From Neolewinella litorea (GTDB lineage: Bacteria > Bacteroidota > Bacteroidia > Chitinophagales > Saprospiraceae): 64,000 nt of DNA. Below, in pieces: positions 1-64,000 of this stretch. The notes beneath the pieces are model-generated. The model was not told where the DNA came from. It worked only from the letters and a program-made list of their open reading frames with translations, and ran no database searches. The position numbers and the translations under genes were made by a program. The stretch covers positions 868,501 to 932,500 of the forward strand of contig NZ_SRSF01000001.1 in NCBI RefSeq assembly GCF_004803465.1, read 5' to 3'. Within the stretch, counting starts at the first letter, position 1, and each line of letters opens with the position of its first letter.

Positions 1-1006
1 TAGCCTCGGTCTCCGCATCCCAGAAGTTGGTGTACCAGATTCCGATCAGGGCCAGCTTGGCGGGCAGGTTGTCGGCCAGGGGGGCATGGCGAAAGTGCTC
101 GTCCATGGCGTGCAGTCCGTCCAGCAGTTCGGCGAAGCGGTCGAAACCTACCGTCAGGGCTATGCTAAGGCCGATGCTGCTCGACAAACTGTAGCGGCCG
201 CCCACCCAGTCCCAAAAGCCAAACATGTTGGCTTCGTCGATGCCGAATTCCTTCACGCCCCCGGCATTGGTACTCAAGGCCACGAAGTGCTTGGCCACCT
301 CTTCGCTGCTTCCGCCCTGCTCGAGGAACCAGTCGCGTGCGCTGCGGGCGTTGGTCATGGTTTCCTGCGTGGTGAAGGTTTTGGAAGCCACCAGGAACAG
401 CGTTGTTTCCGGATCGACTTTTTTCAAGACTTCGCTCAGGTGGGTGCCGTCGATGTTGGACACGAAGTATACCTCCCGTCCCTCAATCCAGTAAGGCTTA
501 AGGGCTTCGGTGACCATAACGGGACCGAGGTCGGAACCACCGATGCCGATATTTACCACCTTCGTGAGGGGCTTACCGCTGTAACCGGTGTGCTCCCCCG
601 AATGTATCCGGCGGGTGAAGGCCCGCATGCGGTCCAGGACCTCGTTTACCTCGGGCATTACGTCCTCACCGTCGACCAGGATGGGTTGGTTTCCGCGGTT
701 ACGCAGGGCCACGTGCAGTACGGCCCGACCTTCCGTTCCGTTGATCACCTCACCGTTGAACATCTTCTCGGTGGCTTCCTTGACACCGCATTCCTCCGCC
801 AGGCGCAGCAGCAGGTCCATGGTTTCCTGCGTGATGATGTTCTTGGAGTAGTCCACCAGGATGTCCTCGAGTTGCTGGCTGAACCGGTCGAACCGGTCCG
901 GGTCCTGCGCGAAGAGGTCCTTCATATGGCGCTGCTGCATTTCGTGGGCGTGCATCTCCAGTTCCTTCCAACTGAGGGTGGTGGTGGGATTCAGGTTATT
1001 GAGCAT
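1..1006 (-). CDS. pgi: glucose-6-phosphate isomerase (3' part beyond window)
   Basis: Interconverts glucose 6-phosphate and fructose 6-phosphate in the cytoplasm (glycolysis/gluconeogenesis). The reverse strand reads from an ATG at 1006 without a stop to the window edge, giving about 335 residues, so the C-terminal part is missing. Visible family motifs are GIGGSDLGP in the sugar-phosphate binding region, [10 protein letters not shown], and [11 protein letters not shown], which matches the phosphoglucose isomerase signature. The N-terminus ([10 protein letters not shown]) is typical of bacterial Pgi. It is transcribed divergently from the fasciclin gene across about 190 bp. Long open frames on the opposite strand here are compositional shadows. 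Confidence 0.95.
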
Positions 1007-1195
1007 GGCGAATTCTGGTTGTGTCGTTTGGCATAGATACGTCTTGCCCTGCGATATGTGCACCACGGCGGATATGACACCACCGCCCCCCTTGGTGCCT
1101 TTTCCCGAACAACCCCTTTGTGCACACGTTCTATTAGCAACCAACACAGTGCTTTACCCCAGCACTCCTTTATTTATTTACGAAAAACCTTCAAG

Positions 1196-2533
1196 ATGAA
1201 ATCATTATTTTCAAGCCTTCTGGCGCTTTTATTGCTGCTGGCCTTTACGCCAGGTAGCGTAAGCGCGCAGACCATGTCCGACGAGTCCGACATGACCGAG
1301 TCTACCGAAATGTCTGACAAGACCATCGTAGAGCTCGCTGTTGAAACCCAAGATCTGAGTACCCTGGTAGCCGCTGTTCAAGCCGCCGGCCTCGCCGAAG
1401 CGCTGGGCGCCGAAGGAACCCTTACGGTCTTTGCCCCTACTAACGCTGCATTTGAGCAACTCCCCGCCGGTGTTCTCGATGCCCTGCTTAAACCCGAGAA
1501 CAAAGAGGCTCTGGTCAATATCCTTAAGTACCACGTAGCCAGCACCCAACTTGCTTCGACTGATATCGTAGCCGGAATCGAAGAAGCCGGTGACACCGGT
1601 CTTTCCGCCACCACCATGAACGGCGACTTCACTGTCCGCAGTGAGGATGGCAATGTGATGATCGAAGATGCCATGGGTAACATGGCCACCGTTCAGCAGG
1701 CCGATATTATGGCTTCTAACGGTGTAGTCCACCTCATCGACCGTGTGCTCGTACCCTCTAACGTTGACGTAATGGCCCTCGTCGGAAACGGCGCCATGGG
1801 AATGGTCCGCGACGAACAGGAAGCCATGCGCTCCGACATGAACGACATGAAGGAGGATATGACCGCCAAGAAGGACGAAATGGCCGCTGAAATGGGCGAG
1901 ATGAAAGAGGAAATGCACGCCAAGAAGGACGAGATGTCTGCCGACATGAAAGAGATGAAGGAAGACATGAAGGCCACCAAAAAGGAAATGGCCGCCGGCA
2001 TGCAGGAGGACCGTACGCAGGATTACAACAGTGGCACCACCACCGCCAGTAACCGCAATATGGCCAACACTGCCAGCAATCCTAACTCCACCATCGTCGA
2101 CGTTGCCAAGAACAACAGCAACTTCAGCACCCTGGTGAGCGCCCTGAAATCCGCCGAACTGGTGGACATCCTGAGCAGCAACGGTGAGTTTACCGTTTTT
2201 GCCCCCACCAACGACGCCTTTAGTGCCGTGCCCGATAGCATCACCTCCAACCTTATGCAACCTGCCAACCAGCAGAACCTGCAACAGGTACTGACCTACC
2301 ACGTGCTAGCGTCGAAGGTGACCGCCGCCGACCTGATGAAAGCCATCGAGAAGTCCAAAGGGTACTTCCGCATCCAGACCATGGGTGGAGGAAGCCTGAT
2401 TGCTTCCCTGAAAGATGGTAAAGTCGTCCTGACCGACGGCAACGGCGAGTTCGCCACCATCACCGACACGGATATTGAGGCCAGCAACGGCGTCATCCAC
2501 GTGATCGACGGAGTACTGACCCCGCGTCAGTAA
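1196..2533 (+). CDS. secreted protein with two fasciclin (FAS1) domains joined by a Met-rich helical repeat
   Basis: A 445-residue exported protein. The ATG at 1196 is chosen because it begins a clear signal peptide (about 25 residues ending VSAQ); the frame stays open upstream to 1058 but that stretch is not signal-like. FAS1 domain 1 covers roughly residues 38-170 and domain 2 roughly 300-445. Both carry the family's TVFAPTNAAF/TVFAPTNDAF and 'ASNGV.H.ID' elements. Between them is a highly charged predicted helix built on an 18-residue repeat. FAS1 domains usually mediate adhesion, so a cell-surface or periplasmic adhesive role is inferred. A strong terminator follows 30 bp after the stop. 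The signal peptide has no lipobox and no sorting domain is visible. Confidence 0.9.
   Translation: MKSLFSSLLALLLLLAFTPGSVSAQTMSDESDMTESTEMSDKTIVELAVETQDLSTLVAAVQAAGLAEALGAEGTLTVFAPTNAAFEQLPAGVLDALLKPENKEALVNILKYHVASTQLASTDIVAGIEEAGDTGLSATTMNGDFTVRSEDGNVMIEDAMGNMATVQQADIMASNGVVHLIDRVLVPSNVDVMALVGNGAMGMVRDEQEAMRSDMNDMKEDMTAKKDEMAAEMGEMKEEMHAKKDEMSADMKEMKEDMKATKKEMAAGMQEDRTQDYNSGTTTASNRNMANTASNPNSTIVDVAKNNSNFSTLVSALKSAELVDILSSNGEFTVFAPTNDAFSAVPDSITSNLMQPANQQNLQQVLTYHVLASKVTAADLMKAIEKSKGYFRIQTMGGGSLIASLKDGKVVLTDGNGEFATITDTDIEASNGVIHVIDGVLTPRQ
1847..2008 (+). repeat. three tandem 54-bp units encoding an 18-residue helical repeat
   Basis: Three consecutive units of 18 codons, each starting MKED/MKEE and containing KKDEM or KKEM, followed by a partial unit's worth of similar sequence upstream. 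Eighteen residues make five helical turns, so the Met residues recur on the same face. This is the linker between the two FAS1 domains. Confidence 0.8.
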
Positions 2534-2562
2534 CCATCCGAGCCTAACCAACAGGTATAGGG

Positions 2563-2597
2563 AGTGGCTACCATCTTGCGATGGTAGCCACTTTTTT
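2563..2597 (+). terminator. rho-independent terminator of the fasciclin gene
   Basis: A perfect 12-bp stem (2564-2575 with 2580-2591), a 4-nt TTGC loop and six T residues immediately after (2592-2597). It lies 30 bp after the stop codon. Confidence 0.9.
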
Positions 2598-2699
2598 CGT
2601 TTTAACCCCCATTAAATGAACATTATAGTGTTCCCACAGGCTTATACTACTGAGTAGGGGACAAGTCAACGATCGCCCCACCCCGCCATCCAAGAAAAC

Positions 2700-2840
2700 A
2701 AGCGGAACGGTCGGGTTGCACCGCGCATGGAATATTAAGGACTTCCACATTCCTTTTGAGAGAGGCACTGTAAGCATTGAATATCACGCAGGAAGTTCTT
2801 CCACCGCAGTTTTTGACCGTCAGTACCGTTCCGCTTTTTT
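2700..2840 (+). ncRNA. candidate structured small RNA of about 140 nt with closing stem and T-run
   Basis: Positions 2700-2711 (AAGCGGAACGGT) and 2825-2836 are a perfect 12-bp inverted repeat, and the right arm runs into TTTTTT (2835-2840). The enclosed 113 nt can pair further in a rod-like way, for example GGACTTCC near 2739 with GGAAGTTC near 2791, and TGGAA with TTCCA outside it. A long rod closed by its own ends and ending in a U-run resembles 6S-type RNAs, but no family could be assigned. It lies between the fasciclin terminator and the next gene, in a gap of about 350 bp with no other recognisable content. It might instead be a leader or terminator structure. Confidence 0.3.
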
Positions 2841-2890
2841 GACCGATGCATCACTGGCACTTACCTTGGGGGATTCCTAAAATCGCCCCG

Positions 2891-5767
2891 ATGCCCCGTC
2901 TCCTTTTTCTTTGCTCCCTCTTCCTGCTATACGGCACCTGCGTCCGCGCCCAACAGCCGACATCAGCCGCTGACCGTTTGGCTGGCTACGAACGCCGCCT
3001 GTCCCTGCAAGAAGGTTCCCCGCTGACCGGCCTGCCCTTTACCAACATCGGACCCTCCATCATGAGCGGCCGGGTTACGGACGTGGCGGTGGACCCCGCC
3101 GACCCCACCCACTTCTACGTAGCCTACGCCAGTGGAGGCCTATGGGAAACGACCGACAACGGTAGTACCTTCTCTCCCCTCTTCCAGCAGGAGGCTGTCA
3201 TGACCATCGGCGATATTGACGTACACTGGCCCAGCGGCACCATCTACATCGGTACCGGAGAGGTGAACAGCAGCCGCAGTTCCTACGCAGGCAATGGCGT
3301 GTACCGGTCCACCGACAAGGGCAAAAGCTGGTCGCATCTCGGCCTCGACGAAAGCCACCACATCGGCCGCGTGATCGTCGACCAGTCGAACCAGAATCGC
3401 CTGTGGGTAGCGGCACTGGGCCACCTGTACGGTCCCAACCCGGAGCGGGGGGTCTACCTCACCACCGACGGCGGAAAATCCTGGCAGAAGACCCTCTTTA
3501 TCAACGATTCCACCGGCGTAGTAGACCTGGTACGCGACCCACGAAAGCCCAACCAACTCTTTGCGGCAGCCTGGCAACGCGAACGTAAGGCCTGGGACTT
3601 TACGGAAAGCGGGCCGGGATCCGGAATTTACGCCAGTCCGGACGCCGGTAAAACCTGGTCGTTGATCACCCGCGAAGGACAGGGATTCCCTACCGGTCAG
3701 GGCGTGGGGCGGATCGGGCTCGCCGTGAGCTACGATTCCCGGGGGCGCCGCCACCTCTATGCAAGTCTCGACAACTACTTCCTGCGCGAGGCGGAGGCAC
3801 CCGACTCTACCGAACTGACCAAAAATCAACTGCGCAACATGCCCCGGGAGGATTTGCTGCGCCTGGAAACCTACCTGCTTGAGGACTTCCTGCGCTCCAA
3901 CGGCTTCCCGCGCGATCTCGACGCCAAGACCGTACGCGAACGGGTGGAGAAGGGCGACCTGTCGCCGCTGCAGCTCGTGCAGTACCTTGAGGATGCCAAC
4001 AGCACCCTCTTCGACACCCCCGTGAAGGGATTTGAGCTCTACCACACCACCAACGACGGCAAGAAGTGGGAGCGGACGCACGAGGATTACCTCGATGACG
4101 TCTACTACAGCTACGGATACTACTTCGGCGCACTGGCCGTCCATCCCGAGGATCCGCAAACCATTTACGCTATGGGGGTCCCGATCATCAAATCGACCGA
4201 CGGCGGTAAAACCTGGGCGGGAGCCAACGGCGACAACGTCCACGCCGACCACCACTTCATGTGGATCAATCCGGCGCAGCCCAATCACCTCATCAATGGC
4301 AACGACGGCGGAGTGAATATCAGCTACAACGGGGGCAAGAGCTGGTTCAAGGCCAACGTACCGCCCGTAGGGCAGTATTACGCCGTGGCGGTCGACAACC
4401 ACCCCGACGGCTACCGCGTGTATGGTGGATTGCAGGACAACGGCACGTGGCGGGGACCGCATGACTACGAGGCGAGCACCGACTGGCAACAGGACGGCAA
4501 ATACCCCTACGAAGCCCTCTTCGGCGGCGACGGAATGCAGGTCGAGGTCGATCCGCGGGACAATGAGACCGCTTACGTAGGCTTCCAGTTTGGTAATTAC
4601 TACCGCATCAATCCCAAGGAAGGCACCCGCACCTTCATCACGCCGAAGCACGAACTCGGGCAGCGCCCCTTCCGGTGGAACTGGCAGACGCCCATCCTGA
4701 TCAGCCCTCACCAGCCCGATATTTTTTATATGGGATCGAATCACTTTCACCGCAGTTTCGACCGGGGCGATAACTTCCAGACCCTTGGCCCCGACCTGAC
4801 CCGCGGCGGCCGGGCCGGTGACGTAGCCTTCGGAACGCTGACCACCATCGACGAGTCACCCCTGCGCTTTGGGCTGCTCTACGTCGGAAGCGACGACGGA
4901 CTGGTTCACCGCAGCATGGACGGCGGCCAGACCTGGCAACCCCTGCAGGGCTTCGCCGACAGCCTGTGGGTAGCGCGACTCGATGCATCGCACGCCGACG
5001 AGAAAGTGGTGTATCTGGGCCTCAACGGGTACCGCGACGACAATTTCGAAAGCTACGTTTACCGCAGCACCGATTACGGAGATACCTGGACACGCATCGG
5101 TACCGACCTGCCGGCCGAACCGGTGAACGTCATCAAGGAAGACCCCCTCAATCCGGCACTCCTTTACGTAGGAACAGATCACGGACTCTACGTCAGCCTG
5201 GATACCGGGCGCACCTTTACCGCCGCCCCCAACCTGCCCGCCGTCGCCGTCCACGATGTGGTAGTGCAAGAGCAGGCGAAGGACCTCATCGTCGGCACCC
5301 ACGGCCGCAGCCTTTACCGGGGTAACGTTTCGCTCCTGCAGCAGGTGGCCGGAAAGTCCACTCCGGCACTTTCCATTGCCGCGGTGGAAGACCAACGCTA
5401 CTCTTCCCGTTACGGCTCAGCCAGTTGGTTTACGGACGATACTACGCCTGAGGTGACGCTTCAGGTCTACAGCCCGAGCGCGGACGCGGGTGCCACGCTC
5501 ACCGTCAAAAGCGAGGATGGCGTGGTACTGACGCGGAAGCCAATCCGGCTCACGCAAGGCTTCAACACGGTGCCTTATGACCTCAGCTTTGACGCCGACA
5601 AGGCCGCGGATCTGGAAGCCCTGCTGAACAAGGATCGAAAGGACAACGAGAAGCCGGCCCGCGTGGAAGCCGCCGATAACGGGACCTTCTATCTGCGCCC
5701 CGGCAAATACACCCTGGTGGTCGAGGCGGATGGAAATTCGACCGAGGCTACCCTGACCGTCAAATAG
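2891..5767 (+). CDS. secreted VPS10/sortilin-like Asp-box (BNR) beta-propeller protein
   Basis: A 958-residue exported protein of the 'VPS10 domain/glycosyl hydrolase BNR repeat' type common in Bacteroidota. The ATG at 2891 is preferred over one at 2846 because it starts a signal peptide (MPRLLFLCSLFLLYG... ending VRAQ). At least eleven Asp-box motifs (S-x-D-x-G-x-T/S-W/F) are spread through the protein, for example STDKGKSWS, TTDGGKSWQ, STDGGKTWA, SYNGGKSWF and SLDTGRTFT, indicating two propellers. A helical insert lies at about residues 305-370 and a beta-rich C-terminal domain follows. No substrate can be named, and sialidase activity should not be assumed from Asp-boxes alone. The gene converges on the alcohol dehydrogenase gene with a 16-bp gap. 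Confidence 0.85.
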   Translation: MPRLLFLCSLFLLYGTCVRAQQPTSAADRLAGYERRLSLQEGSPLTGLPFTNIGPSIMSGRVTDVAVDPADPTHFYVAYASGGLWETTDNGSTFSPLFQQEAVMTIGDIDVHWPSGTIYIGTGEVNSSRSSYAGNGVYRSTDKGKSWSHLGLDESHHIGRVIVDQSNQNRLWVAALGHLYGPNPERGVYLTTDGGKSWQKTLFINDSTGVVDLVRDPRKPNQLFAAAWQRERKAWDFTESGPGSGIYASPDAGKTWSLITREGQGFPTGQGVGRIGLAVSYDSRGRRHLYASLDNYFLREAEAPDSTELTKNQLRNMPREDLLRLETYLLEDFLRSNGFPRDLDAKTVRERVEKGDLSPLQLVQYLEDANSTLFDTPVKGFELYHTTNDGKKWERTHEDYLDDVYYSYGYYFGALAVHPEDPQTIYAMGVPIIKSTDGGKTWAGANGDNVHADHHFMWINPAQPNHLINGNDGGVNISYNGGKSWFKANVPPVGQYYAVAVDNHPDGYRVYGGLQDNGTWRGPHDYEASTDWQQDGKYPYEALFGGDGMQVEVDPRDNETAYVGFQFGNYYRINPKEGTRTFITPKHELGQRPFRWNWQTPILISPHQPDIFYMGSNHFHRSFDRGDNFQTLGPDLTRGGRAGDVAFGTLTTIDESPLRFGLLYVGSDDGLVHRSMDGGQTWQPLQGFADSLWVARLDASHADEKVVYLGLNGYRDDNFESYVYRSTDYGDTWTRIGTDLPAEPVNVIKEDPLNPALLYVGTDHGLYVSLDTGRTFTAAPNLPAVAVHDVVVQEQAKDLIVGTHGRSLYRGNVSLLQQVAGKSTPALSIAAVEDQRYSSRYGSASWFTDDTTPEVTLQVYSPSADAGATLTVKSEDGVVLTRKPIRLTQGFNTVPYDLSFDADKAADLEALLNKDRKDNEKPARVEAADNGTFYLRPGKYTLVVEADGNSTEATLTVK

Positions 5768-5783
5768 TCGGCGGAATTCCGGA

Positions 5784-6956
5784 TCAGGGCTTCAGCACCA
5801 CCTTGATGCATCCGTCCTCCTTATCGCGGAACTTCTGGTACATCGCCGGGGCGTTCTCCAGTGGCTCGGTATGGGTGATCAGGAAGCTGGGGTCGATCTC
5901 CCCCTTCTGGATCTTGTTGAGCAGAGGTTGCATGTAGCGCTGTACGTGGGTTTGCCCCATCTTGAAAGTCAGTCCCTTGTTCATAGCCGGTCCCATGGGT
6001 ATGGTGGCCATTGATCCGTACACGCCGGGTATGGACAGCGTACCCCCCTTGCGGCAGGCCATGATGGCTTGCTGCAGGACGTAAGGACGATCCGATTGCA
6101 GATGGGCGGTCTGCTTCAGGCTGTCGGCGGCGGCACTCACCATATTCGAGGCGTGGGATTCGGCACCGACGGCATCGATACAACGATCCGGGCCGCGGCC
6201 GCCCGTCATTTCGTTGAGAAGTCCGACCACGTCATCCACTTCCGAGAAGTCGATCGTCTCTACCTGGCAGTGTTCGCGGGCCATTTGCAGTCGCTCCGGC
6301 ACCTGATCGATGGCGATCACCCGGCCGGCACCCATCATCCAGGCACTTTTCATGGTGAACAGACCTACTGGACCGCAGCCCCAGATGGCTACGGTATCAC
6401 CCTTGTCGATCTGGGCGTGCTCCGCGGCCATGTAGCCCGTGGGGAAGATGTCCGACAGAAACAACACCTTTTCATCCGGCAGATCGCTTTCGATCTTGAT
6501 CGTTCCGAGGTCGGCATAGGGTACGCGGAGGTATTCGGCCTGCCCGCCGGGTATGCCCCCCAGTAGGTGAGAATATCCATAGACCCCGGCCGGGGAGTGA
6601 CCCATGGCCTTGATAGCATTCTCGGGCTTCGGATTGGAATTGTCGCACATCGAATAGAGCTCCTTTTCGCAGAACCAGCAGTGGCCGCAGGAGATCGTGA
6701 ACGACACGACTACCCGATCACCTTTCTTGATGTTTTTCACCGCTGCACCAACCTCTTCGACAATGCCCATGGGCTCGTGGCCGATGATGTCACCGGCCTT
6801 CATCATGGCGATGAATCCGTCGTAAAGGTGCAGGTCGGATCCGCAAATGGCGGTTGAGGTTACGCGAATGATCGCGTCGGTAGGTTGCTCAATGCGGGGG
6901 TCGGGGTGGGTATCGACGCGGACGTCGCCCTGCCCGTGATAGGTTAATGCTCTCAT
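5784..6956 (-). CDS. zinc-dependent alcohol dehydrogenase (formaldehyde dehydrogenase-like MDR)
   Basis: A 390-residue medium-chain dehydrogenase/reductase. Catalytic-zinc ligands are visible at C38 (ICGSDLHLY) and H60-E61 (GHEPMG). The structural zinc lobe has C90, C93, C96 and C104. The NAD(P) fold shows GCGPVG near residue 195. The long insert around YGYSHLLGG and the overall length resemble the glutathione-independent formaldehyde dehydrogenase-like subgroup, but the substrate is not determinable. It stands alone, downstream of tamL in the same direction with a 118-bp gap that contains a hairpin, so it probably has its own promoter. Confidence 0.9.
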
Positions 6957-7017
6957 GTGCCTCGTTTGCTAATATAGCACAAGGGACTAGCAATGGTTCG
7001 GTTGTAAGTCTTGTTAG

Positions 7018-7048
7018 GCGATGGTTATTTTACTATATAGTCCATCGC
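7018..7048. repeat. small intergenic hairpin between tamL and the dehydrogenase gene
   Basis: A 7-bp inverted repeat (GCGATGG, 7018-7024, with CCATCGC, 7042-7048) encloses an A/T-rich loop with the palindrome ACTATATAGT. No T-run follows on the minus strand. It could be a weak terminator for tamL or an operator for the dehydrogenase gene. Confidence 0.3.
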
Positions 7049-7074
7049 GAACTTATCTGTTGTCGCCAGGGAAA

Positions 7075-9456
7075 TCAGAATGGATATCCAAAGGCCACCA
7101 CCAGGCGCAGACTCCGGTCCACCGGATCGCCTACGAACTCCTGGGGAATCTGAAAATTAGCGACCGTTTCCTCATATGGGATCTGGAACGGTTTGGCCAG
7201 ATCCAGGCGGAAGATTAAAAACGTGAGGTCGAAGCGGAAACCGATACCGTAGTTCATGGCCAGTTCGTTGAGGAATGCTTCCCGGCGGAAATCCGTATCC
7301 AAGGGCTCGGCTTCCGTCTTGTAGGTCCAAATATTGCCCGCGTCAACGAAGGCGGCCAGTTCGATGAGGGGGGTAACCTTTTGTCGGAATTCCACGCTTG
7401 TCTCCAGCAACAGGTTTCCGTAACCGCCCAGGGTGAGCAGGTTGTTGTTTTTCGGGGCGGTTCGACCCGGTCCGAGCTGCCGCGGCGCAAATCCCCGCAA
7501 GCTGTTCGGTCCGCCAATGGTGTACAGATCGAAGTAAGGGACGATGGCCCGATCGGAGATGGGATAAGCGACGCCTCCGTGCAGCCGCATCGCCAGCGTG
7601 GAGTTGCGGTTGAGGTTGTGGTAATACCGAAGATCGCTTTCCAGCTGAGGGTAAAGGCTTTGAATACGTTCACTGCGCATCAGGTCCTCGCCGAGGGGAA
7701 AGATATTGTTGAGGTTCATCGAGAGGTACTGCCGCCAGAAGAAGTTGTGCCGGTCTTCCCCGTCCAGTCGGGTATCGTAGGTGAGCGTGTAGTTCGGGGA
7801 GTAAACGATCATCCGGTCAAACCGGCTGGCGGCCGTAGCACTATTGGAGGCGTCGTTAAGCCCCAGGTTATTGGCCAGGCGCAGCACCCCTTCGTTGCTG
7901 ACAACGGGGTCCTGCAGGCGGACGCTGAGGGGGTTGAAAGCGTGGGTCTTTTTGATCCTGCGCTGCCAGGTATAGCCATATTGAGCTTTGATCTGCAGCA
8001 GACTCACCGTTTCCGAGGCGCTGGGGTCACCCTCCACGATTTGCTCGAGATCATCCAGGTTGAGGTCCGCGATTTCCTGCGAGAACTTGGCCAGGGTGAG
8101 CTGCAGCCGCTCCATCTTGGCCCCCAATGAGATGACGGTCCCGCTAGTCAGGACACGGGGAATGATCTTGCGCCGTTTCGGCAACCAGAGCCGCGGCACG
8201 TTCAGGGTGGCCGTAAGACCGTAGATACCCGAACGGGGCACGCGGATGTCTTCGGTATTACCGAGGAATACTACGTAGCTGAAGTCCCCTTCCAGCTTGA
8301 AGAGCTCCGCGCCCCGCAGGAGGTTGCGGTTCGTATAGGCAAGGCGAACGTTGGGGCCGACGTAACGGGCACTGTTATAGGTCAGGCCCACTTCCCCTTC
8401 GATGCGGCGGCGAGGCAAGGGCTCCATGTAAGCGTTCAGGACTAGCGTGGAATCGGATCCGGGCACTTCCTCGTAGTCGAGGCTGATGTAGCGAAAGGTG
8501 TTGTAGCTGGCCAGTCTCCGCAGCGTTTTCCGGTGCCGGTCGGGGTCATAGAGCAGTCCGCTTTCCACCGCGAAGCCCTCGTCCAGGATCTTCGGGCGCA
8601 GGGGACATTCGGCGCAGTGGATGGTCAGGCCTCCTACTTCGTAAACTGGCATGGCGGCCCGGCTGAGGGTATCGGTCACGTTCACGTTGGGGTAGACGTG
8701 AATATCCACTATCCGCTGAGGTTTGAGGTGTTCGACGGGTACATCCGTCTTTATTTTGGCCAGCATCTTTACCTCCCGGTCGCCCTGCACGGTATCCGCC
8801 AGAAACAGAAAATCGTTGGCATTGGCGTAGAAGTAGCCCTGCTGCTTGAGAATCTGCTGCCACCTTTGCCGCTCCGCCTTAATAGCGTCAAGATCGTATT
8901 GGTCGCCGGGGGAAAGCAGGCTTTCCTGCTGCACGCTGTCCAGGATGCGCGCCACGCTGGAATCGCTCCAGAAGTGCCGCACGGTGTCGAGAGAATAGGG
9001 GCTGTTGACCGTGATGGTGTAGTCCACGCTTACTTCCCGGTCCTGCTCACTGGTGTCGACCGTGTAGCTCGCCTCGTGCTCAAAGTAGCCGTTGTTGGCC
9101 GCTCGGTTTTCCAGCAGGTTGGTCAAGCCTTCCGCCACCGTCTCCCGGAAAAAAATGGGTTCTTCCCCTTTCGTTTCGTCGGGGTCGTCGGCATACTTCT
9201 CCGGCTTCTTCGCTTTCTTCTCCTCGAATTTGTAGTAGCGCCAGATGTTGCGGTAGCCGATCAGGGGTATCTTCTGGTTGGTATTCTGGTCGAGTACGGC
9301 CGTCAGTTCGGTTTCAAGTTGGGCCACGTCCACGCTGTCGGGGGCCTCGACGGAGACCGAAGCTCCGCGGTACAGGTATTCACCGGGCGGCAGGAAGCGG
9401 GTGACATTACACCCCATGGTAGTGATGGCGGTCAGAATCAGTAGTAGTCGCCCCAT
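7075..9456 (-). CDS. tamL: TamL-type outer membrane BamA-family lipoprotein
   Basis: A 793-residue Omp85/BamA-superfamily protein. It has a lipoprotein signal with Cys at residue 16 (ITTMGC), POTRA-like N-terminal half (about 30-390), and a C-terminal 16-strand-type barrel region with SLRGFAPRQLGP, matching the conserved (V/I)RG(F/Y) motif of lid loop 6. It ends in an aromatic residue (VVAFGYPF), as outer-membrane barrels do. In Bacteroidota the TamA counterpart is a lipoprotein (TamL) paired with TamB, which fits here. The start ATG overlaps the tamB stop by one base (TAATG), showing translational coupling. Role inferred: insertion or assembly of outer-membrane proteins or envelope lipid transport together with TamB. 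Confidence 0.88.
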   Translation of the reverse strand: MGRLLLILTAITTMGCNVTRFLPPGEYLYRGASVSVEAPDSVDVAQLETELTAVLDQNTNQKIPLIGYRNIWRYYKFEEKKAKKPEKYADDPDETKGEEPIFFRETVAEGLTNLLENRAANNGYFEHEASYTVDTSEQDREVSVDYTITVNSPYSLDTVRHFWSDSSVARILDSVQQESLLSPGDQYDLDAIKAERQRWQQILKQQGYFYANANDFLFLADTVQGDREVKMLAKIKTDVPVEHLKPQRIVDIHVYPNVNVTDTLSRAAMPVYEVGGLTIHCAECPLRPKILDEGFAVESGLLYDPDRHRKTLRRLASYNTFRYISLDYEEVPGSDSTLVLNAYMEPLPRRRIEGEVGLTYNSARYVGPNVRLAYTNRNLLRGAELFKLEGDFSYVVFLGNTEDIRVPRSGIYGLTATLNVPRLWLPKRRKIIPRVLTSGTVISLGAKMERLQLTLAKFSQEIADLNLDDLEQIVEGDPSASETVSLLQIKAQYGYTWQRRIKKTHAFNPLSVRLQDPVVSNEGVLRLANNLGLNDASNSATAASRFDRMIVYSPNYTLTYDTRLDGEDRHNFFWRQYLSMNLNNIFPLGEDLMRSERIQSLYPQLESDLRYYHNLNRNSTLAMRLHGGVAYPISDRAIVPYFDLYTIGGPNSLRGFAPRQLGPGRTAPKNNNLLTLGGYGNLLLETSVEFRQKVTPLIELAAFVDAGNIWTYKTEAEPLDTDFRREAFLNELAMNYGIGFRFDLTFLIFRLDLAKPFQIPYEETVANFQIPQEFVGDPVDRSLRLVVAFGYPF

Positions 9457-12400
9457 TATGGATTCGTTTTTTTCGGGCTCCAGAACAGCCGGTCAAATTC
9501 CTTGCTGAAGGTCAGCCGGCCTCCGTAGCGCAACACGTTGCCCCCGATGAGCACGTCGCGGTCGCGGTCGTTGAAAAACTTGAGTCGGAAGGTACCATCG
9601 GCATCGATGAGGTATTCCGCGGTGATATTGTCGAGGTAGGTCTGGGAAGTACCGGCGAGCTCGTCGGAATCGTTGCCCGCCACGCCGTCCACGCTGATGA
9701 CCACGCGATCGTCGAAGAGCGTCTTGCGCAGACTCACCCGCAGGTTGGTATTGGTGGTACCGTCCGTATCCTGGTAGCTGTCCAGCCCGAAATCGAGGTC
9801 AACAAATCCGACGTACTGGTCGGCCAGGTTATTGAGGTAGCCACCCAGGGCACTATTCAGGGTAGTGTTGGCCAGACTGGTGCCGTCTCCCCCACCCTGG
9901 TCGATCAACGGAATGTTAAACCCGCCGAATGCCAGCAGTTGGAATGCCGTAGTGGTCAACCGACTATCGTCCTGCCGCAGCGTCGACAGGGCGTCGTTCA
10001 CGGAGCTCAAACCGAGGTTGCCGTAGGCGTCTTCGGGGTATACGACGTTGGTGGTCAGGTTGCTGGACTGCAGGTCGCCGTTCAGGCCGATGATTACGTA
10101 AAAGGTCTGCTTACGGCGCAGGCTGGCCGCATCGCCGGTTGACCCGCTCATTGCCTCCACCAGCGGTAGCGGTGATGTCGAGACCTGGTGGCGGATCGTG
10201 AGGTCCAGTATCGGGTTTTCGATTTCCCCGTTGAATACGACGTTACTGCCCGGTACGATGGTAAATTCCTTATTGATGACTTGGTACACGAAGTCGTAGG
10301 TGCCCTGCACCAGTTCCACCCGGCCGGTCGCCTCTTGGCTGCCGTCGGGATTGATTTTGAGGGTGAGGTTGCCCTCGGCCCGACCGGTGAACGTTTGCCC
10401 GGTTACCGGGTCGACTACTACCGTCACGCGAAGATTGGGTTGCACCTCCAGGTTCAGCGTTAGATCCAGTCCGGTGCGGGAACTGGTCAGGCTGTCGGAC
10501 TGAATCATCGTATCGCGCCGCAGGATATCCGCCCACTGGTATTCTTCCTCGAATTCAACGATGCCTTCCACGTCTACCAGTCCCTGACTGGCAACGGTGT
10601 AGATGTAGGTGATGTCCGATCCCTCGTTCGTGGTGGCGTCTACCTCAATGACCGGCAGCGTGGCCGTACCGCTGATGTCCACCCGCGCGTCGACCGACAT
10701 GAATCCGTAGTAGTCGGGGTTATCGTCCTCGGTGGAGTTGATGGCCGTGAAATCCTCGGCCGTAACCAGCATATTAAGCCGGATGTCGTCAAGGGCGTTA
10801 ATCGTAATGTTCCCGCTCAACTCCGCCTCGTTGCCCTGGGTATCGTAGATGCTCAGACCATTGGAGAAAGTGATGCGCTGATCCTCGAAGACAATGGGGT
10901 TCTCGCCCAGGCGAAAGCGTTCGCCCAGCAAGCTGATGATGAGGCTGGCCTCGTTGAACGACAGCCGGCCGTCCATGCGGGGATCCAGGATGGTACCGGC
11001 AAGGGCAATTTGCCCTTCCAGAAAACCCTCCGTGTCCTGCAGGTAGCCCAGGCTGAATGGCTCGGCACTCTTGAGTTGGAGGGCGTTCACGTCCACCATC
11101 AGGTCCATGGGTCCATTGAGCGCGTACGTTCCCGTCACCTCTACGTCGTTGCCCGCGTCGGTCAGTCCGATATCCATCGAGTACACCTGTTCGTTGTCAG
11201 TGGTCACCTGGGCCGTTACGTCGCCAAGCAGGGTTCCGCTCCAGGCCAGGCTGTCGATCGTCAGGTCGGTACGGATGCCCAGGTTGGTGAGGGCATTGTC
11301 CAGCCCCACGGTTCCATTCAGGGTACCGGCGGCCGTCTCTTCTTCGGAAAAGATCAACCGGCTGGGCGTGCGCAGGTTGAAGTCGTTAAAGGTGATCACC
11401 ACGTCGTTCGGCTCTACGGTTTCGGCCCGCATCGACTGGTTCCCGCGACGCAGGGCGACGTCCCGGACTATCAGACTCGTGTCGTACAGCAGAATCTGAT
11501 TATCCGCCGGGACCGTCCATGTATCGAAGTTCAGGATCTGTTCCTCTTCTAGACTCACCATCAGCGTATCCCCGGCCTGGTCGATGTAGGTGCCCAGGTA
11601 ATGCCGCAGGCTGTCCTCCTCGGTGTAAAGCTTGAGCTCGACCAGCAGGCGGTTGTCCACCGTTTCCCCGCTGATCACGGTCCGCCCCAGCTCCAGATTA
11701 CCGTTCACGTTGATGTCTTCCCAGTCGGCGTTGAAATTCAGGGCGGCGGTATCCCCCACCGTCTTGAAGGTCAGGCTGCGGGCTTCGAGTCCGGCGTATA
11801 CGATCTCGGGCACGTCCAGGTTGATGAGCAACTCCGGGGCCGCGTCGCGGTACAGGAGCGAAAAGTTGAGCGGTGAAAGCTGGGTTAGGCCCGGTACCAG
11901 ACCACTGGTGAGTACCTGGGGCCGTTTGAGATTGAAGGCCACGTCTACCCGGTTACCGTGCTCCACCGGGTTTGGTTGGCGCAGACTTTCATCCCAGTAG
12001 GCCACGATAAACTGCACCATTTCCTGGGGGGTCTTGAGCGGGTCGAAGTAGCCGAGCACTTCTCCGTCCATCACGTCGGAACGGATATAGATCTGGTTGT
12101 CCCAGTCGTGCATCGCGGCGGTGAGCAGCAGACTGTCCACGTAGCTGCTACCGTCTTCTCCGCGCAGGACGACATCGTCCAGGCGGACGATGGCATCCAG
12201 GTCGTAGGGGTCGATGCCCTCGGTACGGGCCACGATGTTTCCGGAGACCGCCAGCGGAACCTGGGTCAGTTGCCACTGCTGCAATTCGATTCGGTCTACG
12301 CTAACCAGGGCTTCGGCAAACACCGTGCTATCGGCATTGATAATGTAACGTGCGCTTCCATCTGCCTTAAAGTCGGGGTGCATAAGGTCAAATTCCGCCG

Positions 12401-14750
12401 AATACCGATTATCGGTCACCAGCGCGGTAAGGTCGAGCAGGCTGTCGCCATCCGTTTCCGCCACGAATGCGTCGATGGCCAGGTCCATGGCCGGTTCCAG
12501 CTGTCCGGTCACTTCCGCCCGGATGTCGAGGGGGCCCAGGCCAAGGTTGAGCAGTGTATCGCGTAGGGGCCCCGTAAATAGATCGGGTACGCTCACGTTG
12601 GTCAAATCGGCCCTGACGTTGAGGTCCTCCGGACTGTAGCGCCCCTCCAGGTTCCAGTTGCCGTTGGAGGTCTGCAGCGGCACGTTGAAGGTCAGATCGG
12701 TAAGTGAACCGGATATGCGGGCGTTCTGAACCCGCAGACTCGGCAGATTCAGGTTAGCCGGTATCATACTGTCGGGCAGGATGGAGCGTATATCGGCGAT
12801 GTTGATGCCCAAATCACTTACTTCCAGATCAAGCGAAAGGTTGTCGGGGTCGGTGGCGTTGCGGATGTTTCCGTTGATGCGGGCGTAGGTACTGTCGCCC
12901 GGCAGGTTGAGCCGGAGGTTGACGTCCAGGTTTTCGATCGGTCCGCGTACCGACCCGCTCCCCCGCACGTAGTTGGGCAGCGTGTAATCTTCGGGAAGGG
13001 TTCCCGGAGGAACGTAGGCCAGGATGGTAGCACGGGTCGCCAGCAGGGTGTCGAGTCGCACATCGAGGCGGGTGCGGGGATAGGTCGTCACGCCGTTGAT
13101 CACACCGCTGGTCCGAACGCGGCTGTTCAGTCCATTGCCGAATACCCGATTCTCCAGGGCGTAAAGGTCCAGCTCAAGGCGTTCGTTAGCGTAGCTGGCC
13201 CGACCTTCGGCGACGATCCGTTGGGGCCAGTCGATATCGGGGGGCAGGGTGCCGCGGGGCAACAAGGGCAGCAGGGGCCCCGGCACGAGACTGAATTCCC
13301 GGAGTACGAGCGTGCCACCAGCTTGTTGAGGGTCGAGGATATTAGTGGCCCGTCCGCTGGCGCGCACTTTCACGCCGGGTCCGTCGAGTTCAATGCGCCC
13401 GATTTCCATATTTGCGGCGGTGCCCGTAGCCTGGACGCTAAAGGTGATGTTTTGCGCCATATTGCCGGCGATTACCCGCTCGTTGGCTAGTTCCGGTACC
13501 AGCAGCGCAATGTCGCGCATGCCCAGGTAGCCTTCCAGCCGGGCGCGTGCCACCAGTTCCTCGAGGTTCGCGGCGGCGAAGTCGTAATTGATAGCGGTAT
13601 TCCCGCTGCGTAATTCACTGTGGTTGGTCCGCAGCAGGAAGTCCGTTAGGCCGAGGTAGGTCGGCGAGTATTCGATCGTTCCCTCGGTGCGTTGTACCTC
13701 CAGTCCGCTCCTTTCCTTGGCTTGCAGTTGGCGCAGACGCAGGTGCAGGGAATCCACCAAATAGCTGATATCGGTGGCTTCGGCCTCGACGTCCGTAAGG
13801 GCCAAATGGTTGTAGTCCAGGCCCGGGCCCTCCAGGGCCGGAAGCGGCGTGTCCATGGTAAATCCGAAATTCCGGACCTGAAATAATTCCCCCTGAAAGG
13901 CAATGGAGTCGCCTACGGTCATGTCGGCTCCTTCAAGGTTGACGTACGGCAGCGCGGTGGTGATCTCGAGACTGTCCATAGACAGGTCGAAGTTGCTCTC
14001 AGATAGGGTGACGCGGCCGGCCCGTAAGCCGAACGGCGCCGTCTCGGTGGCGGTAGTATCTACCGGCACGCTGCTTTCTCCGATAGCCACGGCGGCATCG
14101 GCACCCTCCAGTTCCAGGTAATCCAGACCAAAATCCATCGTATTCAAATCCGCCGCGTCGATCTCCCCGGCCAGGCGGCGGGCGGTGACGTCGGCCCGGA
14201 TTCCCATCGGGTCATCTTGGTAGTAAATGTCTGCGTTGGTGAGCAGCAGACTGGCCCCATCGAGGTCGATCAGCCAGCCGCCGGAAGTATTGGCTACTGA
14301 ATCGGCTTGCGGACTGTTCTCCATCGCCAGGGTATCCACCTGGGGCAGAAAGGCATCGAGCAGGAACTGAATGTTGCTGGTTGAGTCCGTGGTCACGACG
14401 TTGGCGTACACATCGTTGATGGTGATTTCGTTGATGTCGACGGTGGACCGGATAAGCCCCCACATATCCATCCCGACTCCCAGGTAGCCGAGGCGGGCAA
14501 TGGTATCACCGTCCGGGTTATTGACGTAGACGTCTTCCACCTCGAGGCGATTGGGAAACTGCAGGGAGAGGTCGCCGATACCCACGTCGGAGCCGAGGGT
14601 GGATCGGGCTATTTTTTCTACCTCCTGGGTGATGCGGCTCTGGACGAAAGGGAGCTGGATCAGGAGAAAAATGAGTACCAGGAGTCCGAGGATCGAAACT
14701 ACCAGCCAGAAAATGAAACGTCCTAGTTGTTTACCGATGCTTGCAGCCAA
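9456..14750 (-). CDS. tamB: TamB translocation and assembly module protein
   Basis: A 1764-residue AsmA/TamB-family protein. It has an N-terminal membrane anchor (about residues 10-33), then a very long beta-rich periplasmic region with the repetitive pattern expected for a beta-taco groove, and the C-terminal TamB (DUF490) domain from about residue 1300. The C-terminal domain includes 'GTYDFVYQVINKEFTI' and later 'GVAGNDSDELAGTSQTYL'. The first codon is TTG at 14750, since no ATG in frame precedes the anchor and CTA, CCC and CAA codons lie upstream. It forms an operon with tamL. It is presumed to span the periplasm between the inner-membrane anchor and the TamL barrel. Its length exceeds that of E. 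coli TamB (about 1260 residues). Confidence 0.9.
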   Translation of the reverse strand: MAASIGKQLGRFIFWLVVSILGLLVLIFLLIQLPFVQSRITQEVEKIARSTLGSDVGIGDLSLQFPNRLEVEDVYVNNPDGDTIARLGYLGVGMDMWGLIRSTVDINEITINDVYANVVTTDSTSNIQFLLDAFLPQVDTLAMENSPQADSVANTSGGWLIDLDGASLLLTNADIYYQDDPMGIRADVTARRLAGEIDAADLNTMDFGLDYLELEGADAAVAIGESSVPVDTTATETAPFGLRAGRVTLSESNFDLSMDSLEITTALPYVNLEGADMTVGDSIAFQGELFQVRNFGFTMDTPLPALEGPGLDYNHLALTDVEAEATDISYLVDSLHLRLRQLQAKERSGLEVQRTEGTIEYSPTYLGLTDFLLRTNHSELRSGNTAINYDFAAANLEELVARARLEGYLGMRDIALLVPELANERVIAGNMAQNITFSVQATGTAANMEIGRIELDGPGVKVRASGRATNILDPQQAGGTLVLREFSLVPGPLLPLLPRGTLPPDIDWPQRIVAEGRASYANERLELDLYALENRVFGNGLNSRVRTSGVINGVTTYPRTRLDVRLDTLLATRATILAYVPPGTLPEDYTLPNYVRGSGSVRGPIENLDVNLRLNLPGDSTYARINGNIRNATDPDNLSLDLEVSDLGINIADIRSILPDSMIPANLNLPSLRVQNARISGSLTDLTFNVPLQTSNGNWNLEGRYSPEDLNVRADLTNVSVPDLFTGPLRDTLLNLGLGPLDIRAEVTGQLEPAMDLAIDAFVAETDGDSLLDLTALVTDNRYSAEFDLMHPDFKADGSARYIINADSTVFAEALVSVDRIELQQWQLTQVPLAVSGNIVARTEGIDPYDLDAIVRLDDVVLRGEDGSSYVDSLLLTAAMHDWDNQIYIRSDVMDGEVLGYFDPLKTPQEMVQFIVAYWDESLRQPNPVEHGNRVDVAFNLKRPQVLTSGLVPGLTQLSPLNFSLLYRDAAPELLINLDVPEIVYAGLEARSLTFKTVGDTAALNFNADWEDINVNGNLELGRTVISGETVDNRLLVELKLYTEEDSLRHYLGTYIDQAGDTLMVSLEEEQILNFDTWTVPADNQILLYDTSLIVRDVALRRGNQSMRAETVEPNDVVITFNDFNLRTPSRLIFSEEETAAGTLNGTVGLDNALTNLGIRTDLTIDSLAWSGTLLGDVTAQVTTDNEQVYSMDIGLTDAGNDVEVTGTYALNGPMDLMVDVNALQLKSAEPFSLGYLQDTEGFLEGQIALAGTILDPRMDGRLSFNEASLIISLLGERFRLGENPIVFEDQRITFSNGLSIYDTQGNEAELSGNITINALDDIRLNMLVTAEDFTAINSTEDDNPDYYGFMSVDARVDISGTATLPVIEVDATTNEGSDITYIYTVASQGLVDVEGIVEFEEEYQWADILRRDTMIQSDSLTSSRTGLDLTLNLEVQPNLRVTVVVDPVTGQTFTGRAEGNLTLKINPDGSQEATGRVELVQGTYDFVYQVINKEFTIVPGSNVVFNGEIENPILDLTIRHQVSTSPLPLVEAMSGSTGDAASLRRKQTFYVIIGLNGDLQSSNLTTNVVYPEDAYGNLGLSSVNDALSTLRQDDSRLTTTAFQLLAFGGFNIPLIDQGGGDGTSLANTTLNSALGGYLNNLADQYVGFVDLDFGLDSYQDTDGTTNTNLRVSLRKTLFDDRVVISVDGVAGNDSDELAGTSQTYLDNITAEYLIDADGTFRLKFFNDRDRDVLIGGNVLRYGGRLTFSKEFDRLFWSPKKTNP

Positions 14751-14907
14751 TTGGGGTAGTATTAATCCAGTCGTATAGATTAGCGTAACGGCTGGGCAAA
14801 ATTGGTGTTCGCTTTAGGCTCACTTCCAAACACAGCTTGCCGATGGCGCGACACAACTCGCGGCGATGCTCCACCACCGACCCCCAATGACCTCGGGATT
14901 AAGCCGC

Positions 14908-16086
14908 TTAATCCACCTGCACCACCAATCCCTTAAGGTACTCGCCCTCGGGATGATACAGGCTGACCGGGTGGTCGGCGCCCTGAGCCAAGCGGTGCAG
15001 CACGCGGGCACCCCGACCGGTCTCCAGGCCGGCGGCCACGATGGTGTCCTGGAAGAGCTGGCGGTCCACCACCCGGCTGCAGCTGAAGGTGAAGAGCAGA
15101 CCGCCGGGGCGGAGGGCGTTCATGGCTTTGGCGTTGAGCCGCTTGTAGGCCTGGACGGCCTTGTGGCGGCGGTGCTTGTTCTTGGCGTAAGCCGGTGGGT
15201 CCACCACCACGATGTCGAAAGATCCGGGCTCCACGTCCTTCAGGAAATCGAGTACATCGGCCGTATGCACGGCGTGTCGGTCGGTAAAGTCGCCGTTCTG
15301 GACCACGTTTTCGGTGGTCAAACCAGTGGCTTTGGCACTCAGGTCCACGCTTTCCACCCGCGCGGCGCCGCCCAAGAGGGCATAGACGGAGAAGCCCCCC
15401 GTGTAGCAGAAAGTATTGAGCACCCGCTGGTCCTGGGCGTAGCTTCCGAGCAGCCAGCGGTTGTCGCGTTGGTCGAGGAAGAAACCCGTTTTCTGACCTT
15501 CGGCAATGTCGACCACGAAGCGGCGGCCGTTTTCAACCACTACCAGGCGTTCGACGGCTTCGCCGGCCAGGGTGCCGTCCTTTACCTCACGGCCGTATCG
15601 CTCGGGCAGTACCGCGGCGCTCTTGTCGTATACGGAAGTGATGCCTTCGGTAGCCAGCAGTGCGGCGGCAATCCGATCGCGCTGCCGGTGCATGCCGATG
15701 CTGTGGCACTGCACCACCGCCACCGAGCCGTATCGATCCACGACCAGTCCGGGAAGCCCGTCGCCGGCCGCGTGGATCAGGCGATAAGCATTCGTGAGCG
15801 GATCGGCGGCCAGGCCCAGGCGGGTGCGGAGGGTCACGGCGGAGGCCAATTTGCGGTCGATAAGGTCTTCAGGGTATTCGGTGGCTCCAAAGTGCAGCAT
15901 ACGAACCCGGATACTGCCGGCCTGGTAATGGCCCACGCCCAATGGATTTTCCGCGGCATCCCTTACGACGACCAGGTCGCCCTCCGCTAACCCTTCGTCC
16001 TGCCGGGCAATGGCACCGGAAAACACCCAGGGGCTGTAACGGTGCAGGGCGCCTTCGCGACCTTTCTGAAGGGTTATGGTATGCAT
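14908..16086 (-). CDS. rlmI: class I SAM-dependent rRNA (cytosine-5) methyltransferase, RlmI type
   Basis: Predicted 23S rRNA m5C methyltransferase of 392 residues (E. coli RlmI is 396). The ATG at 16086 gives the PUA-like N-terminus MHTITLQKGREGAL; the frame is open further upstream to 16275 but without PUA-like sequence. Visible features are HRYSPWVFSGAI in the PUA domain, the EEhEP-like central part, NTFCYTGGFSVYAL (SAM motif I), and VVVDPPAYAKN (catalytic D-P-P-x motif IV) followed by FTFSCSRVV with the motif VI Cys. A TACCTTCG element, close to the Bacteroidota -7 consensus, lies 20 bp upstream (16107-16114). It is divergent from the DUF4382 gene. Confidence 0.9.
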   Translation of the reverse strand: MHTITLQKGREGALHRYSPWVFSGAIARQDEGLAEGDLVVVRDAAENPLGVGHYQAGSIRVRMLHFGATEYPEDLIDRKLASAVTLRTRLGLAADPLTNAYRLIHAAGDGLPGLVVDRYGSVAVVQCHSIGMHRQRDRIAAALLATEGITSVYDKSAAVLPERYGREVKDGTLAGEAVERLVVVENGRRFVVDIAEGQKTGFFLDQRDNRWLLGSYAQDQRVLNTFCYTGGFSVYALLGGAARVESVDLSAKATGLTTENVVQNGDFTDRHAVHTADVLDFLKDVEPGSFDIVVVDPPAYAKNKHRRHKAVQAYKRLNAKAMNALRPGGLLFTFSCSRVVDRQLFQDTIVAAGLETGRGARVLHRLAQGADHPVSLYHPEGEYLKGLVVQVD

Positions 16087-16392
16087 GGTGGCTGTATTTA
16101 GGCCGGCGAAGGTAGGGCACAGTCGGCGGCCCAAACGCGATTTACAAAGTTCGGGCCGATATACTACGGGACGGACCGGTCCGTTAGTAGGGGGACAAAC
16201 CAACCCGCCGCTCCCCGATTTTGCACGACTCGTGGGCCCGGCACAACCGTAGATGAATCCGCCCCGCGGAGCCAAAACGTATATCTACCGCCAACTTCTA
16301 TTTTATATAGCAGATTGACCTAACCCATTACCCCGTTTCATTTCACCGCCCGTGGCCTCTCTGGCCGGTGCGGTTGACTAAAACATTACCTT
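16087..16392. other. 306-bp divergent intergenic region
   Basis: No coding sequence recognised. It must hold the promoters of rlmI (minus) and the DUF4382 lipoprotein gene (plus). An A/T-rich stretch at 16300-16320 (TTCTATTTTATATAGC) is the likeliest promoter for the plus-strand gene. A GGACCGGTCC palindrome lies near 16170. Confidence 0.5.
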
Positions 16393-17346
16393 ATGAAATT
16401 CTCTCTTATTTCCACCCGCTTGCTGGTGGCCCTTACCGTTTTCTTTTTTGCCTTCAGTTGTACCGAAGATGAGACCCCTGCCATGTCCGGTAGTGGCAAC
16501 GGTGATTTCTCCGTGGAAATGACCGACGCGCCCATCGATGACGCCGAAGTAAAGGCCGTATTCGTGACGGTCTCCGACGTGCGCGTCGACGGACAGTCGG
16601 TGGAAGGCTTCAACACTACCACAGTTGAGATCTCTGCCCTTACCAACGGCAATACGGAAACCCTGTACGACGGTCAACTGGCCGCCGATTCCTACTCCAA
16701 ACTCGAGATCGTACTGGAAGACGGTGCCAATGCCGTCAACGGTGGTCCCGGCTGCTACGTCCTGAACCAGAACAACGAGAAGATCGCCCTGGAAGTCGCC
16801 AACGACGGCGTACTCACGGTGCAGAACTCCGACTTCACCCTGACCGAGAGCGGTTCGGTTGCCGCCGTGGTCGACTTTGACCTGCGCAAGGCCCTCGTTC
16901 GCACCGACGACGAATCCAAGCCCTACCGCTTCGCCGCCGAAAACCGGCTGGAAAATTCCCTGCGTTTCGTAACCAAGGACCGCAGCGGCACCATCACCGG
17001 TACCGTTAAGGACGAAAGCAACCAGGAAGGTGAGATCATCGTCTACGCCTACACCAAGGGCAGCTACTCCAGCAGCGAGGCCCAGGGCGACAACGACGAC
17101 GAGCTCTTCCTGAACGCCGTCAGCAGCACCAGCGTCAACAGCAACATGGAGTACACCCTGGCCTTCCTGAACGAAGGACAGTACGAGCTGGTCGCCGCTT
17201 CCTACGAGGACACCGACAACGACGGTGAAGTCGAGATGAAAGGCACCTTTGAACTTTCCACCCTCACCAACCTCGACCTGACGGGTATTTCCGTGAACGG
17301 CAACAGCACTACCACGGCCGACTTTACCATCAAGTTGGGCTTCTAA
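16393..17346 (+). CDS. DUF4382 domain lipoprotein
   Basis: A 317-residue lipoprotein. Signal II peptide MKFSLISTRLLVALTVFFF... with Cys23 in AFSC. Residues about 37-170 match DUF4382, seen in FSVEMTDAPIDDAEVKAVFV followed by V.VDG and a 'YSKLEIVLEDG' strand. The C-terminal third (from about 190) looks like a carboxypeptidase-regulatory/Ig-like fold, with TITGTVKD and later 'GQYELVAASYEDTDNDGE'. Function of DUF4382 is not known; a surface or periplasmic location is inferred from the lipobox. It is terminated by a strong hairpin 28 bp after the stop. Confidence 0.85.
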   Translation: MKFSLISTRLLVALTVFFFAFSCTEDETPAMSGSGNGDFSVEMTDAPIDDAEVKAVFVTVSDVRVDGQSVEGFNTTTVEISALTNGNTETLYDGQLAADSYSKLEIVLEDGANAVNGGPGCYVLNQNNEKIALEVANDGVLTVQNSDFTLTESGSVAAVVDFDLRKALVRTDDESKPYRFAAENRLENSLRFVTKDRSGTITGTVKDESNQEGEIIVYAYTKGSYSSSEAQGDNDDELFLNAVSSTSVNSNMEYTLAFLNEGQYELVAASYEDTDNDGEVEMKGTFELSTLTNLDLTGISVNGNSTTTADFTIKLGF

Positions 17347-17374
17347 TATCCCTGCCCTGGGATACCTTTACCAG

Positions 17375-17413
17375 AACCCCCCGCCGGCTTTGCCGGCGGG
17401 GGGTTCTTCGTTT
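17375..17413 (+). terminator. rho-independent terminator after the DUF4382 gene
   Basis: A 14-bp G/C-rich stem (17375-17388 with 17392-17405), a 3-nt loop (TTT) and the tail TTCTTCGTTT. The following oxidoreductase gene begins only 10 bp later. Confidence 0.85.
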
Positions 17414-17423
17414 ACCCAAACGC

Positions 17424-18473
17424 ATTGCCATCGACTACCTCATCGTCGGTCAGGGACTGGCCGGCACCCTCATCGGTTATCGCCTGGAACGCGCCGGGCA
17501 CGCCGTCACCTACGTGGATGCGCCGGAACAGACGGCCGCCAGCGCGGTGGCGGCCGGCATCGTGAATCCCATTACGGGCCGAAGATTCGTAAAGAGCTGG
17601 CGGATCGATGACCTGCTGCCGGAAGCGCGCCAATTCTACCGCGAACTGGAATCGTACCTCGACCGGCCCCTCTGGTACGATCTGCCCCTAGTGCGTACGC
17701 TCTTCAACCGCGGCGACGAAAACGACTGGCTTGCCCGGGGTGGGGACCCCGCCTATGCCGGTTACCTCATCGACCGTCCCCAATTGGGCCGGATTCCCCA
17801 ACTGACGCGCCCGGCGCACGCCTATGGCGGAGTGGGTCACAGCGCCCGCGTAGACATCTGTACCCTGGTGGAAGCTTTTCGGTCGCGGAAGCGATCAGAA
17901 GGGGCTTACTTCGATGCGGCTTTCGATTACGATGAACTCCTGTTTGATGGGCGAAGCCGGCCCGAATGGGGCGGCAGGAGTTACGATCAGGTAATTTTCT
18001 GCGAAGGCTGGCGGGCCCGCTACAACCCCTGGTTCGGCGACCTGCCCCACGGCGGCACCAAAGGGGAAGTCCTGATCGTCCGGACTGAGGAGCCCCCACT
18101 CGATCGGCTGTTCAAGCACCGTGTGTTTCTGGTACCCCAGCCAGACGGAACCTACTGGGTAGGTGCCACCAGCAGCAACCGCTTCCCGGACGATCGCCCT
18201 ACGGCAGCCAACCGCAGCTACCTGGAGGAGCGCTTGCGCGAAGTACTGACCGTGCCCTTTGCGGTGGTCGACCACCAGGCCGCGGTGCGCCCCACCGTGC
18301 GGGATCGCCGCCCGATGCTGGGCGCCCACCCCGATCAACCTGCCCTCATTATTTTCAACGGATTGGGAACCAAGGGTGCGTCGCTGGCCCCCCTCATGAG
18401 CAAATGGCTTCTCGGCCACCTGGAAAACGGGGAGGAGCTGCCGGCGGAAGTGAGCATTCGTCGTTTTACCTGA
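17424..18473 (+). CDS. FAD-dependent oxidoreductase (DAO family) with apparent ATT start
   Basis: A D-amino-acid-oxidase-like flavoprotein of about 349 residues. The dinucleotide-binding motif DYLIVGQGLAG, followed by V.YVDAPEQTAAS, lies upstream of the first in-frame ATG (17514), so translation must begin earlier. The only plausible codon just before the motif is ATT at 17424 (I-A-I-D-Y). In-frame codons further up run into the terminator hairpin, with a CTG at 17352 the sole other near-cognate. Other features are NPITGRRFVKSW and the C-terminal RPTVRDRRPMLG and FNGLGTKGASLAPL typical of DAO-fold enzymes. The substrate is unknown. The start is the main uncertainty; a sequencing error in an ATG is also possible. 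Confidence 0.8.
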   Translation: MAIDYLIVGQGLAGTLIGYRLERAGHAVTYVDAPEQTAASAVAAGIVNPITGRRFVKSWRIDDLLPEARQFYRELESYLDRPLWYDLPLVRTLFNRGDENDWLARGGDPAYAGYLIDRPQLGRIPQLTRPAHAYGGVGHSARVDICTLVEAFRSRKRSEGAYFDAAFDYDELLFDGRSRPEWGGRSYDQVIFCEGWRARYNPWFGDLPHGGTKGEVLIVRTEEPPLDRLFKHRVFLVPQPDGTYWVGATSSNRFPDDRPTAANRSYLEERLREVLTVPFAVVDHQAAVRPTVRDRRPMLGAHPDQPALIIFNGLGTKGASLAPLMSKWLLGHLENGEELPAEVSIRRFT

Positions 18474-18479
18474 CGCGGT

Positions 18480-19889
18480 TTACTCCTTCAGGTTCCCAGG
18501 TGCCACCAGGGCCAACAGTAGGGCACAGAGCGCCAGCGCGATGAGCAGCAGCAGATCCAGGCGCAGCGGTCCTATATTTTCCGGAACCAATCCCAGCAGG
18601 GAACCCACGAACAGCAGGATGGCGACCAGGGTGATCAGCGGCAGGAACCGCCCGCCGGTGCCCCGACGGGTGAAAATGGCAGTAAAAATGAGCGGCGCGA
18701 GCAGGGAGGTGCCGGCAAAGCTGGTCCGCGCCAGCAAAGCAAGCTGGTCGCTGCTCACGATACTGAAGGCCAGGGCCAGGAGGGCGAAAACACCGATGCC
18801 AATCTTCGTGATGCGCAGCAGGCGCGCGTCGTCGTCGATGGTCAGGATGGACCGCAGCTCGGTACCCAGGGCGAAAATTTGCGAGTCGGCCGTTGAAATG
18901 GCCGCCGCCAGCAATCCAATCAGCACGAAAGCCGCCAGGGTGGCCGGTTGATCACGGATCAGCGCTTGCCCCAGGAATTCAAAGGCACTGAGATCGGGAT
19001 AGCGCAGCGCCCCGTAGAGTCCGATAAAGACCGTCGGTAAAATGACGAGGATCGCAAAGGTGCCGACGCCTACCGCCATGCGATACATCGACCGGTCGTC
19101 TTTCATGATCGCCAGGCGAATACTCACCTGCGGCTGGGTAAAGGGGATCATCAGGATGGCCACGGCGGATCCAATCAGGAATTGCGGAGTGAACAGGCCC
19201 CGGGGTCCCGGAACGGTGAGCAGTTCCGGTTGGCTTGCGCGCAGTTCGGCGTAGCCGGCTTCCAGACCACCGACCTCCTGCAGACAACTGAGTCCTACGA
19301 TCCAGATCACCACCAGCAGTACCAGTCCCTGAATGGCATCGTTGTATACAATTGCTTTCAGGCCACCCAATTCACTGTACAGCACCATTACTGCTACCAG
19401 GATCACGGACCACCCCCAAATGGGCATCAGATCGGGAAAGGCCTGCGCCACAAAGTCGGATACCCCCTTGATCTGGATGGCCACGTAGGGAATGAGAAAA
19501 ACGAATACGCCAAAAAAAGCCACGCCCCCGGCCAAGCGGTTGCCGTAGCGGCGGTTGAGAAAACCCGCCATTCCCCAGTAGCCTTCCCGCAAGGCCACCC
19601 GGCGAAAGTAGTAGCCGATCCAGATCACTCCGAAGATCAGCGCCATGTCGCTTACAGCCAGAAAGGTCCAGGCCCCTACCCCGTGGATCCGGAAAAAGTC
19701 GGGCATCCCCAGCAAAGTAAAGGTGCTGAAGAGGGTGGCGGCAAAGGTGAAGAGCCCCAGGATGCTGCCCAGACTACCGCCCGCCAAAAGGTAGCCCTTA
19801 CTGTCGACCGGGCCCCGCCGCTGCCACAGGGACACGCCGATGAGCAACACCACGTATACCGTTCCGACGATGAGGAGGGCCTGGAGCAT
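18480..19889 (-). CDS. sodium:solute symporter family permease (SLC5-like)
   Basis: An integral membrane protein of 469 residues with about 13 hydrophobic segments. The ATG at 19889 starts the first segment (MLQALLIVGTVYVVLLIGVS); the open frame continues upstream only through the neighbouring gene. Family features are the unwound first helix region 'LGSILGLFTFAATLFSTFT', 'YYFRRVALREGY', 'RYGNRLAGG' and 'STADSQIFALGTEL' in the helix that binds sodium in SSS transporters. It is the last gene of the six-gene operon and follows the small DUF3311-like gene by 2 bp, as panF-type symporters often do. It presumably imports the sugar or uronide handled by the operon's enzymes. Confidence 0.88.
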   Translation of the reverse strand: MLQALLIVGTVYVVLLIGVSLWQRRGPVDSKGYLLAGGSLGSILGLFTFAATLFSTFTLLGMPDFFRIHGVGAWTFLAVSDMALIFGVIWIGYYFRRVALREGYWGMAGFLNRRYGNRLAGGVAFFGVFVFLIPYVAIQIKGVSDFVAQAFPDLMPIWGWSVILVAVMVLYSELGGLKAIVYNDAIQGLVLLVVIWIVGLSCLQEVGGLEAGYAELRASQPELLTVPGPRGLFTPQFLIGSAVAILMIPFTQPQVSIRLAIMKDDRSMYRMAVGVGTFAILVILPTVFIGLYGALRYPDLSAFEFLGQALIRDQPATLAAFVLIGLLAAAISTADSQIFALGTELRSILTIDDDARLLRITKIGIGVFALLALAFSIVSSDQLALLARTSFAGTSLLAPLIFTAIFTRRGTGGRFLPLITLVAILLFVGSLLGLVPENIGPLRLDLLLLIALALCALLLALVAPGNLKE

Positions 19890-19891
19890 GA

Positions 19892-20167
19892 CTACCGCTG
19901 TTGAGACTGTCGGTCGATGAGATCTTCGTCGCGGCCGGGATGCACCAGCGTAGCCACGTAGGTCAAGCCCACCATAACGACACAGAGCAGAATTCCGGCC
20001 CAAAGGGTGTAGGGCATTCCGAATAAAGTAGGATCGATGGTGCGGGGCGGTAGGAATACCGGGGTGAACGACAGTACCATGAGCAGCGTGGCCAGGCCGC
20101 AGCAGAGACGCCAATACAGCGTGCGTTTTCGGGGGCTCAGGGGGTGGTTTGCTTCGTTTTCGTTCAT
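19892..20167 (-). CDS. small two-helix membrane protein, DUF3311-like, paired with the symporter
   Basis: A 91-residue protein. The ATG at 20167 overlaps the SDR stop by 4 bp (ATGA), which fixes the start. Two transmembrane helices (about 17-37 and 50-72) are joined by a Pro-rich loop with PTLFGMPYTLWAGI, resembling DUF3311/YhdT-like proteins whose genes sit beside sodium:solute symporter genes. The C-terminus is short, charged and cytoplasmic-looking. A subunit or assembly factor role for the downstream symporter is inferred from position only. Confidence 0.75.
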   Translation of the reverse strand: MNENEANHPLSPRKRTLYWRLCCGLATLLMVLSFTPVFLPPRTIDPTLFGMPYTLWAGILLCVVMVGLTYVATLVHPGRDEDLIDRQSQQR

Positions 20168-20952
20168 AGTCTGGATACCGTGAGACCGCCGTCGATCATG
20201 ATCACCTGTCCGGTTGAATACGGAAAATCGCCACGTACCAGGGCACCTACGGCACGCCCGACGTCTTCCGGGCTGCCCCAGCGCGGCTGGACGGTCAGGC
20301 CCTCCGCGATCATCTTGTCGTACTTCTCGGTCACCCCTTGCGTCATGTCCGTCCGGATGATGCCCGGTCGCAGTTCGTAAACCGGGATACCCTCCCGGCC
20401 CAATCGCGTGGCAAACAACTGTGTCATCATCCCTATTCCCGCCTTCGAAATGCAATACTGCCCCCGGTTCTCACTTGCCACCGTCGCCGACACGGAGCCG
20501 ACGTTGATGATGCACGGTTCGGCGGTTGATTCGGTACCTTGCCGTTCGACCATCCGCCGGGCGATAGCCTGAGTGAGAAAAAATGGGCCTTTCAAGTTGA
20601 TGTCGAGCACCCGGTCGTAACTTTCTTCGCTCATTTCCAGCAAATCACTGCGCTCGCGCGGGGCTACGCCGGCGTTGTTTACCAGGACATCCAGGGCACC
20701 GAAGTGACCGTACACCTCCTCCACGATTCTTTCCCGATCGCCGACGGCACCGATATTGCCCTGCACGTAGTGGACATCGGCGGTTGAGTGTTCGCGGAGA
20801 CCGGCGAGGACGTCAATTACGTCCGCGGCGGGCCGCACCCCGTTGATGGCCACGGCGTAGCCCAGCTTCACCAATTCCCGCGCGATGCCGAGTCCGATAC
20901 CGCGGCTGCCCCCGGTCACGAATGCGGTGCGTTTACTTTCCCCGCCCGTCAT
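20164..20952 (-). CDS. SDR-family NAD(P)-dependent oxidoreductase (3-ketoacyl-ACP reductase-like)
   Basis: A classical short-chain dehydrogenase of 262 residues. Cofactor motif [10 protein letters not shown] at 13-22, NNAG at 92-95, Asn119, and catalytic S153, Y166 and K170 (QYCISKAG). The C-terminal [10 protein letters not shown] and DGGLTVSR complete the classical pattern. It resembles the enzymes called FabG/3-ketoacyl-ACP reductase by homology, but the neighbours (Gfo/Idh oxidoreductase, TIM-barrel isomerase, hydrolase, symporter) point to a sugar or sugar-acid substrate. It overlaps both neighbours by 4 bp, so it is translationally coupled. Confidence 0.9.
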
Positions 20953-22142
20953 GCCTTGAGTGGTTCTACTTTCAGCATGCAGCGTTCTTCCCAGCTTTTC
21001 AGTCCCAGTTCGGCGAGCTGAACGCCCTTGGCGCCTTCGAGCAGGTCATTGGGGAATGGAAGGTCTTCGACCACGTGGCGCAGGAAAAGTTCCCACTGCA
21101 CCTTGAATGCGTTTTGGTAGGTTTCCTGTTCCGGTACTCGCGACCAATCCGCGTAGAAATCTATTGGCTGGGGAACGTCCGGATTCCACACCGGCTTGGG
21201 CGTGTTACCGTAGTGCTGTACGTGACATTCACGGAGGCCGGCCACGGCCGAACCGCGCGATCCGTCAACCTGGATGGTCAGCAGGTCATCGCGGCGTACG
21301 CGCGTCACCCAGCTGGAATTGAACTGGGCCACTACCCCACCCTCCAGTTCAAAGATGGCGTAGGCGGCATCATCGGCGGTGGCGCGGTAGGGTTTTCCCT
21401 TTTCGTCTACTCGCTCACCGATGTGGGTAGCACCGAGGCAGAAGACGCTTTGCACTTTGCCGAAGAGATTGTCCAGCACGTATCGCCAGTGACACAGCAT
21501 ATCGACCATTATCCCACCGTCGTCTTCCTTGCGGTAGTTCCAGCTGGGCCGTTGGGCGGGGATGGAGGTGCCCTCGAAAACCCAGTACCCGAAATCACCC
21601 CGTACGCTGAGGATTTCCCCAAAGAAGTCGGCCTCCATCAGGCGCTTCAGTTTCAGCAGTCCCGGAAGCCAGAGTTTGTCCTGTACCACGCCGTGCTTTA
21701 CACCCGCGGCACGGGCCAGCCGGTACAGGTCCAAGGCTTCCTCGGTGGTAGTGCCGGTGGGTTTTTCGCAGTAAACGTGTTTGCCGGCGGCAATGGCCTT
21801 TTTCACCGCCGCGTGCCGCCGGCCCGTGATCTGCGCATCGAAGTAGATCTCGTAGAAGTCGTCCTGCAAGACTTCGTCAAGATCGGTCGACATCCGCTCG
21901 ATCCCGGTGCGTGCGCAGAGTGCACGCAGTTTCTCGGCATTGCGGCCGACCAGCACGGGTTCGGGAAAAATTACGCCCCCCTCGGCGAGTGGCACGCCCC
22001 CCTGTTCCCGGATCGCGACGATGGACCGTAGCAGGTGCTGGTTAGTGCCCATCCGTCCGGTGACGCCGTTCATAATGATGCCGATGGTGCGTCGGTTACT
22101 GTCGACGGGACTTTTGGGAAGAACGGGTGAGGATTGATTCAC
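20949..22142 (-). CDS. Gfo/Idh/MocA-family oxidoreductase
   Basis: A 397-residue NAD(P)-dependent sugar oxidoreductase. The first codon is GTG at 22142. N-terminal Rossmann region [15 protein letters not shown], then [19 protein letters not shown] and the Gfo/Idh hallmark [16 protein letters not shown] (E-K-P). The C-terminal beta-sheet domain contains FGYWVFEG and [15 protein letters not shown], the latter in the position of the family's catalytic D-x-x-x-H motif. It probably oxidises or reduces a sugar hydroxyl, working with the SDR of the same operon. Overlaps the SDR gene by 4 bp and follows the isomerase gene by 28 bp. Confidence 0.9.
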
Positions 22143-22170
22143 GGTTGCTCGTTTTAAAAGGTTGTTACGT

Positions 22171-22992
22171 TCAGCTGAAATTGCGGTAGGCAGTGATGAT
22201 CCGTTTCAGGAATTCATCCTGGTCCATGGACCAGTAAGTATTGGAAAAGATTTCCACCTCATGGAACCCGCGGAAACCGCCCGCCTCTACCCACGACCGG
22301 ATCAGGGGAACGTCAATGCATCCCTCGCCCATGAGACCGCGGTCGAGGAGCATGTCCTGCGTGGGGACCTTCCAATCGCAGATGTGAAAGGCGTAAAGGT
22401 TATCGTTGGCGCCGCAGCGCTGGATCTCGTGTTCCAGTCGGTCGTCCCACCACAAGTGATAGACATCTACGGCAATACCTACCTGCACGTGATCGATGGC
22501 TTCGGCCATCTGGTTCGCCTGCCCGAGGGTATTGATCGCCGATCGGGTGTCGGCGTACATGGGGTGGAGGGGTTCAATGGCGAGTTTTACGCCGCAGCCC
22601 GCCGAGTGGTCGATCAGCGCCTCGATGCCCGCCTGGATCTGCCGGCGGCTTTCTTCCAGCGATTGTCGGGGCTCGGCACCACAGACGAGCACGAGCAGGG
22701 GCGCACCAATTTCGGCGGCGTCGTCGATGAGGCGGCGGTTGTTGTCCAGGGAGTGTTGTCGGGCTTCGCGGTTGTGGTTGGGGAAGAACCCCCCGCGTAC
22801 GTAGCTCACCACCTGCAACGGCGAGCCATCGAGGATTTGCCGGGTCCGCGGGATGCCGATGTCCGTGGCGGCGTCGTCCCAAATGCTAATCCCTCCCACC
22901 CCCGCGGCTGCGTACTTGTCTACGGCGACCTCCAGCGGCCACGGCTTGGTCGTGATGGTGTGGATACAGAGTCGGGACAGGTCTTCGGGCAT
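22171..22992 (-). CDS. sugar phosphate isomerase/epimerase-like TIM-barrel protein
   Basis: A 273-residue AP endonuclease 2-fold (xylose isomerase-like) protein. Visible elements are [11 protein letters not shown], the strand-ending acid residues of '[17 protein letters not shown]' (E and D metal ligands), '[17 protein letters not shown]' (D and H) and '[17 protein letters not shown]', ending with '[12 protein letters not shown]' (E). These acidic and His residues are the usual divalent-metal set. It lies 9 bp after the hydrolase gene and 28 bp before the Gfo/Idh gene. It likely isomerises or epimerises a ketose or inosose-like intermediate, but the substrate is not known. Confidence 0.87.
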
Positions 22993-23001
22993 CGGGTCGG
23001 C

Positions 23002-24378
23002 TTAGCTTACACAATCGTAAAAATGGTAGTCTTCTCCGGCGCGTAATTTTCCGGCGTAGAGCACGGCTTCGCGCAGGTGATAGTCTCCCCACATGCTTGA
23101 TTCTCCGTAGGGGATGCTCGCGCCCTGCGGCACGTAGTCCCAGCCGTTAGGACGGTGATAAATGGAATGGAGCAGTAAGCCCTGATGGTTAGGATCGGTG
23201 CTCAGGTAGGGCTCATCCAGCAAGGTATTGAGCACTGTAAGTCCTGCCTGGAAATACCGCTCCCCGGCGGCCGGGTCGCGCTCCCGGAGATAGCGACCCA
23301 ACCGGAGGAGCCCCTGACAGCCTATGGCCGCCGCGGAACTGTCCACCGGCTCGTAGGCGTTATAGGGATCTGCCCGCCGCTGGGTATAATCGCCGAGGCG
23401 GTGGAGTTCCGGCGCACCAGTGTCCCAGTAAGGGATTCCGTCCTGTGCCGTATGTTGGATGTAGAAGTCGCAGGTAGCTCGGGCGGCTTGCAGGTAGATC
23501 GCCTCAACTTCCGCGAATCCGCCAAAGGCTTCCAGCCTATTATCATCCACGCTCGCCAGGTACTCCAGTTCCTCGGAGAACCCAAGCATGGCCCACGCCA
23601 GACCGCGCGTCCAGGTCGTAAAACCGGAAAAGCCCTGCTGGGCGTTCGGACAGCGGTAGCGGCCGTCGTTCGTATTGAAGATGCTTTCGTGGGCGGTTCT
23701 GCCCCATACGTCATAGCTGTCGCGTCCCTCACCGTAGTAGACGGCGTATTGGGCCGTAGCCAGACCGTGATGGACGGCCCGGTCGAGCAGGCTGACCTCC
23801 ACGTCGTTATCACCTAGCAGGGAGTGCCCCAGTTCGTGACCCACCACAAGCGCGCGCACCGTGCGTATAGTATCGACGAACAGGGAGTGCGGGCCATTAA
23901 AGGAATAGAGGAAACCCCCACCCTCCTGAATGGGTGTCCACCTCCGCGCTTGCACGGCCCCGCTCAGTTTGAGGGCCATTTCATAAAAGTGTTTTTCCCA
24001 ATCGCCGGCCGGCAGTATTCCCTGCCGCATCAGCCGGAGGAGGTTACCGTACGTACTCACGTTATTGAACCCATGGTCGTGCACGCCGAAGTGGCTAACG
24101 TGGCTGGCCATGCGTTCTACGGTGCCCCTGCGACCGTAATCCAAAAACTGCTCATCGCCCGTCGCGTCAAACTGCAGAATGGCCGAACCGTACTGGAAGC
24201 CCTGCGTCCACTCGGTCCAGCCCCGGGTGGTGTATTTGCCGGCCGCGGTGAAGACCGGCGTGCCCTGCCGCTCGTCGTAGTTTTCCTTGATGGCGAGAAT
24301 CTTTTGGCCCGAATGGTCCCAGAAGTTTTCCATCCGCTCACCCATTCCTTCCAGGCTCAGGTCGTGGTCAATATCCAT
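23002..24378 (-). CDS. six-hairpin (alpha/alpha) glycoside hydrolase, unsaturated uronyl hydrolase-like
   Basis: A 458-residue cytoplasmic-looking enzyme (no signal peptide). Its composition and motifs (TTRGWTEWTQGFQYGSA, VHDHGFNNVSTYGNL, FTTWTRGLAWAMLGF, YWDTGAPEL, DSSAAAIGCQGLLRLG) fit the (alpha/alpha)6-barrel enzymes of the GH88/GH105 type and relatives annotated simply as glycosyl hydrolase. 'DSSAAAI' and 'RGLAWAM' are typical of unsaturated glucuronyl hydrolases, so an unsaturated uronide is a plausible but unproven substrate. It is the first gene of the operon that runs down to the symporter at 18480. An HELGH string occurs but is probably fortuitous. Confidence 0.8.
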   Translation of the reverse strand: MDIDHDLSLEGMGERMENFWDHSGQKILAIKENYDERQGTPVFTAAGKYTTRGWTEWTQGFQYGSAILQFDATGDEQFLDYGRRGTVERMASHVSHFGVHDHGFNNVSTYGNLLRLMRQGILPAGDWEKHFYEMALKLSGAVQARRWTPIQEGGGFLYSFNGPHSLFVDTIRTVRALVVGHELGHSLLGDNDVEVSLLDRAVHHGLATAQYAVYYGEGRDSYDVWGRTAHESIFNTNDGRYRCPNAQQGFSGFTTWTRGLAWAMLGFSEELEYLASVDDNRLEAFGGFAEVEAIYLQAARATCDFYIQHTAQDGIPYWDTGAPELHRLGDYTQRRADPYNAYEPVDSSAAAIGCQGLLRLGRYLRERDPAAGERYFQAGLTVLNTLLDEPYLSTDPNHQGLLLHSIYHRPNGWDYVPQGASIPYGESSMWGDYHLREAVLYAGKLRAGEDYHFYDCVS

Positions 24379-24493
24379 GCAATCGATTGAGTTGTAGGGC
24401 TAATGTAACGGACACCGGGCAAATGGTCGGCTTATAGATGGTATAGCCTTCATTTATTTTGCCCCAATAGGTCAGAGCACAACCGAATGGGCC

Positions 24494-24528
24494 AAAAAAA
24501 AGCCCGCCGGTCAGTTGACCGGCGGGCT
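24494..24528 (-). terminator. rho-independent terminator of dnaK
   Basis: On the minus strand a 12-13-bp G/C-rich stem (24501-24513 with 24516-24528) is followed by eight T residues (complement of A24494-A24501). It lies 23 bp after the dnaK stop codon. Confidence 0.88.
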
Positions 24529-24551
24529 TGGTTTCGGATTGAGAAGCAGGG

Positions 24552-26483
<1,932 letters not shown>

Positions 26484-26506
26484 ACGATTGCTTTTGTAAA
26501 TTTTCC

Positions 26507-26524
26507 GTCGACAAAACTGTCGAC
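26507..26524. promoter_or_regulatory. GTCGAC-N6-GTCGAC dyad upstream of dnaK
   Basis: Two copies of the palindrome GTCGAC (26507-26512 and 26519-26524) are separated by AAAACT, beginning 24 bp upstream of the dnaK start. The position fits an operator or promoter overlap for heat-shock control, but it does not match CIRCE (TTAGCACTC-N9-GAGTGCTAA). Function is not established. Confidence 0.3.
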
Positions 26525-26697
26525 CCTAACTATGCAACCACCGTGCCAGGGCTCACTACCGCCATTTTCTGCCGCTTTTTCGGGCGCGGGCGCCGGTGCA
26601 ACACGTTTTGGCACACCGCCGTGTCGGGTGGTTGCCATTTTGTCAGCCCGGATACTGGATTTGGCGGTTGGCTATGGAATCACAGTTCCCTCGGTCT

Positions 26698-26737
26698 AAA
26701 AAGGAAGCGGGGCCCCGGAATTTTCCCGGGGCCCCGC
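26698..26737 (-). terminator. rho-independent terminator of the GH13 gene
   Basis: A 12-bp G/C-only stem (26707-26718 with 26726-26737) with a 7-nt loop. On the minus strand it is followed by TTCCTTTTTA-type sequence (complement of 26697-26706). It begins 5 bp after the GH13 stop codon. Confidence 0.85.
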
Positions 26738-26741
26738 CTGC

Positions 26742-28553
26742 TTACAGTTCGAGCGCGAAGATGTGCACCCCGTACGGTGCGGTGGAAACCAGCACCCGGT
26801 GCGGTCGGCCGTCTTGCTCCACGGCTTCCGACTCCAGTAAAGGATAGGTAGGCACGTCAACGTTATGGTTGCTGTATCCTTTCCAGTCGCTGTTAAAGAC
26901 CAGCTTCCACCGCGAAGGAAAGTCCACGCCGATGGCGTAGCCGTCGAAGGTGTCGTTACTGAAGTTCAGGACCACCAGGACACCGTCCTCCGTGGGGTTA
27001 TCGTACCAACGCAAGTAGGCCAGTATTTTGTCGTTGTCGTCCGCGGCCAGCACGTGGGTGTGCTGCCCCTGCAAGCCACGGGTGTTGCCTTCCAGGTTCC
27101 GGCGCTTGTGGATAAGGTCACGGTACAGGTTCCGCACTCCGCTGAATTTTTTGAGGCGTTTCCAGTCCAGGGGGTCCTGGTCGCTGAACCACTTGTCCTC
27201 CAGCAGGGCCTGCCCCTGGAACAACATGGGAATGCCGGGAGCGGTCAGCGTCATGGCGGCCCCGAGGGCGGCCCGTTTGAAGGAATAGTAGTTGTCTACC
27301 TTTCCCGATTCGGCGGCGATCTCCTCCACTACCCGGGCGCGCCCGTTTGATACCTCGTCGTGGCTTTCCGTGTAAACAGTGCGGTTGAAGGCGTCGTGGG
27401 AATAACGACGCAGCAGCGCCGTGGTAAGCGAGGGGATGCTGCGGTCGCGGTCCTCCGGTGTAATGATGGCCTCACGTACGGGGTGCACAAAATCACCGTC
27501 CCACTGGGTACTGAAACCGCACCCGCCATCTTCCGGTGAATCGGTGACGAAGGCATTGCCGTGCAGGTCTTCGGCGATGGTAATCTTGTGGGGGTAGCGC
27601 TCGGCGATCGAGGAGTTGATCCAGCGCAGGAGGCTGTAGCCTTCTTCCAGCCGGTCGTCGTCGCCCTCTCCACCGCTTACGTGGCGCATGTAGGGGATCA
27701 TGTCCATGCGCAACCCGTCGCAGCGGAACTCGTCGAGCCACATCATGGCGTTGTCGTGGATGTAGGTCCTGACCTCACTGCGCCCGTAGTCCGGCCGGGT
27801 ATCACCCCAGGGCGTGCTGCTGCGCCAGTCGTTGTAGAAATAGATACCGCCCTTGTCGTTTTCGCTCCATCCGTCAAATTGCCAGAGCGATAGGTCGCTC
27901 GGACCGAAGTGGTTGTAGACCACGTCCAGCACCACGGCAATGCCTTCACGGTGGGCGGCGCGTACCAGTCGCTTCAGGCCGTCGGGGCCACCGTAGGCTT
28001 CTTCCACTGCGAAGGGGTGGGCCGGATTATATCCCCAGCTGAAATCACCGGCAAATTCACACACCGGCATAACGTGCAGGCAGTTGATGCCGAGATCCAC
28101 CAGGTAGTCGAGCCGCTCGATCACCGAGTCGAAGGTGCCGGGCTGACCCTTCTTCTTGACGTTAAAGGTGCCCACGTGCAGTTCGTAGATGACCAGCTCG
28201 TTCCAGGCGGGCATCGTGAAGTCGTCATCCTCCCAGTCAAAATCGTCGGCGTAGAGTACGCCATTGCCTACTGAGTTGGTTACGCGCCGGGCGCGGGGAT
28301 CGATACGCTGCCGGCGTTCGCCGTCGGCGCCTTCAATCACGAACTGATATTCCATACCGTCTTTGGCCTTCTTGATCGTGCCGGACCATTCTCCGGAACC
28401 GTCCTCGGCCGGAGCGAGGGCGATCCCATCTTCTTTCCATTTGTTAAAATCACCGGTGACGGCGACGGATTTTGCATTTGGTGCCCAGACACTAAAGTGT
28501 ACGGCACCGTCGGTTAGGGTGGCACCGAGCGGCGCCTTGATGGTACTTATCAT
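26742..28553 (-). CDS. GH13 alpha-glucan enzyme with CBM48 (branching enzyme/trehalohydrolase-like)
   Basis: A 603-residue GH13 enzyme with an N-terminal CBM48/isoamylase-like domain (FSVWAPNAKSVAVTGDFN, residues 20-36). The catalytic barrel has DVVYNHFGP (region I), DGLRMDMIP with nucleophile D284, ITIAEDLHG with acid/base E328, and YTESHDE with H398-D399. The layout and length sit between glycogen branching enzymes (usually 630-750 residues) and malto-oligosyltrehalose trehalohydrolases (about 600). 'HDEVSNG' resembles the HDEVVH of branching enzymes. No signal peptide, so it acts on intracellular glucan. Exact reaction undecided. It stands alone with its own terminator. Confidence 0.85.
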   Translation of the reverse strand: MISTIKAPLGATLTDGAVHFSVWAPNAKSVAVTGDFNKWKEDGIALAPAEDGSGEWSGTIKKAKDGMEYQFVIEGADGERRQRIDPRARRVTNSVGNGVLYADDFDWEDDDFTMPAWNELVIYELHVGTFNVKKKGQPGTFDSVIERLDYLVDLGINCLHVMPVCEFAGDFSWGYNPAHPFAVEEAYGGPDGLKRLVRAAHREGIAVVLDVVYNHFGPSDLSLWQFDGWSENDKGGIYFYNDWRSSTPWGDTRPDYGRSEVRTYIHDNAMMWLDEFRCDGLRMDMIPYMRHVSGGEGDDDRLEEGYSLLRWINSSIAERYPHKITIAEDLHGNAFVTDSPEDGGCGFSTQWDGDFVHPVREAIITPEDRDRSIPSLTTALLRRYSHDAFNRTVYTESHDEVSNGRARVVEEIAAESGKVDNYYSFKRAALGAAMTLTAPGIPMLFQGQALLEDKWFSDQDPLDWKRLKKFSGVRNLYRDLIHKRRNLEGNTRGLQGQHTHVLAADDNDKILAYLRWYDNPTEDGVLVVLNFSNDTFDGYAIGVDFPSRWKLVFNSDWKGYSNHNVDVPTYPLLESEAVEQDGRPHRVLVSTAPYGVHIFALEL

Positions 28554-28652
28554 GCGTACAATAACCCTCCCCGAAAACCAGGTGTTCCGGATCGGAAAAC
28601 TATATGTATCGTCGGCAAGCCAGCCTGCTTACCCGGCTTTTGCCGCAAGGGC

Positions 28653-28702
28653 CGGCACCCGCGTCTGCGCCCGAGAAAATGCCGTCAGCGCGCGACGCGG
28701 GT
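28653..28702 (-). repeat. inverted repeat just downstream of the CHRD gene
   Basis: ACCCGCGTC near 28655-28663 and GACGCGGGT near 28692-28701 form a 9-bp stem with partial extension inside. No T-run follows on the minus strand. It sits right after the CHRD stop (28716), so a weak terminator is possible. Confidence 0.3.
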
Positions 28703-28715
28703 ACCCTGCCATGGG

Positions 28716-31700
28716 CTACTGTGCGATGAACCGAGCGGTGTGGATCAGACTGCCATTGGCGTGCCGCAGGGTGAGGAAATACTGCCCCGGGGCAAGCGTG
28801 GAAGTCTCGAGTAAAAAGCGCTCCTGGCCCTGAGCAACGCGGATGTTGCGCTCCGCTTGCAACTGACCGAGCTGCGAGTAGATGAAAAGCCGGCCGGAGA
28901 AAGCCTCACGGGTAGCGAGCTCGTAGTACAACTGCTGTCCGATCCGGACCGGATTGGGGAAGGTACGGGCGGCAAAGCCATCGGGAACGTAGAGGCGCGT
29001 GCCCACGAGATCACCCCGCGTCAACGTTACCACAGTCCCGGCACTGGGCCGGTAGTTGCTGCCGTCGCTGGCCAGTACCCGGTGAAACAGGGTTACGGAA
29101 TCTCCGACGGCTACGCTGCTGCTGTCCAGCAACACGTCTACTGTTCCAAAGTCGGTTACGAAAAAGGTATCGCGACCGGTATTGGCTCCGAAAATAACGT
29201 CGGTGAACTCGGCGTCGGTGGCCAGTTGCCAGACGTAGATTACGGTGTCGGCATCGGGGTCGGTGGTCGAGGCGTAGGTGACCCGGAATTCCTGATTGGC
29301 CGGTCCGGAAAGTTCCAGACTGGCGCTGTCGGCGGGTTGAAGAATTTCCGAGGCGAGGGGCGGGCGGTTCAGTTCGGCCAGGATTTGTCCGCGGGCCTCA
29401 CCGCTGGCCACTTCCGTGGTGTGGATATTGGCGTAGAGCCATCCGCGGCGCAGGTCGTTGAGCTGGGTTTCGGTCAGCCGGAAAGTGTTGTCGCTCACCG
29501 AGAAGGTAGCACTCTTGAGATCGTCTGCGGGATCGGCGTTGAGGGGGATGGCTATGCCGCCATTCTGTCCGGCCGGCCCAACGTGCAGGTGGGCCCCTCC
29601 GGCGACGGAAGCATCAAAGTCGCCGTCCAGCATGGTCACGCTACCGGACACCATCAGGGTAGAATCGATCAATTCGAGTTTCAGGCCGCCCTGTGCCGTA
29701 GTGGCGACGTAACCGGGCTCGTTGACCCCGGAGAAAGTGGTGTGAAAGTAGTTCAGCGCCAGGGGCAGGAGTTGGCCGCGGATGGCCCCGCTGGGGTAAT
29801 CGGTGCTGTGTACGTTGGCGTAGAGTTCGCGGTCGCGCAAGGCCCCGTACTGTTCGGCGGAAAGCTGCACGCGGTTGCTGTCGGCCACAATTTCTCCTCC
29901 GCGGTTGTCGTCGTCAATCTCCGTGTTAACGGGCGTGACGATGCCGCCGTTGCTACCCGCGATGGCGCGGTGCAGGTGCATTCCGCCCGCTATCGAAGAG
30001 GCAAAATCGCTGTCCAGCCCCTCGAACGACCCGATGAGTACCAGCGAGCTGTCGCGCACTTCGGCTACTACCATTCCCGTGGCATCGGTCGGGACGCCCT
30101 GCGGCTCACTGGCCCCGGAAAGCGGAGCCAGGAAGTAGGATTCGGCTTCCGCCAATACACTGCCCCGAATCTCTCCGCCCGGATGGTCGAGGGTGTGGAC
30201 GTTGACGTAGAAGAAGCGATCGATGAGGGTATCGGTGCGCCCACCCGTCAACTGGAAACGGTTGTCGTTCGGCAGGTAGCGACCACTGGTATTGCCATCG
30301 TCCTGGGTGGCGGTGAGGGAATAGACTACCGGTCCGCTCTGACCGGGGTAGCCGGCGTGCAGGTGCGAACCGCCGGCGATGGCGGTATTGAGGTCGCTCT
30401 CCAGATCGCGGAAGCTACCGGTGGCGATCAGGCGGCTACCGTTCATTTCTACCTTGACCATCCCGCGACCCGGGGAAAGTATCGCAGGGATCTGCTGGTT
30501 CCCGTTGAGGAAAGCGGTGAAAACAGCCTGACTCTCGGGCAGCATCTGTCCACGAATCTCTCCGGAACGGTGGTCCGCGCTGTGGATGTTGAGGTAGATT
30601 CCCCGATCGATCAGCTGGGTCCGTTGCTCATCGGTGAGGGTATACACGTTGGAACTGAGTGGAAAACTGCCGCCGAGTGAATCGGCCGTCAGGGATAAAC
30701 CAAGCGGAATGATGACCGAACCGTTTTCCCCGGCCCACCCGGTATGCAGGTGCGCGCCCCCGGCAATGTCAGTCGCAACCGGGGATTCAAGATCCTTAAA
30801 GGAACCAACGACCCTCAACGTGTTACCGCTCAGGTGACCCAACACTTGTCCGGACCCGTCGCTCGTGACGACCGGCCATTCGTTGGCGCCCGCCAGGTGA
30901 GCGCGCAGCAGCACGTCGGCCTGGGGGAGCACCTGGCCGCGGATCTCTCCGGAGCGGAATGCGCCACTGTGGATGTTGGCGTAAAACCGGCCTTCCCGCA
31001 GTGCGACCAGTTGCTCGGTCGTGAGGGTGAAGGTATTGTCTTCACTGGCGAAAATGCCGCCGCGGCGGTTTTCATCCTCGGTGGCCGTTAGTGGGATATT
31101 GACCGGGCCATTGGCACCCGGCAGCCCCAGGTGAAGGTGGGCACCGCCCGCGATGGCCGTGGCCAGGGTATCCATGAGTCCGTCGTAAGAACCCGTTACC
31201 GTAAGGCTATTCTCGGAAGCATCATAGAGCAGCAAGACTGCGCCGTGCGCCGTGGATATCACGGAGGGTACTTCATTGCTTCCCAGCAGATTGGCGTAGT
31301 ACGCCTCCACTCCATCTTGTATCACGATGCCCCTTAGCTCTCCAGCTGGGTAATTGCGCGTATGAATGTTGATGTACGCCCCGCCAAAGTCGACATCTTC
31401 TATGTCCTCAACGGAAAAAACGAAGGTGTTGGCTTCCGCTTTAAAGGTACCCGAGAGGGAATCAGCCGAAAGGGAAATGGCCAGGGGCTGCAATACACCG
31501 CCGTTCCGGCCGGGGTAGGCCAGGTGAATGTGCGCCCCGCCGCCGATTTCGGTGGCCACGGGCGAACTGAGGTTTTCGAACGAGCCGCTGACGGTTACGC
31601 GCAAATCCTCGTTGTCCATTTCTTCGAAGGTCAGGGTGGCTGTACCACTGGCTGCGGTGGCGACCGGCAATACCTCCTGCTGCCCGCTCAGGCGAGCGGT

Positions 31701-31787
31701 AGCGGTGAGGATATCCTGCGCCGGCAGGACTGTCGCGAAGAGAAAGGATAGAAGTAGGGAGAGGAAGTAGGGTAAAAGTGTTCTCAT
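28716..31787 (-). CDS. secreted protein with six CHRD domains and a C-terminal type IX secretion sorting domain
   Basis: A 1023-residue exported protein. Signal peptide MRTLLPYFLSLLLSFLFATV... ending LPAQ. Six CHRD (chordin-type) domains of about 125 residues follow, each recognisable by GG(A/S/M)H(L/I)H-x3-(P/A)G-x-(N/S)G in its first half and an N(V/I)H(S/T)-x-x-x-x-SGE(I/A)RGQ-like element in its second. After a fibronectin-like segment (about 780-930) the C-terminus (about 945-1023: FPNPVRIGQQLYYEL, then GQYFLTLRHANG) fits a type A T9SS sorting domain. It is therefore expected on the cell surface or secreted. CHRD function in bacteria is unknown. Confidence 0.9.
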   Translation of the reverse strand: MRTLLPYFLSLLLSFLFATVLPAQDILTATARLSGQQEVLPVATAASGTATLTFEEMDNEDLRVTVSGSFENLSSPVATEIGGGAHIHLAYPGRNGGVLQPLAISLSADSLSGTFKAEANTFVFSVEDIEDVDFGGAYINIHTRNYPAGELRGIVIQDGVEAYYANLLGSNEVPSVISTAHGAVLLLYDASENSLTVTGSYDGLMDTLATAIAGGAHLHLGLPGANGPVNIPLTATEDENRRGGIFASEDNTFTLTTEQLVALREGRFYANIHSGAFRSGEIRGQVLPQADVLLRAHLAGANEWPVVTSDGSGQVLGHLSGNTLRVVGSFKDLESPVATDIAGGAHLHTGWAGENGSVIIPLGLSLTADSLGGSFPLSSNVYTLTDEQRTQLIDRGIYLNIHSADHRSGEIRGQMLPESQAVFTAFLNGNQQIPAILSPGRGMVKVEMNGSRLIATGSFRDLESDLNTAIAGGSHLHAGYPGQSGPVVYSLTATQDDGNTSGRYLPNDNRFQLTGGRTDTLIDRFFYVNVHTLDHPGGEIRGSVLAEAESYFLAPLSGASEPQGVPTDATGMVVAEVRDSSLVLIGSFEGLDSDFASSIAGGMHLHRAIAGSNGGIVTPVNTEIDDDNRGGEIVADSNRVQLSAEQYGALRDRELYANVHSTDYPSGAIRGQLLPLALNYFHTTFSGVNEPGYVATTAQGGLKLELIDSTLMVSGSVTMLDGDFDASVAGGAHLHVGPAGQNGGIAIPLNADPADDLKSATFSVSDNTFRLTETQLNDLRRGWLYANIHTTEVASGEARGQILAELNRPPLASEILQPADSASLELSGPANQEFRVTYASTTDPDADTVIYVWQLATDAEFTDVIFGANTGRDTFFVTDFGTVDVLLDSSSVAVGDSVTLFHRVLASDGSNYRPSAGTVVTLTRGDLVGTRLYVPDGFAARTFPNPVRIGQQLYYELATREAFSGRLFIYSQLGQLQAERNIRVAQGQERFLLETSTLAPGQYFLTLRHANGSLIHTARFIAQ

Positions 31788-31935
31788 GGCGTGTGTTGTG
31801 TGGGTTGTGTTGCGTCTTTAAAGTTAACGCCCGAGCGCCAAACGGCGGAGGAGAATAATTGTTCCTAAGATCCACACCCGCAGCGCCTTATACCCGCCAC
31901 CTCTTTTTAGGCCGTGGGACTGCCCACCACCATTG

Positions 31936-32934
31936 CTACCGAAACCCTAACTGACCCGTGTACCTTCCGTCCCGTAGGCTGTCGAGGCTACCCTCATCAA
32001 GCCGGATCCCCGTGCGACGGTCGGTACTCCGGCTGGTCACCAGCCCTTCTCCCCCGCTTACGTTGGAGTACCGCGGTCGGGGCTGGGCACCGGTAAGCCC
32101 GGTATTAGCGTCGGCCAGTTTGAGCAGCGTGCCCACCTCCGGTCCCGCGGCGGCCACCCGGACGGCAAACTCCGTCAACCGGCGCGTAACGCTTTCGGCG
32201 GGTGCCAGCGACTGTCCCAGGAAGCGGAAGATCGCCTCGTTATCGACGGCGAAGGAAACCTGGTCGCCATTGCGCTCTGCTCCGTCCGGACGGTACGCCG
32301 CATTAGCGGTATACGTCAGGCTCACGGTACGGTCCCGGGCCGGGTCGGCGGAGTAAATCTCCTGCACGTCAAATATTAGCTGCACCGCATACACGGCCGC
32401 TCCGGCCGGGGCATTCCACGTCACGAGCAAGGGACGACGGTAATCGTCGATGCGGGCCATAGTGGATGGGCGTAGTATTTCTACCGGCTCCAGCATCCGC
32501 GTGGAGGCAACCGCATCGGTGGCCTCCGCCCTCTGCACCCGTACTTCCACCTCGTCCCCGGGCCGCAGTCGCACCGCCGCATCGTCTACCCGGTACAGGA
32601 TATTGGGCAAGGCGGCAAATGGTCCCTCCTCCCGCAGGATACCGATTGTGGCACCGTCAATACGTTCCAGCTCTACGGTCACCTGGCTGTTGAGGTTGGT
32701 AAGCAATACCGTGGCTTCGCCGGCACCGTAGTAGAGCTGCTCAGGGTCACCGGGCTGCGCCCCAGTGTCCTGCTGGCCAGCGATGGCCCTTTCCACCCGC
32801 AGGTAGTGTACCGGCTCCGCCGCGTCTAGATAACCGTATATGACGGGGATATCCCTGAATTCGCCCTGCAAATTGAAGTCGTCGCGACAGGAGAGCAGGA
32901 ACAGCAAGGGCAAAAGTGACAGTATCCAGGGCAT
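31936..32934 (-). CDS. hypothetical lipoprotein, weakly DUF4249-like
   Basis: A 332-residue lipoprotein. The start is taken as the ATG at 32934 because it begins a lipoprotein signal (MPWILSLLPLLFLLSC, Cys16). The frame remains open far upstream but only as a shadow of uvrC. The body has the pattern of DUF4249 outer-membrane-associated lipoproteins (an early 'DIPVIYGYLDAAEPVHYLRVER' strand pair, then 'VEVRVQ' and Ig-like strands), although this assignment is weak. The gene begins 14 bp after the uvrC stop in the same direction, so it is likely co-transcribed. Confidence 0.7.
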   Translation of the reverse strand: MPWILSLLPLLFLLSCRDDFNLQGEFRDIPVIYGYLDAAEPVHYLRVERAIAGQQDTGAQPGDPEQLYYGAGEATVLLTNLNSQVTVELERIDGATIGILREEGPFAALPNILYRVDDAAVRLRPGDEVEVRVQRAEATDAVASTRMLEPVEILRPSTMARIDDYRRPLLVTWNAPAGAAVYAVQLIFDVQEIYSADPARDRTVSLTYTANAAYRPDGAERNGDQVSFAVDNEAIFRFLGQSLAPAESVTRRLTEFAVRVAAAGPEVGTLLKLADANTGLTGAQPRPRYSNVSGGEGLVTSRSTDRRTGIRLDEGSLDSLRDGRYTGQLGFR

Positions 32935-32948
32935 ATCCAAAGGTACGA

Positions 32949-34787
32949 TCAGCCGCGGTCGCGGGGCACTTCGCCGGCCGCCACTTCCTGGCGGCGGAAG
33001 TAATCGAGTACTTTCTTGGCCGTGCTCAGGTTGGTGACCTCGGCAATTTCGCTGGCCAGCGCGTTCTTGACCTTTTTGGTGCTGCCGAAGTGGGAGATCA
33101 GTTTCTGGACGGTCTTCTCCCCCACCCCCGGAATGTTCAGCAGTTCGGTCTGGATCATGCCCTTGCTGCGCTTGTTGCGGTGGTGGCGCAGGGAGAAGCG
33201 ATGGGCTTCGTCGCGGGCCTGCTGGATCAGGCGCAGGGACTCTGATTTCTTGTTGATGTGCAGCGGTACGGGGTCGTCCGGAAAGTAGATTTCCTCCAAT
33301 CGTTTGGCGATGCCTACTACCGTCATCTTGCCGCGCAGGCCGAGCAGGTCGATGCTCTCCATGGCGTGACTTAGCTGCCCCTTGCCGCCGTCGATAATGA
33401 CCAGTTGCGGCAGCGGCTCCCCCTCGTCCATCAGCCGGCGATAGCGGCGGTGTACTACTTCCTGCATGCTGGCGAAGTCGTCCGGCCCCGTCACCGTCTT
33501 GATGTTGTAGTGGCGGTAGTCCTTCTTGCTGGGTTTGGCGTTTTTGAAAACCACGCAGGCGCTGGCGGGATTGCTGCCCTGGATGTTGGAGTTGTCGAAG
33601 CATTCCAGGTGCATCGGCAGTTCGTCCATTTGGAGGTCGGCCTGCAGTTGTCGAAGGATGCGCTCGGCGGGCGTCTGCCGGTTGGCGTGGCTGATGCGCT
33701 GTTTCTTGCGCTGCAGCAGCATGTATTTGGCATTCTTCTCGCTCAGCTCCAGCAGCTTTTTCTTATCGCCGATCTTGGGCACCGTCACGGTGGCCTCCAC
33801 TCCCGCCAGTTCCAGCTCTTCGGCCAGAATGATCTCGGGCGCGATACTGTTGAAGCGCTCGCGCAGTTCGGGGATCGCGTAGCTGAGTAAGCTTTCGCGG
33901 TCGTCGTCCAGGTTCATCTCGATCTCTTGCGTGTGGGTGTGGATCACGGCGCCGTTGACGATCTTGATGTAGTTCAGGTAGGCCTCCTTTTCGTCGGTGG
34001 CGAGTCCGAAGACGTCGATGTCGCGCAGGCTTGTGCTCACGATGGTCGACTTGCTCTGGTACTTTTCAAAGGCCTTCAGCTTGTCGGCGATCTGCTGGGC
34101 CCGCTCGAATTCCAGGTTCTCCGCCAGTTCCTCCATTTCGGCCTGGAAGTGCCGCTTGACTTCGGTGAAATTTCCTTTCAGGATATTCTTGACCTGTTCT
34201 ATTTTCTCGTTGTAGGACTCCTCCGATTCCTCACCCACGCAGGGGCCTTCGCAGTTCTTGATGTGGTATTCCAGGCAAACCTTGAACTTGCCGGCGGCAA
34301 TATTTTCGGGGCTAAGGTTCAGGTTGCAGGTGCGCAGGGGGAAGAGCGTCTTCACCAAATCCAGGATGATCTTCAGCCGCCCCTTGCTGGTGTAAGGCCC
34401 GAAGTAATAGCTGCCGTCACGCCACACCTGCCGCGTGATGAATACCCGCGGAAAACGCTCATTCTTGATGCAGATGTAGCTGTAATTCTTGTCATCCTTG
34501 AGGTTGACGTTGTAACGGGGCTGGTGAGTCTTGATGAGGGCATTCTCGAGCAACAGGGCGTCGGCCTCCGTTTCCACGATCGTAAATTCCAGGCGGGCGG
34601 CGTTCTTCACCATCACCCGGGTGCGGTTCAGCCGGTCCTTGCGGTCCCCGAAGTAGCTGGCGACGCGATTGCGCAGCATCTTGGCTTTGCCCACGTACAA
34701 AATGGTTTCGTCTGGTCCGATGAAACGGTATACGCCGGGCTGCCGGGGCACGGTGTCGGAAATACGTTTGAAATCTTCCGTCGTCAT
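32949..34787 (-). CDS. uvrC: excinuclease ABC subunit C
   Basis: Nucleotide-excision repair endonuclease making the two incisions around a lesion after UvrAB loading. It has 612 residues from the ATG at 34787 (MTTEDFKRISDTV); a further in-frame ATG at 34856 gives an unlikely 23-residue extension. The GIY-YIG domain is seen in GVYRFIGPDETILYVGKAKM, and a Cys cluster lies around residues 145-180. The UVR motif is in LAENLEFERAQQIADKLKAF. The RNase H-like C-terminal nuclease has LECFDNSNIQGSNPAS, and the protein ends with a helix-hairpin-helix pair (LNIPGVGEKTVQKLISHFGS). It is the upstream gene of a likely two-gene unit. Confidence 0.97.
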   Translation of the reverse strand: MTTEDFKRISDTVPRQPGVYRFIGPDETILYVGKAKMLRNRVASYFGDRKDRLNRTRVMVKNAARLEFTIVETEADALLLENALIKTHQPRYNVNLKDDKNYSYICIKNERFPRVFITRQVWRDGSYYFGPYTSKGRLKIILDLVKTLFPLRTCNLNLSPENIAAGKFKVCLEYHIKNCEGPCVGEESEESYNEKIEQVKNILKGNFTEVKRHFQAEMEELAENLEFERAQQIADKLKAFEKYQSKSTIVSTSLRDIDVFGLATDEKEAYLNYIKIVNGAVIHTHTQEIEMNLDDDRESLLSYAIPELRERFNSIAPEIILAEELELAGVEATVTVPKIGDKKKLLELSEKNAKYMLLQRKKQRISHANRQTPAERILRQLQADLQMDELPMHLECFDNSNIQGSNPASACVVFKNAKPSKKDYRHYNIKTVTGPDDFASMQEVVHRRYRRLMDEGEPLPQLVIIDGGKGQLSHAMESIDLLGLRGKMTVVGIAKRLEEIYFPDDPVPLHINKKSESLRLIQQARDEAHRFSLRHHRNKRSKGMIQTELLNIPGVGEKTVQKLISHFGSTKKVKNALASEIAEVTNLSTAKKVLDYFRRQEVAAGEVPRDRG

Positions 34788-34915
34788 GGCATCAATAACG
34801 GTAAGGGCCCAGATTCGTTGGCTAGCGGAAACGAGAAGTTGGCTGCAGTGCACCATCCGTCGGGGCGGCGGCGCGCGGGTGCCGGGTCAGGTGGCAGAAT
34901 GCCGTGCTGCGGTGG

Positions 34916-35044
34916 TTATTCCTCCCGCAACAGGGTGTAAAAATACCGGATGATCAGCAGCACCACCAGAACGATGGCGGCGAAGACCACCCAGGCGATC
35001 GGGGTATAACCACCAAGAATTTGGGGTATGGCGAGGAAGGGCAT
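34916..35044 (-). CDS. small single-pass membrane protein of unknown function
   Basis: A 42-residue reading frame starting at the ATG at 35044 (MPFLAIPQILGG). It has one long hydrophobic helix (about 17-36) and a charged C-terminus (YFYTLLREE). The frame is open upstream but that part is basic and Cys-rich, unlike a protein start. It lies upstream of uvrC in the same direction with a 128-bp gap. No family recognised; the coding call rests on the clean hydrophobic profile only. Confidence 0.45.
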   Translation of the reverse strand: MPFLAIPQILGGYTPIAWVVFAAIVLVVLLIIRYFYTLLREE

Positions 35045-35210
35045 GCAGCGGGAATTTGACCAATTAACACGGCAAGCAAAATAAAGGTCACAAGTTTCCC
35101 CACTACCCCACCTTCTACGGTATACGTCGACTGCCAGGAAATGTACCGCCGGGAGGGCGCCTACCGACAACCGGTGCAAGGCCGATCTTGGATACCCCAA
35201 CGCGCCCCCT

Positions 35211-35624
35211 ATGCTTTTTGAACACCTCGAACTCAACGCACACTACCCGGTCGCGGTGGGCGACTGGTAGGTAACGCACTTACACGCCGGCGTGCATTAC
35301 CGGGGGGAGGGGCCGGTCTTCACCACTTTTCTGGCGTATGTTACAGGCCGGGTATCTTGAGTTGTACCACAATCCTCTGGGTGCCGTCGACGACTTCGCG
35401 GAACGCCACCTCTCACCTTTCACTTCGCCCTGCAGACCTCCGATGCTGCCGCCCTACGCGATACCCTGACGCTGGCCGGTGGGAAGGTGGTCGAGGAAAT
35501 CAGCCCCGAGCCAGGCACGCATTTGGTCATGCTGCGCGATCCTTTCGGTATTCCCCTCCAATTGTGTCAGCGAAAGCGCCCCTACCCTACGCGGGTCGGC
35601 GCAGGCGATCGGCCAGTTGGGTGA
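35211..35624 (+). pseudogene. decayed glyoxalase/bleomycin-resistance (VOC) family gene
   Basis: Reading from ATG 35211 gives MLFEHLELN...VAVGDW, then a TAG stop at 35268 where a Tyr codon is expected. Homology-like sequence continues in the same frame (HYRGEGPVFTTFLAYVTGRV) to about 35347. It resumes in a second frame (LELYHNPLGAVDDFAERH) and then in a third from 35415 (TFHFALQTSDAAALRDTL ... DPFGIPLQLCQRKRP). Together these make a complete VOC-domain protein of about 120 residues with one nonsense and two frameshift lesions. The last frame runs to a TGA at 35624, but the native end was probably near 35585. The tail overlaps the ankyrin gene on the other strand. Confidence 0.75.
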
Positions 35625-36066
35625 GGCCCTGGTTTCGGGCGTGATCGGCCGCGGTCAGGCCATTACCGTCTTTCGTGGCAGGGTCGGCACCCGACTCCAG
35701 GAGCAGGTCCACCATTTCCGGTCGGTTGAAAGTAGCGGCAAAGATGAGCGCGGTGCCGCCGCTGGGATTGGTAGCCGAGGGATCGGCCCCTTGCTCGATC
35801 AGGTATCGGGCAATCTTGGCGTTGCCCTTGAAGCAAACCCCCATCAGCGGCGTATTGCCCGCTCCGTCGCGACCGTTGGGATCGGCCCCCGCCTCCATCA
35901 GCACGCGGGCCACTTCCAACTGCTCCAGGTAGGTTGCCAACAACAGCGGCGTCGATCCCCGGGCATCCCGGGCTTCGACCAATCCCGGATCAACCTGCAG
36001 CATTTCCCTGACCGCGGCGGCCTCACCGGCGCGAATGTGCTGAAACAGTTTATCGGTTGCGTTCAT
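35587..36066 (-). CDS. ankyrin-repeat protein
   Basis: A 159-residue cytoplasmic protein made almost wholly of four ankyrin repeats plus a capping helix. Repeat signatures are DARGSTPLLLATYLEQLEVA, DGAGNTPLMGVCFKGNAKIA, NPSGGTALIFAATFNRPEMV and DGNGLTAADHARNQGLTQLA. Each is followed by LL/LIE.GADP-type sequence. There is no signal peptide or other domain. A protein-binding scaffold is the family role; the partner is unknown. Its 3' end overlaps the decayed VOC gene on the opposite strand, where gene decay may have moved the stop. Confidence 0.88.
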   Translation of the reverse strand: MNATDKLFQHIRAGEAAAVREMLQVDPGLVEARDARGSTPLLLATYLEQLEVARVLMEAGADPNGRDGAGNTPLMGVCFKGNAKIARYLIEQGADPSATNPSGGTALIFAATFNRPEMVDLLLESGADPATKDGNGLTAADHARNQGLTQLADRLRRPA

Positions 36067-36471
36067 TTGGAGGGTAGTTAATGGTAGCGGGGGCGGTACG
36101 GCGCTCCGGTAATAATGCCGAATGGGGTCAGGTTTATAGATTTATACAGTCCCTATAACAATAGTACGGCGGATACCAGAATTAGGTCCTTATTTCTTGA
36201 AGCACGGAGTTACCGGGAGAAGCGGACCCCGCCAAATGAGCACTCCGGACCGCAATTCAAAGCAACACCCTCCCCCACTTATGTTAAAAATCCTCCCGGT
36301 ACATCTGTGGCGTCGTTGTGGGTAGGTGTGATGGTATGCAGAACCATTACAAGGACCAATCACCCCCTAAATCACGGTGAAAGCGGTTGGAACCGCCGAC
36401 TGAAAATTTATGGGATATATTAGAGAAGTTCTTCTATCTTTAAGGCGCATTTGATTTTTAGCGTTTCTCTC
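36067..36471. other. 405-bp intergenic region without a recognisable gene
   Basis: Lies between the divergent ankyrin and first YKSFG-family genes. No convincing ORF. A 6-bp hairpin GCGGTTGGAACCGC is at about 36382-36395. TATCTTTA at about 36434-36441, one base from the TAnnTTTG -7 consensus, lies 30 bp before the downstream start. Base composition is more A/T-rich than in the neighbours. Confidence 0.5.
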
Positions 36472-36981
36472 ATGAATACACCTACACTTGTGGCAACTAC
36501 CCTGCCACCCGTTCCCGCAACCGGGAACCGCTTCGTTCACTACGGGGTTTCTCTACTCAAAGCCTATGCTTCCTGTGAGCGGCATATCGTTCGCCGCTTG
36601 GCGGAGGATTACCTGCGGATCGCGGAACGCTACGCCGACAGTCGCCATTACGGTAATGCCATCCACCAGGCCAATACGGTCCTCGGATTGCTTGAACTCG
36701 AGCGTGGCCGCATCGAAGTAGCGGAGCAATACCTCGTCCGGGCGGCCTGCACACCGGGATCCCCGCAGTTGTCGGGTATGGGTCCGAATATGCTGCTCGC
36801 CAAGAAATTGCTGGAAGCCGGTCGTACGCAGACCGTCCTGGAATACCTGACGCACTGCGGCAAGATCTGGAAACTGAGCTTCGGAAGGATCTGGATGTGG
36901 AAGTTGAACATCCGGCGCGGCCGGACGCCCGATTTCGGTGCCAACCTGTCGCATCTCCTCGATTACAAATCGTTCGGTTAA
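36472..36981 (+). CDS. helical TPR-like protein of unknown function, paralogue A
   Basis: A 169-residue protein from ATG 36472 (MNTPTLVATTLPP); an ATG at 36451 would add seven hydrophobic residues. It appears all-helical with TPR-like pairing: YGNAIHQANTVLGLLELERG and IEVAEQYLVRAACTPGSPQ. The C-terminus FGANLSHLLDYKSFG is nearly the same as that of the next gene. Conserved between the two are YGNAIHQANT, TPGSPQL, GPxMLLA, LSFG, RGRxPxFGAN and DYKSFG. No family recognised and no signal peptide. It forms a tandem pair with paralogue B, 132 bp apart. Regulation or localisation cannot be inferred. Confidence 0.75.
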   Translation: MNTPTLVATTLPPVPATGNRFVHYGVSLLKAYASCERHIVRRLAEDYLRIAERYADSRHYGNAIHQANTVLGLLELERGRIEVAEQYLVRAACTPGSPQLSGMGPNMLLAKKLLEAGRTQTVLEYLTHCGKIWKLSFGRIWMWKLNIRRGRTPDFGANLSHLLDYKSFG

Positions 36982-37113
36982 CCGGCTAATTCGTGCCCTA
37001 GCCGCAATTTTGTTGGCCAAGCTATTGTTTCGCCGACAAATTATTTGAAATTTCATAACCTGGCCATATTCCGGGGTGTTATCAAGGTGCCAGTTCACCT
37101 AAATACCCCCCAT

Positions 37114-37575
37114 ATGGAAACTGAATTCGTTCAACTCGGGCGGGTTCTGCTACACGCCTACGCCCGGCGTGATTACCACGCCGTCGACCGGCTGGCAAAG
37201 AACTATCTGGCCGCTGCGGAAAACTTCCGGGAAAGCCCCAACTACGGAAACGCAATCCACCAGGCCAATACCCTGCTGGGTCTAATGGAACTGCGCCACG
37301 GCCGCATCGACCGTGCCACTGAGTACCTTCTTGAATCGGCCCGCACGCCGGGCTCTCCGCAGCTAAAATCACTCGGCCCCAGCATGTTGCTGGCGGAAAG
37401 TTTGCTGGCCGCCGGGCAAACTAACGCGGTAGAAGAATACCTGCGGGATTGTCGGAAACTGTGGAGACTCAGCTTCGGCACGCTCAGGAGATGGCGTCGT
37501 CAGATATCCCGTGGCCGGATACCCAACTTCGGGGCCAACCGCTCTTACCTTATTGATTATAAATCCTTCGGCTAG
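37114..37575 (+). CDS. helical TPR-like protein of unknown function, paralogue B
   Basis: A 153-residue paralogue of the preceding gene. The ATG at 37114 (METEFVQLGRVLLHAYARR) aligns with the conserved start of paralogue A; an ATG at 37045 would add a non-conserved 23-residue extension. The core (YGNAIHQANTLLGLMELRHG, RTPGSPQL, GPSMLLAESLLAAG) and tail (GRIPNFGANRSYLIDYKSFG) closely match paralogue A, while the linking basic segment (LRRWRRQISRGR) differs. The stop codon shares a CTAG with the rlmG stop on the other strand, so the genes converge with a 4-bp overlap. Function unknown. Confidence 0.75.
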   Translation: METEFVQLGRVLLHAYARRDYHAVDRLAKNYLAAAENFRESPNYGNAIHQANTLLGLMELRHGRIDRATEYLLESARTPGSPQLKSLGPSMLLAESLLAAGQTNAVEEYLRDCRKLWRLSFGTLRRWRRQISRGRIPNFGANRSYLIDYKSFG

Positions 37576-38696
37576 TGCCGGCAGCGGTAGACCACGTACT
37601 TGTCGTTGACTGCTGGCTCCCCTACTTCTGCGAACCATTTGACCAGGTGGCTGCCGTAGTTCAGGTGCCGATTGGCTACCACTACCAGGTACCCGCCGGG
37701 ACTCAGTATGCGGTGGGCCTGGCGAAACAGCTCGAGGCTTACCTCTATGTTGTTTTCGTGGCCGAAATGAAAAGGAGGGTTGGTCACCACCAGGTCATGG
37801 GAAGAAGAGGGAATATCGACAAGTGAATGGTCGTACAGCACCGTGGCCCGGTCCGTGGGTAGATTCAGTCGGGCACTCTCTACGGCCAACAGTGCATCGT
37901 CCGTGGCGGTAAGGTCTGCCCCGGCGTACCGCACCAACAACTCTCCGCCAATGATGCCGTTGCCACAACCTATGTCCAGCACCCTAGCCGGGCTCCACTG
38001 CGCCGGCAGGGCCAACGCTTCCCACTGTTCCAGCAGAAATTGCGTGGCGTAGTCGATGTGGTCTCCGCTGAACACCCCATAGTATTGCCGGTAAACCCGG
38101 CTGGCGTAGCCGAGTGACTTGCACGGTACCCGCGCGGAAGGCGGCCGCACTGACCCATCCGGTACAATGAAATCACTCAACATCAGCAAGCGCGCCTTTT
38201 TGCGTGCCCGGGATTGTCGCACCGTTCCTGCGTACTTTCCAGCTACCTCCAGCAGGCGGGGGGTAAAGTATTTGGTCATGAAACCCGCCGCTACCTGTAG
38301 ATCCGGCGCCGCCGCATGCGCCAGAGTAGCCAAATATACCTCCCAAAGTTCCAGCGACTTTGGTACCCGCATTACCGCGTGACGCACGTCAACTGAGTGG
38401 TCGAAAACCGTCGCAAGCCGTGGCATCGCACTACTGGCATTCCGCCGCAGTGCCTCCTCCTGACTGTGGAAGGAAGACAGGAAAACGGGGTGGCCCGGCA
38501 GGCTCAGGGTCACCGCTCCAAAGCGGTCGTGGATCACCAGGGGTTGATCTTCCGCCGTAAGCTGCTGCGCACCCCACTCCAGCAGCAGTTCGTCAGCGGC
38601 GCTCATCACCCTGAGTGACCGGTCGGTAGTGGGTGGGTAACGAGCGAAATTACCGGCGGCGGGGGGCCGATCGGGGGACTTTGCGTGTGGCATCAT
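37572..38696 (-). CDS. rlmG: 23S rRNA (guanine-N2) methyltransferase RlmG-like
   Basis: A 374-residue class I SAM methyltransferase resembling RlmG (E. coli, 378 residues), which modifies G1835 of 23S rRNA. It has the double-domain RsmC/RlmG layout: an N-terminal degenerate methyltransferase-like half (to about 180) and an active C-terminal half. The active half carries VLDIGCGNGIIGGELL (motif I), TATDDALLAVESAR and the N-P-P-F motif VVTNPPFHFGH. The start at 38696 (MMPHAK) is kept because 'RYPPTTDRSL' corresponds to the N-terminus of E. coli RlmG; it overlaps the upstream channel gene by 47 bp on the same strand. Confidence 0.88.
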   Translation of the reverse strand: MMPHAKSPDRPPAAGNFARYPPTTDRSLRVMSAADELLLEWGAQQLTAEDQPLVIHDRFGAVTLSLPGHPVFLSSFHSQEEALRRNASSAMPRLATVFDHSVDVRHAVMRVPKSLELWEVYLATLAHAAAPDLQVAAGFMTKYFTPRLLEVAGKYAGTVRQSRARKKARLLMLSDFIVPDGSVRPPSARVPCKSLGYASRVYRQYYGVFSGDHIDYATQFLLEQWEALALPAQWSPARVLDIGCGNGIIGGELLVRYAGADLTATDDALLAVESARLNLPTDRATVLYDHSLVDIPSSSHDLVVTNPPFHFGHENNIEVSLELFRQAHRILSPGGYLVVVANRHLNYGSHLVKWFAEVGEPAVNDKYVVYRCRH

Positions 38697-39726
38697 AGGT
38701 GTTTTTTATTTCTCGCCACAATTTGGTGAGGGTGATCTGGATAACGGCTTCGTCGAGGGGTTCCCGCAGCGGACTACCCTGGCGCACAGCGAAGGCATAC
38801 GCTTCAGGCTCGGCGTCGGTCGCTTCAATGGCGGCGGAAATTCCGTCGTACTCGTCGATGACGTAACGTAGCGTGGTAACGTCGGATACGAAAGCATCGA
38901 GTTGCTTCTCCTGCATGGCTTCCAGTCCGGCGCGCGGCGAATCGAAAACCTGAAAATCCAGCCCTTCGGAAGCCAGGTAGTTTTCGGCGGGCGATTCATC
39001 CACTACCCCAACGGCCCGGGAGCGAAGTCCTTCCGGGAATTTGAGGGGTTGGGTTGCCTGGGTCGCGGCAATGATGGCGGCGGTAAGGCTGGAAGTAACG
39101 GCCAGGGCCACCAGCATCCACAGCATGGCTACAGCCCGGCCAGCCAGGCTGCGGGGTGCCTTGTCTCCGTAGCCGATGGTGGTCATCGTAACCCCCGCCC
39201 ACCAAAAGCCCGACCCGATGCCCTGCCAGGTTGACCTTTCCCCGCCGAACTGATCGTCGTTGCGGTTACGCTCCAACAAGTAGACGACGACGCCGACAAT
39301 TAGCAACAGGACGGAAAGTCCCACCACAATGTACAGGAACTGTAGGGTGAAAAGTCCGCGCAGGGTGGTCCACAGACCATTTGTTTTCGGAAGCGCCACG
39401 CCCAGACTGCTGTGGTGATAAGCCTGCAGAAAATCTACCCGGCGCTCCGCCCCGGGATCGAGGGTGGAGAAAAGCACTACGTCGAGGTCCCCGGCGGTAA
39501 GGTGGGGCAGCAGACTGTCCGGATGCGAAAAGTCAACCACTTCATACCTCAATTGCTCCCTCTCGGCGACCAGCTGCCAGAGCTGCACCGCCATGCCGTA
39601 CCAATTGCCCTCCCCATCGTCGATGCAGTACGGCGGGGCGTCCGCAACGCCGACGCGGAGCACTTCCGGCTGAGCGGAAAGGAAAAGTGGAAAGAACAGG
39701 CCGGCAAGCAGATAAGAACGCAACAT
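38650..39726 (-). CDS. GluR0-like ligand-gated potassium-type channel (prokaryotic ionotropic glutamate receptor)
   Basis: A 358-residue membrane protein. A signal peptide (about 1-18) precedes the first half of a family 3 solute-binding domain (19-118: EVLRVGVADAPPYC, then STLDPGAERRVDF). Next come a transmembrane helix (about 128-151), a re-entrant pore segment with the potassium selectivity filter TIGYGD at 183-188, a second helix (194-221), and the second half of the binding domain (228-350: GVVDESPAENYLASEGL, then AFAVRQGSPL). This S1-M1-P-M2-S2 layout is that of Synechocystis GluR0. The ligand is unknown; glutamate or another amino acid is inferred from the fold. Its 3' end overlaps rlmG by 47 bp. 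Confidence 0.88.
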   Translation of the reverse strand: MLRSYLLAGLFFPLFLSAQPEVLRVGVADAPPYCIDDGEGNWYGMAVQLWQLVAEREQLRYEVVDFSHPDSLLPHLTAGDLDVVLFSTLDPGAERRVDFLQAYHHSSLGVALPKTNGLWTTLRGLFTLQFLYIVVGLSVLLLIVGVVVYLLERNRNDDQFGGERSTWQGIGSGFWWAGVTMTTIGYGDKAPRSLAGRAVAMLWMLVALAVTSSLTAAIIAATQATQPLKFPEGLRSRAVGVVDESPAENYLASEGLDFQVFDSPRAGLEAMQEKQLDAFVSDVTTLRYVIDEYDGISAAIEATDAEPEAYAFAVRQGSPLREPLDEAVIQITLTKLWREIKNTYDATRKVPRSAPRRR

Positions 39727-39781
39727 GGGTCAAAATGGGGTACCCTTGCTTACGCGGCAGCGGCGGCCATTGTTTACGATC

Positions 39782-40495
39782 TTAAAGGCGGGCCAGCACC
39801 TGACCGCGTCGGCTGCGACTGACCGGAAGGGCCGTGTCGCCGACGTAGATGTTTTCCTTATCGAAGCGGGTGACGTGGGCCAGATTCACCGCGTAGCTCC
39901 GGTGCGTCTGGATGAACTGGTCTTCGCCGAGCTCATCGATCAGGTCGCTAAGTGTAGTGCGCAGCATGAGCGGGGCCTGTCCGACCTGATTGATCTTTAC
40001 GTATACGTGGCTGGCCTGCAGGTAGGTGATGGTTTCAACGGAGATGCGGTAGGTCTGCCGTCCGTCGCGCAGGACTACGGTTCCGGCCGGCTTCTCGGAC
40101 CCGGCACGGTGGTTGTGCATGGCCACTTCGATGGTAGCGAGCAGGCTGCCGGCCTGGATGGGCTTGCTCAGGTACCCCATAGGGAAAGTCTCGCGCACCT
40201 GGGCGATATGGCCGGCATCCGTCTGGGAGGTAAGGAAGATAAAGGGGATCGGGTGGCTCTGCCCCCGCAGGAAATGAGCAAAATCCACGCCGCTTTTCTC
40301 ACCGTCTACCCGAATATCCAACAGGGCCAGGTCGGGCTGGGTATCGTGGTAGAGCTCGACGGCATCATCAAAGGAAATAGCGGTACCCACCACTTCGTGA
40401 CCGTTCCGGACCAGGTGTCGCGCAATGGTATCGGCAATGATCACCTCATCCTCCAGGATGAGGATTTTGTAGCGTTGGTGGGGGGTTGTTGTCAT
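39782..40495 (-). CDS. LytTR-family response regulator
   Basis: A 237-residue two-component regulator. The receiver domain (residues 10-125) has the acidic pair in LEDE (E15-D16-E17), phospho-acceptor D60 (LALLDIRVDG), T-site TS in IFLTSQTD and the conserved K in LSKPIQ. A LytTR DNA-binding domain follows (about 140-235: ETITYLQASHVYVKI, then FIQTHRSYAVNLAHV). It starts 47 bp downstream of the histidine kinase gene in the same direction and is its presumed partner. Target genes are unknown. Confidence 0.93.
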   Translation of the reverse strand: MTTTPHQRYKILILEDEVIIADTIARHLVRNGHEVVGTAISFDDAVELYHDTQPDLALLDIRVDGEKSGVDFAHFLRGQSHPIPFIFLTSQTDAGHIAQVRETFPMGYLSKPIQAGSLLATIEVAMHNHRAGSEKPAGTVVLRDGRQTYRISVETITYLQASHVYVKINQVGQAPLMLRTTLSDLIDELGEDQFIQTHRSYAVNLAHVTRFDKENIYVGDTALPVSRSRRGQVLARL

Positions 40496-40542
40496 GGGAT
40501 CAAGTCGGTGCCGAAAAGCAAAAGCAGACGGAAAATATAAAA

Positions 40543-42426
40543 TCAGGTATTGGCCAATACAGGCTCCACGTTAGCAGAATTAGGTGTGAGTCGGAAATTT
40601 TCGCGGCCGGTCGACGGGGCATTCTTGCCGCTGAAAACCACGACGGTGCAGGCACCCTCCCGGTTGAAGGTTTTCACGCTGCCGCGCAGCTGACGGGCCA
40701 TTCCATTAACCAGGTAGGTGCCCAGACCTCCGTCCCGTTCGACCAGGGTGCCCACCGGATATCCCGGGCCATTGTCGCGATATTCCAACCGGTAATCCTC
40801 GCCCTCGCGGTCCAGTTTGATGCTGATTTCCAGGTCTGTGCCCGAGTTGGTCCCGTATTTAAAGCTGTTGGTCAGCAGTTCATTCAAGATGGTACCCAGT
40901 GGAATGGCGGTATCCAGGTTGTACTCCCAATCCGGGATGTCTAGGTAAAAGCGGCAGGGCGATTCTATGCTGGTAATGGTGCGGGTGTGCTCGCAGATTT
41001 TCTCTACGTAGCGCCGGAAGTTGATCGTCTCCACCCGCCCTTCCCGGTACAGGATCTCATGGATGGCGGCCATACTGTAGACACGCCCCCCCATAGATTC
41101 CAGGCTGCTCCGCACTGCCGGGTCATCCACTTCCTCGATCTGGAGGTCGAGCAATCCGATGATGATCTGAAGGTTATTCTTCACGCGGTGGTGGATTTCC
41201 CCGCGCAATAACTGTTGCTCGCGCAGGGCCCCCGCCAGTTCATCGTTCTGGGCGTGAATGATGCGACTTTGGCGGGCCAGGGCGGCGTTGGCCCGCCGCA
41301 GGCGAATGTAGTTGATGGCGACCACGCCCAGGCTGACCACGGCCAGCAGCACCAACCACATGAGCCATTGCTCCCGTTTCTTTTTGAAGGCCAGTTGCTG
41401 GGCCTGTTGTTGGATCTGCTGTTCCTTCTTGGCATTGTTGTAGCGGGCCTCCACCTCCGCTACGCGCTCTGCGCTCACCTGTTCCACCCGGTCCAATTCC
41501 TCGGCCCGGCTTTTGTCGAGGTAGTAAAGCGCGGAATCCAATTGTCCGGCCGCGCGAAAAATATGGCTTCGTTGGGCAAGCATCAGGCTTCTATAATCAT
41601 CGGTATGACTTCCCCGCTCCTCGGCGATCCGACTATAGTACCAGGCGGAGTCGTTGCTTACGAGCGCCTGCTCGTGGTTCTGCTTTTCGAGTTGCAAGTT
41701 GCTGAGGTTCAGCATGACGATCATGTGGTTGATCTCGCTGTGCAGCTTCCGGTAGAGCCGGGCACTTTGCCGAAGGTGGTATTCGCTGGCCACATGGTCG
41801 GTAGCCCGGTAAATCAGACTGAGCAACAAGTGGGCTGTGGCTTCGTGGTCCATTTGCCCCTTGTCCAGCGCGTGGTTCAGGGCCAGTCGACCGTACCGCT
41901 CGGCGGTATCTAGGTTGCGGAACAAGCGGTGGTAGGAGGCCAGGCGGATATAGAGGTAGGGCATGACCTCCCGGAGCCGATTCTCACGCACGATCCGCTC
42001 GGCCCGCAGCAGGTACTCCTCACATTTCTCGGGGTGCGACTGCTGCTCGTGAATCAGGGCCATAGCCAAATTCGCTTCCGCTTCCAGGCGCGGCAACCCC
42101 ACCAACCGGCTATCGTCCATCACGCCCAGCAACTCGGCCACGGCCTCGGTAAAATACTGGTTGCGCTCCAGGGCGTAGGCCAGCTTCAGACGTACGTGCA
42201 ATCCAAAGGGGGTCAGCAGTTTGTCGCGCTCGTCCAGACAATTGCGCATACTGGACAGGATGACCGCTGCGCTGTCGTTGAGGGAAGCCATGATTAGGTT
42301 CTCGGCCCGGTCGTACTGCTGGTACATGCGCGGCGTCCCCCCCTCGGGTACTCCATCATCCGACTGGCTCGCCAACGGAAGGGCAAGCAGCCAGAAGCAG
42401 AATAGTAAAGTCTTACCGTAGGGCAC
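40543..42426 (-). CDS. TPR-containing sensor histidine kinase (HisKA_2/HWE type)
   Basis: A 627-residue kinase starting with GTG at 42426 (MPYGKTLLFCFWLLA signal peptide). TPR-like helices span about 30-330, suggesting a periplasmic sensor built from helical repeats. A coiled coil (about 320-350) leads to one transmembrane helix (about 357-377: WLMWLVLLAVVSLGVVAI). The HisKA_2 phospho-acceptor motif LRGEIHHRVKNNLQIIIGLL is near residue 412, and the ATPase domain has LLTNSFKYG (N box) and GDGG-like RDNGPGYP (G1) elements. It is paired with the LytTR regulator downstream. The signal sensed is unknown. Confidence 0.92.
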   Translation of the reverse strand: MPYGKTLLFCFWLLALPLASQSDDGVPEGGTPRMYQQYDRAENLIMASLNDSAAVILSSMRNCLDERDKLLTPFGLHVRLKLAYALERNQYFTEAVAELLGVMDDSRLVGLPRLEAEANLAMALIHEQQSHPEKCEEYLLRAERIVRENRLREVMPYLYIRLASYHRLFRNLDTAERYGRLALNHALDKGQMDHEATAHLLLSLIYRATDHVASEYHLRQSARLYRKLHSEINHMIVMLNLSNLQLEKQNHEQALVSNDSAWYYSRIAEERGSHTDDYRSLMLAQRSHIFRAAGQLDSALYYLDKSRAEELDRVEQVSAERVAEVEARYNNAKKEQQIQQQAQQLAFKKKREQWLMWLVLLAVVSLGVVAINYIRLRRANAALARQSRIIHAQNDELAGALREQQLLRGEIHHRVKNNLQIIIGLLDLQIEEVDDPAVRSSLESMGGRVYSMAAIHEILYREGRVETINFRRYVEKICEHTRTITSIESPCRFYLDIPDWEYNLDTAIPLGTILNELLTNSFKYGTNSGTDLEISIKLDREGEDYRLEYRDNGPGYPVGTLVERDGGLGTYLVNGMARQLRGSVKTFNREGACTVVVFSGKNAPSTGRENFRLTPNSANVEPVLANT

Positions 42427-42954
42427 TATACGTTTGGGATAGATAAAGGAATCACGGCCTACAAAAGCGGTAACATCCTGTTAAAAGTAGTAAAAAAGCG
42501 CATTTATTGGCAAAAATATTATCCTTCCGCCGTGAACATGCTGCTTTGATCTGTTTTATAGTCCATCAATTTTGCCAAAAAAAGTCACCCGATTTCGAGT
42601 GACGAAATCGGGTGACGAACTCATTTTGCCAAAAAACCGTGGCGACTGAGTCATGAATTGATGTACAAAGTGTCTCCAAGTAGCTATATGCTTAATTCGC
42701 CTAAACTGGTGTTGTCATAGTGCCTCTCTCTGTGTCAAATCGGAATCTCTAATTCTTTAGCTTGAGCCAAATGTAGGGGCTCCTCTACCCTCTCCGCAAC
42801 GTTGAGCCACCATATGTGCTGAACGGTAATACCTGTGTTACGAATGGTAAAAAAGTGAGGGACTAAGCGGGGCTTCGGACTTTGTCGAAGCAGTATGTGC
42901 ATACTTTCGCGCCCGGGATTTGCGAAAACCGCTACCCCGCGTAGCTTAGCCGCC
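42427..42954. other. 528-bp intergenic region with a hairpin and flanking direct repeats
   Basis: No convincing gene. It holds the promoters of the histidine kinase (minus) and the fusion enzyme (plus), and the hairpin element listed separately. TACTTTCG, one base off the -7 consensus, is at about 42902-42909, some 45 bp before the plus-strand start. A minus-strand ORF at 42735-42995 was not accepted. Confidence 0.5.
42570..42636. repeat. 14-bp perfect hairpin flanked by a 13-bp direct repeat
   Basis: GTCACCCGATTTCG (42584-42597) and its exact reverse complement (42603-42616) form a 14-bp stem with loop AGTGA. The direct repeat TTTTGCCAAAAAA flanks it at 42570-42582 and 42624-42636. On the minus strand the stem is followed by seven T residues, so it would act as a terminator there, though no minus-strand gene is recognised upstream of it. 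It could be a small RNA 3' end or a small repeat element. Confidence 0.55.
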
Positions 42955-45900
42955 ATGATCGCCACCGACCTCCTGCCGCGCTTATTTGATTCCATCGGAT
43001 TACCCTACCCGGTGGGGGAAGATGCCGGAGATGAGGCCTTATCCGTCACCCCCCTGCCCGGTGAGGTGGACCAGAATTTTCACCTTTCCCTCCCGAACGG
43101 AGCGGAGTACCTGCTCAAGATCAGCGCCCCCGAGAGTTTCGATCAGGCCCCCATCCTGCGCTTCCTTGCAAACCGCGAGCTGCCCTTCGCCACCCCCCGC
43201 ATTGTGGCTTCTCTCGACCCCGATCAGGCTGCCGGCCACGGGAGCGTGCGCCTGCATAGCTGGGTACCGGGACGCCCCCTCGACAATGTGACGCCCCGTA
43301 CAGCAGCCCTGCGCCGGAATTGGGGGGCTACCTGCGGCCATCTGGCCCACGCCCTGCAAGATCTCGATCTGCCGGCCGCGCACCGTGTTTACAAGTGGGA
43401 TCCCGCCGCGGCGTCCGGCGCCCGCCGCTTGGTCCCGCTGCTGACGGGGGAAGAAGTCGCACTTGCCAACTACTTTTTCGACTTGGTGGACGGTTGTGAC
43501 TTTGACAGATTGCGGCGGAGCGTCTGCTACAACGATGCCCACGAGCACAACCTGCTGGTGGATCAAACGGGGGAGGCCATCTGCGGGGTGATCGATTTCG
43601 GCGACACGGTGTACACCGCGACCATCAGCGAACTGGCAGTAGCCTGCGCCTACGCCGGAATGTCGGAACCCGATCCGCTCGGGGCCATGCGCGATGTGGT
43701 CGAGGGTTTCTACTCCGTCTTTCCGGTTACCGATGAAGAGCTAGCCGCCCTATTCCCCCTGATCTGCGGCCGGTTGTTGCTCACCGTTACCGCGGCCGCG
43801 GAAAACCGTCGGCTCAAGCCCGACAACGCCTACCTGTCCATCTCCGAAGCTCCCGCCTGGGCGTTGCTGCGTCGCTTACGCGAAGTGCATCCGGTGCTTG
43901 CCCTGGCCACCTTCCGGGTCGCCACCGACCGATCGGCCCACCCCCGGCTCCGCACATTCCTGGACTGGGCCGCCACGGCCGCTCCTGCGCCGGTGATGGC
44001 CCTAGAAGGACGTCTTGTTCCGATTGACCTCGGTGTGGGCAGTCGGCAGCTCGGTCTCAATCGCAATTTCGAGCAGTTGCCGGCCTTCGTCAAGCACATG
44101 CGCCGGGTGCTGGAGGACCTGGACGCCGACATCGGAGTAGGCGGGTACGGGGAGGTCAGGCCCGTCTACACCACCGATGCCTTCGCCGGGGAGGGAAACA
44201 GTGGTCCTCGCTGGCGGAGCGTACACCTCGGCCTGGACTTCTGGGCGCGCGATTCCGGCGGGACGGTCTTCGCTCCCATCGACGGCACGGTCCGGCACTG
44301 CGGTATCGACCCCACCCCGGGCGGCTACGGCGGCACCCTTATTCTGAGCCACGAACCCATTCCCGGACTTACCTTTCATTCCCTTTTCGGGCATCTCTCT
44401 CCGGCCTCCATAGCCCATTTTCCGGCGGGGACGCAGGTGCAGCGCGGTCAGGCTATCGCCCGGTTGGGTGGTTCCGATGAGAACGGCGGTTGGCCGCCCC
44501 ACCTGCATTTCCAGTTGATGCTCGACTTGCTGGACCGCGGCGCTGAATTCCCGGGCGTCGCCTACCCTGAGGAGCGCGACATCTGGCTCGGCATTTGCCC
44601 TGATCCGCGGATCCTTATCCCGCAGCCCGTGCCTGCGGAGAGCCCTTCTCTGCCGCCGACGGAGGAAATGCGCCAACAGCGAGACCACAAGCTGGGGTAC
44701 AGCCTGAGTGTATCTTACCACCGCCCGCTGACCGTGCTCCGTGGTTCGGGCAGCTACCTGTACGATGACCGGGGACGGCGGTTCCTCGATACGGTCAACA
44801 ACGTGGCGCACGTCGGGCACGAGCACCCCCGCGTAGTAGAGGCGATTCAGCGCCAGGCCGCCGTCCTCAACACCAACAGCCGCTACCTCCACCCCACCAT
44901 TCTGGAATTGGCGGATGAACTTACCAACCTGCTGCCCGACGAACTGAGCGTGGTACATTTCGTCAACTCCGGCAGCGAGGCCAACGAACTGGCCCTGCGC
45001 ATGGCCGAAGCGGTAACCGGCACCCGCAGGGTACTGGCCATGGAAATGGGGTACCACGGCAACACCACCCGTACGATCGACGTCAGCAGCTACAAATTCG
45101 GTCGCCGGGGCGGCGCCGGCCGGCCCGCGGAAACCGTACTCCTGCCCCTGCCCGACCAGCTCCGACGCCGCCACCTGCAGCCCGATTGGGATACGAATGA
45201 CGACGCTCCCCGCACCTTCATTGCCGAGTCCATTCTGAGTTGCGGGGGCCAGTTGATGCTGCCCCCGGGCTACCTCGATTCCGTATTCAAACGGGTCCGA
45301 GCGCACGGCGGCATCACTATCGCCGATGAGGTGCAAACGGGCCTGGGTCGCGTAGGCAGCCACTGGTGGGCCTTCGAACTGCAGGGCGTGGTACCCGACA
45401 TCGTCACCATCGGAAAACCCTTCGGAAACGGGCACCCTTTGGCGGCCGTTGTCTGTACAACCCGAGTGGCGGAGGCTTTCGCCAACGGCATGGAGTACTT
45501 CAACACCTTCGGTGGCAATCCGGTCAGCTGCGCCGCCGGACTGGCGGTGCTGACCACGCTACGGGAAGAAGGACTAAAACAACGGGCCGCTGAAGTCGGC
45601 GGGTACCTGACCGGACTGCTCAATCAGTTGCGCGCCAACTATCCACTGATTGCTGAAGTACGCGGTGCCGGACTCTTCCTCGGCTTTGAACTCACGGGGA
45701 AAGACCTTGCACCCGCGACCGCGCCCGCATCCTACCTGAAGAACCGAATGCGTGAACTGGGTTTCCTGATGAGTACCGACGGTCCGCACGAAAACGTCAT
45801 CAAGATCAAGCCCCCCCTGTGCTTCACCCGCGCGCAGGCCGAGCGCCTGGTGGACTTTCTGGACCGGGTGTTGCGGGAGGATAAAATGCAGATACGGTAG
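42955..45900 (+). CDS. trifunctional fusion: APH-type kinase, M23 peptidase, class III PLP phospho-lyase
   Basis: A 981-residue protein from the ATG at 42955 (MIATDLLPRLF). Domain 1 (about 1-340) is an aminoglycoside/hydroxylysine-kinase-like kinase with catalytic D194 in NDAHEHN and D214 in IDFGD. Domain 2 (about 395-560) is an M23 metallopeptidase fold with zinc ligands H424, D428 and H518 (HLGLD, HLHF). Domain 3 (about 575-981) is a class III aminotransferase fold with FVNSGSEANELAL, ADEVQTGLGRVGSHWW and PLP Lys821 in GKPFGNGHPL. The stretch GMEYFNTFGGNPVSC closely resembles animal ETNPPL/PHYKPL phospho-lyases. Substrate, probably phosphoethanolamine or 5-phosphohydroxylysine made by the fused kinase, is inferred. 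The start of domain 3 lacks any join sequence, so this is a true single frame. Confidence 0.9.
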   Translation: MIATDLLPRLFDSIGLPYPVGEDAGDEALSVTPLPGEVDQNFHLSLPNGAEYLLKISAPESFDQAPILRFLANRELPFATPRIVASLDPDQAAGHGSVRLHSWVPGRPLDNVTPRTAALRRNWGATCGHLAHALQDLDLPAAHRVYKWDPAAASGARRLVPLLTGEEVALANYFFDLVDGCDFDRLRRSVCYNDAHEHNLLVDQTGEAICGVIDFGDTVYTATISELAVACAYAGMSEPDPLGAMRDVVEGFYSVFPVTDEELAALFPLICGRLLLTVTAAAENRRLKPDNAYLSISEAPAWALLRRLREVHPVLALATFRVATDRSAHPRLRTFLDWAATAAPAPVMALEGRLVPIDLGVGSRQLGLNRNFEQLPAFVKHMRRVLEDLDADIGVGGYGEVRPVYTTDAFAGEGNSGPRWRSVHLGLDFWARDSGGTVFAPIDGTVRHCGIDPTPGGYGGTLILSHEPIPGLTFHSLFGHLSPASIAHFPAGTQVQRGQAIARLGGSDENGGWPPHLHFQLMLDLLDRGAEFPGVAYPEERDIWLGICPDPRILIPQPVPAESPSLPPTEEMRQQRDHKLGYSLSVSYHRPLTVLRGSGSYLYDDRGRRFLDTVNNVAHVGHEHPRVVEAIQRQAAVLNTNSRYLHPTILELADELTNLLPDELSVVHFVNSGSEANELALRMAEAVTGTRRVLAMEMGYHGNTTRTIDVSSYKFGRRGGAGRPAETVLLPLPDQLRRRHLQPDWDTNDDAPRTFIAESILSCGGQLMLPPGYLDSVFKRVRAHGGITIADEVQTGLGRVGSHWWAFELQGVVPDIVTIGKPFGNGHPLAAVVCTTRVAEAFANGMEYFNTFGGNPVSCAAGLAVLTTLREEGLKQRAAEVGGYLTGLLNQLRANYPLIAEVRGAGLFLGFELTGKDLAPATAPASYLKNRMRELGFLMSTDGPHENVIKIKPPLCFTRAQAERLVDFLDRVLREDKMQIR

Positions 45901-46176
45901 CCGGTTCCGTCCCCGATCATTTGCACGGCTGACGAACTAGCCGCACCTTGCGACTCCGATTGAGCGCCGCCTGATGCGTAGCCTCAATGATATTTCGGCA
46001 ATTCACCCGATTCCGTGTAAAATAAAGACCAAAAATCCGGCGGTTGGTAGTAACTATACTCACCCGGGGCAATCAATTATACAACTCAATACCTGCTCGA
46101 TGCTTTGTTAACGTTATTTTAGAACACCACTGACGCTGTACCCGGCTCACAACCGCTAGTAACACCCACCAATGCT

Positions 46177-47490
46177 ATGGGTCCACTGTACCCACTTCTA
46201 TCCGCAGCCAGTTGCTTGCTGCTGCTATTTATCCATTCCTCCTGTACACCAACTGCGGAGCGTTCTACCGGAACCGTCCATGTAGATTACGCCGATTCTA
46301 CGGGCTACCACCTGGTGCGAAACGGACAACCCTTCGTAGTGAAGGGGGGAGCCGGTGCCAATCACTTGCCTTTACTAAAAGAACTGGGGGGGAATACCGT
46401 AAGGGTATACGACCCCGCCAAACTGGAAGCGACCCTCGAGCAGGCCGAAACATTGGGACTGGCAGTCGTGGCGGATATTCCCCTGCCCGCATATTACCGG
46501 GGGGAGGATTATGTCGGACTTTCCCAGCCGGGACTTACGGATTCCGTACTTGCGGTGGTGGATCGGTTCCGGGACCATCCCGCCCTACTGTTCTGGATGC
46601 TGGGCAATGAGGTCTTCACCGAGGGATACGACCGCGCCTACATGAAGCGCTACAATGCCCTGGCGCGGGCCGTACGCGAACACGATCCCAACCACCCCAT
46701 CAGTACCGGGGTCATCCCCCATCAGCTGCTCAAATTGAAAATAAGCCTGACGGGCCCCGACGTGGATTTTCTGTCGCTGAACATTTTCGGCAACCTGTCG
46801 AATTTCGACCAACTGAAAAAGTACCTCACCCCAATCTGGCGTGGACCGTACCTGATCTCGGAATGGAGCTTCAACGGTCCGTGGGAAGCTGAAAATACCC
46901 TGTGGGGAGCCCCCATTGAATCTCCCAGTCCTACCAAAGCCACTCATCTGGCGGAACGCTACCGGCGTGATTTGGCCGATCCCGAGTCGGACCGTATGCT
47001 GGGCGATCTTGTGTTTTACTGGGGCCAGAAGTACGAGCGCACCCCCACCTGGTTCAGTCTGCTGAGCCCGGAGGGTGCCGTGAGCGAGATGGCCTTTGCG
47101 CTGGGCAACATATGGCAAGGGCGTCAGTTACCGTTTCCCGGTCCGCGCGTAGAATACCTGTTGCTGAATGAAATGGGTGCCCGGGACAACATCTTCCTCA
47201 CCCCCGGCGCGGAGGCGACGGCGACCGTGCGCTACCTTACTGAACCGGTTGGCAACCTCACGGTGAGATGGGAAATCCGGGCCGAAGACTGGCTGGGGCG
47301 CGGAGAGGTAGGCGCCGGCCCGGAGGCCTTGCCCGGCCTATTTAAATCGACTAGCTTAACAGAGGCAACTTTCCAGGCTCCGCTCGCTCCCGGTCCTTAC
47401 CGCATCTTATACCAGGTGATGGACACTGCCGGATACTTTGCTACGGCCAACATTCCCTTTTACGTACTTTCCCCTGCACATGCTAAATGA
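46177..47490 (+). CDS. lipoprotein TIM-barrel glycoside hydrolase (GH2/GH5-like)
   Basis: A 437-residue lipoprotein (signal to Cys23, HSSC). The TIM barrel begins with VRNGQPFVVKGGAGANH and LGGNTVRVYD, and has the clan A catalytic pair: acid/base E145 in FWMLGNEVF and nucleophile E229 in LISEWSFNG. The C-terminal part (about 340-437) is a beta-rich Ig-like domain. It precedes and overlaps the GT2 synthase gene by 11 bp, so the two are translationally coupled. A role in trimming or remodelling the polysaccharide made by that synthase is inferred. The exact GH family and linkage are undecided. Confidence 0.85.
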   Translation: MGPLYPLLSAASCLLLLFIHSSCTPTAERSTGTVHVDYADSTGYHLVRNGQPFVVKGGAGANHLPLLKELGGNTVRVYDPAKLEATLEQAETLGLAVVADIPLPAYYRGEDYVGLSQPGLTDSVLAVVDRFRDHPALLFWMLGNEVFTEGYDRAYMKRYNALARAVREHDPNHPISTGVIPHQLLKLKISLTGPDVDFLSLNIFGNLSNFDQLKKYLTPIWRGPYLISEWSFNGPWEAENTLWGAPIESPSPTKATHLAERYRRDLADPESDRMLGDLVFYWGQKYERTPTWFSLLSPEGAVSEMAFALGNIWQGRQLPFPGPRVEYLLLNEMGARDNIFLTPGAEATATVRYLTEPVGNLTVRWEIRAEDWLGRGEVGAGPEALPGLFKSTSLTEATFQAPLAPGPYRILYQVMDTAGYFATANIPFYVLSPAHAK

Positions 47491-50400
47491 CCCCGTAGTC
47501 CGGAACCCTACCGAAGGCGAACAGATCATCATACGGTTGCTGATCGTCACGGGATTGTTGTGCATTCTCAATTTTAGCTACTTCTTCTTTCAGCCCCAGT
47601 ATTTCGGCCACCCGCTGCTGTTTACCCTGCTTTGTATTGTACTTGCCTACGGATTGATCCGCGACCTTACCCTGTGGTATTACTACGCCTCCATTACGGT
47701 TCCGGAGACGCCAGAACTGAAACGGCATTTCACGGTGGATATCCTCACCACCTACTTCCCAGGGGAACCGTACGACATGATCGTCAATACCCTGACGGCG
47801 ATACAGAACATCACGTACCCGCACACCACTTACCTGTGCGACGAGGCCAATGATCCTTACCTTAAGGAACTGTGCGCCGAGATGGGCATCGTGCACGTGA
47901 CCCGCACCGTCCGCGTAGACGCCAAAGCCGGCAACATCAACAACGCGCTGCGGCAGGCTACGGGGGAGATTTGTCTGGTGCTGGATCCCGATCACGTCCC
48001 GCAACCGGATTTCCTCGATCACATCGTACCCCACTTTCAGGATGAGTCCATCGGCTTCGTACAAACGGTACAGGCCTACTACAATAAGTTTGACACCGTA
48101 GTAGCCAAGGGTTCGGCCCAGCAGACCTTCCACTTCTACGGGCCGATGATGATGACCATGAATGCCTACGGGACGGTCAATGCCATCGGTGCCAACTGTA
48201 CCTTCCGCCGCAAGGCCCTCGACAGCATCGGTGGCCACGCACCGGGCCTGGCGGAAGATATGCACACCGCTATGCTCCTGTACCGGGAGGGCTGGAAGTC
48301 GGTATACGTGCCCCGCATCCTGGCCAAGGGGCTCGTACCCGCTACCATTACTGCCTACTTCAAGCAACAGCTGAAGTGGTCCAGGGGCACCTTCGACCTG
48401 TTCGTCAAGGTCTACCCCCGCATCTTCTCCAAATTGACGTGGAGGCAACGACTCCACTACGCGCTGTTGCCGGTGCACTACCTGGCCGGGGTGATTTACC
48501 TCATCGGTTTCTTCATTCCTATTTTATCACTGGTGCTTTCCGAGGCTCCGTGGACGGGCAACTTTGTCTACTTCCTGATCATCATCGGCCCCGTGCTTTT
48601 CACCTCCTTCATTCTGCGTTTCTACATCCAGAAGTGGTTGATTTCGGACGATGAACGCGGGTTCCATATCGTCGGGGGAATCCTGGAGATCATCACCTGG
48701 TGGATCTTCACCCTCGGGTTCGTGTATACAATCTTTGATAAGAAGGTACCCTACTTGCCCACCCCCAAAGAAGGAGAGGACGTAACCCATTTCTCGCTGT
48801 TGCTGCCGAACCTGGCCATCGGCGTACTTTCGCTTGGCGCGATCGCGTATGGCTTACCGCGGGACTTTACGCCTTTCTCCATCATCATGGCCGGATTTGC
48901 GCTGCTGAACGCCGCTTTCATGTTCTTCAGCGTTTATCTTGCCTTTGCCGTCACTAACGAGACCGGGAATCTGAGGGAGCGGTTGCCGGCCCCGGCGCGC
49001 ACCCTTGGTCGGCACGCCAAACGCCAGCTGCTCTGGGCGCTGGATACCATGACCCTTACCGTGCGAAAACTCGCTCCCCTGCTGCTGGTCGGGGTACTGG
49101 TTTCCGCCCTGACCCTGATGTCTATATACGACCGACAGGGATTTGCTATGATTGAGTCCGTTCCCACCACCGTTGAGCTTTCCACTACTCCGCTCCTGGG
49201 TATCTTTTATCCGGCGGGACCTACGGGATTAACCTCCCTCGAGCGGGTGACGGAACTGGAAGACCGCTTACTGACGCATACCGACATCATTTCCAGCTAC
49301 ATCCCCTGGAGTGGCAGTGCAGATCCGGAGGCGGAAATGCAACACCTGCAGGATATTGTTGAACGGGGCTCCACCCCCCTGATCACCTGGGAACCCTGGG
49401 TCAGCCACTTTCCCGGTAGCGACAGCATGGCAGCTCTTGCCCGGGAAGAGCAAGCCCTCTCCTACATTGCCAACGGACGATTCGACGATTACATCAACGC
49501 TTTTGCGGGGCGGGTAGCCAGGCTGGAGAAGCCGGTCTACCTGCGCTTCGCCCATGAGTTTGACAATCCCGACTACCCCTGGTCGCCCCGCGGCAATAAC
49601 CAACCGGAAGACTTCGTGGCTGCCTGGCGACACGTTCATAACCTGTTCCAGCAAGCGGGCGCCAAGAACGTCCGCTGGGTCTGGAACCCCTGGAAGCCCA
49701 AGGCTATGCAGGAGTACTATCCCGGAGAGGCCTACGTGGATTTCGTGGGACTGACAAACCTGAACTATGGCCCTCTGGAGGGCGGTCCGCAGTCAAACTC
49801 CTTCACCGACCTCTATGCTCCCTTCGCTGCGGCGATGGAGGATCTGCCCGGGGAAGATGTTATCCTGGCGGAGTTCGGTACGCTTGGGACGCCCGCCGAA
49901 AAGCGGGACTGGCTGGTAGCGGCGCGGCGAAGCATTCTGGAAGATCACCCCGAAATCAGGGCCATTGTCGCCTTCAACAGCGCCTTTGACAGGAACATTC
50001 CCCAGGGCGCGGACTATCCGGGCGATGTACTGGATTGGACCGCCGATCCGGCCTTGCTCTTCAACCCCGAAACAGCCGCGAACTTCGTGTCCATCCGGGA
50101 GGCTGAATGCTGGGCCCCACCTGCCGCCTCCACCTACCTTGCCCTGCCCGACCGACCGGTGCGGGCCGTGGGGTACAAGAAAGGCGAAGGCTGGAGTACG
50201 CACCAGTACGTTCCTTCCCGCGCCAATCTGGAACACGATTTCAGTCTGATGCGCGAAGCAGGCATCAACACCATCCGGATCACCAATCCGGGAATCTACG
50301 CCCACAACCTTTTTACTATTTCGCAGGAATACGGACTGGACGTTATAATGAATTTCTGGATCCCGGAAACCCACGATTTCGTGTCCGACACGCTCGAGTT

Positions 50401-51277
50401 GGCCGAGCTTCGGGAGCAAATACTAGAGAAGGTGGCCAACAACCGCGACCGTGGCACCCTGCTGCACTACAGTTTCGGCAACGACCTGCTGGCCCGCCTT
50501 GCTGACCTCCACCTACAGCCGAACCTCCACGCCCAGCGCATCGCTTACCTGAATTGGTTGGGCGGCCTTATCCAGGACATCAAGAAACTGGACGATCGGC
50601 ATCCGGTGATGATCTCCGTACTCGCCGCGCCCGGCGTTGAGCGAGTGATTGAAGACTTCCACCTGCTCAAGGGGCCCGCCGACGCGGTAGGCCTGATCGT
50701 GGGCAGTCTGACTTCCCTGGAACGGGTAAGGCATCTTACGGAGCAATACAAAGGTCGGCTGGTAGTCAGCGATATCGGGATCGAACCGCTCCGCAATTTG
50801 AGGAAGAGCGAGGAGTCCCAATACACGGTGATCAACAACTGGCAGAACGAGTGGCGCCGCACCAAACTGACCTTTGACGGACTGCTGGATTTCCGGGCCC
50901 GGCGTACCCCCACCTTTACGGCGGTGGCGAATTACTGGAACGACGATAAAGCCCAGGACGTAGAAATTCCCGAAATCGCCGTCCTTCCCCCCGCGCTGCA
51001 GCCCTATGTGGGTGGCATCTACCACTACCGCGCCATGGTGCTTGACGAGAAGGGCTGGGTACCGGCCGACAGCCTGGCCCTCGAGAAATATACTTTTGAA
51101 TGGAGCCTGGTGAAACTGGATACCTTCCAGAATCCCATTGCGCTGAAGATGCTTAAGGAGGAAGGCCCCGTACTGAAACTTGCCATGCCGCCCAACCACC
51201 TTCAGTATCGGGTATTGCTTACCGCCACGGACGGCCGTTACAGCCGATCGGCTCAGTCTCCACTGCTACCGCGCTGA
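47480..51277 (+). CDS. membrane GT2 polysaccharide synthase fused to GH26-like and second TIM-barrel domains
   Basis: A 1265-residue protein. The ATG at 47480 overlaps the preceding gene by 11 bp. Residues 1-75 carry two transmembrane helices. The GT2 domain has D169-P-D171 (VLDPDHVPQP), A-E-D at 258-260 (LAEDMHTAM) and Q296-Q-L-K-W300, where the usual R of the QxxRW motif is K. About six more transmembrane helices follow (330-560). A GH26-like domain (about 575-880) has H692-E693 (RFAHEFDNP) and E798 (ILAEFGTLG). The final domain (about 895-1265) resembles the upstream glycosidase but has D1002 (FGNDLL) and D1098 (VVSDIGIEP) where catalytic Glu are expected. It probably makes and processes a beta-glycan; the product is unknown. 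Confidence 0.88.
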   Translation: MLNDPVVRNPTEGEQIIIRLLIVTGLLCILNFSYFFFQPQYFGHPLLFTLLCIVLAYGLIRDLTLWYYYASITVPETPELKRHFTVDILTTYFPGEPYDMIVNTLTAIQNITYPHTTYLCDEANDPYLKELCAEMGIVHVTRTVRVDAKAGNINNALRQATGEICLVLDPDHVPQPDFLDHIVPHFQDESIGFVQTVQAYYNKFDTVVAKGSAQQTFHFYGPMMMTMNAYGTVNAIGANCTFRRKALDSIGGHAPGLAEDMHTAMLLYREGWKSVYVPRILAKGLVPATITAYFKQQLKWSRGTFDLFVKVYPRIFSKLTWRQRLHYALLPVHYLAGVIYLIGFFIPILSLVLSEAPWTGNFVYFLIIIGPVLFTSFILRFYIQKWLISDDERGFHIVGGILEIITWWIFTLGFVYTIFDKKVPYLPTPKEGEDVTHFSLLLPNLAIGVLSLGAIAYGLPRDFTPFSIIMAGFALLNAAFMFFSVYLAFAVTNETGNLRERLPAPARTLGRHAKRQLLWALDTMTLTVRKLAPLLLVGVLVSALTLMSIYDRQGFAMIESVPTTVELSTTPLLGIFYPAGPTGLTSLERVTELEDRLLTHTDIISSYIPWSGSADPEAEMQHLQDIVERGSTPLITWEPWVSHFPGSDSMAALAREEQALSYIANGRFDDYINAFAGRVARLEKPVYLRFAHEFDNPDYPWSPRGNNQPEDFVAAWRHVHNLFQQAGAKNVRWVWNPWKPKAMQEYYPGEAYVDFVGLTNLNYGPLEGGPQSNSFTDLYAPFAAAMEDLPGEDVILAEFGTLGTPAEKRDWLVAARRSILEDHPEIRAIVAFNSAFDRNIPQGADYPGDVLDWTADPALLFNPETAANFVSIREAECWAPPAASTYLALPDRPVRAVGYKKGEGWSTHQYVPSRANLEHDFSLMREAGINTIRITNPGIYAHNLFTISQEYGLDVIMNFWIPETHDFVSDTLELAELREQILEKVANNRDRGTLLHYSFGNDLLARLADLHLQPNLHAQRIAYLNWLGGLIQDIKKLDDRHPVMISVLAAPGVERVIEDFHLLKGPADAVGLIVGSLTSLERVRHLTEQYKGRLVVSDIGIEPLRNLRKSEESQYTVINNWQNEWRRTKLTFDGLLDFRARRTPTFTAVANYWNDDKAQDVEIPEIAVLPPALQPYVGGIYHYRAMVLDEKGWVPADSLALEKYTFEWSLVKLDTFQNPIALKMLKEEGPVLKLAMPPNHLQYRVLLTATDGRYSRSAQSPLLPR

Positions 51278-51283
51278 CGCACG

Positions 51284-51320
51284 AAGGGCCCACCGCCGTT
51301 CGGCGATGGGCCCTTGTTGT
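51284..51320 (+). terminator. hairpin terminator after the synthase gene
   Basis: A 9-bp outer stem AAGGGCCCA/TGGGCCCTT (51284-51292 with 51307-51315) and a 4-bp inner stem with loop GTTC, followed by GTTGTTT. It lies 7 bp after the stop and directly precedes the tRNA-Pro 3' end on the other strand. Confidence 0.75.
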
Positions 51321-51327
51321 TTCCCAG

Positions 51328-51402
51328 TCGGGGCACCAGGATTCGAACCTGGGGCCTCCTGCTCCCAAAGCAGGCACGCTAACCGGACTGCGCTATGCCC
51401 CG
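51328..51402 (-). tRNA. tRNA-Pro (anticodon TGG)
   Basis: A 75-nt cloverleaf on the minus strand. Acceptor CGGGGCA (51402-51396) pairs with TGCCCCG, and the discriminator A is at 51328. Anticodon stem-loop CCTGC-TTTGGGA-GCAGG gives anticodon TGG (51367-51365). T-arm CCAGG-TTCGAAT-CCTGG. CCA is not encoded. It lies 3 bp after tRNA-Ser. Confidence 0.95.
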
Positions 51403-51405
51403 TGG

Positions 51406-51493
51406 CGGAGACGGCGGGATTCGAACCCGCGGTACCCTGTTAGGGTACGTCGATTTAGCAAACCGGTGGTTTCAGCCACTCACCCACGTCTCC
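51406..51493 (-). tRNA. tRNA-Ser (anticodon GCT)
   Basis: An 88-nt type II tRNA on the minus strand. Acceptor GGAGACG (51493-51487) pairs with CGTCTCC (51413-51407), discriminator G at 51406. Anticodon loop TTGCTAA gives GCT. The long variable arm is GTACCC-TAACA-GGGTAC, and the T-arm is GCGGG-TTCGAAT-CCCGC. It is transcribed with tRNA-Pro. Confidence 0.95.
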
Positions 51494-51725
51494 GGGTATT
51501 GTGCTGACGGCCCTTCTCCCTTATCAGGTTCGATAGCCGTCATTGCTAAAGCGACGCAAATGTAAGGTGCCCTTGTCGCTTTGAAAAGCAACCGGGGAAA
51601 AAAAGTGTGAGACCGGCATTTTACTTGTTCCCTTTTCACCCGCCAGCTGTTCGACTAAGTTGCCCCGCCCCCTGCCACCGGGCGATCTAAGGTGGCTATT
51701 CCCAGATACTCCCGTCCAGCCTTAC

Positions 51726-51733
51726 TACCTTTG
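51726..51733 (+). promoter_or_regulatory. Bacteroidota-type -7 element upstream of the ALDH gene
   Basis: TACCTTTG matches TAnnTTTG exactly, 22 bp before the start codon. No convincing TTTG -33 element was found at the usual spacing. Confidence 0.45.
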
Positions 51734-51755
51734 CTGGCCCTAACCATAAGCGATC

Positions 51756-53279
51756 ATGAATACAGATTTTATCCAGGAACTCGGCCTTGAAGCCGACAAC
51801 GACGGAACCAGCACCGGCCGGCAAGGCCACCACAACACCGAGGCCCACATCAGCAGCCATTCGCCAGTAGATGGAGCCCAGATCGGACGGGTCAGCATTA
51901 CGACGCCCGAGCAATACGAGGCGGTGATTAACCAGGCAACGGAGGCCTTTCGGCACTGGCGTACCGTGCCCGCCCCGCGGCGCGGTGAGATCGTACGGCA
52001 GTATGGTGAGGCCCTGCGCGAACACAAGGACGCCCTCGGCCGACTCGTCAGCTACGAAATGGGAAAAAGCCTGCAGGAAGGCTGGGGCGAAGTTCAGGAG
52101 ATGATCGACATCTGCGACTTTGCGGTCGGGCTTAGCCGTCAGCTGCACGGCCTGACCATGCATTCCGAGCGGCCCCTGCACCGGATGTATGAGCAGTACC
52201 ACCCCCTGGGCATCGTCGGGGTGATCTCCGCGTTCAACTTCCCCGTGGCCGTGTGGAGCTGGAATGCCATGATCGCCCTAGTGTGTGGTGACGTGGTCGT
52301 CTGGAAACCAAGTGAAAAGGCTCCCCTGTGTGGCGTTGCCTGCCAGAATATCTGGGCCAAGGTAGCCGCCGACAACGACCTACCGGAGGGAATCTCCAAC
52401 CTGGTCAACGGCGACTATACCATCGGTGAACTCATGACGCAGGACAAGCGGATCCCCCTGATCTCCGCTACCGGATCTACCCGCATGGGTAAGGCCGTGG
52501 CGCAGACCGTAGCCGCGCGCCTGGGTAAATCGTTGCTTGAACTGGGTGGCAACAACGCCATCATCATCACCCCATCCGCGGACATGGATCTCGTGCTCAC
52601 CGGTGCCCTGTTCGGCGCCGTGGGTACCTGCGGCCAGCGCTGTACCAGCACCCGCCGCCTGATCATTCACGAGAGCCGCTATGAAGAGGTACGCGACAAA
52701 CTGGCGAAAGCCTACGGACAACTGAAGATCGGCGACCCCCTGGATGAAAAGAACCACGTCGGCCCGCTCATCGACGAGCAATCCGTTGAAACCTACCTCC
52801 AGGCCATCGAGGGTATCAAGAACGAAGGCGGCAAGATGGTGGTCGAGGGTGGCCGCATCGACGGCCTGGGTTCGAACTGCTACGTCAAACCCTGCATCGC
52901 GGAGGTAGAGCCCGACAGCGAGATGGCGCAGCAGGAAACCTTCGCACCGATTCTTTACCTGATGAAGTACCGCGACCTCGATGAGGCCATCGAGATCCAG
53001 AATAGTGTGCCGCAGGGACTTTCCTCGGCCATCATGACCACCAACCTGCGCGAAAGCGAACGCTTCCTCAGTCCTACCGGCAGCGACTGCGGCATCGCCA
53101 ACGTCAACATCGGCACCAGCGGAGCCGAGATCGGAGGGGCATTCGGCGGTGAAAAAGAAACCGGCGGCGGGCGCGAATCGGGCTCCGATGCCTGGAAAGT
53201 GTACATGCGCCGGCAGACGAACACCATCAACTACTCCACCGAATTGCCGCTGGCCCAGGGCATCTCCTTTAACCTGTAG
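51756..53279 (+). CDS. aldehyde dehydrogenase, ALDH7 (alpha-aminoadipic semialdehyde dehydrogenase) type
   Basis: A 507-residue NAD(P)-dependent aldehyde dehydrogenase. Catalytic C296 (TCGQRCTSTRR), general base E262 (LLELGGNNA), N161 (ISAFNFPVAVW), NAD-binding GSTRMG at 240-245, and the C-terminal IGGAFGGEKETGGGRESGSD. 'FNFPVAVWSWNAMIALV' and 'GGNNAIII' are characteristic of ALDH7A1/antiquitin-like enzymes, which oxidise 2-aminoadipate 6-semialdehyde in lysine degradation. It has its own -7 element and stands apart from neighbours. A metabolic link with the phospho-lyase fusion 6 kb away is inferred. Confidence 0.92.
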   Translation: MNTDFIQELGLEADNDGTSTGRQGHHNTEAHISSHSPVDGAQIGRVSITTPEQYEAVINQATEAFRHWRTVPAPRRGEIVRQYGEALREHKDALGRLVSYEMGKSLQEGWGEVQEMIDICDFAVGLSRQLHGLTMHSERPLHRMYEQYHPLGIVGVISAFNFPVAVWSWNAMIALVCGDVVVWKPSEKAPLCGVACQNIWAKVAADNDLPEGISNLVNGDYTIGELMTQDKRIPLISATGSTRMGKAVAQTVAARLGKSLLELGGNNAIIITPSADMDLVLTGALFGAVGTCGQRCTSTRRLIIHESRYEEVRDKLAKAYGQLKIGDPLDEKNHVGPLIDEQSVETYLQAIEGIKNEGGKMVVEGGRIDGLGSNCYVKPCIAEVEPDSEMAQQETFAPILYLMKYRDLDEAIEIQNSVPQGLSSAIMTTNLRESERFLSPTGSDCGIANVNIGTSGAEIGGAFGGEKETGGGRESGSDAWKVYMRRQTNTINYSTELPLAQGISFNL

Positions 53280-53377
53280 TTCTTCCGTCGCCGGATCGCG
53301 GCAATACCCGCTGCGTCCGGCGACGGTATGTTTCTGGGAACGCCCTACACTACCCTCACCCTTAAATTGCTACCGCT

Positions 53378-54406
53378 TTGAATTTTCACCTCGTTTCTGG
53401 CGGTTGCGGCTTTGTTGGCCGCAATATGGTCAAGCGGTTATACCGGACGACCACCGACAAAATTATCTTCGTCGACAACCTGAGCGTGGGTACCCACCCG
53501 AGCACGTGGCTCGACGTCGAGCGCGTCCGTCAGGAAGGAGAACTGGAAATTTTCGGCTCCGACGAGCGGCTGCTGTTCCTGAAGCAGGATTTTCGAAAGT
53601 TTTTGCGGGACATCATTGACGATGAGGACTATATCCGCGACCACTACGCTTCCGACTTCAGGCGATTCAGCGACGTGTTCCATTTCGCCGCCATCGTCGG
53701 CGGGCGATCCACCATCGAAGGCGACCCCATGAAGGTGGCCCTGGACCTCAGTATTGACGCGGAATTCTTCTACTGGGTCACCCGTCACCGCCCGGACAGG
53801 ACGCTGTACCCCTCCAGTTCCGCAGCCTACCCCATCGACTTACAGACCGAAGGCGACGCCATCGCCCTGGCGGAGTCGGACATTAATTTCAAGAAAATGG
53901 GGGAGCCGGACATGACCTACGGCTGGTCCAAACTCACGGGTGAATTTCTGGCCAAGACGGCCGCCGAGCATTACAACCTCAAGGTTACCTGTATCCGTCC
54001 CTTCTCGGGCTACGGGGAAGACCAGGACCTGTCCTACCCCATTCCGGCCATTGCCGCCCGCATCGCGCGCCGCGAGGATCCGGTGGAAGTGTGGGGAACG
54101 GGCCGGCAGGGCCGCGACTTTGTCCACATCGACGACGTGCTCGACTGCATCTTCTTCGCCATGGACCGGGTCACCGACGGATCGGCCATCAACATCGGCC
54201 GCGGCGAACTGCTGTCCTTCATCGACATCATCCACACGATGTGCGACATTGAAGGGTATCAGCCCGAAATCAAGCAACTGCTCGACAAACCGGTAGGCGT
54301 CTTCAGCCGCTACTCCAATATGGACCACGTTCACGCCATGGGCTGGAGGGCCAAAATCTCGGTACGGGAGGGGATGCGGCGGGTTTTGGAGGCGCAGAAG
54401 GGGTAA
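53378..54406 (+). CDS. NAD-dependent sugar-nucleotide epimerase/dehydratase
   Basis: An extended SDR of 342 residues. The TTG at 53378 is the start, since LNFHLVSGGCGFVG places the GGxGFxG motif within the first 15 residues and no ATG precedes it. Other motifs are FVDNLSVGTHP, HFAAIVGGRSTIEGD (the HxAA motif), SSSAAYP and the active-site pair YGWSKLTGEF (Y-x-x-x-K). 'RPFSGYGEDQDL' and GRDFVHIDDV fit NDP-sugar 4-epimerases and 4,6-dehydratases. The product cannot be decided. It probably supplies an activated sugar to the downstream glycosyltransferase. The stop codon is inside the left arm of the inverted repeat that bounds the four-helix-bundle cassette. Confidence 0.88.
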   Translation: MNFHLVSGGCGFVGRNMVKRLYRTTTDKIIFVDNLSVGTHPSTWLDVERVRQEGELEIFGSDERLLFLKQDFRKFLRDIIDDEDYIRDHYASDFRRFSDVFHFAAIVGGRSTIEGDPMKVALDLSIDAEFFYWVTRHRPDRTLYPSSSAAYPIDLQTEGDAIALAESDINFKKMGEPDMTYGWSKLTGEFLAKTAAEHYNLKVTCIRPFSGYGEDQDLSYPIPAIAARIARREDPVEVWGTGRQGRDFVHIDDVLDCIFFAMDRVTDGSAINIGRGELLSFIDIIHTMCDIEGYQPEIKQLLDKPVGVFSRYSNMDHVHAMGWRAKISVREGMRRVLEAQKG

Positions 54407-54464
54407 GGAGTTACTGTGTTAAGGGGTCAATGGGTCAATGGCTACCACTTGCCCTCGCTTTGCT
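54398..54464. repeat. left inverted-repeat arm of the four-helix-bundle cassette
   Basis: AAGGGGTAA (54398-54406), AAGGGGTCAA (54421-54430) and CCCTCGCTTTGCT (54452-54464) each have an exact reverse complement in the right arm at 55192-55200, 55183-55192 and 55148-55160. GGGTCAAT is also tandemly duplicated at 54424-54439. The TAA stop of the epimerase gene is part of the arm. Confidence 0.7.
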
Positions 54465-54617
54465 GGGGTATTAGCCCGCGGTCGTCTTCAGTATTAATTG
54501 ATTTGACGTCTTTTGATAGGTGCAATTTGCTGGCTTACTGGCTGTGCCAGTATGGACGCGAACCAGGCGTATCGTCCCTGCCGCTTACCTTTGGCGACTG
54601 CTTGAAATTCTTGTCAT

Positions 54618-55073
54618 ATGGACCTGGGCGATAATTACCTGCCGGAACCGGAGGAATCCTTTGTATTACAAGATTCGGATAGCCCTTATGGCGGTAATTC
54701 CACCGAACGAATCAATTTCATCCATACCCTGAGAGGGCGTACCAAAGCTGCGGCGGTCGCGATCATCAACTTTCTTGAAACGGACCGCCCGTCGATTGCT
54801 ATGCGGGAAGTAAGCCGGCAACTCATCCGCTCCGCTACCTCGACCGCGGCAAACTACCGGGCGGCCTGTTTGGCCAGATCCGGCCGGGAATTCTTCGCTA
54901 AAATGTCAATCGTGGTCGAGGAAGCCGATGAAACCGTATTCTGGTTGGAAATCCTCTACGAATCTAACCTTGGGGTTAACAAAGATGCACTAATTCCGCT
55001 CGGACGGGAATGGCGTGAGATCAGCAAAATCATGAGCAAAGCCAGAAGCTCCTACCGAAAAAAGAAACTTTAA
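54618..55073 (+). CDS. four-helix-bundle protein (S23/23S-rRNA intervening-sequence family)
   Basis: A 151-residue helical protein. After a variable N-terminus (about 1-30) comes the S23 family pattern: RTKAAAVAIINFLE, SRQLIRSATSTAANYRAAC (the hallmark 'Q-x-x-R-S-x-x-S-x-x-x-N-x-x-E/A'), FFAKMSIVVEEADETVFWL and a final helix. Members were first seen as ORFs in intervening sequences inside 23S rRNA genes of Leptospira and others. In Bacteroidota many copies occur outside rRNA. Here it stands between two polysaccharide genes and is bounded by inverted repeats. Function unknown; the ring-forming relative bAvd binds nucleic acid. Confidence 0.85.
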   Translation: MDLGDNYLPEPEESFVLQDSDSPYGGNSTERINFIHTLRGRTKAAAVAIINFLETDRPSIAMREVSRQLIRSATSTAANYRAACLARSGREFFAKMSIVVEEADETVFWLEILYESNLGVNKDALIPLGREWREISKIMSKARSSYRKKKL

Positions 55074-55147
55074 ATCCTATACCCTGAGAGACGCGAGGGG
55101 AAATTGCATTCTTGACGACCAGACAACCCTATGACTCAAAACCCCCG

Positions 55148-55200
55148 AGCAAAGCGAGGGACACATGATCGGAATTGACTCCTTGACCCCTTTACCCCTT
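55148..55200. repeat. right inverted-repeat arm of the four-helix-bundle cassette
   Basis: AGCAAAGCGAGGG (55148-55160), TTGACCCCTT (55183-55192) and TTACCCCTT (55192-55200) are reverse complements of the left-arm motifs. ACTCCTT (55178-55184) also matches AAGGAGT at 54405-54411. An ATG at 55165 lies within the arm and would add arm-encoded residues to the glycosyltransferase. Confidence 0.7.
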
Positions 55201-55206
55201 GAAAAA

Positions 55207-56481
55207 TTGAAAATAATCTGCTTCGGTCCCGGCCCCAAATTCAAAGGCGGCATCTCCAATTACAACACGTCTTTGGCCAAGGCCCTCGACCGCCGGGGCG
55301 ACTGCGAGGTACACATCGTCAGCTGGACGCAGCAGTACCCCGCGATCATTCCCCGCGAGTTCGTGGATAAGACCAGCAAGGTAGACCTGTTGGAAGGCAC
55401 CGACGTGAAGGTGCATTACCTGACCAATTACAATAACCCTCTGAGTTGGCTGGAGACTTACCGCAAGATCCGTGACCTGCAGCCCGACAAGGTGATCTTC
55501 CAGTGGGCCATCGCCATCCAGGGACTGCCGATGGGTTTCATTGCACGGAAACTGCGGCAGCACCGCGAGATCGAGGTGATCTTCGACCTCCACTTCGTGA
55601 TCCAGAAGGAAAACAGCAAGCTCGACCGGCGCTTTACCCGCTACGGAATTTCACCGGCCAATACCTTCATTGCCCACGCCTACAAAACGGTAGATGAGCT
55701 GCGCGAACTGCTGCCTACCCGCCAACTTGAGGTAACCGAGAGCGGGGCGCGGACGCGGGTGCCGGGAACCACTCCGGTAATCAAGCTCTACCACCCGATC
55801 TATGACCTCTTTGCCCCGCGCGCTGATTTCGACGCCCGGGCCTTCCGGCAGCAGCATGGCTTGCGGGAGCACGTGTTTCTGTTCTTCGGCTTCATCCGGA
55901 AGTACAAGGGCTTACACAACGTGATTCGTGCCTTCGCTGAGCTGGCCCGCCGGCGGGACGACGTGAGCCTGATCATCTGCGGCGAATCTTTCTGGGATAC
56001 GCTCCAGACCGATAAGCTCAGCACCAAACTGAAGAACGCCACTTTCGGCATGGCCAAGAAGCTGTTCCTCAAGAAAGCCGACGACGAACGCGACTACCGC
56101 CCGCTCGAACTCATCGAAGAATTGCAGCTGCAGGAAAAGGTGTTGGTGAAGAACGAATTCGTGGCCAACGAGGAGGTGCACAAATACTTTCAGGCCAGCG
56201 ATGCGGTAGTACTGTTCTATAGTTACGCTACCCCGTCGGGCGTAGAAAGTATCAGTTACAACTTCCAGCTACCCGCCGTGGCCACCCGCGTGGGTCACTT
56301 CCCGGAAACGATCCGGGACGGATACAACGGCTACCTGGCCGAGCCGGACAACATCGCGGACATGGCCCGCCAACTCGAGCGGATGATCGAGCAGCCCATC
56401 CCGCGGGAGAACATCAAAGAAACTACCCGCGAGATGAGCTGGGACAACTACGCCACGGCTATCCTGGCCGATGAGGCTTAG
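55207..56481 (+). CDS. GT4-family glycosyltransferase
   Basis: A GT-B fold glycosyltransferase of about 424 residues. The start is taken as TTG 55207 (LKIICFGPGPKFKGGISNYN), directly at the first beta-strand and matching the TTG start of the epimerase gene; an ATG at 55165 would add 14 residues encoded by the repeat arm. Features are GGISNYNTSLAKAL in the acceptor domain, FFGFIRKYKGLHNVI (start of the GT1/GT4 donor domain), IICGESFW and LFYSYATPSGVESISYNF, the family's E-x7-E region. It likely adds a sugar in surface-polysaccharide or glycolipid synthesis with the upstream epimerase. The gene converges on the S41 peptidase gene with a 4-bp overlap. Confidence 0.85.
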   Translation: MKIICFGPGPKFKGGISNYNTSLAKALDRRGDCEVHIVSWTQQYPAIIPREFVDKTSKVDLLEGTDVKVHYLTNYNNPLSWLETYRKIRDLQPDKVIFQWAIAIQGLPMGFIARKLRQHREIEVIFDLHFVIQKENSKLDRRFTRYGISPANTFIAHAYKTVDELRELLPTRQLEVTESGARTRVPGTTPVIKLYHPIYDLFAPRADFDARAFRQQHGLREHVFLFFGFIRKYKGLHNVIRAFAELARRRDDVSLIICGESFWDTLQTDKLSTKLKNATFGMAKKLFLKKADDERDYRPLELIEELQLQEKVLVKNEFVANEEVHKYFQASDAVVLFYSYATPSGVESISYNFQLPAVATRVGHFPETIRDGYNGYLAEPDNIADMARQLERMIEQPIPRENIKETTREMSWDNYATAILADEA

Positions 56482-57836
56482 CGACTGGTCCTAACAAGCG
56501 TTAAGGCCCTTTCCAGAACGACATCCTTCCCGGCCAGGTAGTCGGCCACGGTGGGGGCCACGGCTACATCAACCTGAACCCCCGGGCCGACGAACTCACG
56601 ACCGTCGGGGTAGGTATCGCGCTTGGTACAGATGCGAGCCTGGCCGCCGCCCGGCAGATCGACGAACAGCGGCTGCCCCGTACTACCAAAGCTGGGCTCC
56701 CCTACAAAGGTGAACTGCGGAAGCGCATCGGCCGCCACCAGGAAGTCCTCCGCGGCCGAGCCGGTTTGGTGGCTTACCAACACTATGACCGGCAGGTCAA
56801 ACACCACTTCGGCGGGGTAAATAGTATCCGGAGGAGATTCGAACCACTGGTTTCCCTCGTAGTAACGGATTACCTCCTGAGCTCCTTCATCCGTAGGCCG
56901 CGGATCGGCGTGCGCGGGCCAGTAACCCCAGGCTTTGTAGGCCGCACGGTGCTCGCGGGTGCGCCACTTGGACGTAAGCAGGGGCTTGCGGGTAAAGTGT
57001 TCCAGGATCGCGTAGCCCGTGGTGGAGTTGCCGCCGCCGTTTTCCCGCAGGTCGATGACCAGCGATTGGCACTTTTCCAGTAGGGGGCGGTACAGGTCAA
57101 AACTGTCGACAACCTCATCCAGCATGAAGGTATTCAGCGCCAGGTAGCCGGTGGTCGCATCGAGCATGCGAAAGGAAGCTGGGCGGAGTTGAGGCATGTC
57201 CCGCACCCAGCTTACCGGTGCCTGCTGCGGTTGCCGGTGGAGGGTCGCCTGGCCAGTTCCTCCTTCCGGAGACAGATAAGCGACCTCGACGGCTTCATCC
57301 ACGGGACCACCCAGCAACAAATAGGAAGCGATCAGTCCGCGAACGTGGTCGCCGCTGGCGGAAATGTAAGGGTAAATCCGAGCGGCCACGTAATCGGTGA
57401 CGCGCTGTCCGTTCACGCCGGTGATGATACTGCCCAGGGGTAATACCTCCCGGTACCGGTTGTCCAGGTTGACGACTACGAACTGGTCCTCAATGTACTT
57501 CAGCTGCACCGGTGTCGTACCACGCTGCTCGGTTACGTAAGCGGGCGGGTAGATGTTGGTGTGTCCGTCGCGCAATTCGGCGCAGAGCCGTTCCAGCAGG
57601 CGGTAGTAGTCGGCATCAGACTGCTCGGCGCGTACACGGGGCAGGTATTCCTGCAATTTGTGGTCCCAATCGAGCTCCGGTACGTGGTCGAAATAAGCGA
57701 AGTTGTATTTGACTTCCGTCCAGAACTGAACCAGGCCGTAAATACGTTGGTCAGGGGTTAAATGCTGCTGGCCATACAGGCCATTCAAGGGAAAGCACAA
57801 GGCCAACAGGAGGGGGAGAAAGATGCTACTTTTCAT
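56478..57836 (-). CDS. S41-family peptidase (tail-specific protease-like), exported
   Basis: A 452-residue protein with a signal peptide (MKSSIFLPLLLALCF... ending LYGQ). An N-terminal helical segment (VQFWTEVKYNFAYFD) precedes a PDZ-like region (GSIITGVNGQRVTDY, about 140-155). The S41 catalytic core begins at SFRMLDATTGYLALNTFM and VIDLRENGGGNS. The nucleophile Ser lies in VSHQTGSAAEDFLVAA, with the nearby conserved E/D of this family. The C-terminal strand includes FGSTGQPLFVDLPGGG and PDGREFVGPGV. Likely a periplasmic or surface protease; substrates unknown. No co-oriented close neighbour upstream on this strand except the amidohydrolase gene, 105 bp away. Confidence 0.88.
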   Translation of the reverse strand: MKSSIFLPLLLALCFPLNGLYGQQHLTPDQRIYGLVQFWTEVKYNFAYFDHVPELDWDHKLQEYLPRVRAEQSDADYYRLLERLCAELRDGHTNIYPPAYVTEQRGTTPVQLKYIEDQFVVVNLDNRYREVLPLGSIITGVNGQRVTDYVAARIYPYISASGDHVRGLIASYLLLGGPVDEAVEVAYLSPEGGTGQATLHRQPQQAPVSWVRDMPQLRPASFRMLDATTGYLALNTFMLDEVVDSFDLYRPLLEKCQSLVIDLRENGGGNSTTGYAILEHFTRKPLLTSKWRTREHRAAYKAWGYWPAHADPRPTDEGAQEVIRYYEGNQWFESPPDTIYPAEVVFDLPVIVLVSHQTGSAAEDFLVAADALPQFTFVGEPSFGSTGQPLFVDLPGGGQARICTKRDTYPDGREFVGPGVQVDVAVAPTVADYLAGKDVVLERALTLVRTSR

Positions 57837-57941
57837 GCCCCAAAATTACCTTGCGGCCTTACGATAGTTTTCGCCGTGACGACCAATAGCGGATAAAATA
57901 ACGACGAACCAAGGGCCAATTTCGGCGGTCGACCAAGAACC

Positions 57942-59663
57942 TTACTGTTGGGTAAAGGCCGGTTCACCGGCGACGTACGTGGCCAGGACTTCGGTGGCCA
58001 GGATCCGGTCTTCGTCGCAATCCAGGAGGTTATTCGACAGCAACACGAAATCGGCCTGCAGACCCGGCACGAGCGTTCCGCGCTCGTCTTCCTGGAAGGC
58101 AGCGTAAGCCGGTGCGGCGGTGTAGCTGTGTAGTGCCTCCTCACGGGTCATGGACTGCTCGGGGAAGAAGGTGGCTTTTCCGTCGGCGCGTTTGCGGGTA
58201 ACGGTGGCGTAGAACGACTCGATAGGATCGACGTCCTCCACCGGGGCGTCGGTCCCGTTGGTGACCACGGCGCCGGCGTCGAGCAGACTGCGCCACGGAT
58301 AGGCTCCGGAACGCGCGCGTTCGGTACCCAACCGGGTTTCGGCGAACAGCGCGTCGGAGGTGCAGTGGATCCCTTGCATGGAAGCGATGACGCCGAGTTC
58401 CGCGAAACGGGGAATGTCGTCGGGGTGAAGGTGCTGGGCGTGCTCGATCCTCCAGCGCTTGTCTTGCGCGTCGCCAACGTATTTGGCCATCAGGTCCAGG
58501 GTTTCACGATTGGCCCGGTCGCCGATGGCGTGCACGCAGAGTTGCATATTATTGGCCACGGCCAGCTGGGCAATACTGTCTACGGTGGCTACCTCGGTGG
58601 TGTTTTGACCGGTGAAGCCGGGGTTATCGAAGTACGGTTCCAGTAGCCAGGCACCGTAGCTTCCCAGGGCCCCGTCGAGTTCACTCTTGATGGCGGAGCA
58701 CTCGAAGCGGTCTCCGTAGTGCGGCAGTCCTGCCATGTTTCCGGCCATCTCGTCGTAATCGTGCCGGAGCATCACCCACAGGCTGAGGCGCAGGCTGTCA
58801 GCGGCATCGAGTTCCTTGTACCAGTCCACCTCGCGAAAAGTGCTGCCGGCGTCCTGGAAGGAAGTGATTCCGTTGCTGAGCACCTCATCCTGTGCGGCAC
58901 GGATGCCGGCCAACCATTCGTCCTTGCGCTCGGTAGGTGTCATAGTTTGGACGTAATTCTGGTAGGCGTCGGTGATCAGGTCCATAGCGCGTTCTTCGAA
59001 TACACCGGTGGGGTCACCGACTTCGTCACGCAGGATGCGACCGCCGCGGGGATCGGGCGTTTCCCGGCTCACCCCTGCGAGCTCCATGGCCTTGTCATTA
59101 GCGAAGAGGGCGTGGCCGCTGGCGTGGCGCAGCACCACCGGGTGGTCGGGCGTGAGCCGGCTGAGCTCGTCGTGAATGGGATAACCGCCAATGCTGTGAT
59201 CGTGTGGCTTGTCCCACTTTTCCTGGTGCCACCCGCGTCCCGTTACCCAGACGCCTTCCGGCGTTTCGCGGGCACGCTCCTCCACCATGGCCAGGATCTC
59301 ATCCCAGCTGCGGGAGCGGAGGAAATTCAGGTTGCGCAGACTGCTGCCCAGTCCGCTAAAGTGGGCATGCCCCTCGATAAATCCGGGCATGAGGAAGTTC
59401 CCTCCGGCGTCGAGTCGGCGCGTTGATGGGCCCACCCGTTCGCTCCACGCCGACGTATCGGACCCGATGTCGATGATGGTGCCGTCGGTACCGACCAACA
59501 GGGCCGTAGCGCGATCCAGTCCCTGCCCGGCCCAGATGTCGGCGTTATACACCATTAGTATGGCAGACCCCTCGTTTTCCGCCGTGGTAGTCTGGTCGGC
59601 ACAACCGTACAAAAGCGTCAGGACCAGGGTACAGGAAACGAGCAGGCCACGGGTCGCGTGCAT
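57942..59663 (-). CDS. YtcJ-like amidohydrolase lipoprotein
   Basis: A 573-residue lipoprotein. The ATG at 59663 begins a signal with lipobox LLYGC (Cys21); an upstream ATG would only lengthen the signal. The amidohydrolase 3 fold has the metal motif MPGFIEGHAHFSGLG (HxH), ANNMQLCVHAIGDRAN (H and D), RIEHAQHLHPDDIPR (H) and NGTDAPVEDVDPIESF (final D). 'LDGALGSYGAWL' is typical of the YtcJ/NfdA branch. The substrate is probably an N-acyl or formyl amide compound, undetermined. It sits upstream of the S41 peptidase gene in the same direction. Confidence 0.88.
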   Translation of the reverse strand: MHATRGLLVSCTLVLTLLYGCADQTTTAENEGSAILMVYNADIWAGQGLDRATALLVGTDGTIIDIGSDTSAWSERVGPSTRRLDAGGNFLMPGFIEGHAHFSGLGSSLRNLNFLRSRSWDEILAMVEERARETPEGVWVTGRGWHQEKWDKPHDHSIGGYPIHDELSRLTPDHPVVLRHASGHALFANDKAMELAGVSRETPDPRGGRILRDEVGDPTGVFEERAMDLITDAYQNYVQTMTPTERKDEWLAGIRAAQDEVLSNGITSFQDAGSTFREVDWYKELDAADSLRLSLWVMLRHDYDEMAGNMAGLPHYGDRFECSAIKSELDGALGSYGAWLLEPYFDNPGFTGQNTTEVATVDSIAQLAVANNMQLCVHAIGDRANRETLDLMAKYVGDAQDKRWRIEHAQHLHPDDIPRFAELGVIASMQGIHCTSDALFAETRLGTERARSGAYPWRSLLDAGAVVTNGTDAPVEDVDPIESFYATVTRKRADGKATFFPEQSMTREEALHSYTAAPAYAAFQEDERGTLVPGLQADFVLLSNNLLDCDEDRILATEVLATYVAGEPAFTQQ

Positions 59664-59861
59664 AGGAAAGTTTGGTCGGGGGAGAAACGTCATGGACCAA
59701 AGGTAAATAACCACCGCCCTTTGCGGTATAGAAGTATGCGGCACCTGCGCACCGCCGCCCAGCACGGTATTGCCCGCAACCGATACTGCTCACCGGCCGC
59801 CAGCCGCAAAACGCGCTGGCCAAGTCCGACAACTACTGCAACCTTCCTTACCTTGCCGCCA

Positions 59862-61178
59862 ATGAATACGAACGGAACATTTATCGTGGAGGGCGGCCAC
59901 CGGCTCTCCGGAGAAATCATACCCCAGGGCGCCAAAAACGAGGCCCTGCAGATCTTGAGCGCGACCCTGCTGACGGAAGAAGCCGTGCGGGTGGAAAACC
60001 TGCCCGACATCGAGGACGTCAACAAACTGCTCGACCTGATCGCCGGGCTCGGCGCCGACGTGGAACGGCACGACCGACAAACCGTGACCATCACGGCCAA
60101 AAATATCAACCTGGATTACGTCCTGAGCGAATCCTACGTACGCGACGCCCAGCGCATCCGGGGGTCGGTAATGCTCATCGCTCCCCTGCTCAACCGCTAC
60201 GGCCAAGCCAGCCTGCCGAAACCCGGCGGGGACAAGATCGGCCGCCGTAGACTGGATACCCACCTGTTGGGACTGCAGGCCCTGGGGGCGGACTTTGAGT
60301 ACGACGAGGAGAGGAACATTTACGCCTTCCGGACGGACGGACTGAAGGGCACCTTCATCCATATGGACGAGATCAGCGTGACCGGTACCGCCAATGTGCT
60401 AATGGCCGCCGTGCTGGCCGATGGGGAAACGACGATCTACAACGCCGCCTGCGAGCCCTACCTGCAGCAACTCTCCCACATGCTCACCTCGATGGGCGCC
60501 AAGATCGAAGGCATCGGCTCCAACTTGCTGAAGGTACAGGGAGTAAGTCGGCTGGGGGGCTGTACCCACCGGATGCTGCCCGATATGATCGAGGTCGGCA
60601 GTTTCATCGGATTGGCCGCTATCACCCAAAGCGACATCACCATCAAGGACGTGCGCCTGGACAAACTTGGAATCATCCCCCGCACCTTCGAGCGGCTGGG
60701 CATCCAGATGGAGTACCTCGGCGACGACATCCACATCCCCCCGCAGGAACACTACGAGGTACAGAACTTCCTCGACGGCGGCATCCTGACCATTTACGAT
60801 GCTCCATGGCCCGGATTTACCCCGGACCTGATGAGTATTGCCCTGGTGACGGCGATTCAGGCCCGCGGATCGGTACTCTTTCACCAAAAGATGTTCGAGA
60901 GCCGGCTGTTCTTCGTCGACAAGCTTATTGATATGGGCGCGCAGATCATTCTCTGCGATCCGCACCGTGCGACGGTGATCGGCATGGACCGCCGGAACCC
61001 CCTGCGCGGTATCCGCATGACGAGCCCGGATATTCGAGCCGGCGTCAGCCTCTTGATTGCGGCCCTCTCGGCGGAAGGCACGAGTCGCATCGACAACATC
61101 TACCAGATCGACCGCGGGTACCAGGACATCGATACCCGACTGCGGGCCCTGGGTGCCAAGATCATCCGCGAAGACTAA
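59862..61178 (+). CDS. murA: UDP-N-acetylglucosamine 1-carboxyvinyltransferase with Asp at the Cys115 position
   Basis: First committed enzyme of peptidoglycan synthesis, transferring enolpyruvate from PEP to UDP-GlcNAc. It has 438 residues from ATG 59862 (MNTNGTFIVEGGHRLSGEI), and the open frame further upstream has no MurA features. GAKNEALQILSA, the loop LPKPGGDKIGRRRLDTH, MDEISVTGTANVLMAA and RAGVSLLIAALSAEGTSRID are conserved. In the loop the fosfomycin-alkylated Cys (E. coli Cys115, GGCTIG) is replaced by D124 (GGDKIG). The gene is followed 15 bp later by the DUF4286 gene. TACCTTGC immediately before the start resembles the -7 consensus. Confidence 0.96.
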   Translation: MNTNGTFIVEGGHRLSGEIIPQGAKNEALQILSATLLTEEAVRVENLPDIEDVNKLLDLIAGLGADVERHDRQTVTITAKNINLDYVLSESYVRDAQRIRGSVMLIAPLLNRYGQASLPKPGGDKIGRRRLDTHLLGLQALGADFEYDEERNIYAFRTDGLKGTFIHMDEISVTGTANVLMAAVLADGETTIYNAACEPYLQQLSHMLTSMGAKIEGIGSNLLKVQGVSRLGGCTHRMLPDMIEVGSFIGLAAITQSDITIKDVRLDKLGIIPRTFERLGIQMEYLGDDIHIPPQEHYEVQNFLDGGILTIYDAPWPGFTPDLMSIALVTAIQARGSVLFHQKMFESRLFFVDKLIDMGAQIILCDPHRATVIGMDRRNPLRGIRMTSPDIRAGVSLLIAALSAEGTSRIDNIYQIDRGYQDIDTRLRALGAKIIRED

Positions 61179-61193
61179 CGTTACCCCATCGCC

Positions 61194-61508
61194 ATGCTAC
61201 TGTACAACATCACGAACAAAATCGAACACGGCATCCACGACGAATGGGTGGAGTGGATGCGGCAGTCGTATATCCCCCACGTGATGGAAAGTGGCGTGTT
61301 TGACGATTTCAAGTTCAGCCGCCTGCTGGGCGTGGACGAATCCGACGGCCCAACCTATGCGCTGCAGTTCACCGTAAGTTCACGACCGGCCTTCAACATC
61401 TACCAGGAGAAATTTGCCTTCGATCACCAGCAGATGCACGACCGCCGCTTCAAGGGCAACTTCGTGTCCTTCCGTTCGGTGCTGGACGTGGTGGATCACG
61501 GACGGTAG
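61194..61508 (+). CDS. DUF4286 family protein
   Basis: A 104-residue cytoplasmic protein. It matches DUF4286, a small alpha/beta family widespread in Bacteroidota with no known function. Recognisable elements are MLLYNITNKIEHGIHDEWVE at the start, WMRQSYIPHVMESG, then SYALQ-type 'TYALQFTVSS' and RFKGNFVSFRSVLDVV at the end. It lies 15 bp after murA in the same direction and is probably co-transcribed. Confidence 0.88.
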   Translation: MLLYNITNKIEHGIHDEWVEWMRQSYIPHVMESGVFDDFKFSRLLGVDESDGPTYALQFTVSSRPAFNIYQEKFAFDHQQMHDRRFKGNFVSFRSVLDVVDHGR

Positions 61509-61529
61509 CATTACGCCCGCAAAGCTATT

Positions 61530-62798
61530 TTAGTCGATAAGCCCAAGTAGCAGCCAATCGGCCAGCAATTGCCGGTTGCGGGGTTCGATGATGCGCTGCT
61601 GGTCGCTTGGATTGGCAATATTGGCCAGTTCGATGTATACCCCGCTGGGTTTGGTTTCCCGCAGCATGTGCAGGTCGCGCTCACTGACCGACCCTTCATA
61701 ACCGCGGCCCGGCCGGTACTGGTCGTATTTGGCGCTGAAGGTGCGCTGAATTTGCTCGGCACGGTGGGCGCCGCGCAGGTCTCCTTCGGGATAGTAGAGG
61801 AACACGTCGATGCGCTGTCCCCGGTGCCGGCTGTCGATGTGGATGGCGATCATGGTCTGGTCAATGATCCCCTTGGCCAGGTTCTCTTCGTACAGGGCAT
61901 TGATGATATCTGAACGCTGAAACAGTCTGGATTTCTGATTGCGGGGCAGGGAGGCGCCGCCCCAAACGGTCTCGTCGCTGTCGGGTGTGAGGTATTCCTC
62001 GTCGCGGATGCCGTCGTTCTCGTCACGGATAATCATGTAGGGGGTACCGCCGTGTTCGAGGATGTTGCGACACAGCCGGAGGGCTACGTCGTAGGCGTAC
62101 TCGTCCTCGGCCAGCAGGTGGTTGCCCCGCCTGCCTACCGCACCGGGGTCGGGGCCGCCGTGACCGGCCACGATGTAAAAAATGCGTCCGGCCAGTTCGC
62201 GGTCGATCAGGGGCACCTGGGCGTAGCGCTCACCGAAGATCTTGAAAGTGCGGGGACCGGCCAGGGTCACCTGGTCCGGCACGGCAATGGGTTGGCGGTC
62301 GGCGGCGCGGTCCTTGAGGCGGTCAAGTTCCTCTTCACTCCCGGCATTCTCCCCCAGGTTGACGATGTCTGGTTCGCGTTTCACCTGGCTGAAATTGCCC
62401 GAGCAGTGATCGATGTGGTAGGGGACGTACAGCAGCATATCCTGCCGGTAATCGCTCTCGCGCAGGCCCGATGCGAGAAGGGATTCGTTGTACTCCTTGA
62501 TCGCCACGGCGCGGTCCCAGTCATCGTTGCCCGTGGTACTGCGGATACTGGTCCCGTCGTAGCGGAACACTTCAATCGGCAATTCATAACGGTAACCGAC
62601 TAGCAATTTACTGCTGTTAGTCAGTCGGTTCAGTCGTTTGAACTCATCTATATTACAGCCGTAGGCAACCAGGTCGTATCTACGCAGCAGGGAGTATATT
62701 CCGTCGCCCCTACGGGCTTCCACGGCGAGCTGTTCGGCCTGCAACCCCGCGCTGCCAAGCAGTAGGGCCAACAACACTATTCGATACAGCAAGGTCAT
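61530..62798 (-). CDS. exported N-acetylmuramoyl-L-alanine amidase (Amidase_3)
   Basis: A 422-residue cell-wall hydrolase with a signal peptide (MTLLYRIVLLALLLGS... ending LQAE). A LysM-like N-terminal region follows (GDGIYSLLRRYDL and LLVGYRYELPIEV, about 30-75). The C-terminal Amidase_3 domain (about 205-420) has the zinc set: H in YIVAGHGGPDPGAVG, E in HLLAEDEYAYDVA, H in MIAIHIDSRHRGQ and catalytic E in GVYIELANIANPSD. It cleaves the amide between MurNAc and the stem peptide, acting in the periplasm, probably in septum splitting. Convergent with the DUF4286 gene. Confidence 0.9.
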   Translation of the reverse strand: MTLLYRIVLLALLLGSAGLQAEQLAVEARRGDGIYSLLRRYDLVAYGCNIDEFKRLNRLTNSSKLLVGYRYELPIEVFRYDGTSIRSTTGNDDWDRAVAIKEYNESLLASGLRESDYRQDMLLYVPYHIDHCSGNFSQVKREPDIVNLGENAGSEEELDRLKDRAADRQPIAVPDQVTLAGPRTFKIFGERYAQVPLIDRELAGRIFYIVAGHGGPDPGAVGRRGNHLLAEDEYAYDVALRLCRNILEHGGTPYMIIRDENDGIRDEEYLTPDSDETVWGGASLPRNQKSRLFQRSDIINALYEENLAKGIIDQTMIAIHIDSRHRGQRIDVFLYYPEGDLRGAHRAEQIQRTFSAKYDQYRPGRGYEGSVSERDLHMLRETKPSGVYIELANIANPSDQQRIIEPRNRQLLADWLLLGLID

Positions 62799-62868
62799 TC
62801 GGATCGGTTTCAGTAAGCCTAAGTATTAACCGCAACGCCAGGCAATTATTATAGCGTCGGAGCGGACG

Positions 62869-62876
62869 TATCTTTG
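62869..62876 (+). promoter_or_regulatory. -7 element TATCTTTG directly before ccmB
   Basis: An exact match to TAnnTTTG, only 8 bp upstream of the ATG at 62885. If used, the transcript would start at or near the start codon, giving a leaderless or very short-leader mRNA. Confidence 0.5.
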
Positions 62877-62884
62877 CCCGCCAT

Positions 62885-63547
62885 ATGTCTACGGTCCGGC
62901 AAATTTATAAACTCCTGCGCTGGGAGTTGCGTCTTGAGTGGCGCGACAAGTACGCACTGGGAAGTATTTTCCTGTACGTCATCACTACGGTGGTCATCGC
63001 TTACCTCGCGGTGGGCGGTGCCCTTGAGGGGCCGGTCTTTAACGCCCTGTACTGGATCATTCTCTTCTTCGGCGCCACGGTGGCCGCGGGGCGCAGTTTC
63101 CTGCGGGAGGGCGGGCGGCGACATTTCTATTACTACACGATTGCCGACCCCCTGGCCCTGCTCTTCAGCAAGCTGGTGTTCAACGCCATTATCATCTGGC
63201 TGATCGGTGGCCTCACCTTTGGGCTACTGTCGCTCTTCGCTCCCCTGGCCGTGATCACGAACCCCCTACCCCTGCTGCTGGCGGTCTTTTTCGGAGGCAT
63301 CGGGCTCTCGGCCATTCTGACCTTCGTTTCCGCCATCACGGCCCGCGCGGGGGGCAGTGGCACGCTCATGGCCATCCTGTCCTTTCCCCTGGTCATTCCC
63401 CTGCTTAAACTCCTGCTTGACGCGGGACTCTACGCCATCGACGCCGGTACGAACGACATCTGGCAGCCGATTTACCTCACGGTGGCCGTCGATCTCATCG
63501 CCCTGGCGGTGGGCATTGTGCTCTTCCCCTTTGTTTGGCGCGACTGA
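62885..63547 (+). CDS. ccmB: heme exporter permease CcmB
   Basis: The inner-membrane permease of the CcmAB heme/cytochrome c maturation exporter. It has 220 residues and six predicted transmembrane helices. CcmB features include LLRWELRLEWRDKYALGSIF at the N-terminus, followed by 'FFGATVAAGRSFLREGGRRH' and 'AGGSGTLMAILSFPLVIPLL'. Usual CcmB length is about 220. ccmA and ccmC are not within the window, as is common in Bacteroidota, where ccmB is separate. It is divergent from the amidase gene. Confidence 0.93.
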   Translation: MSTVRQIYKLLRWELRLEWRDKYALGSIFLYVITTVVIAYLAVGGALEGPVFNALYWIILFFGATVAAGRSFLREGGRRHFYYYTIADPLALLFSKLVFNAIIIWLIGGLTFGLLSLFAPLAVITNPLPLLLAVFFGGIGLSAILTFVSAITARAGGSGTLMAILSFPLVIPLLKLLLDAGLYAIDAGTNDIWQPIYLTVAVDLIALAVGIVLFPFVWRD

Positions 63548-63591
63548 GGCAATCCGCTCGATCCTTGCTGGCTGGGCAACCGCCGGTCGAC

Positions 63592-63599
63592 TATCTTTG
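63592..63599 (+). promoter_or_regulatory. -7 element TATCTTTG upstream of the serine dehydratase gene
   Basis: An exact TAnnTTTG match 51 bp before the start at 63651. A TTG at 63565-63567 lies 24 bp upstream, slightly too far for the usual -33 spacing. A small inverted repeat, GTTGTCAGGGCAAC, is between it and the gene. Confidence 0.45.
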
Positions 63600-63650
63600 T
63601 AGTAGTTGTCAGGGCAACTGTTTCGGCTCCCGACGACCAAAATTTATGCT

Positions 63651-64000
63651 ATGTCACGCCTGAGCGTATTCGACATCTACAAGATCGGCGTTGGACCGTC
63701 CTCCTCCCACACGCTTGGGCCCTGGCGGGCCGGACAGCATTTTGCCGGGGGGTTGGCGGGGGCGCGGGTGCAAAGCATCGGGGTGCAATTGTTTGGTTCC
63801 CTCGCCAAGACCGGGGTCGGCCACGGAACCGATATTGCGGTACTACTGGGCCTCCAGGGTTACGATCCGGTGACCATTCCCACCCAGGAGATCCCCGAGT
63901 TGGTGGACCGGGTGAAGGCCACGGGTTCGATCCTAATCAACGGCGCACCGGTACCCTTCTCCTTCGCGAACGACATCGTCTTTCAACCTACTACGCATCC
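63651..64000 (+). CDS. sdaA: L-serine ammonia-lyase (serine dehydratase), 5' part
   Basis: Converts L-serine to pyruvate and ammonia with an iron-sulfur cluster. The 116 visible codons start at ATG 63651 (MSRLSVFDIYKIGVGPSSSH) and continue to the window edge. The GPSSSHT-type motif (VGPSSSHTLGPWRAG) and later 'TGVGHGTDIAVLLGL' are diagnostic of the SdaA beta domain of iron-sulfur serine dehydratases. The catalytic alpha domain lies beyond the window. Confidence 0.93.
   Translation, partial: MSRLSVFDIYKIGVGPSSSHTLGPWRAGQHFAGGLAGARVQSIGVQLFGSLAKTGVGHGTDIAVLLGLQGYDPVTIPTQEIPELVDRVKATGSILINGAPVPFSFANDIVFQPTTH

Follow-up and report, generated by a model that had tools for sequence, protein, structure and literature searches.

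What does a polysaccharide synthase do with two glycosidase domains of its own, one of them stripped of its catalytic residues, when an intact sister of that domain is encoded by the gene that overlaps it? The question is raised by a locus of Neolewinella litorea, a marine Bacteroidota bacterium, within the 64,000-nucleotide stretch of DNA that was analysed (the window; all coordinates are window positions). Two plus-strand open reading frames of 437 and 1265 amino acids, the second opening with an ATG, share 11 bp, as the first-pass annotation had already reported and as the ORF coordinates bear out (Table 1). Its observation on the fusion and its residues is confirmed: the numbering is exact for D169, D171, E259, Q296, W300, E693, E798, D1002 and D1098 of the fusion and for E145 and E229 of the upstream protein.

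Table 1. Features of the locus, in window positions
Feature	Residues	Coordinates	Strand	Basis
GH158-type endo-beta-1,3-glucanase homologue with intact catalytic pair and an N-terminal secretion/anchor signal		46177..47490	+	phmmer, alignment
GT2-GH26-pseudoGH158 fusion, 1265 aa		47480..51277	+	profile, homology, model, Foldseek
BcsA-like membrane GT2 synthase part, including last hydrophobic segment 531-549	1-560	47480..49159	+	phmmer, NCBIfam, hydropathy
QQLKW motif	296-300	48365..48379	+	K in 87/87 rows with a letter there
GH26 domain, both Glu present	575-855	49202..50044	+	PF02156; CtLic26A 1.1e-20 to 5.9e-19; Foldseek
GH26 acid/base	E693	49556..49558	+	aligns with CtLic26A chain position 109; after strand counted as beta-4 in model
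GH26 nucleophile	E798	49871..49873	+	aligns with CtLic26A chain position 222; in strand counted as beta-7 in model
GH158-fold TIM barrel without catalytic Glu pair	868-1160	50081..50959	+	homology to upstream protein, model, Foldseek
Acid/base position	D1002	50483..50485	+	alignment with upstream protein, model
Nucleophile position	D1098	50771..50773	+	alignment with upstream protein, model
C-terminal beta-sandwich (Ig-like) as in GH158 proteins	1165-1265	50972..51274	+	model strands; BuGH158 Ig-like domain (PMC7157763, in part); W1208

The synthase part and its GH26 domain

The GT2 part matches BcsA (5ej1) by phmmer with an E-value of 2.4e-33 over residues 82–533, and among the NCBIfam profiles it matches CelA at 3.4e-50, yet far under the cut-off, as against only 3.4e-4 for the MdoH-like profile. 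The BcsA equivalog profile TIGR03030 gives 170.8 bits where 699.1 are required. No PilZ domain is found among the Pfam matches of the fusion to E=1, no GH17 domain among its Pfam matches, and BcsB has no match in the organism's own genome. A plasmid search for a characterised mixed-linkage or curdlan synthase near the GT2 part returned 507 records, all of less than 60% identity; the 40 of these that were listed share 24–33% identity and are either unnamed or annotated as bcsA, cellulose synthase or glycosyltransferase. The lysine of the QxxKW motif had been taken for an unusual change that might bear on the product. It is, however, the family norm (Table 1), occurring in 9 of 9 variant rows as well, and is therefore neither an oddity of the window protein nor informative about the product.

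Hydropathy leaves some latitude in the topology, since segment 397–419 is hydrophobic enough for a possible TM helix, in which case the GH domains would lie inside. BcsA possesses an interface helix, and by likeness to it we read this segment as a probable interface helix too; from the topology, we infer that the 'outside' of the first-pass annotation is the periplasmic side of the inner membrane.

That the synthase is joined to a GH26 domain with both Glu present holds on profile (PF02156, 34.5 bits against a cut-off of 20.2) and homology evidence. Its closest solved relative is the beta-1,3-1,4-glucanase (lichenase) CtLic26A, which also provides the top Foldseek matches, and E693 and E798 align with the residues at chain positions 109 and 222 that we take to be the catalytic Glu of that enzyme. 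These two are retained in 87/88 and 86/88 rows, respectively, and both are present in 6 of the 11 fused GH26 domains of a sample collected with the GT2 part alone as the query. The branches of GH26 are described elsewhere (PMC6556568, in part).

The GH158 partner and the GH158-fold C-terminal domain

The upstream protein is a full-length homologue of GH158(Pro) (9oro, 1.7e-47) and BuGH158 (6pal, 3.1e-40; both by phmmer), and its N144, E145 and E229 align with N136, E137 and E220 of BuGH158. Alanine at any of the latter three positions abolished activity, and the endo-beta-1,3-glucanase specificity of GH158 comes from the same source (PMC7157763, in part). The description of this protein as an active-site-intact homologue is accordingly sound, E145 and E229 both being present, and the two Glu are intact in 92/92 partners. 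For 85 of 96 synthase rows the partner lies upstream on the same strand; in this count a partial synthase ORF of L074 is entered with a downstream partner, and the contig of L085 is short. Less of the term 'lipoprotein' can be retained: the N-terminal signal is there, but the lipobox is uncertain, the window protein having a non-canonical HSSC. By a strict pattern 30/92 partners have a lipobox; by a looser rule, which asks for a Cys following the hydrophobic stretch, 57/92 qualify and 35/92 lack the Cys, although at least 4 of the 35 do show one by eye.

The last domain of the fusion has no Pfam match to E=1, and sequence searches gave weak matches alone (GH2-type, E 0.42 and worse). The GH2/GH5-like family first suggested for it gives way to GH158 on pairwise alignment and on the model. 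Pairwise BLAST aligns the domain with the upstream protein at E=1e-8 and 25% identity, setting D1002 opposite E145 and D1098 opposite E229. In the predicted structure of residues 564–1265 (pLDDT 90.9), Foldseek matches the C-domain to 6pal (E 8.7e-15, TM by target 0.61) and 9p26 (1.1e-14), and the GH158 crystals matched include some soaked with laminaritetraose and G4G3G. Model and structure match thus corroborate the earlier reading of Asp at both clan GH-A catalytic positions of the last TIM barrel. With these in place of the Glu pair, the C-domain, judged by its sequence, is not classed as a GH158 enzyme.

Spread, residue loss and selection among relatives

GT2 relatives occur in 14/295 other genomes of the class, with varied domain sets, and the layout recurs in relatives from Bacteroidota and Balneolota. 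We took in 80 of the 246 relatives found; L003–L007 (the window and duplicates of L043–L046), L027 and L033 (duplicates of L114 and L122) were dropped. Three truncated or split rows (L085, the first copy of L074 and the second piece of L065) were left out of the tree and kept in the residue table of 88 rows. All three domains are present in 87/97 fetched GT2 rows after de-duplication, a figure that is biased because most loci were fetched with the GH26 and C-terminal part as the query; in the GT2-only class sample they are found at 8/15 places outside the own genome. A chance fusion or annotation artefact is ruled out by this recurrence of the same three domains in open frames. In two distant relatives, L040 and L042, GT2 and GH26 are encoded by genes of their own, with a TPR gene upstream in L042.

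The relatives bear out conservation of the fusion but not of the exact Glu-to-Asp pair: the clade of the window protein has varied replacements, and distant fused relatives keep the Glu. Both Glu are present in 4/88 fused C-domains and the pair is lost in 84/88, the rows being weighted towards close relatives. The GT2-only sample, with both Glu in 5 of 11 fused C-domains (L030, L031, L036 and L037, and L038 by eye), weakens the former figure and leaves the window protein and its clade unaffected. In the branching order every intact fused GH158 falls outside the main clade of 85 rows (support 100). The dead C-domain is therefore a trait of the main clade and not of the architecture, and the intact relatives on the outer branches allow direct comparison with it.

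Could the C-domain still be catalytic, by way of D1002 and D1098 or another residue, for instance as a slow transglycosylase? The acid/base position is D in 40/88 rows and the nucleophile position E or D in 41/88, as such an activity might require, but elsewhere the lost Glu are replaced by N, T, S, G, Q, K or gaps, and the conserved sites just past the nucleophile (partner residues 243–262) are gaps in 81–84 of the 84 dead C-domains. Together with the inactivity of the BuGH158 alanine variants cited above, this makes residual catalysis very improbable. What the 84 domains retain are the equivalents of partner Asn144 (69/84), Trp140 (76/84) and Trp282 (83/84), and W1208 of the Ig-like domain in every case, whereas those of Trp236 and Trp292 are replaced in most. 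The cleft is not intact, so that a purely structural role of the C-domain is conceivable. Purifying selection acts on the dead TIM barrel, whose Ka/Ks is 0.083–0.234 in 14/14 close pairs; the ratio exceeds that of GT2 in 14/14 pairs and, among the 13 pairs in which it can be set against GH26, is the higher of the two in 12. A binding or scaffold role would fit the retained Asn and Trp and a Ka/Ks well below 1.

A proposed beta-glucan pathway and its relation to known systems

On balance we favour the view that the locus encodes the central part of a machinery for beta-glucan synthesis, with a periplasmic processing head built into the synthase itself. In the cytoplasm, the GT2 part would link glucose units taken from a nucleotide sugar and, like BcsA, export the chain through its TM channel. 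The GH26 domain, tethered past the last TM helix, is predicted to cut or transglycosylate the chain as it emerges, with beta-1,3-1,4 or beta-1,3 linkages as the probable targets; the GH158-fold C-domain, unable to cut, would hold or guide the chain or the partner enzyme; and the product of the overlapping gene, catalytically intact by its residues, would trim the product. Each GH module has beta-glucanases as its closest solved relatives (CtLic26A for one, GH158 endo-beta-1,3-glucanases for the other), and the polymer is probably a beta-glucan, putatively beta-1,3 or mixed-linkage.

Two further candidates are encoded elsewhere in the genome, a tandem GH26 protein with one dead copy and an LtaS-like transferase. 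Both co-occur with the synthase and in some relatives cluster with it, but the Fisher values for co-occurrence count every genome as independent and so disregard the relatedness among them; carriers of the tandem GH26 are drawn from 2 families and those of the transferase from 5. The transferase scores 60.2 bits against the LtaS equivalog NF053595 (cut-off 970), and LtaP and LtaS are among its top fold matches, alongside sulfatases. The product is perhaps a decorated periplasmic glucan. As a tentative extension, itself rather unlikely to hold in full, we suggest that four proteins form a periplasmic pathway for beta-glucan in Bacteroidota that has not been described, comparable in function to osmoregulated periplasmic glucans and built from other parts: the GT2-GH26-dead GH158 synthase, the GH158 partner with its catalytic pair, a tandem GH26 anchored in the membrane (one copy dead, one intact) and an LtaS-like enzyme adding a phospho-substituent to the glucan, the organising principle being that dead glycosidase copies would hold the chain and intact ones cut it to length.

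The same parts might instead make an extracellular biofilm glucan: the fusion would be an exopolysaccharide synthase of the cellulose or mixed-linkage type, and its hydrolases would free the exported polymer or tune it, in the way that BcsZ accompanies BcsA. BcsA is the closest relative of the GT2 part, a lipid anchor on the partners with a lipobox or Cys would permit an outer-membrane place, and L040 and L042 have their separate genes; against this, the genome yields no BcsB and the Pfam matches no PilZ, no candidate exporter emerges as common to the loci, judged by how many of them each cluster of other neighbour genes spans (12 for the largest), and up to 35/92 partners look membrane-anchored without a Cys. 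We regard this as possible, if somewhat unlikely. Nor need the product be a glucan, as GT2 polymerases yield many different polymers, mannanases and xylanases also belong to GH26, and the next solved relative after CtLic26A is a beta-1,3-xylanase; the GH modules would then merely resemble glucanases, and the polymer could be a beta-mannan or beta-1,3-xylan. Among solved structures, however, two different GH families of the unit are both nearest to glucanases, and CtLic26A (5.9e-19) stands well ahead of the xylanase (2e-7) and the mannanases (1e-4 or worse), which renders a non-glucan product improbable.

If the favoured beta-glucan reading is true, it describes a recurrent route to beta-glucan in Bacteroidota and Balneolota, in a class without OpgG found in 296 sampled genomes, and a clear case of a glycosidase domain losing catalysis inside a synthase with its catalytic sister kept in the next gene; finding GH158 and GH26 in a genome of this kind would then not have to signal glucan degradation.

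How does this layout compare with known machines? BcsZ is the cognate hydrolase of BcsA, and that pair resembles the fusion in GT2 motifs, TM layout and a hydrolase tied to the synthase; it differs in having PilZ and BcsB, by which BcsA membership is judged, and in that the hydrolases here come from other families, with one of them fused. The opgGH systems of osmoregulated periplasmic glucans include the phosphoglycerol transferase OpgB and share with our case an inner-membrane GT2 and a transferase of the LtaS/sulfatase superfamily, here encoded elsewhere in the genome. The GT2 part is nonetheless BcsA-like and unlike MdoH, and OpgG (MdoG, PF04349) was found in 0/296 class genomes, the own included, with a positive E. 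coli control. A classical OPG or cellulose operon is rejected, MdoG and BcsB not having been found.

BuGH158 and GH158(Pro) share their catalytic residues with the full-length partner, and the TIM barrel and Ig fold with the C-domain; BuGH158 belongs to a glucan utilisation locus, whereas the partner gene here overlaps a synthase with a fused copy that lacks the catalytic pair (PMC7157763, in part). The (1,3;1,4)-beta-glucan synthases BgsA of S. meliloti and RiGT2 of R. ilealis are likewise GT2 enzymes with D,D,D,QxxRW and make the kind of product proposed here; RiGT2 has PilZ, the available text mentions a fused GH for neither, and R replaces the K of the fusion (PMC10374906, in part). No GT2-GH26-GH158 protein is described in titles or abstract openings of the open-licence literature among the matches listed (for general context only, see PMC12871550 and PMC13390465, both in part). 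The pseudomonad 'Orphan'/NdvB cyclic beta-glucan synthases (GH17-TM-GT2) likewise combine a BcsA-like GT2 and a periplasmic TIM-barrel glycosidase in one membrane protein, and their glycosidase is proposed to cut and transglycosylate beta-1,3-glucan. They are defined by GH17 fused to GT2 and have a single, N-terminal GH domain, with no dead GH or GH158 partner mentioned in the available text, whereas the present fusion carries GH26 and a dead GH158 fold past the last TM segment (PMC10237404, in part). Among the known glucan-making machines, the layout seems to represent a variant not yet described.

Architecture of the synthase and its partner

The 1265-residue synthase combines a GT2 part, a GH26 domain and a GH158-fold C-terminal domain (C-domain) in a single chain, an arrangement that is real and conserved. 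The first-pass annotation had described two genes overlapping by 11 bp together with a series of diagnostic residues, and all of these proved correct when rechecked on the sequence. Residues 1–560 match BcsA structures (2.4e-33), with the DxD, ED and Q..xW motifs aligned; the NCBIfam cellulose synthase profile matches the GT2 part at 3.4e-50, yet its 170.8 bits fall below the cut-off of 699.1. Hydropathy reveals a pair of hydrophobic segments near the N-terminus, several in the middle and a final one at 531–549. From the BcsA layout we take segment 397–419 to be an interface helix, and the C-terminal part of the fusion would therefore be periplasmic.

Residues 575–855 form a GH26 domain (PF02156 above cut-off) whose nearest solved relative, when the domain is searched alone, is CtLic26A (1.1e-20), and E693 and E798 align with chain positions 109 and 222 of that enzyme. 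Residues 868–1265 have no match in Pfam and align with the upstream partner. An AlphaFold model of residues 564–1265, built from an input alignment of 83 sequences, has a mean pLDDT of 90.9, and Foldseek ranks CtLic26A entries 1–7, followed by the GH158 structures 6pal and 9p26. In this model D1002 (model 439) lies just after strand 431–436 and D1098 (model 535) inside strand 531–536; by our count these predicted strands are beta-4 and beta-7, which carry the catalytic residues in clan GH-A. The earlier proposal that both Asp occupy catalytic positions, and that GH26 and TIM-barrel matches would be found, is thus upheld by strand positions and match tables, not by superposed coordinates.

The partner is homologous to GH158 enzymes over its full length (1.7e-47 against GH158(Pro), 3.1e-40 against BuGH158), and its N144, E145 and E229 align with BuGH158 N136, E137 and E220, residues reported as essential in this endo-beta-1,3-glucanase (PMC7157763). 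Both Glu are present in 92/92 partners. The partner gene lies upstream of the synthase on the same strand in 85/96 rows, elsewhere in the locus in seven and is absent from the locus in four.

Locations of the genes and loci discussed
Feature	Location	Observation
GH158-type partner, 437 aa	window 46177-47490 (+)
Synthase, 1265 aa	window 47480-51277 (+)
Tandem GH26, membrane-anchored	G000:C1:186743-188407 (L123:6681-8411)	second GH26 match, 0.7 Mb from window locus
Transferase, 810-aa TM protein with sulfatase/LtaS-fold domain	C1:184251-186680 (L123:4252-6684)	upstream of tandem GH26, 4-base overlap
tRNA-Pro(tgg) and tRNA-Ser(gct)	window 51327-51493 (-)	immediately 3' of fusion gene, opposite strand
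Phosphotransferase (APH), peptidase M23 and class III aminotransferase domains	window 42895-45900 (+)	single 1001-aa frame
GT2 and GH26 in distant relatives	L040:5790-8695; L042:4925-7691	separate adjacent genes; in L042, TPR protein gene upstream
Gelidibacter sediminis synthase	L065:4330-8112	frame broken into two ORFs within GT2 part
Chitinophaga japonensis synthase	L074:1-2919 and 4261-8124	two nearby copies, first cut by locus end

Distribution and catalytic residues across lineages

A GT2-only query (E<=1e-70) finds matches in 15/296 genomes of the class and a whole-protein query (1e-60) in 7/40, own genome included in both. The 15 places outside the own genome found by the GT2-only query comprise eight with all three domains, three with GT2 and C-domain, three with GT2 and GH26 and one with GT2 only. 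From 246 relatives in named genomes found with the GH26 and C-domain query 80 were kept, which stem from Flavobacteriaceae, Chitinophaga, Sphingobacteriaceae, Prolixibacteraceae, Balneolia and others. After removal of duplicates the pooled GT2 rows, a set that this query biases to close relatives, hold all three domains in 87/97 cases, GT2 and C-domain in four, GT2 and GH26 in three and GT2 only in three. Separate GH158 genes occur at 1e-30 in 12 of the 14 other synthase-carrying genomes, the exceptions at this threshold being G171, whose fused GH158 (locus L037) appears live, and the distant, GT2-only G288. At the thresholds used, 30 class genomes that lack the synthase also have GH158 homologues, so the family extends beyond this system.

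The fused GH26 retains its first Glu in 87/88 rows and its second in 86/88 (exceptions L030 and L036), and the fused C-domain keeps both in only four of 88 (L030, L031, L036, L037), with D, N, T, gaps and others as replacements; the acid/base residue is Thr in L029 and L032. L038, whose GH158 pair looks intact, falls outside the 88-row set because GH26 was not detected there. Within the GT2-only sample both Glu are found in 5/11 fused C-domains (L030, L031, L036, L037, L038) and 6/11 fused GH26 domains. Judged by the residue pairs kept in each row, lineages differ in which fused hydrolase stays live: GH26 appears live and GH158 dead in some, GH158 live and GH26 dead in L030, L036 and, by eye, L038, and both pairs are kept in L031 and L037. 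In L034, L035 and L039 a GH26-like domain is fused to the synthase, the HE motif was not seen, the C-domain was not detected and the GH158 partner lies on the opposite strand.

The GT2 tree places the window's synthase in an 85-row clade with support 100, its closest row sharing 88% identity in the GT2 part; the source genome belongs to the genus placed with Neolewinella marina. All five rows with an intact fused GH158 fall outside this clade, in a quick, midpoint-rooted tree where the branches of three of them have support near 90. Most simply, the fused GH158 would have been active in the ancestor and have become inactive where the main clade arose or close to that point.

Among the 84 dead C-domains, Trp282eq is kept in 83, Trp140eq in 76 and Asn144eq in 69 (eq, partner numbering); all 84 have Q1122, which is characteristic of the dead group. 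Most have other residues at Trp236eq and Trp292eq, and the conserved partner sites 243–262, just past the nucleophile, are gaps in 81–84. Ka/Ks of the dead TIM barrel is 0.083–0.234 in 14/14 close pairs, compared with 0.022–0.087 for GT2 and 0.061–0.154 for GH26 (13 pairs with a value). The kept residues and these ratios support a domain that is not decaying freely and would keep a function other than catalysis, less tightly constrained than the enzymes.

A tandem GH26 and an LtaS-like transferase

Two further genes lie outside the window. The two halves of the tandem GH26 align at 6e-26; the second copy has both Glu in 17/17 rows, and the first lacks the Glu at the nucleophile position in 17/17 (alignment by eye). 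The transferase matches PF00884 (6e-39), with LtaS as best NCBIfam match, far under cut-off, and its model (pLDDT 81.9) resembles 3lxq, LtaP, LtaS and sulfatases. By motif spacing and by eye, the sulfatase Cys/Ser place holds Thr in nine and Ser in one of ten covering rows; Thr at this place marks phosphotransferases.

In the class sample the synthase is present in 4/4 other genomes with the tandem GH26 (Fisher 3e-6) and 6/6 with the transferase at 1e-60 (3e-9), against a background of 14/295, and in the genus sample in 3/3 other genomes with the tandem GH26 (0.004); these values take genomes as independent, the tandem GH26 carriers coming from two families and the transferase carriers from five. 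All four genes are consecutive in L068. In L076 and L080 the order begins with the transferase, truncated where the locus ends, and continues with the tandem GH26, the partner and the synthase. In L062, L081, L091, L095, L029 and L032 the gene immediately after the synthase is the tandem GH26, and in L031 it is the transferase. Apart from frames antisense to synthase or partner, the biggest cluster of further neighbouring genes covers 12 loci. Both parts are optional, since 6/14 other synthase carriers have neither at the thresholds used; G007 of the genus sample has the synthase without the tandem GH26.

Proposed mechanism and known systems

We propose that the GT2 synthesises a glucan with beta-1,3 or mixed linkages, which the tethered GH26 would edit as it emerges, the dead GH158 hold or guide, and the partner GH158 finish; where present, the tandem GH26 and transferase may trim and decorate it. 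A classical periplasmic glucan system and a standard cellulose operon were both rejected, because OpgG was found in 0/296 class genomes and BcsB was not found in the own genome.

The open-licence literature searched yielded no description of the GT2-GH26-GH158-fold system. Its general kind, a synthase with a cognate glycosidase, is already known, and the system is a variation on it. The closest published design is a GH17-TM-GT2 protein of pseudomonads, for which synthesis of cyclic beta-glucan has been proposed (PMC10237404); the system here differs from it in its GH families, its domain order and its dead copies.
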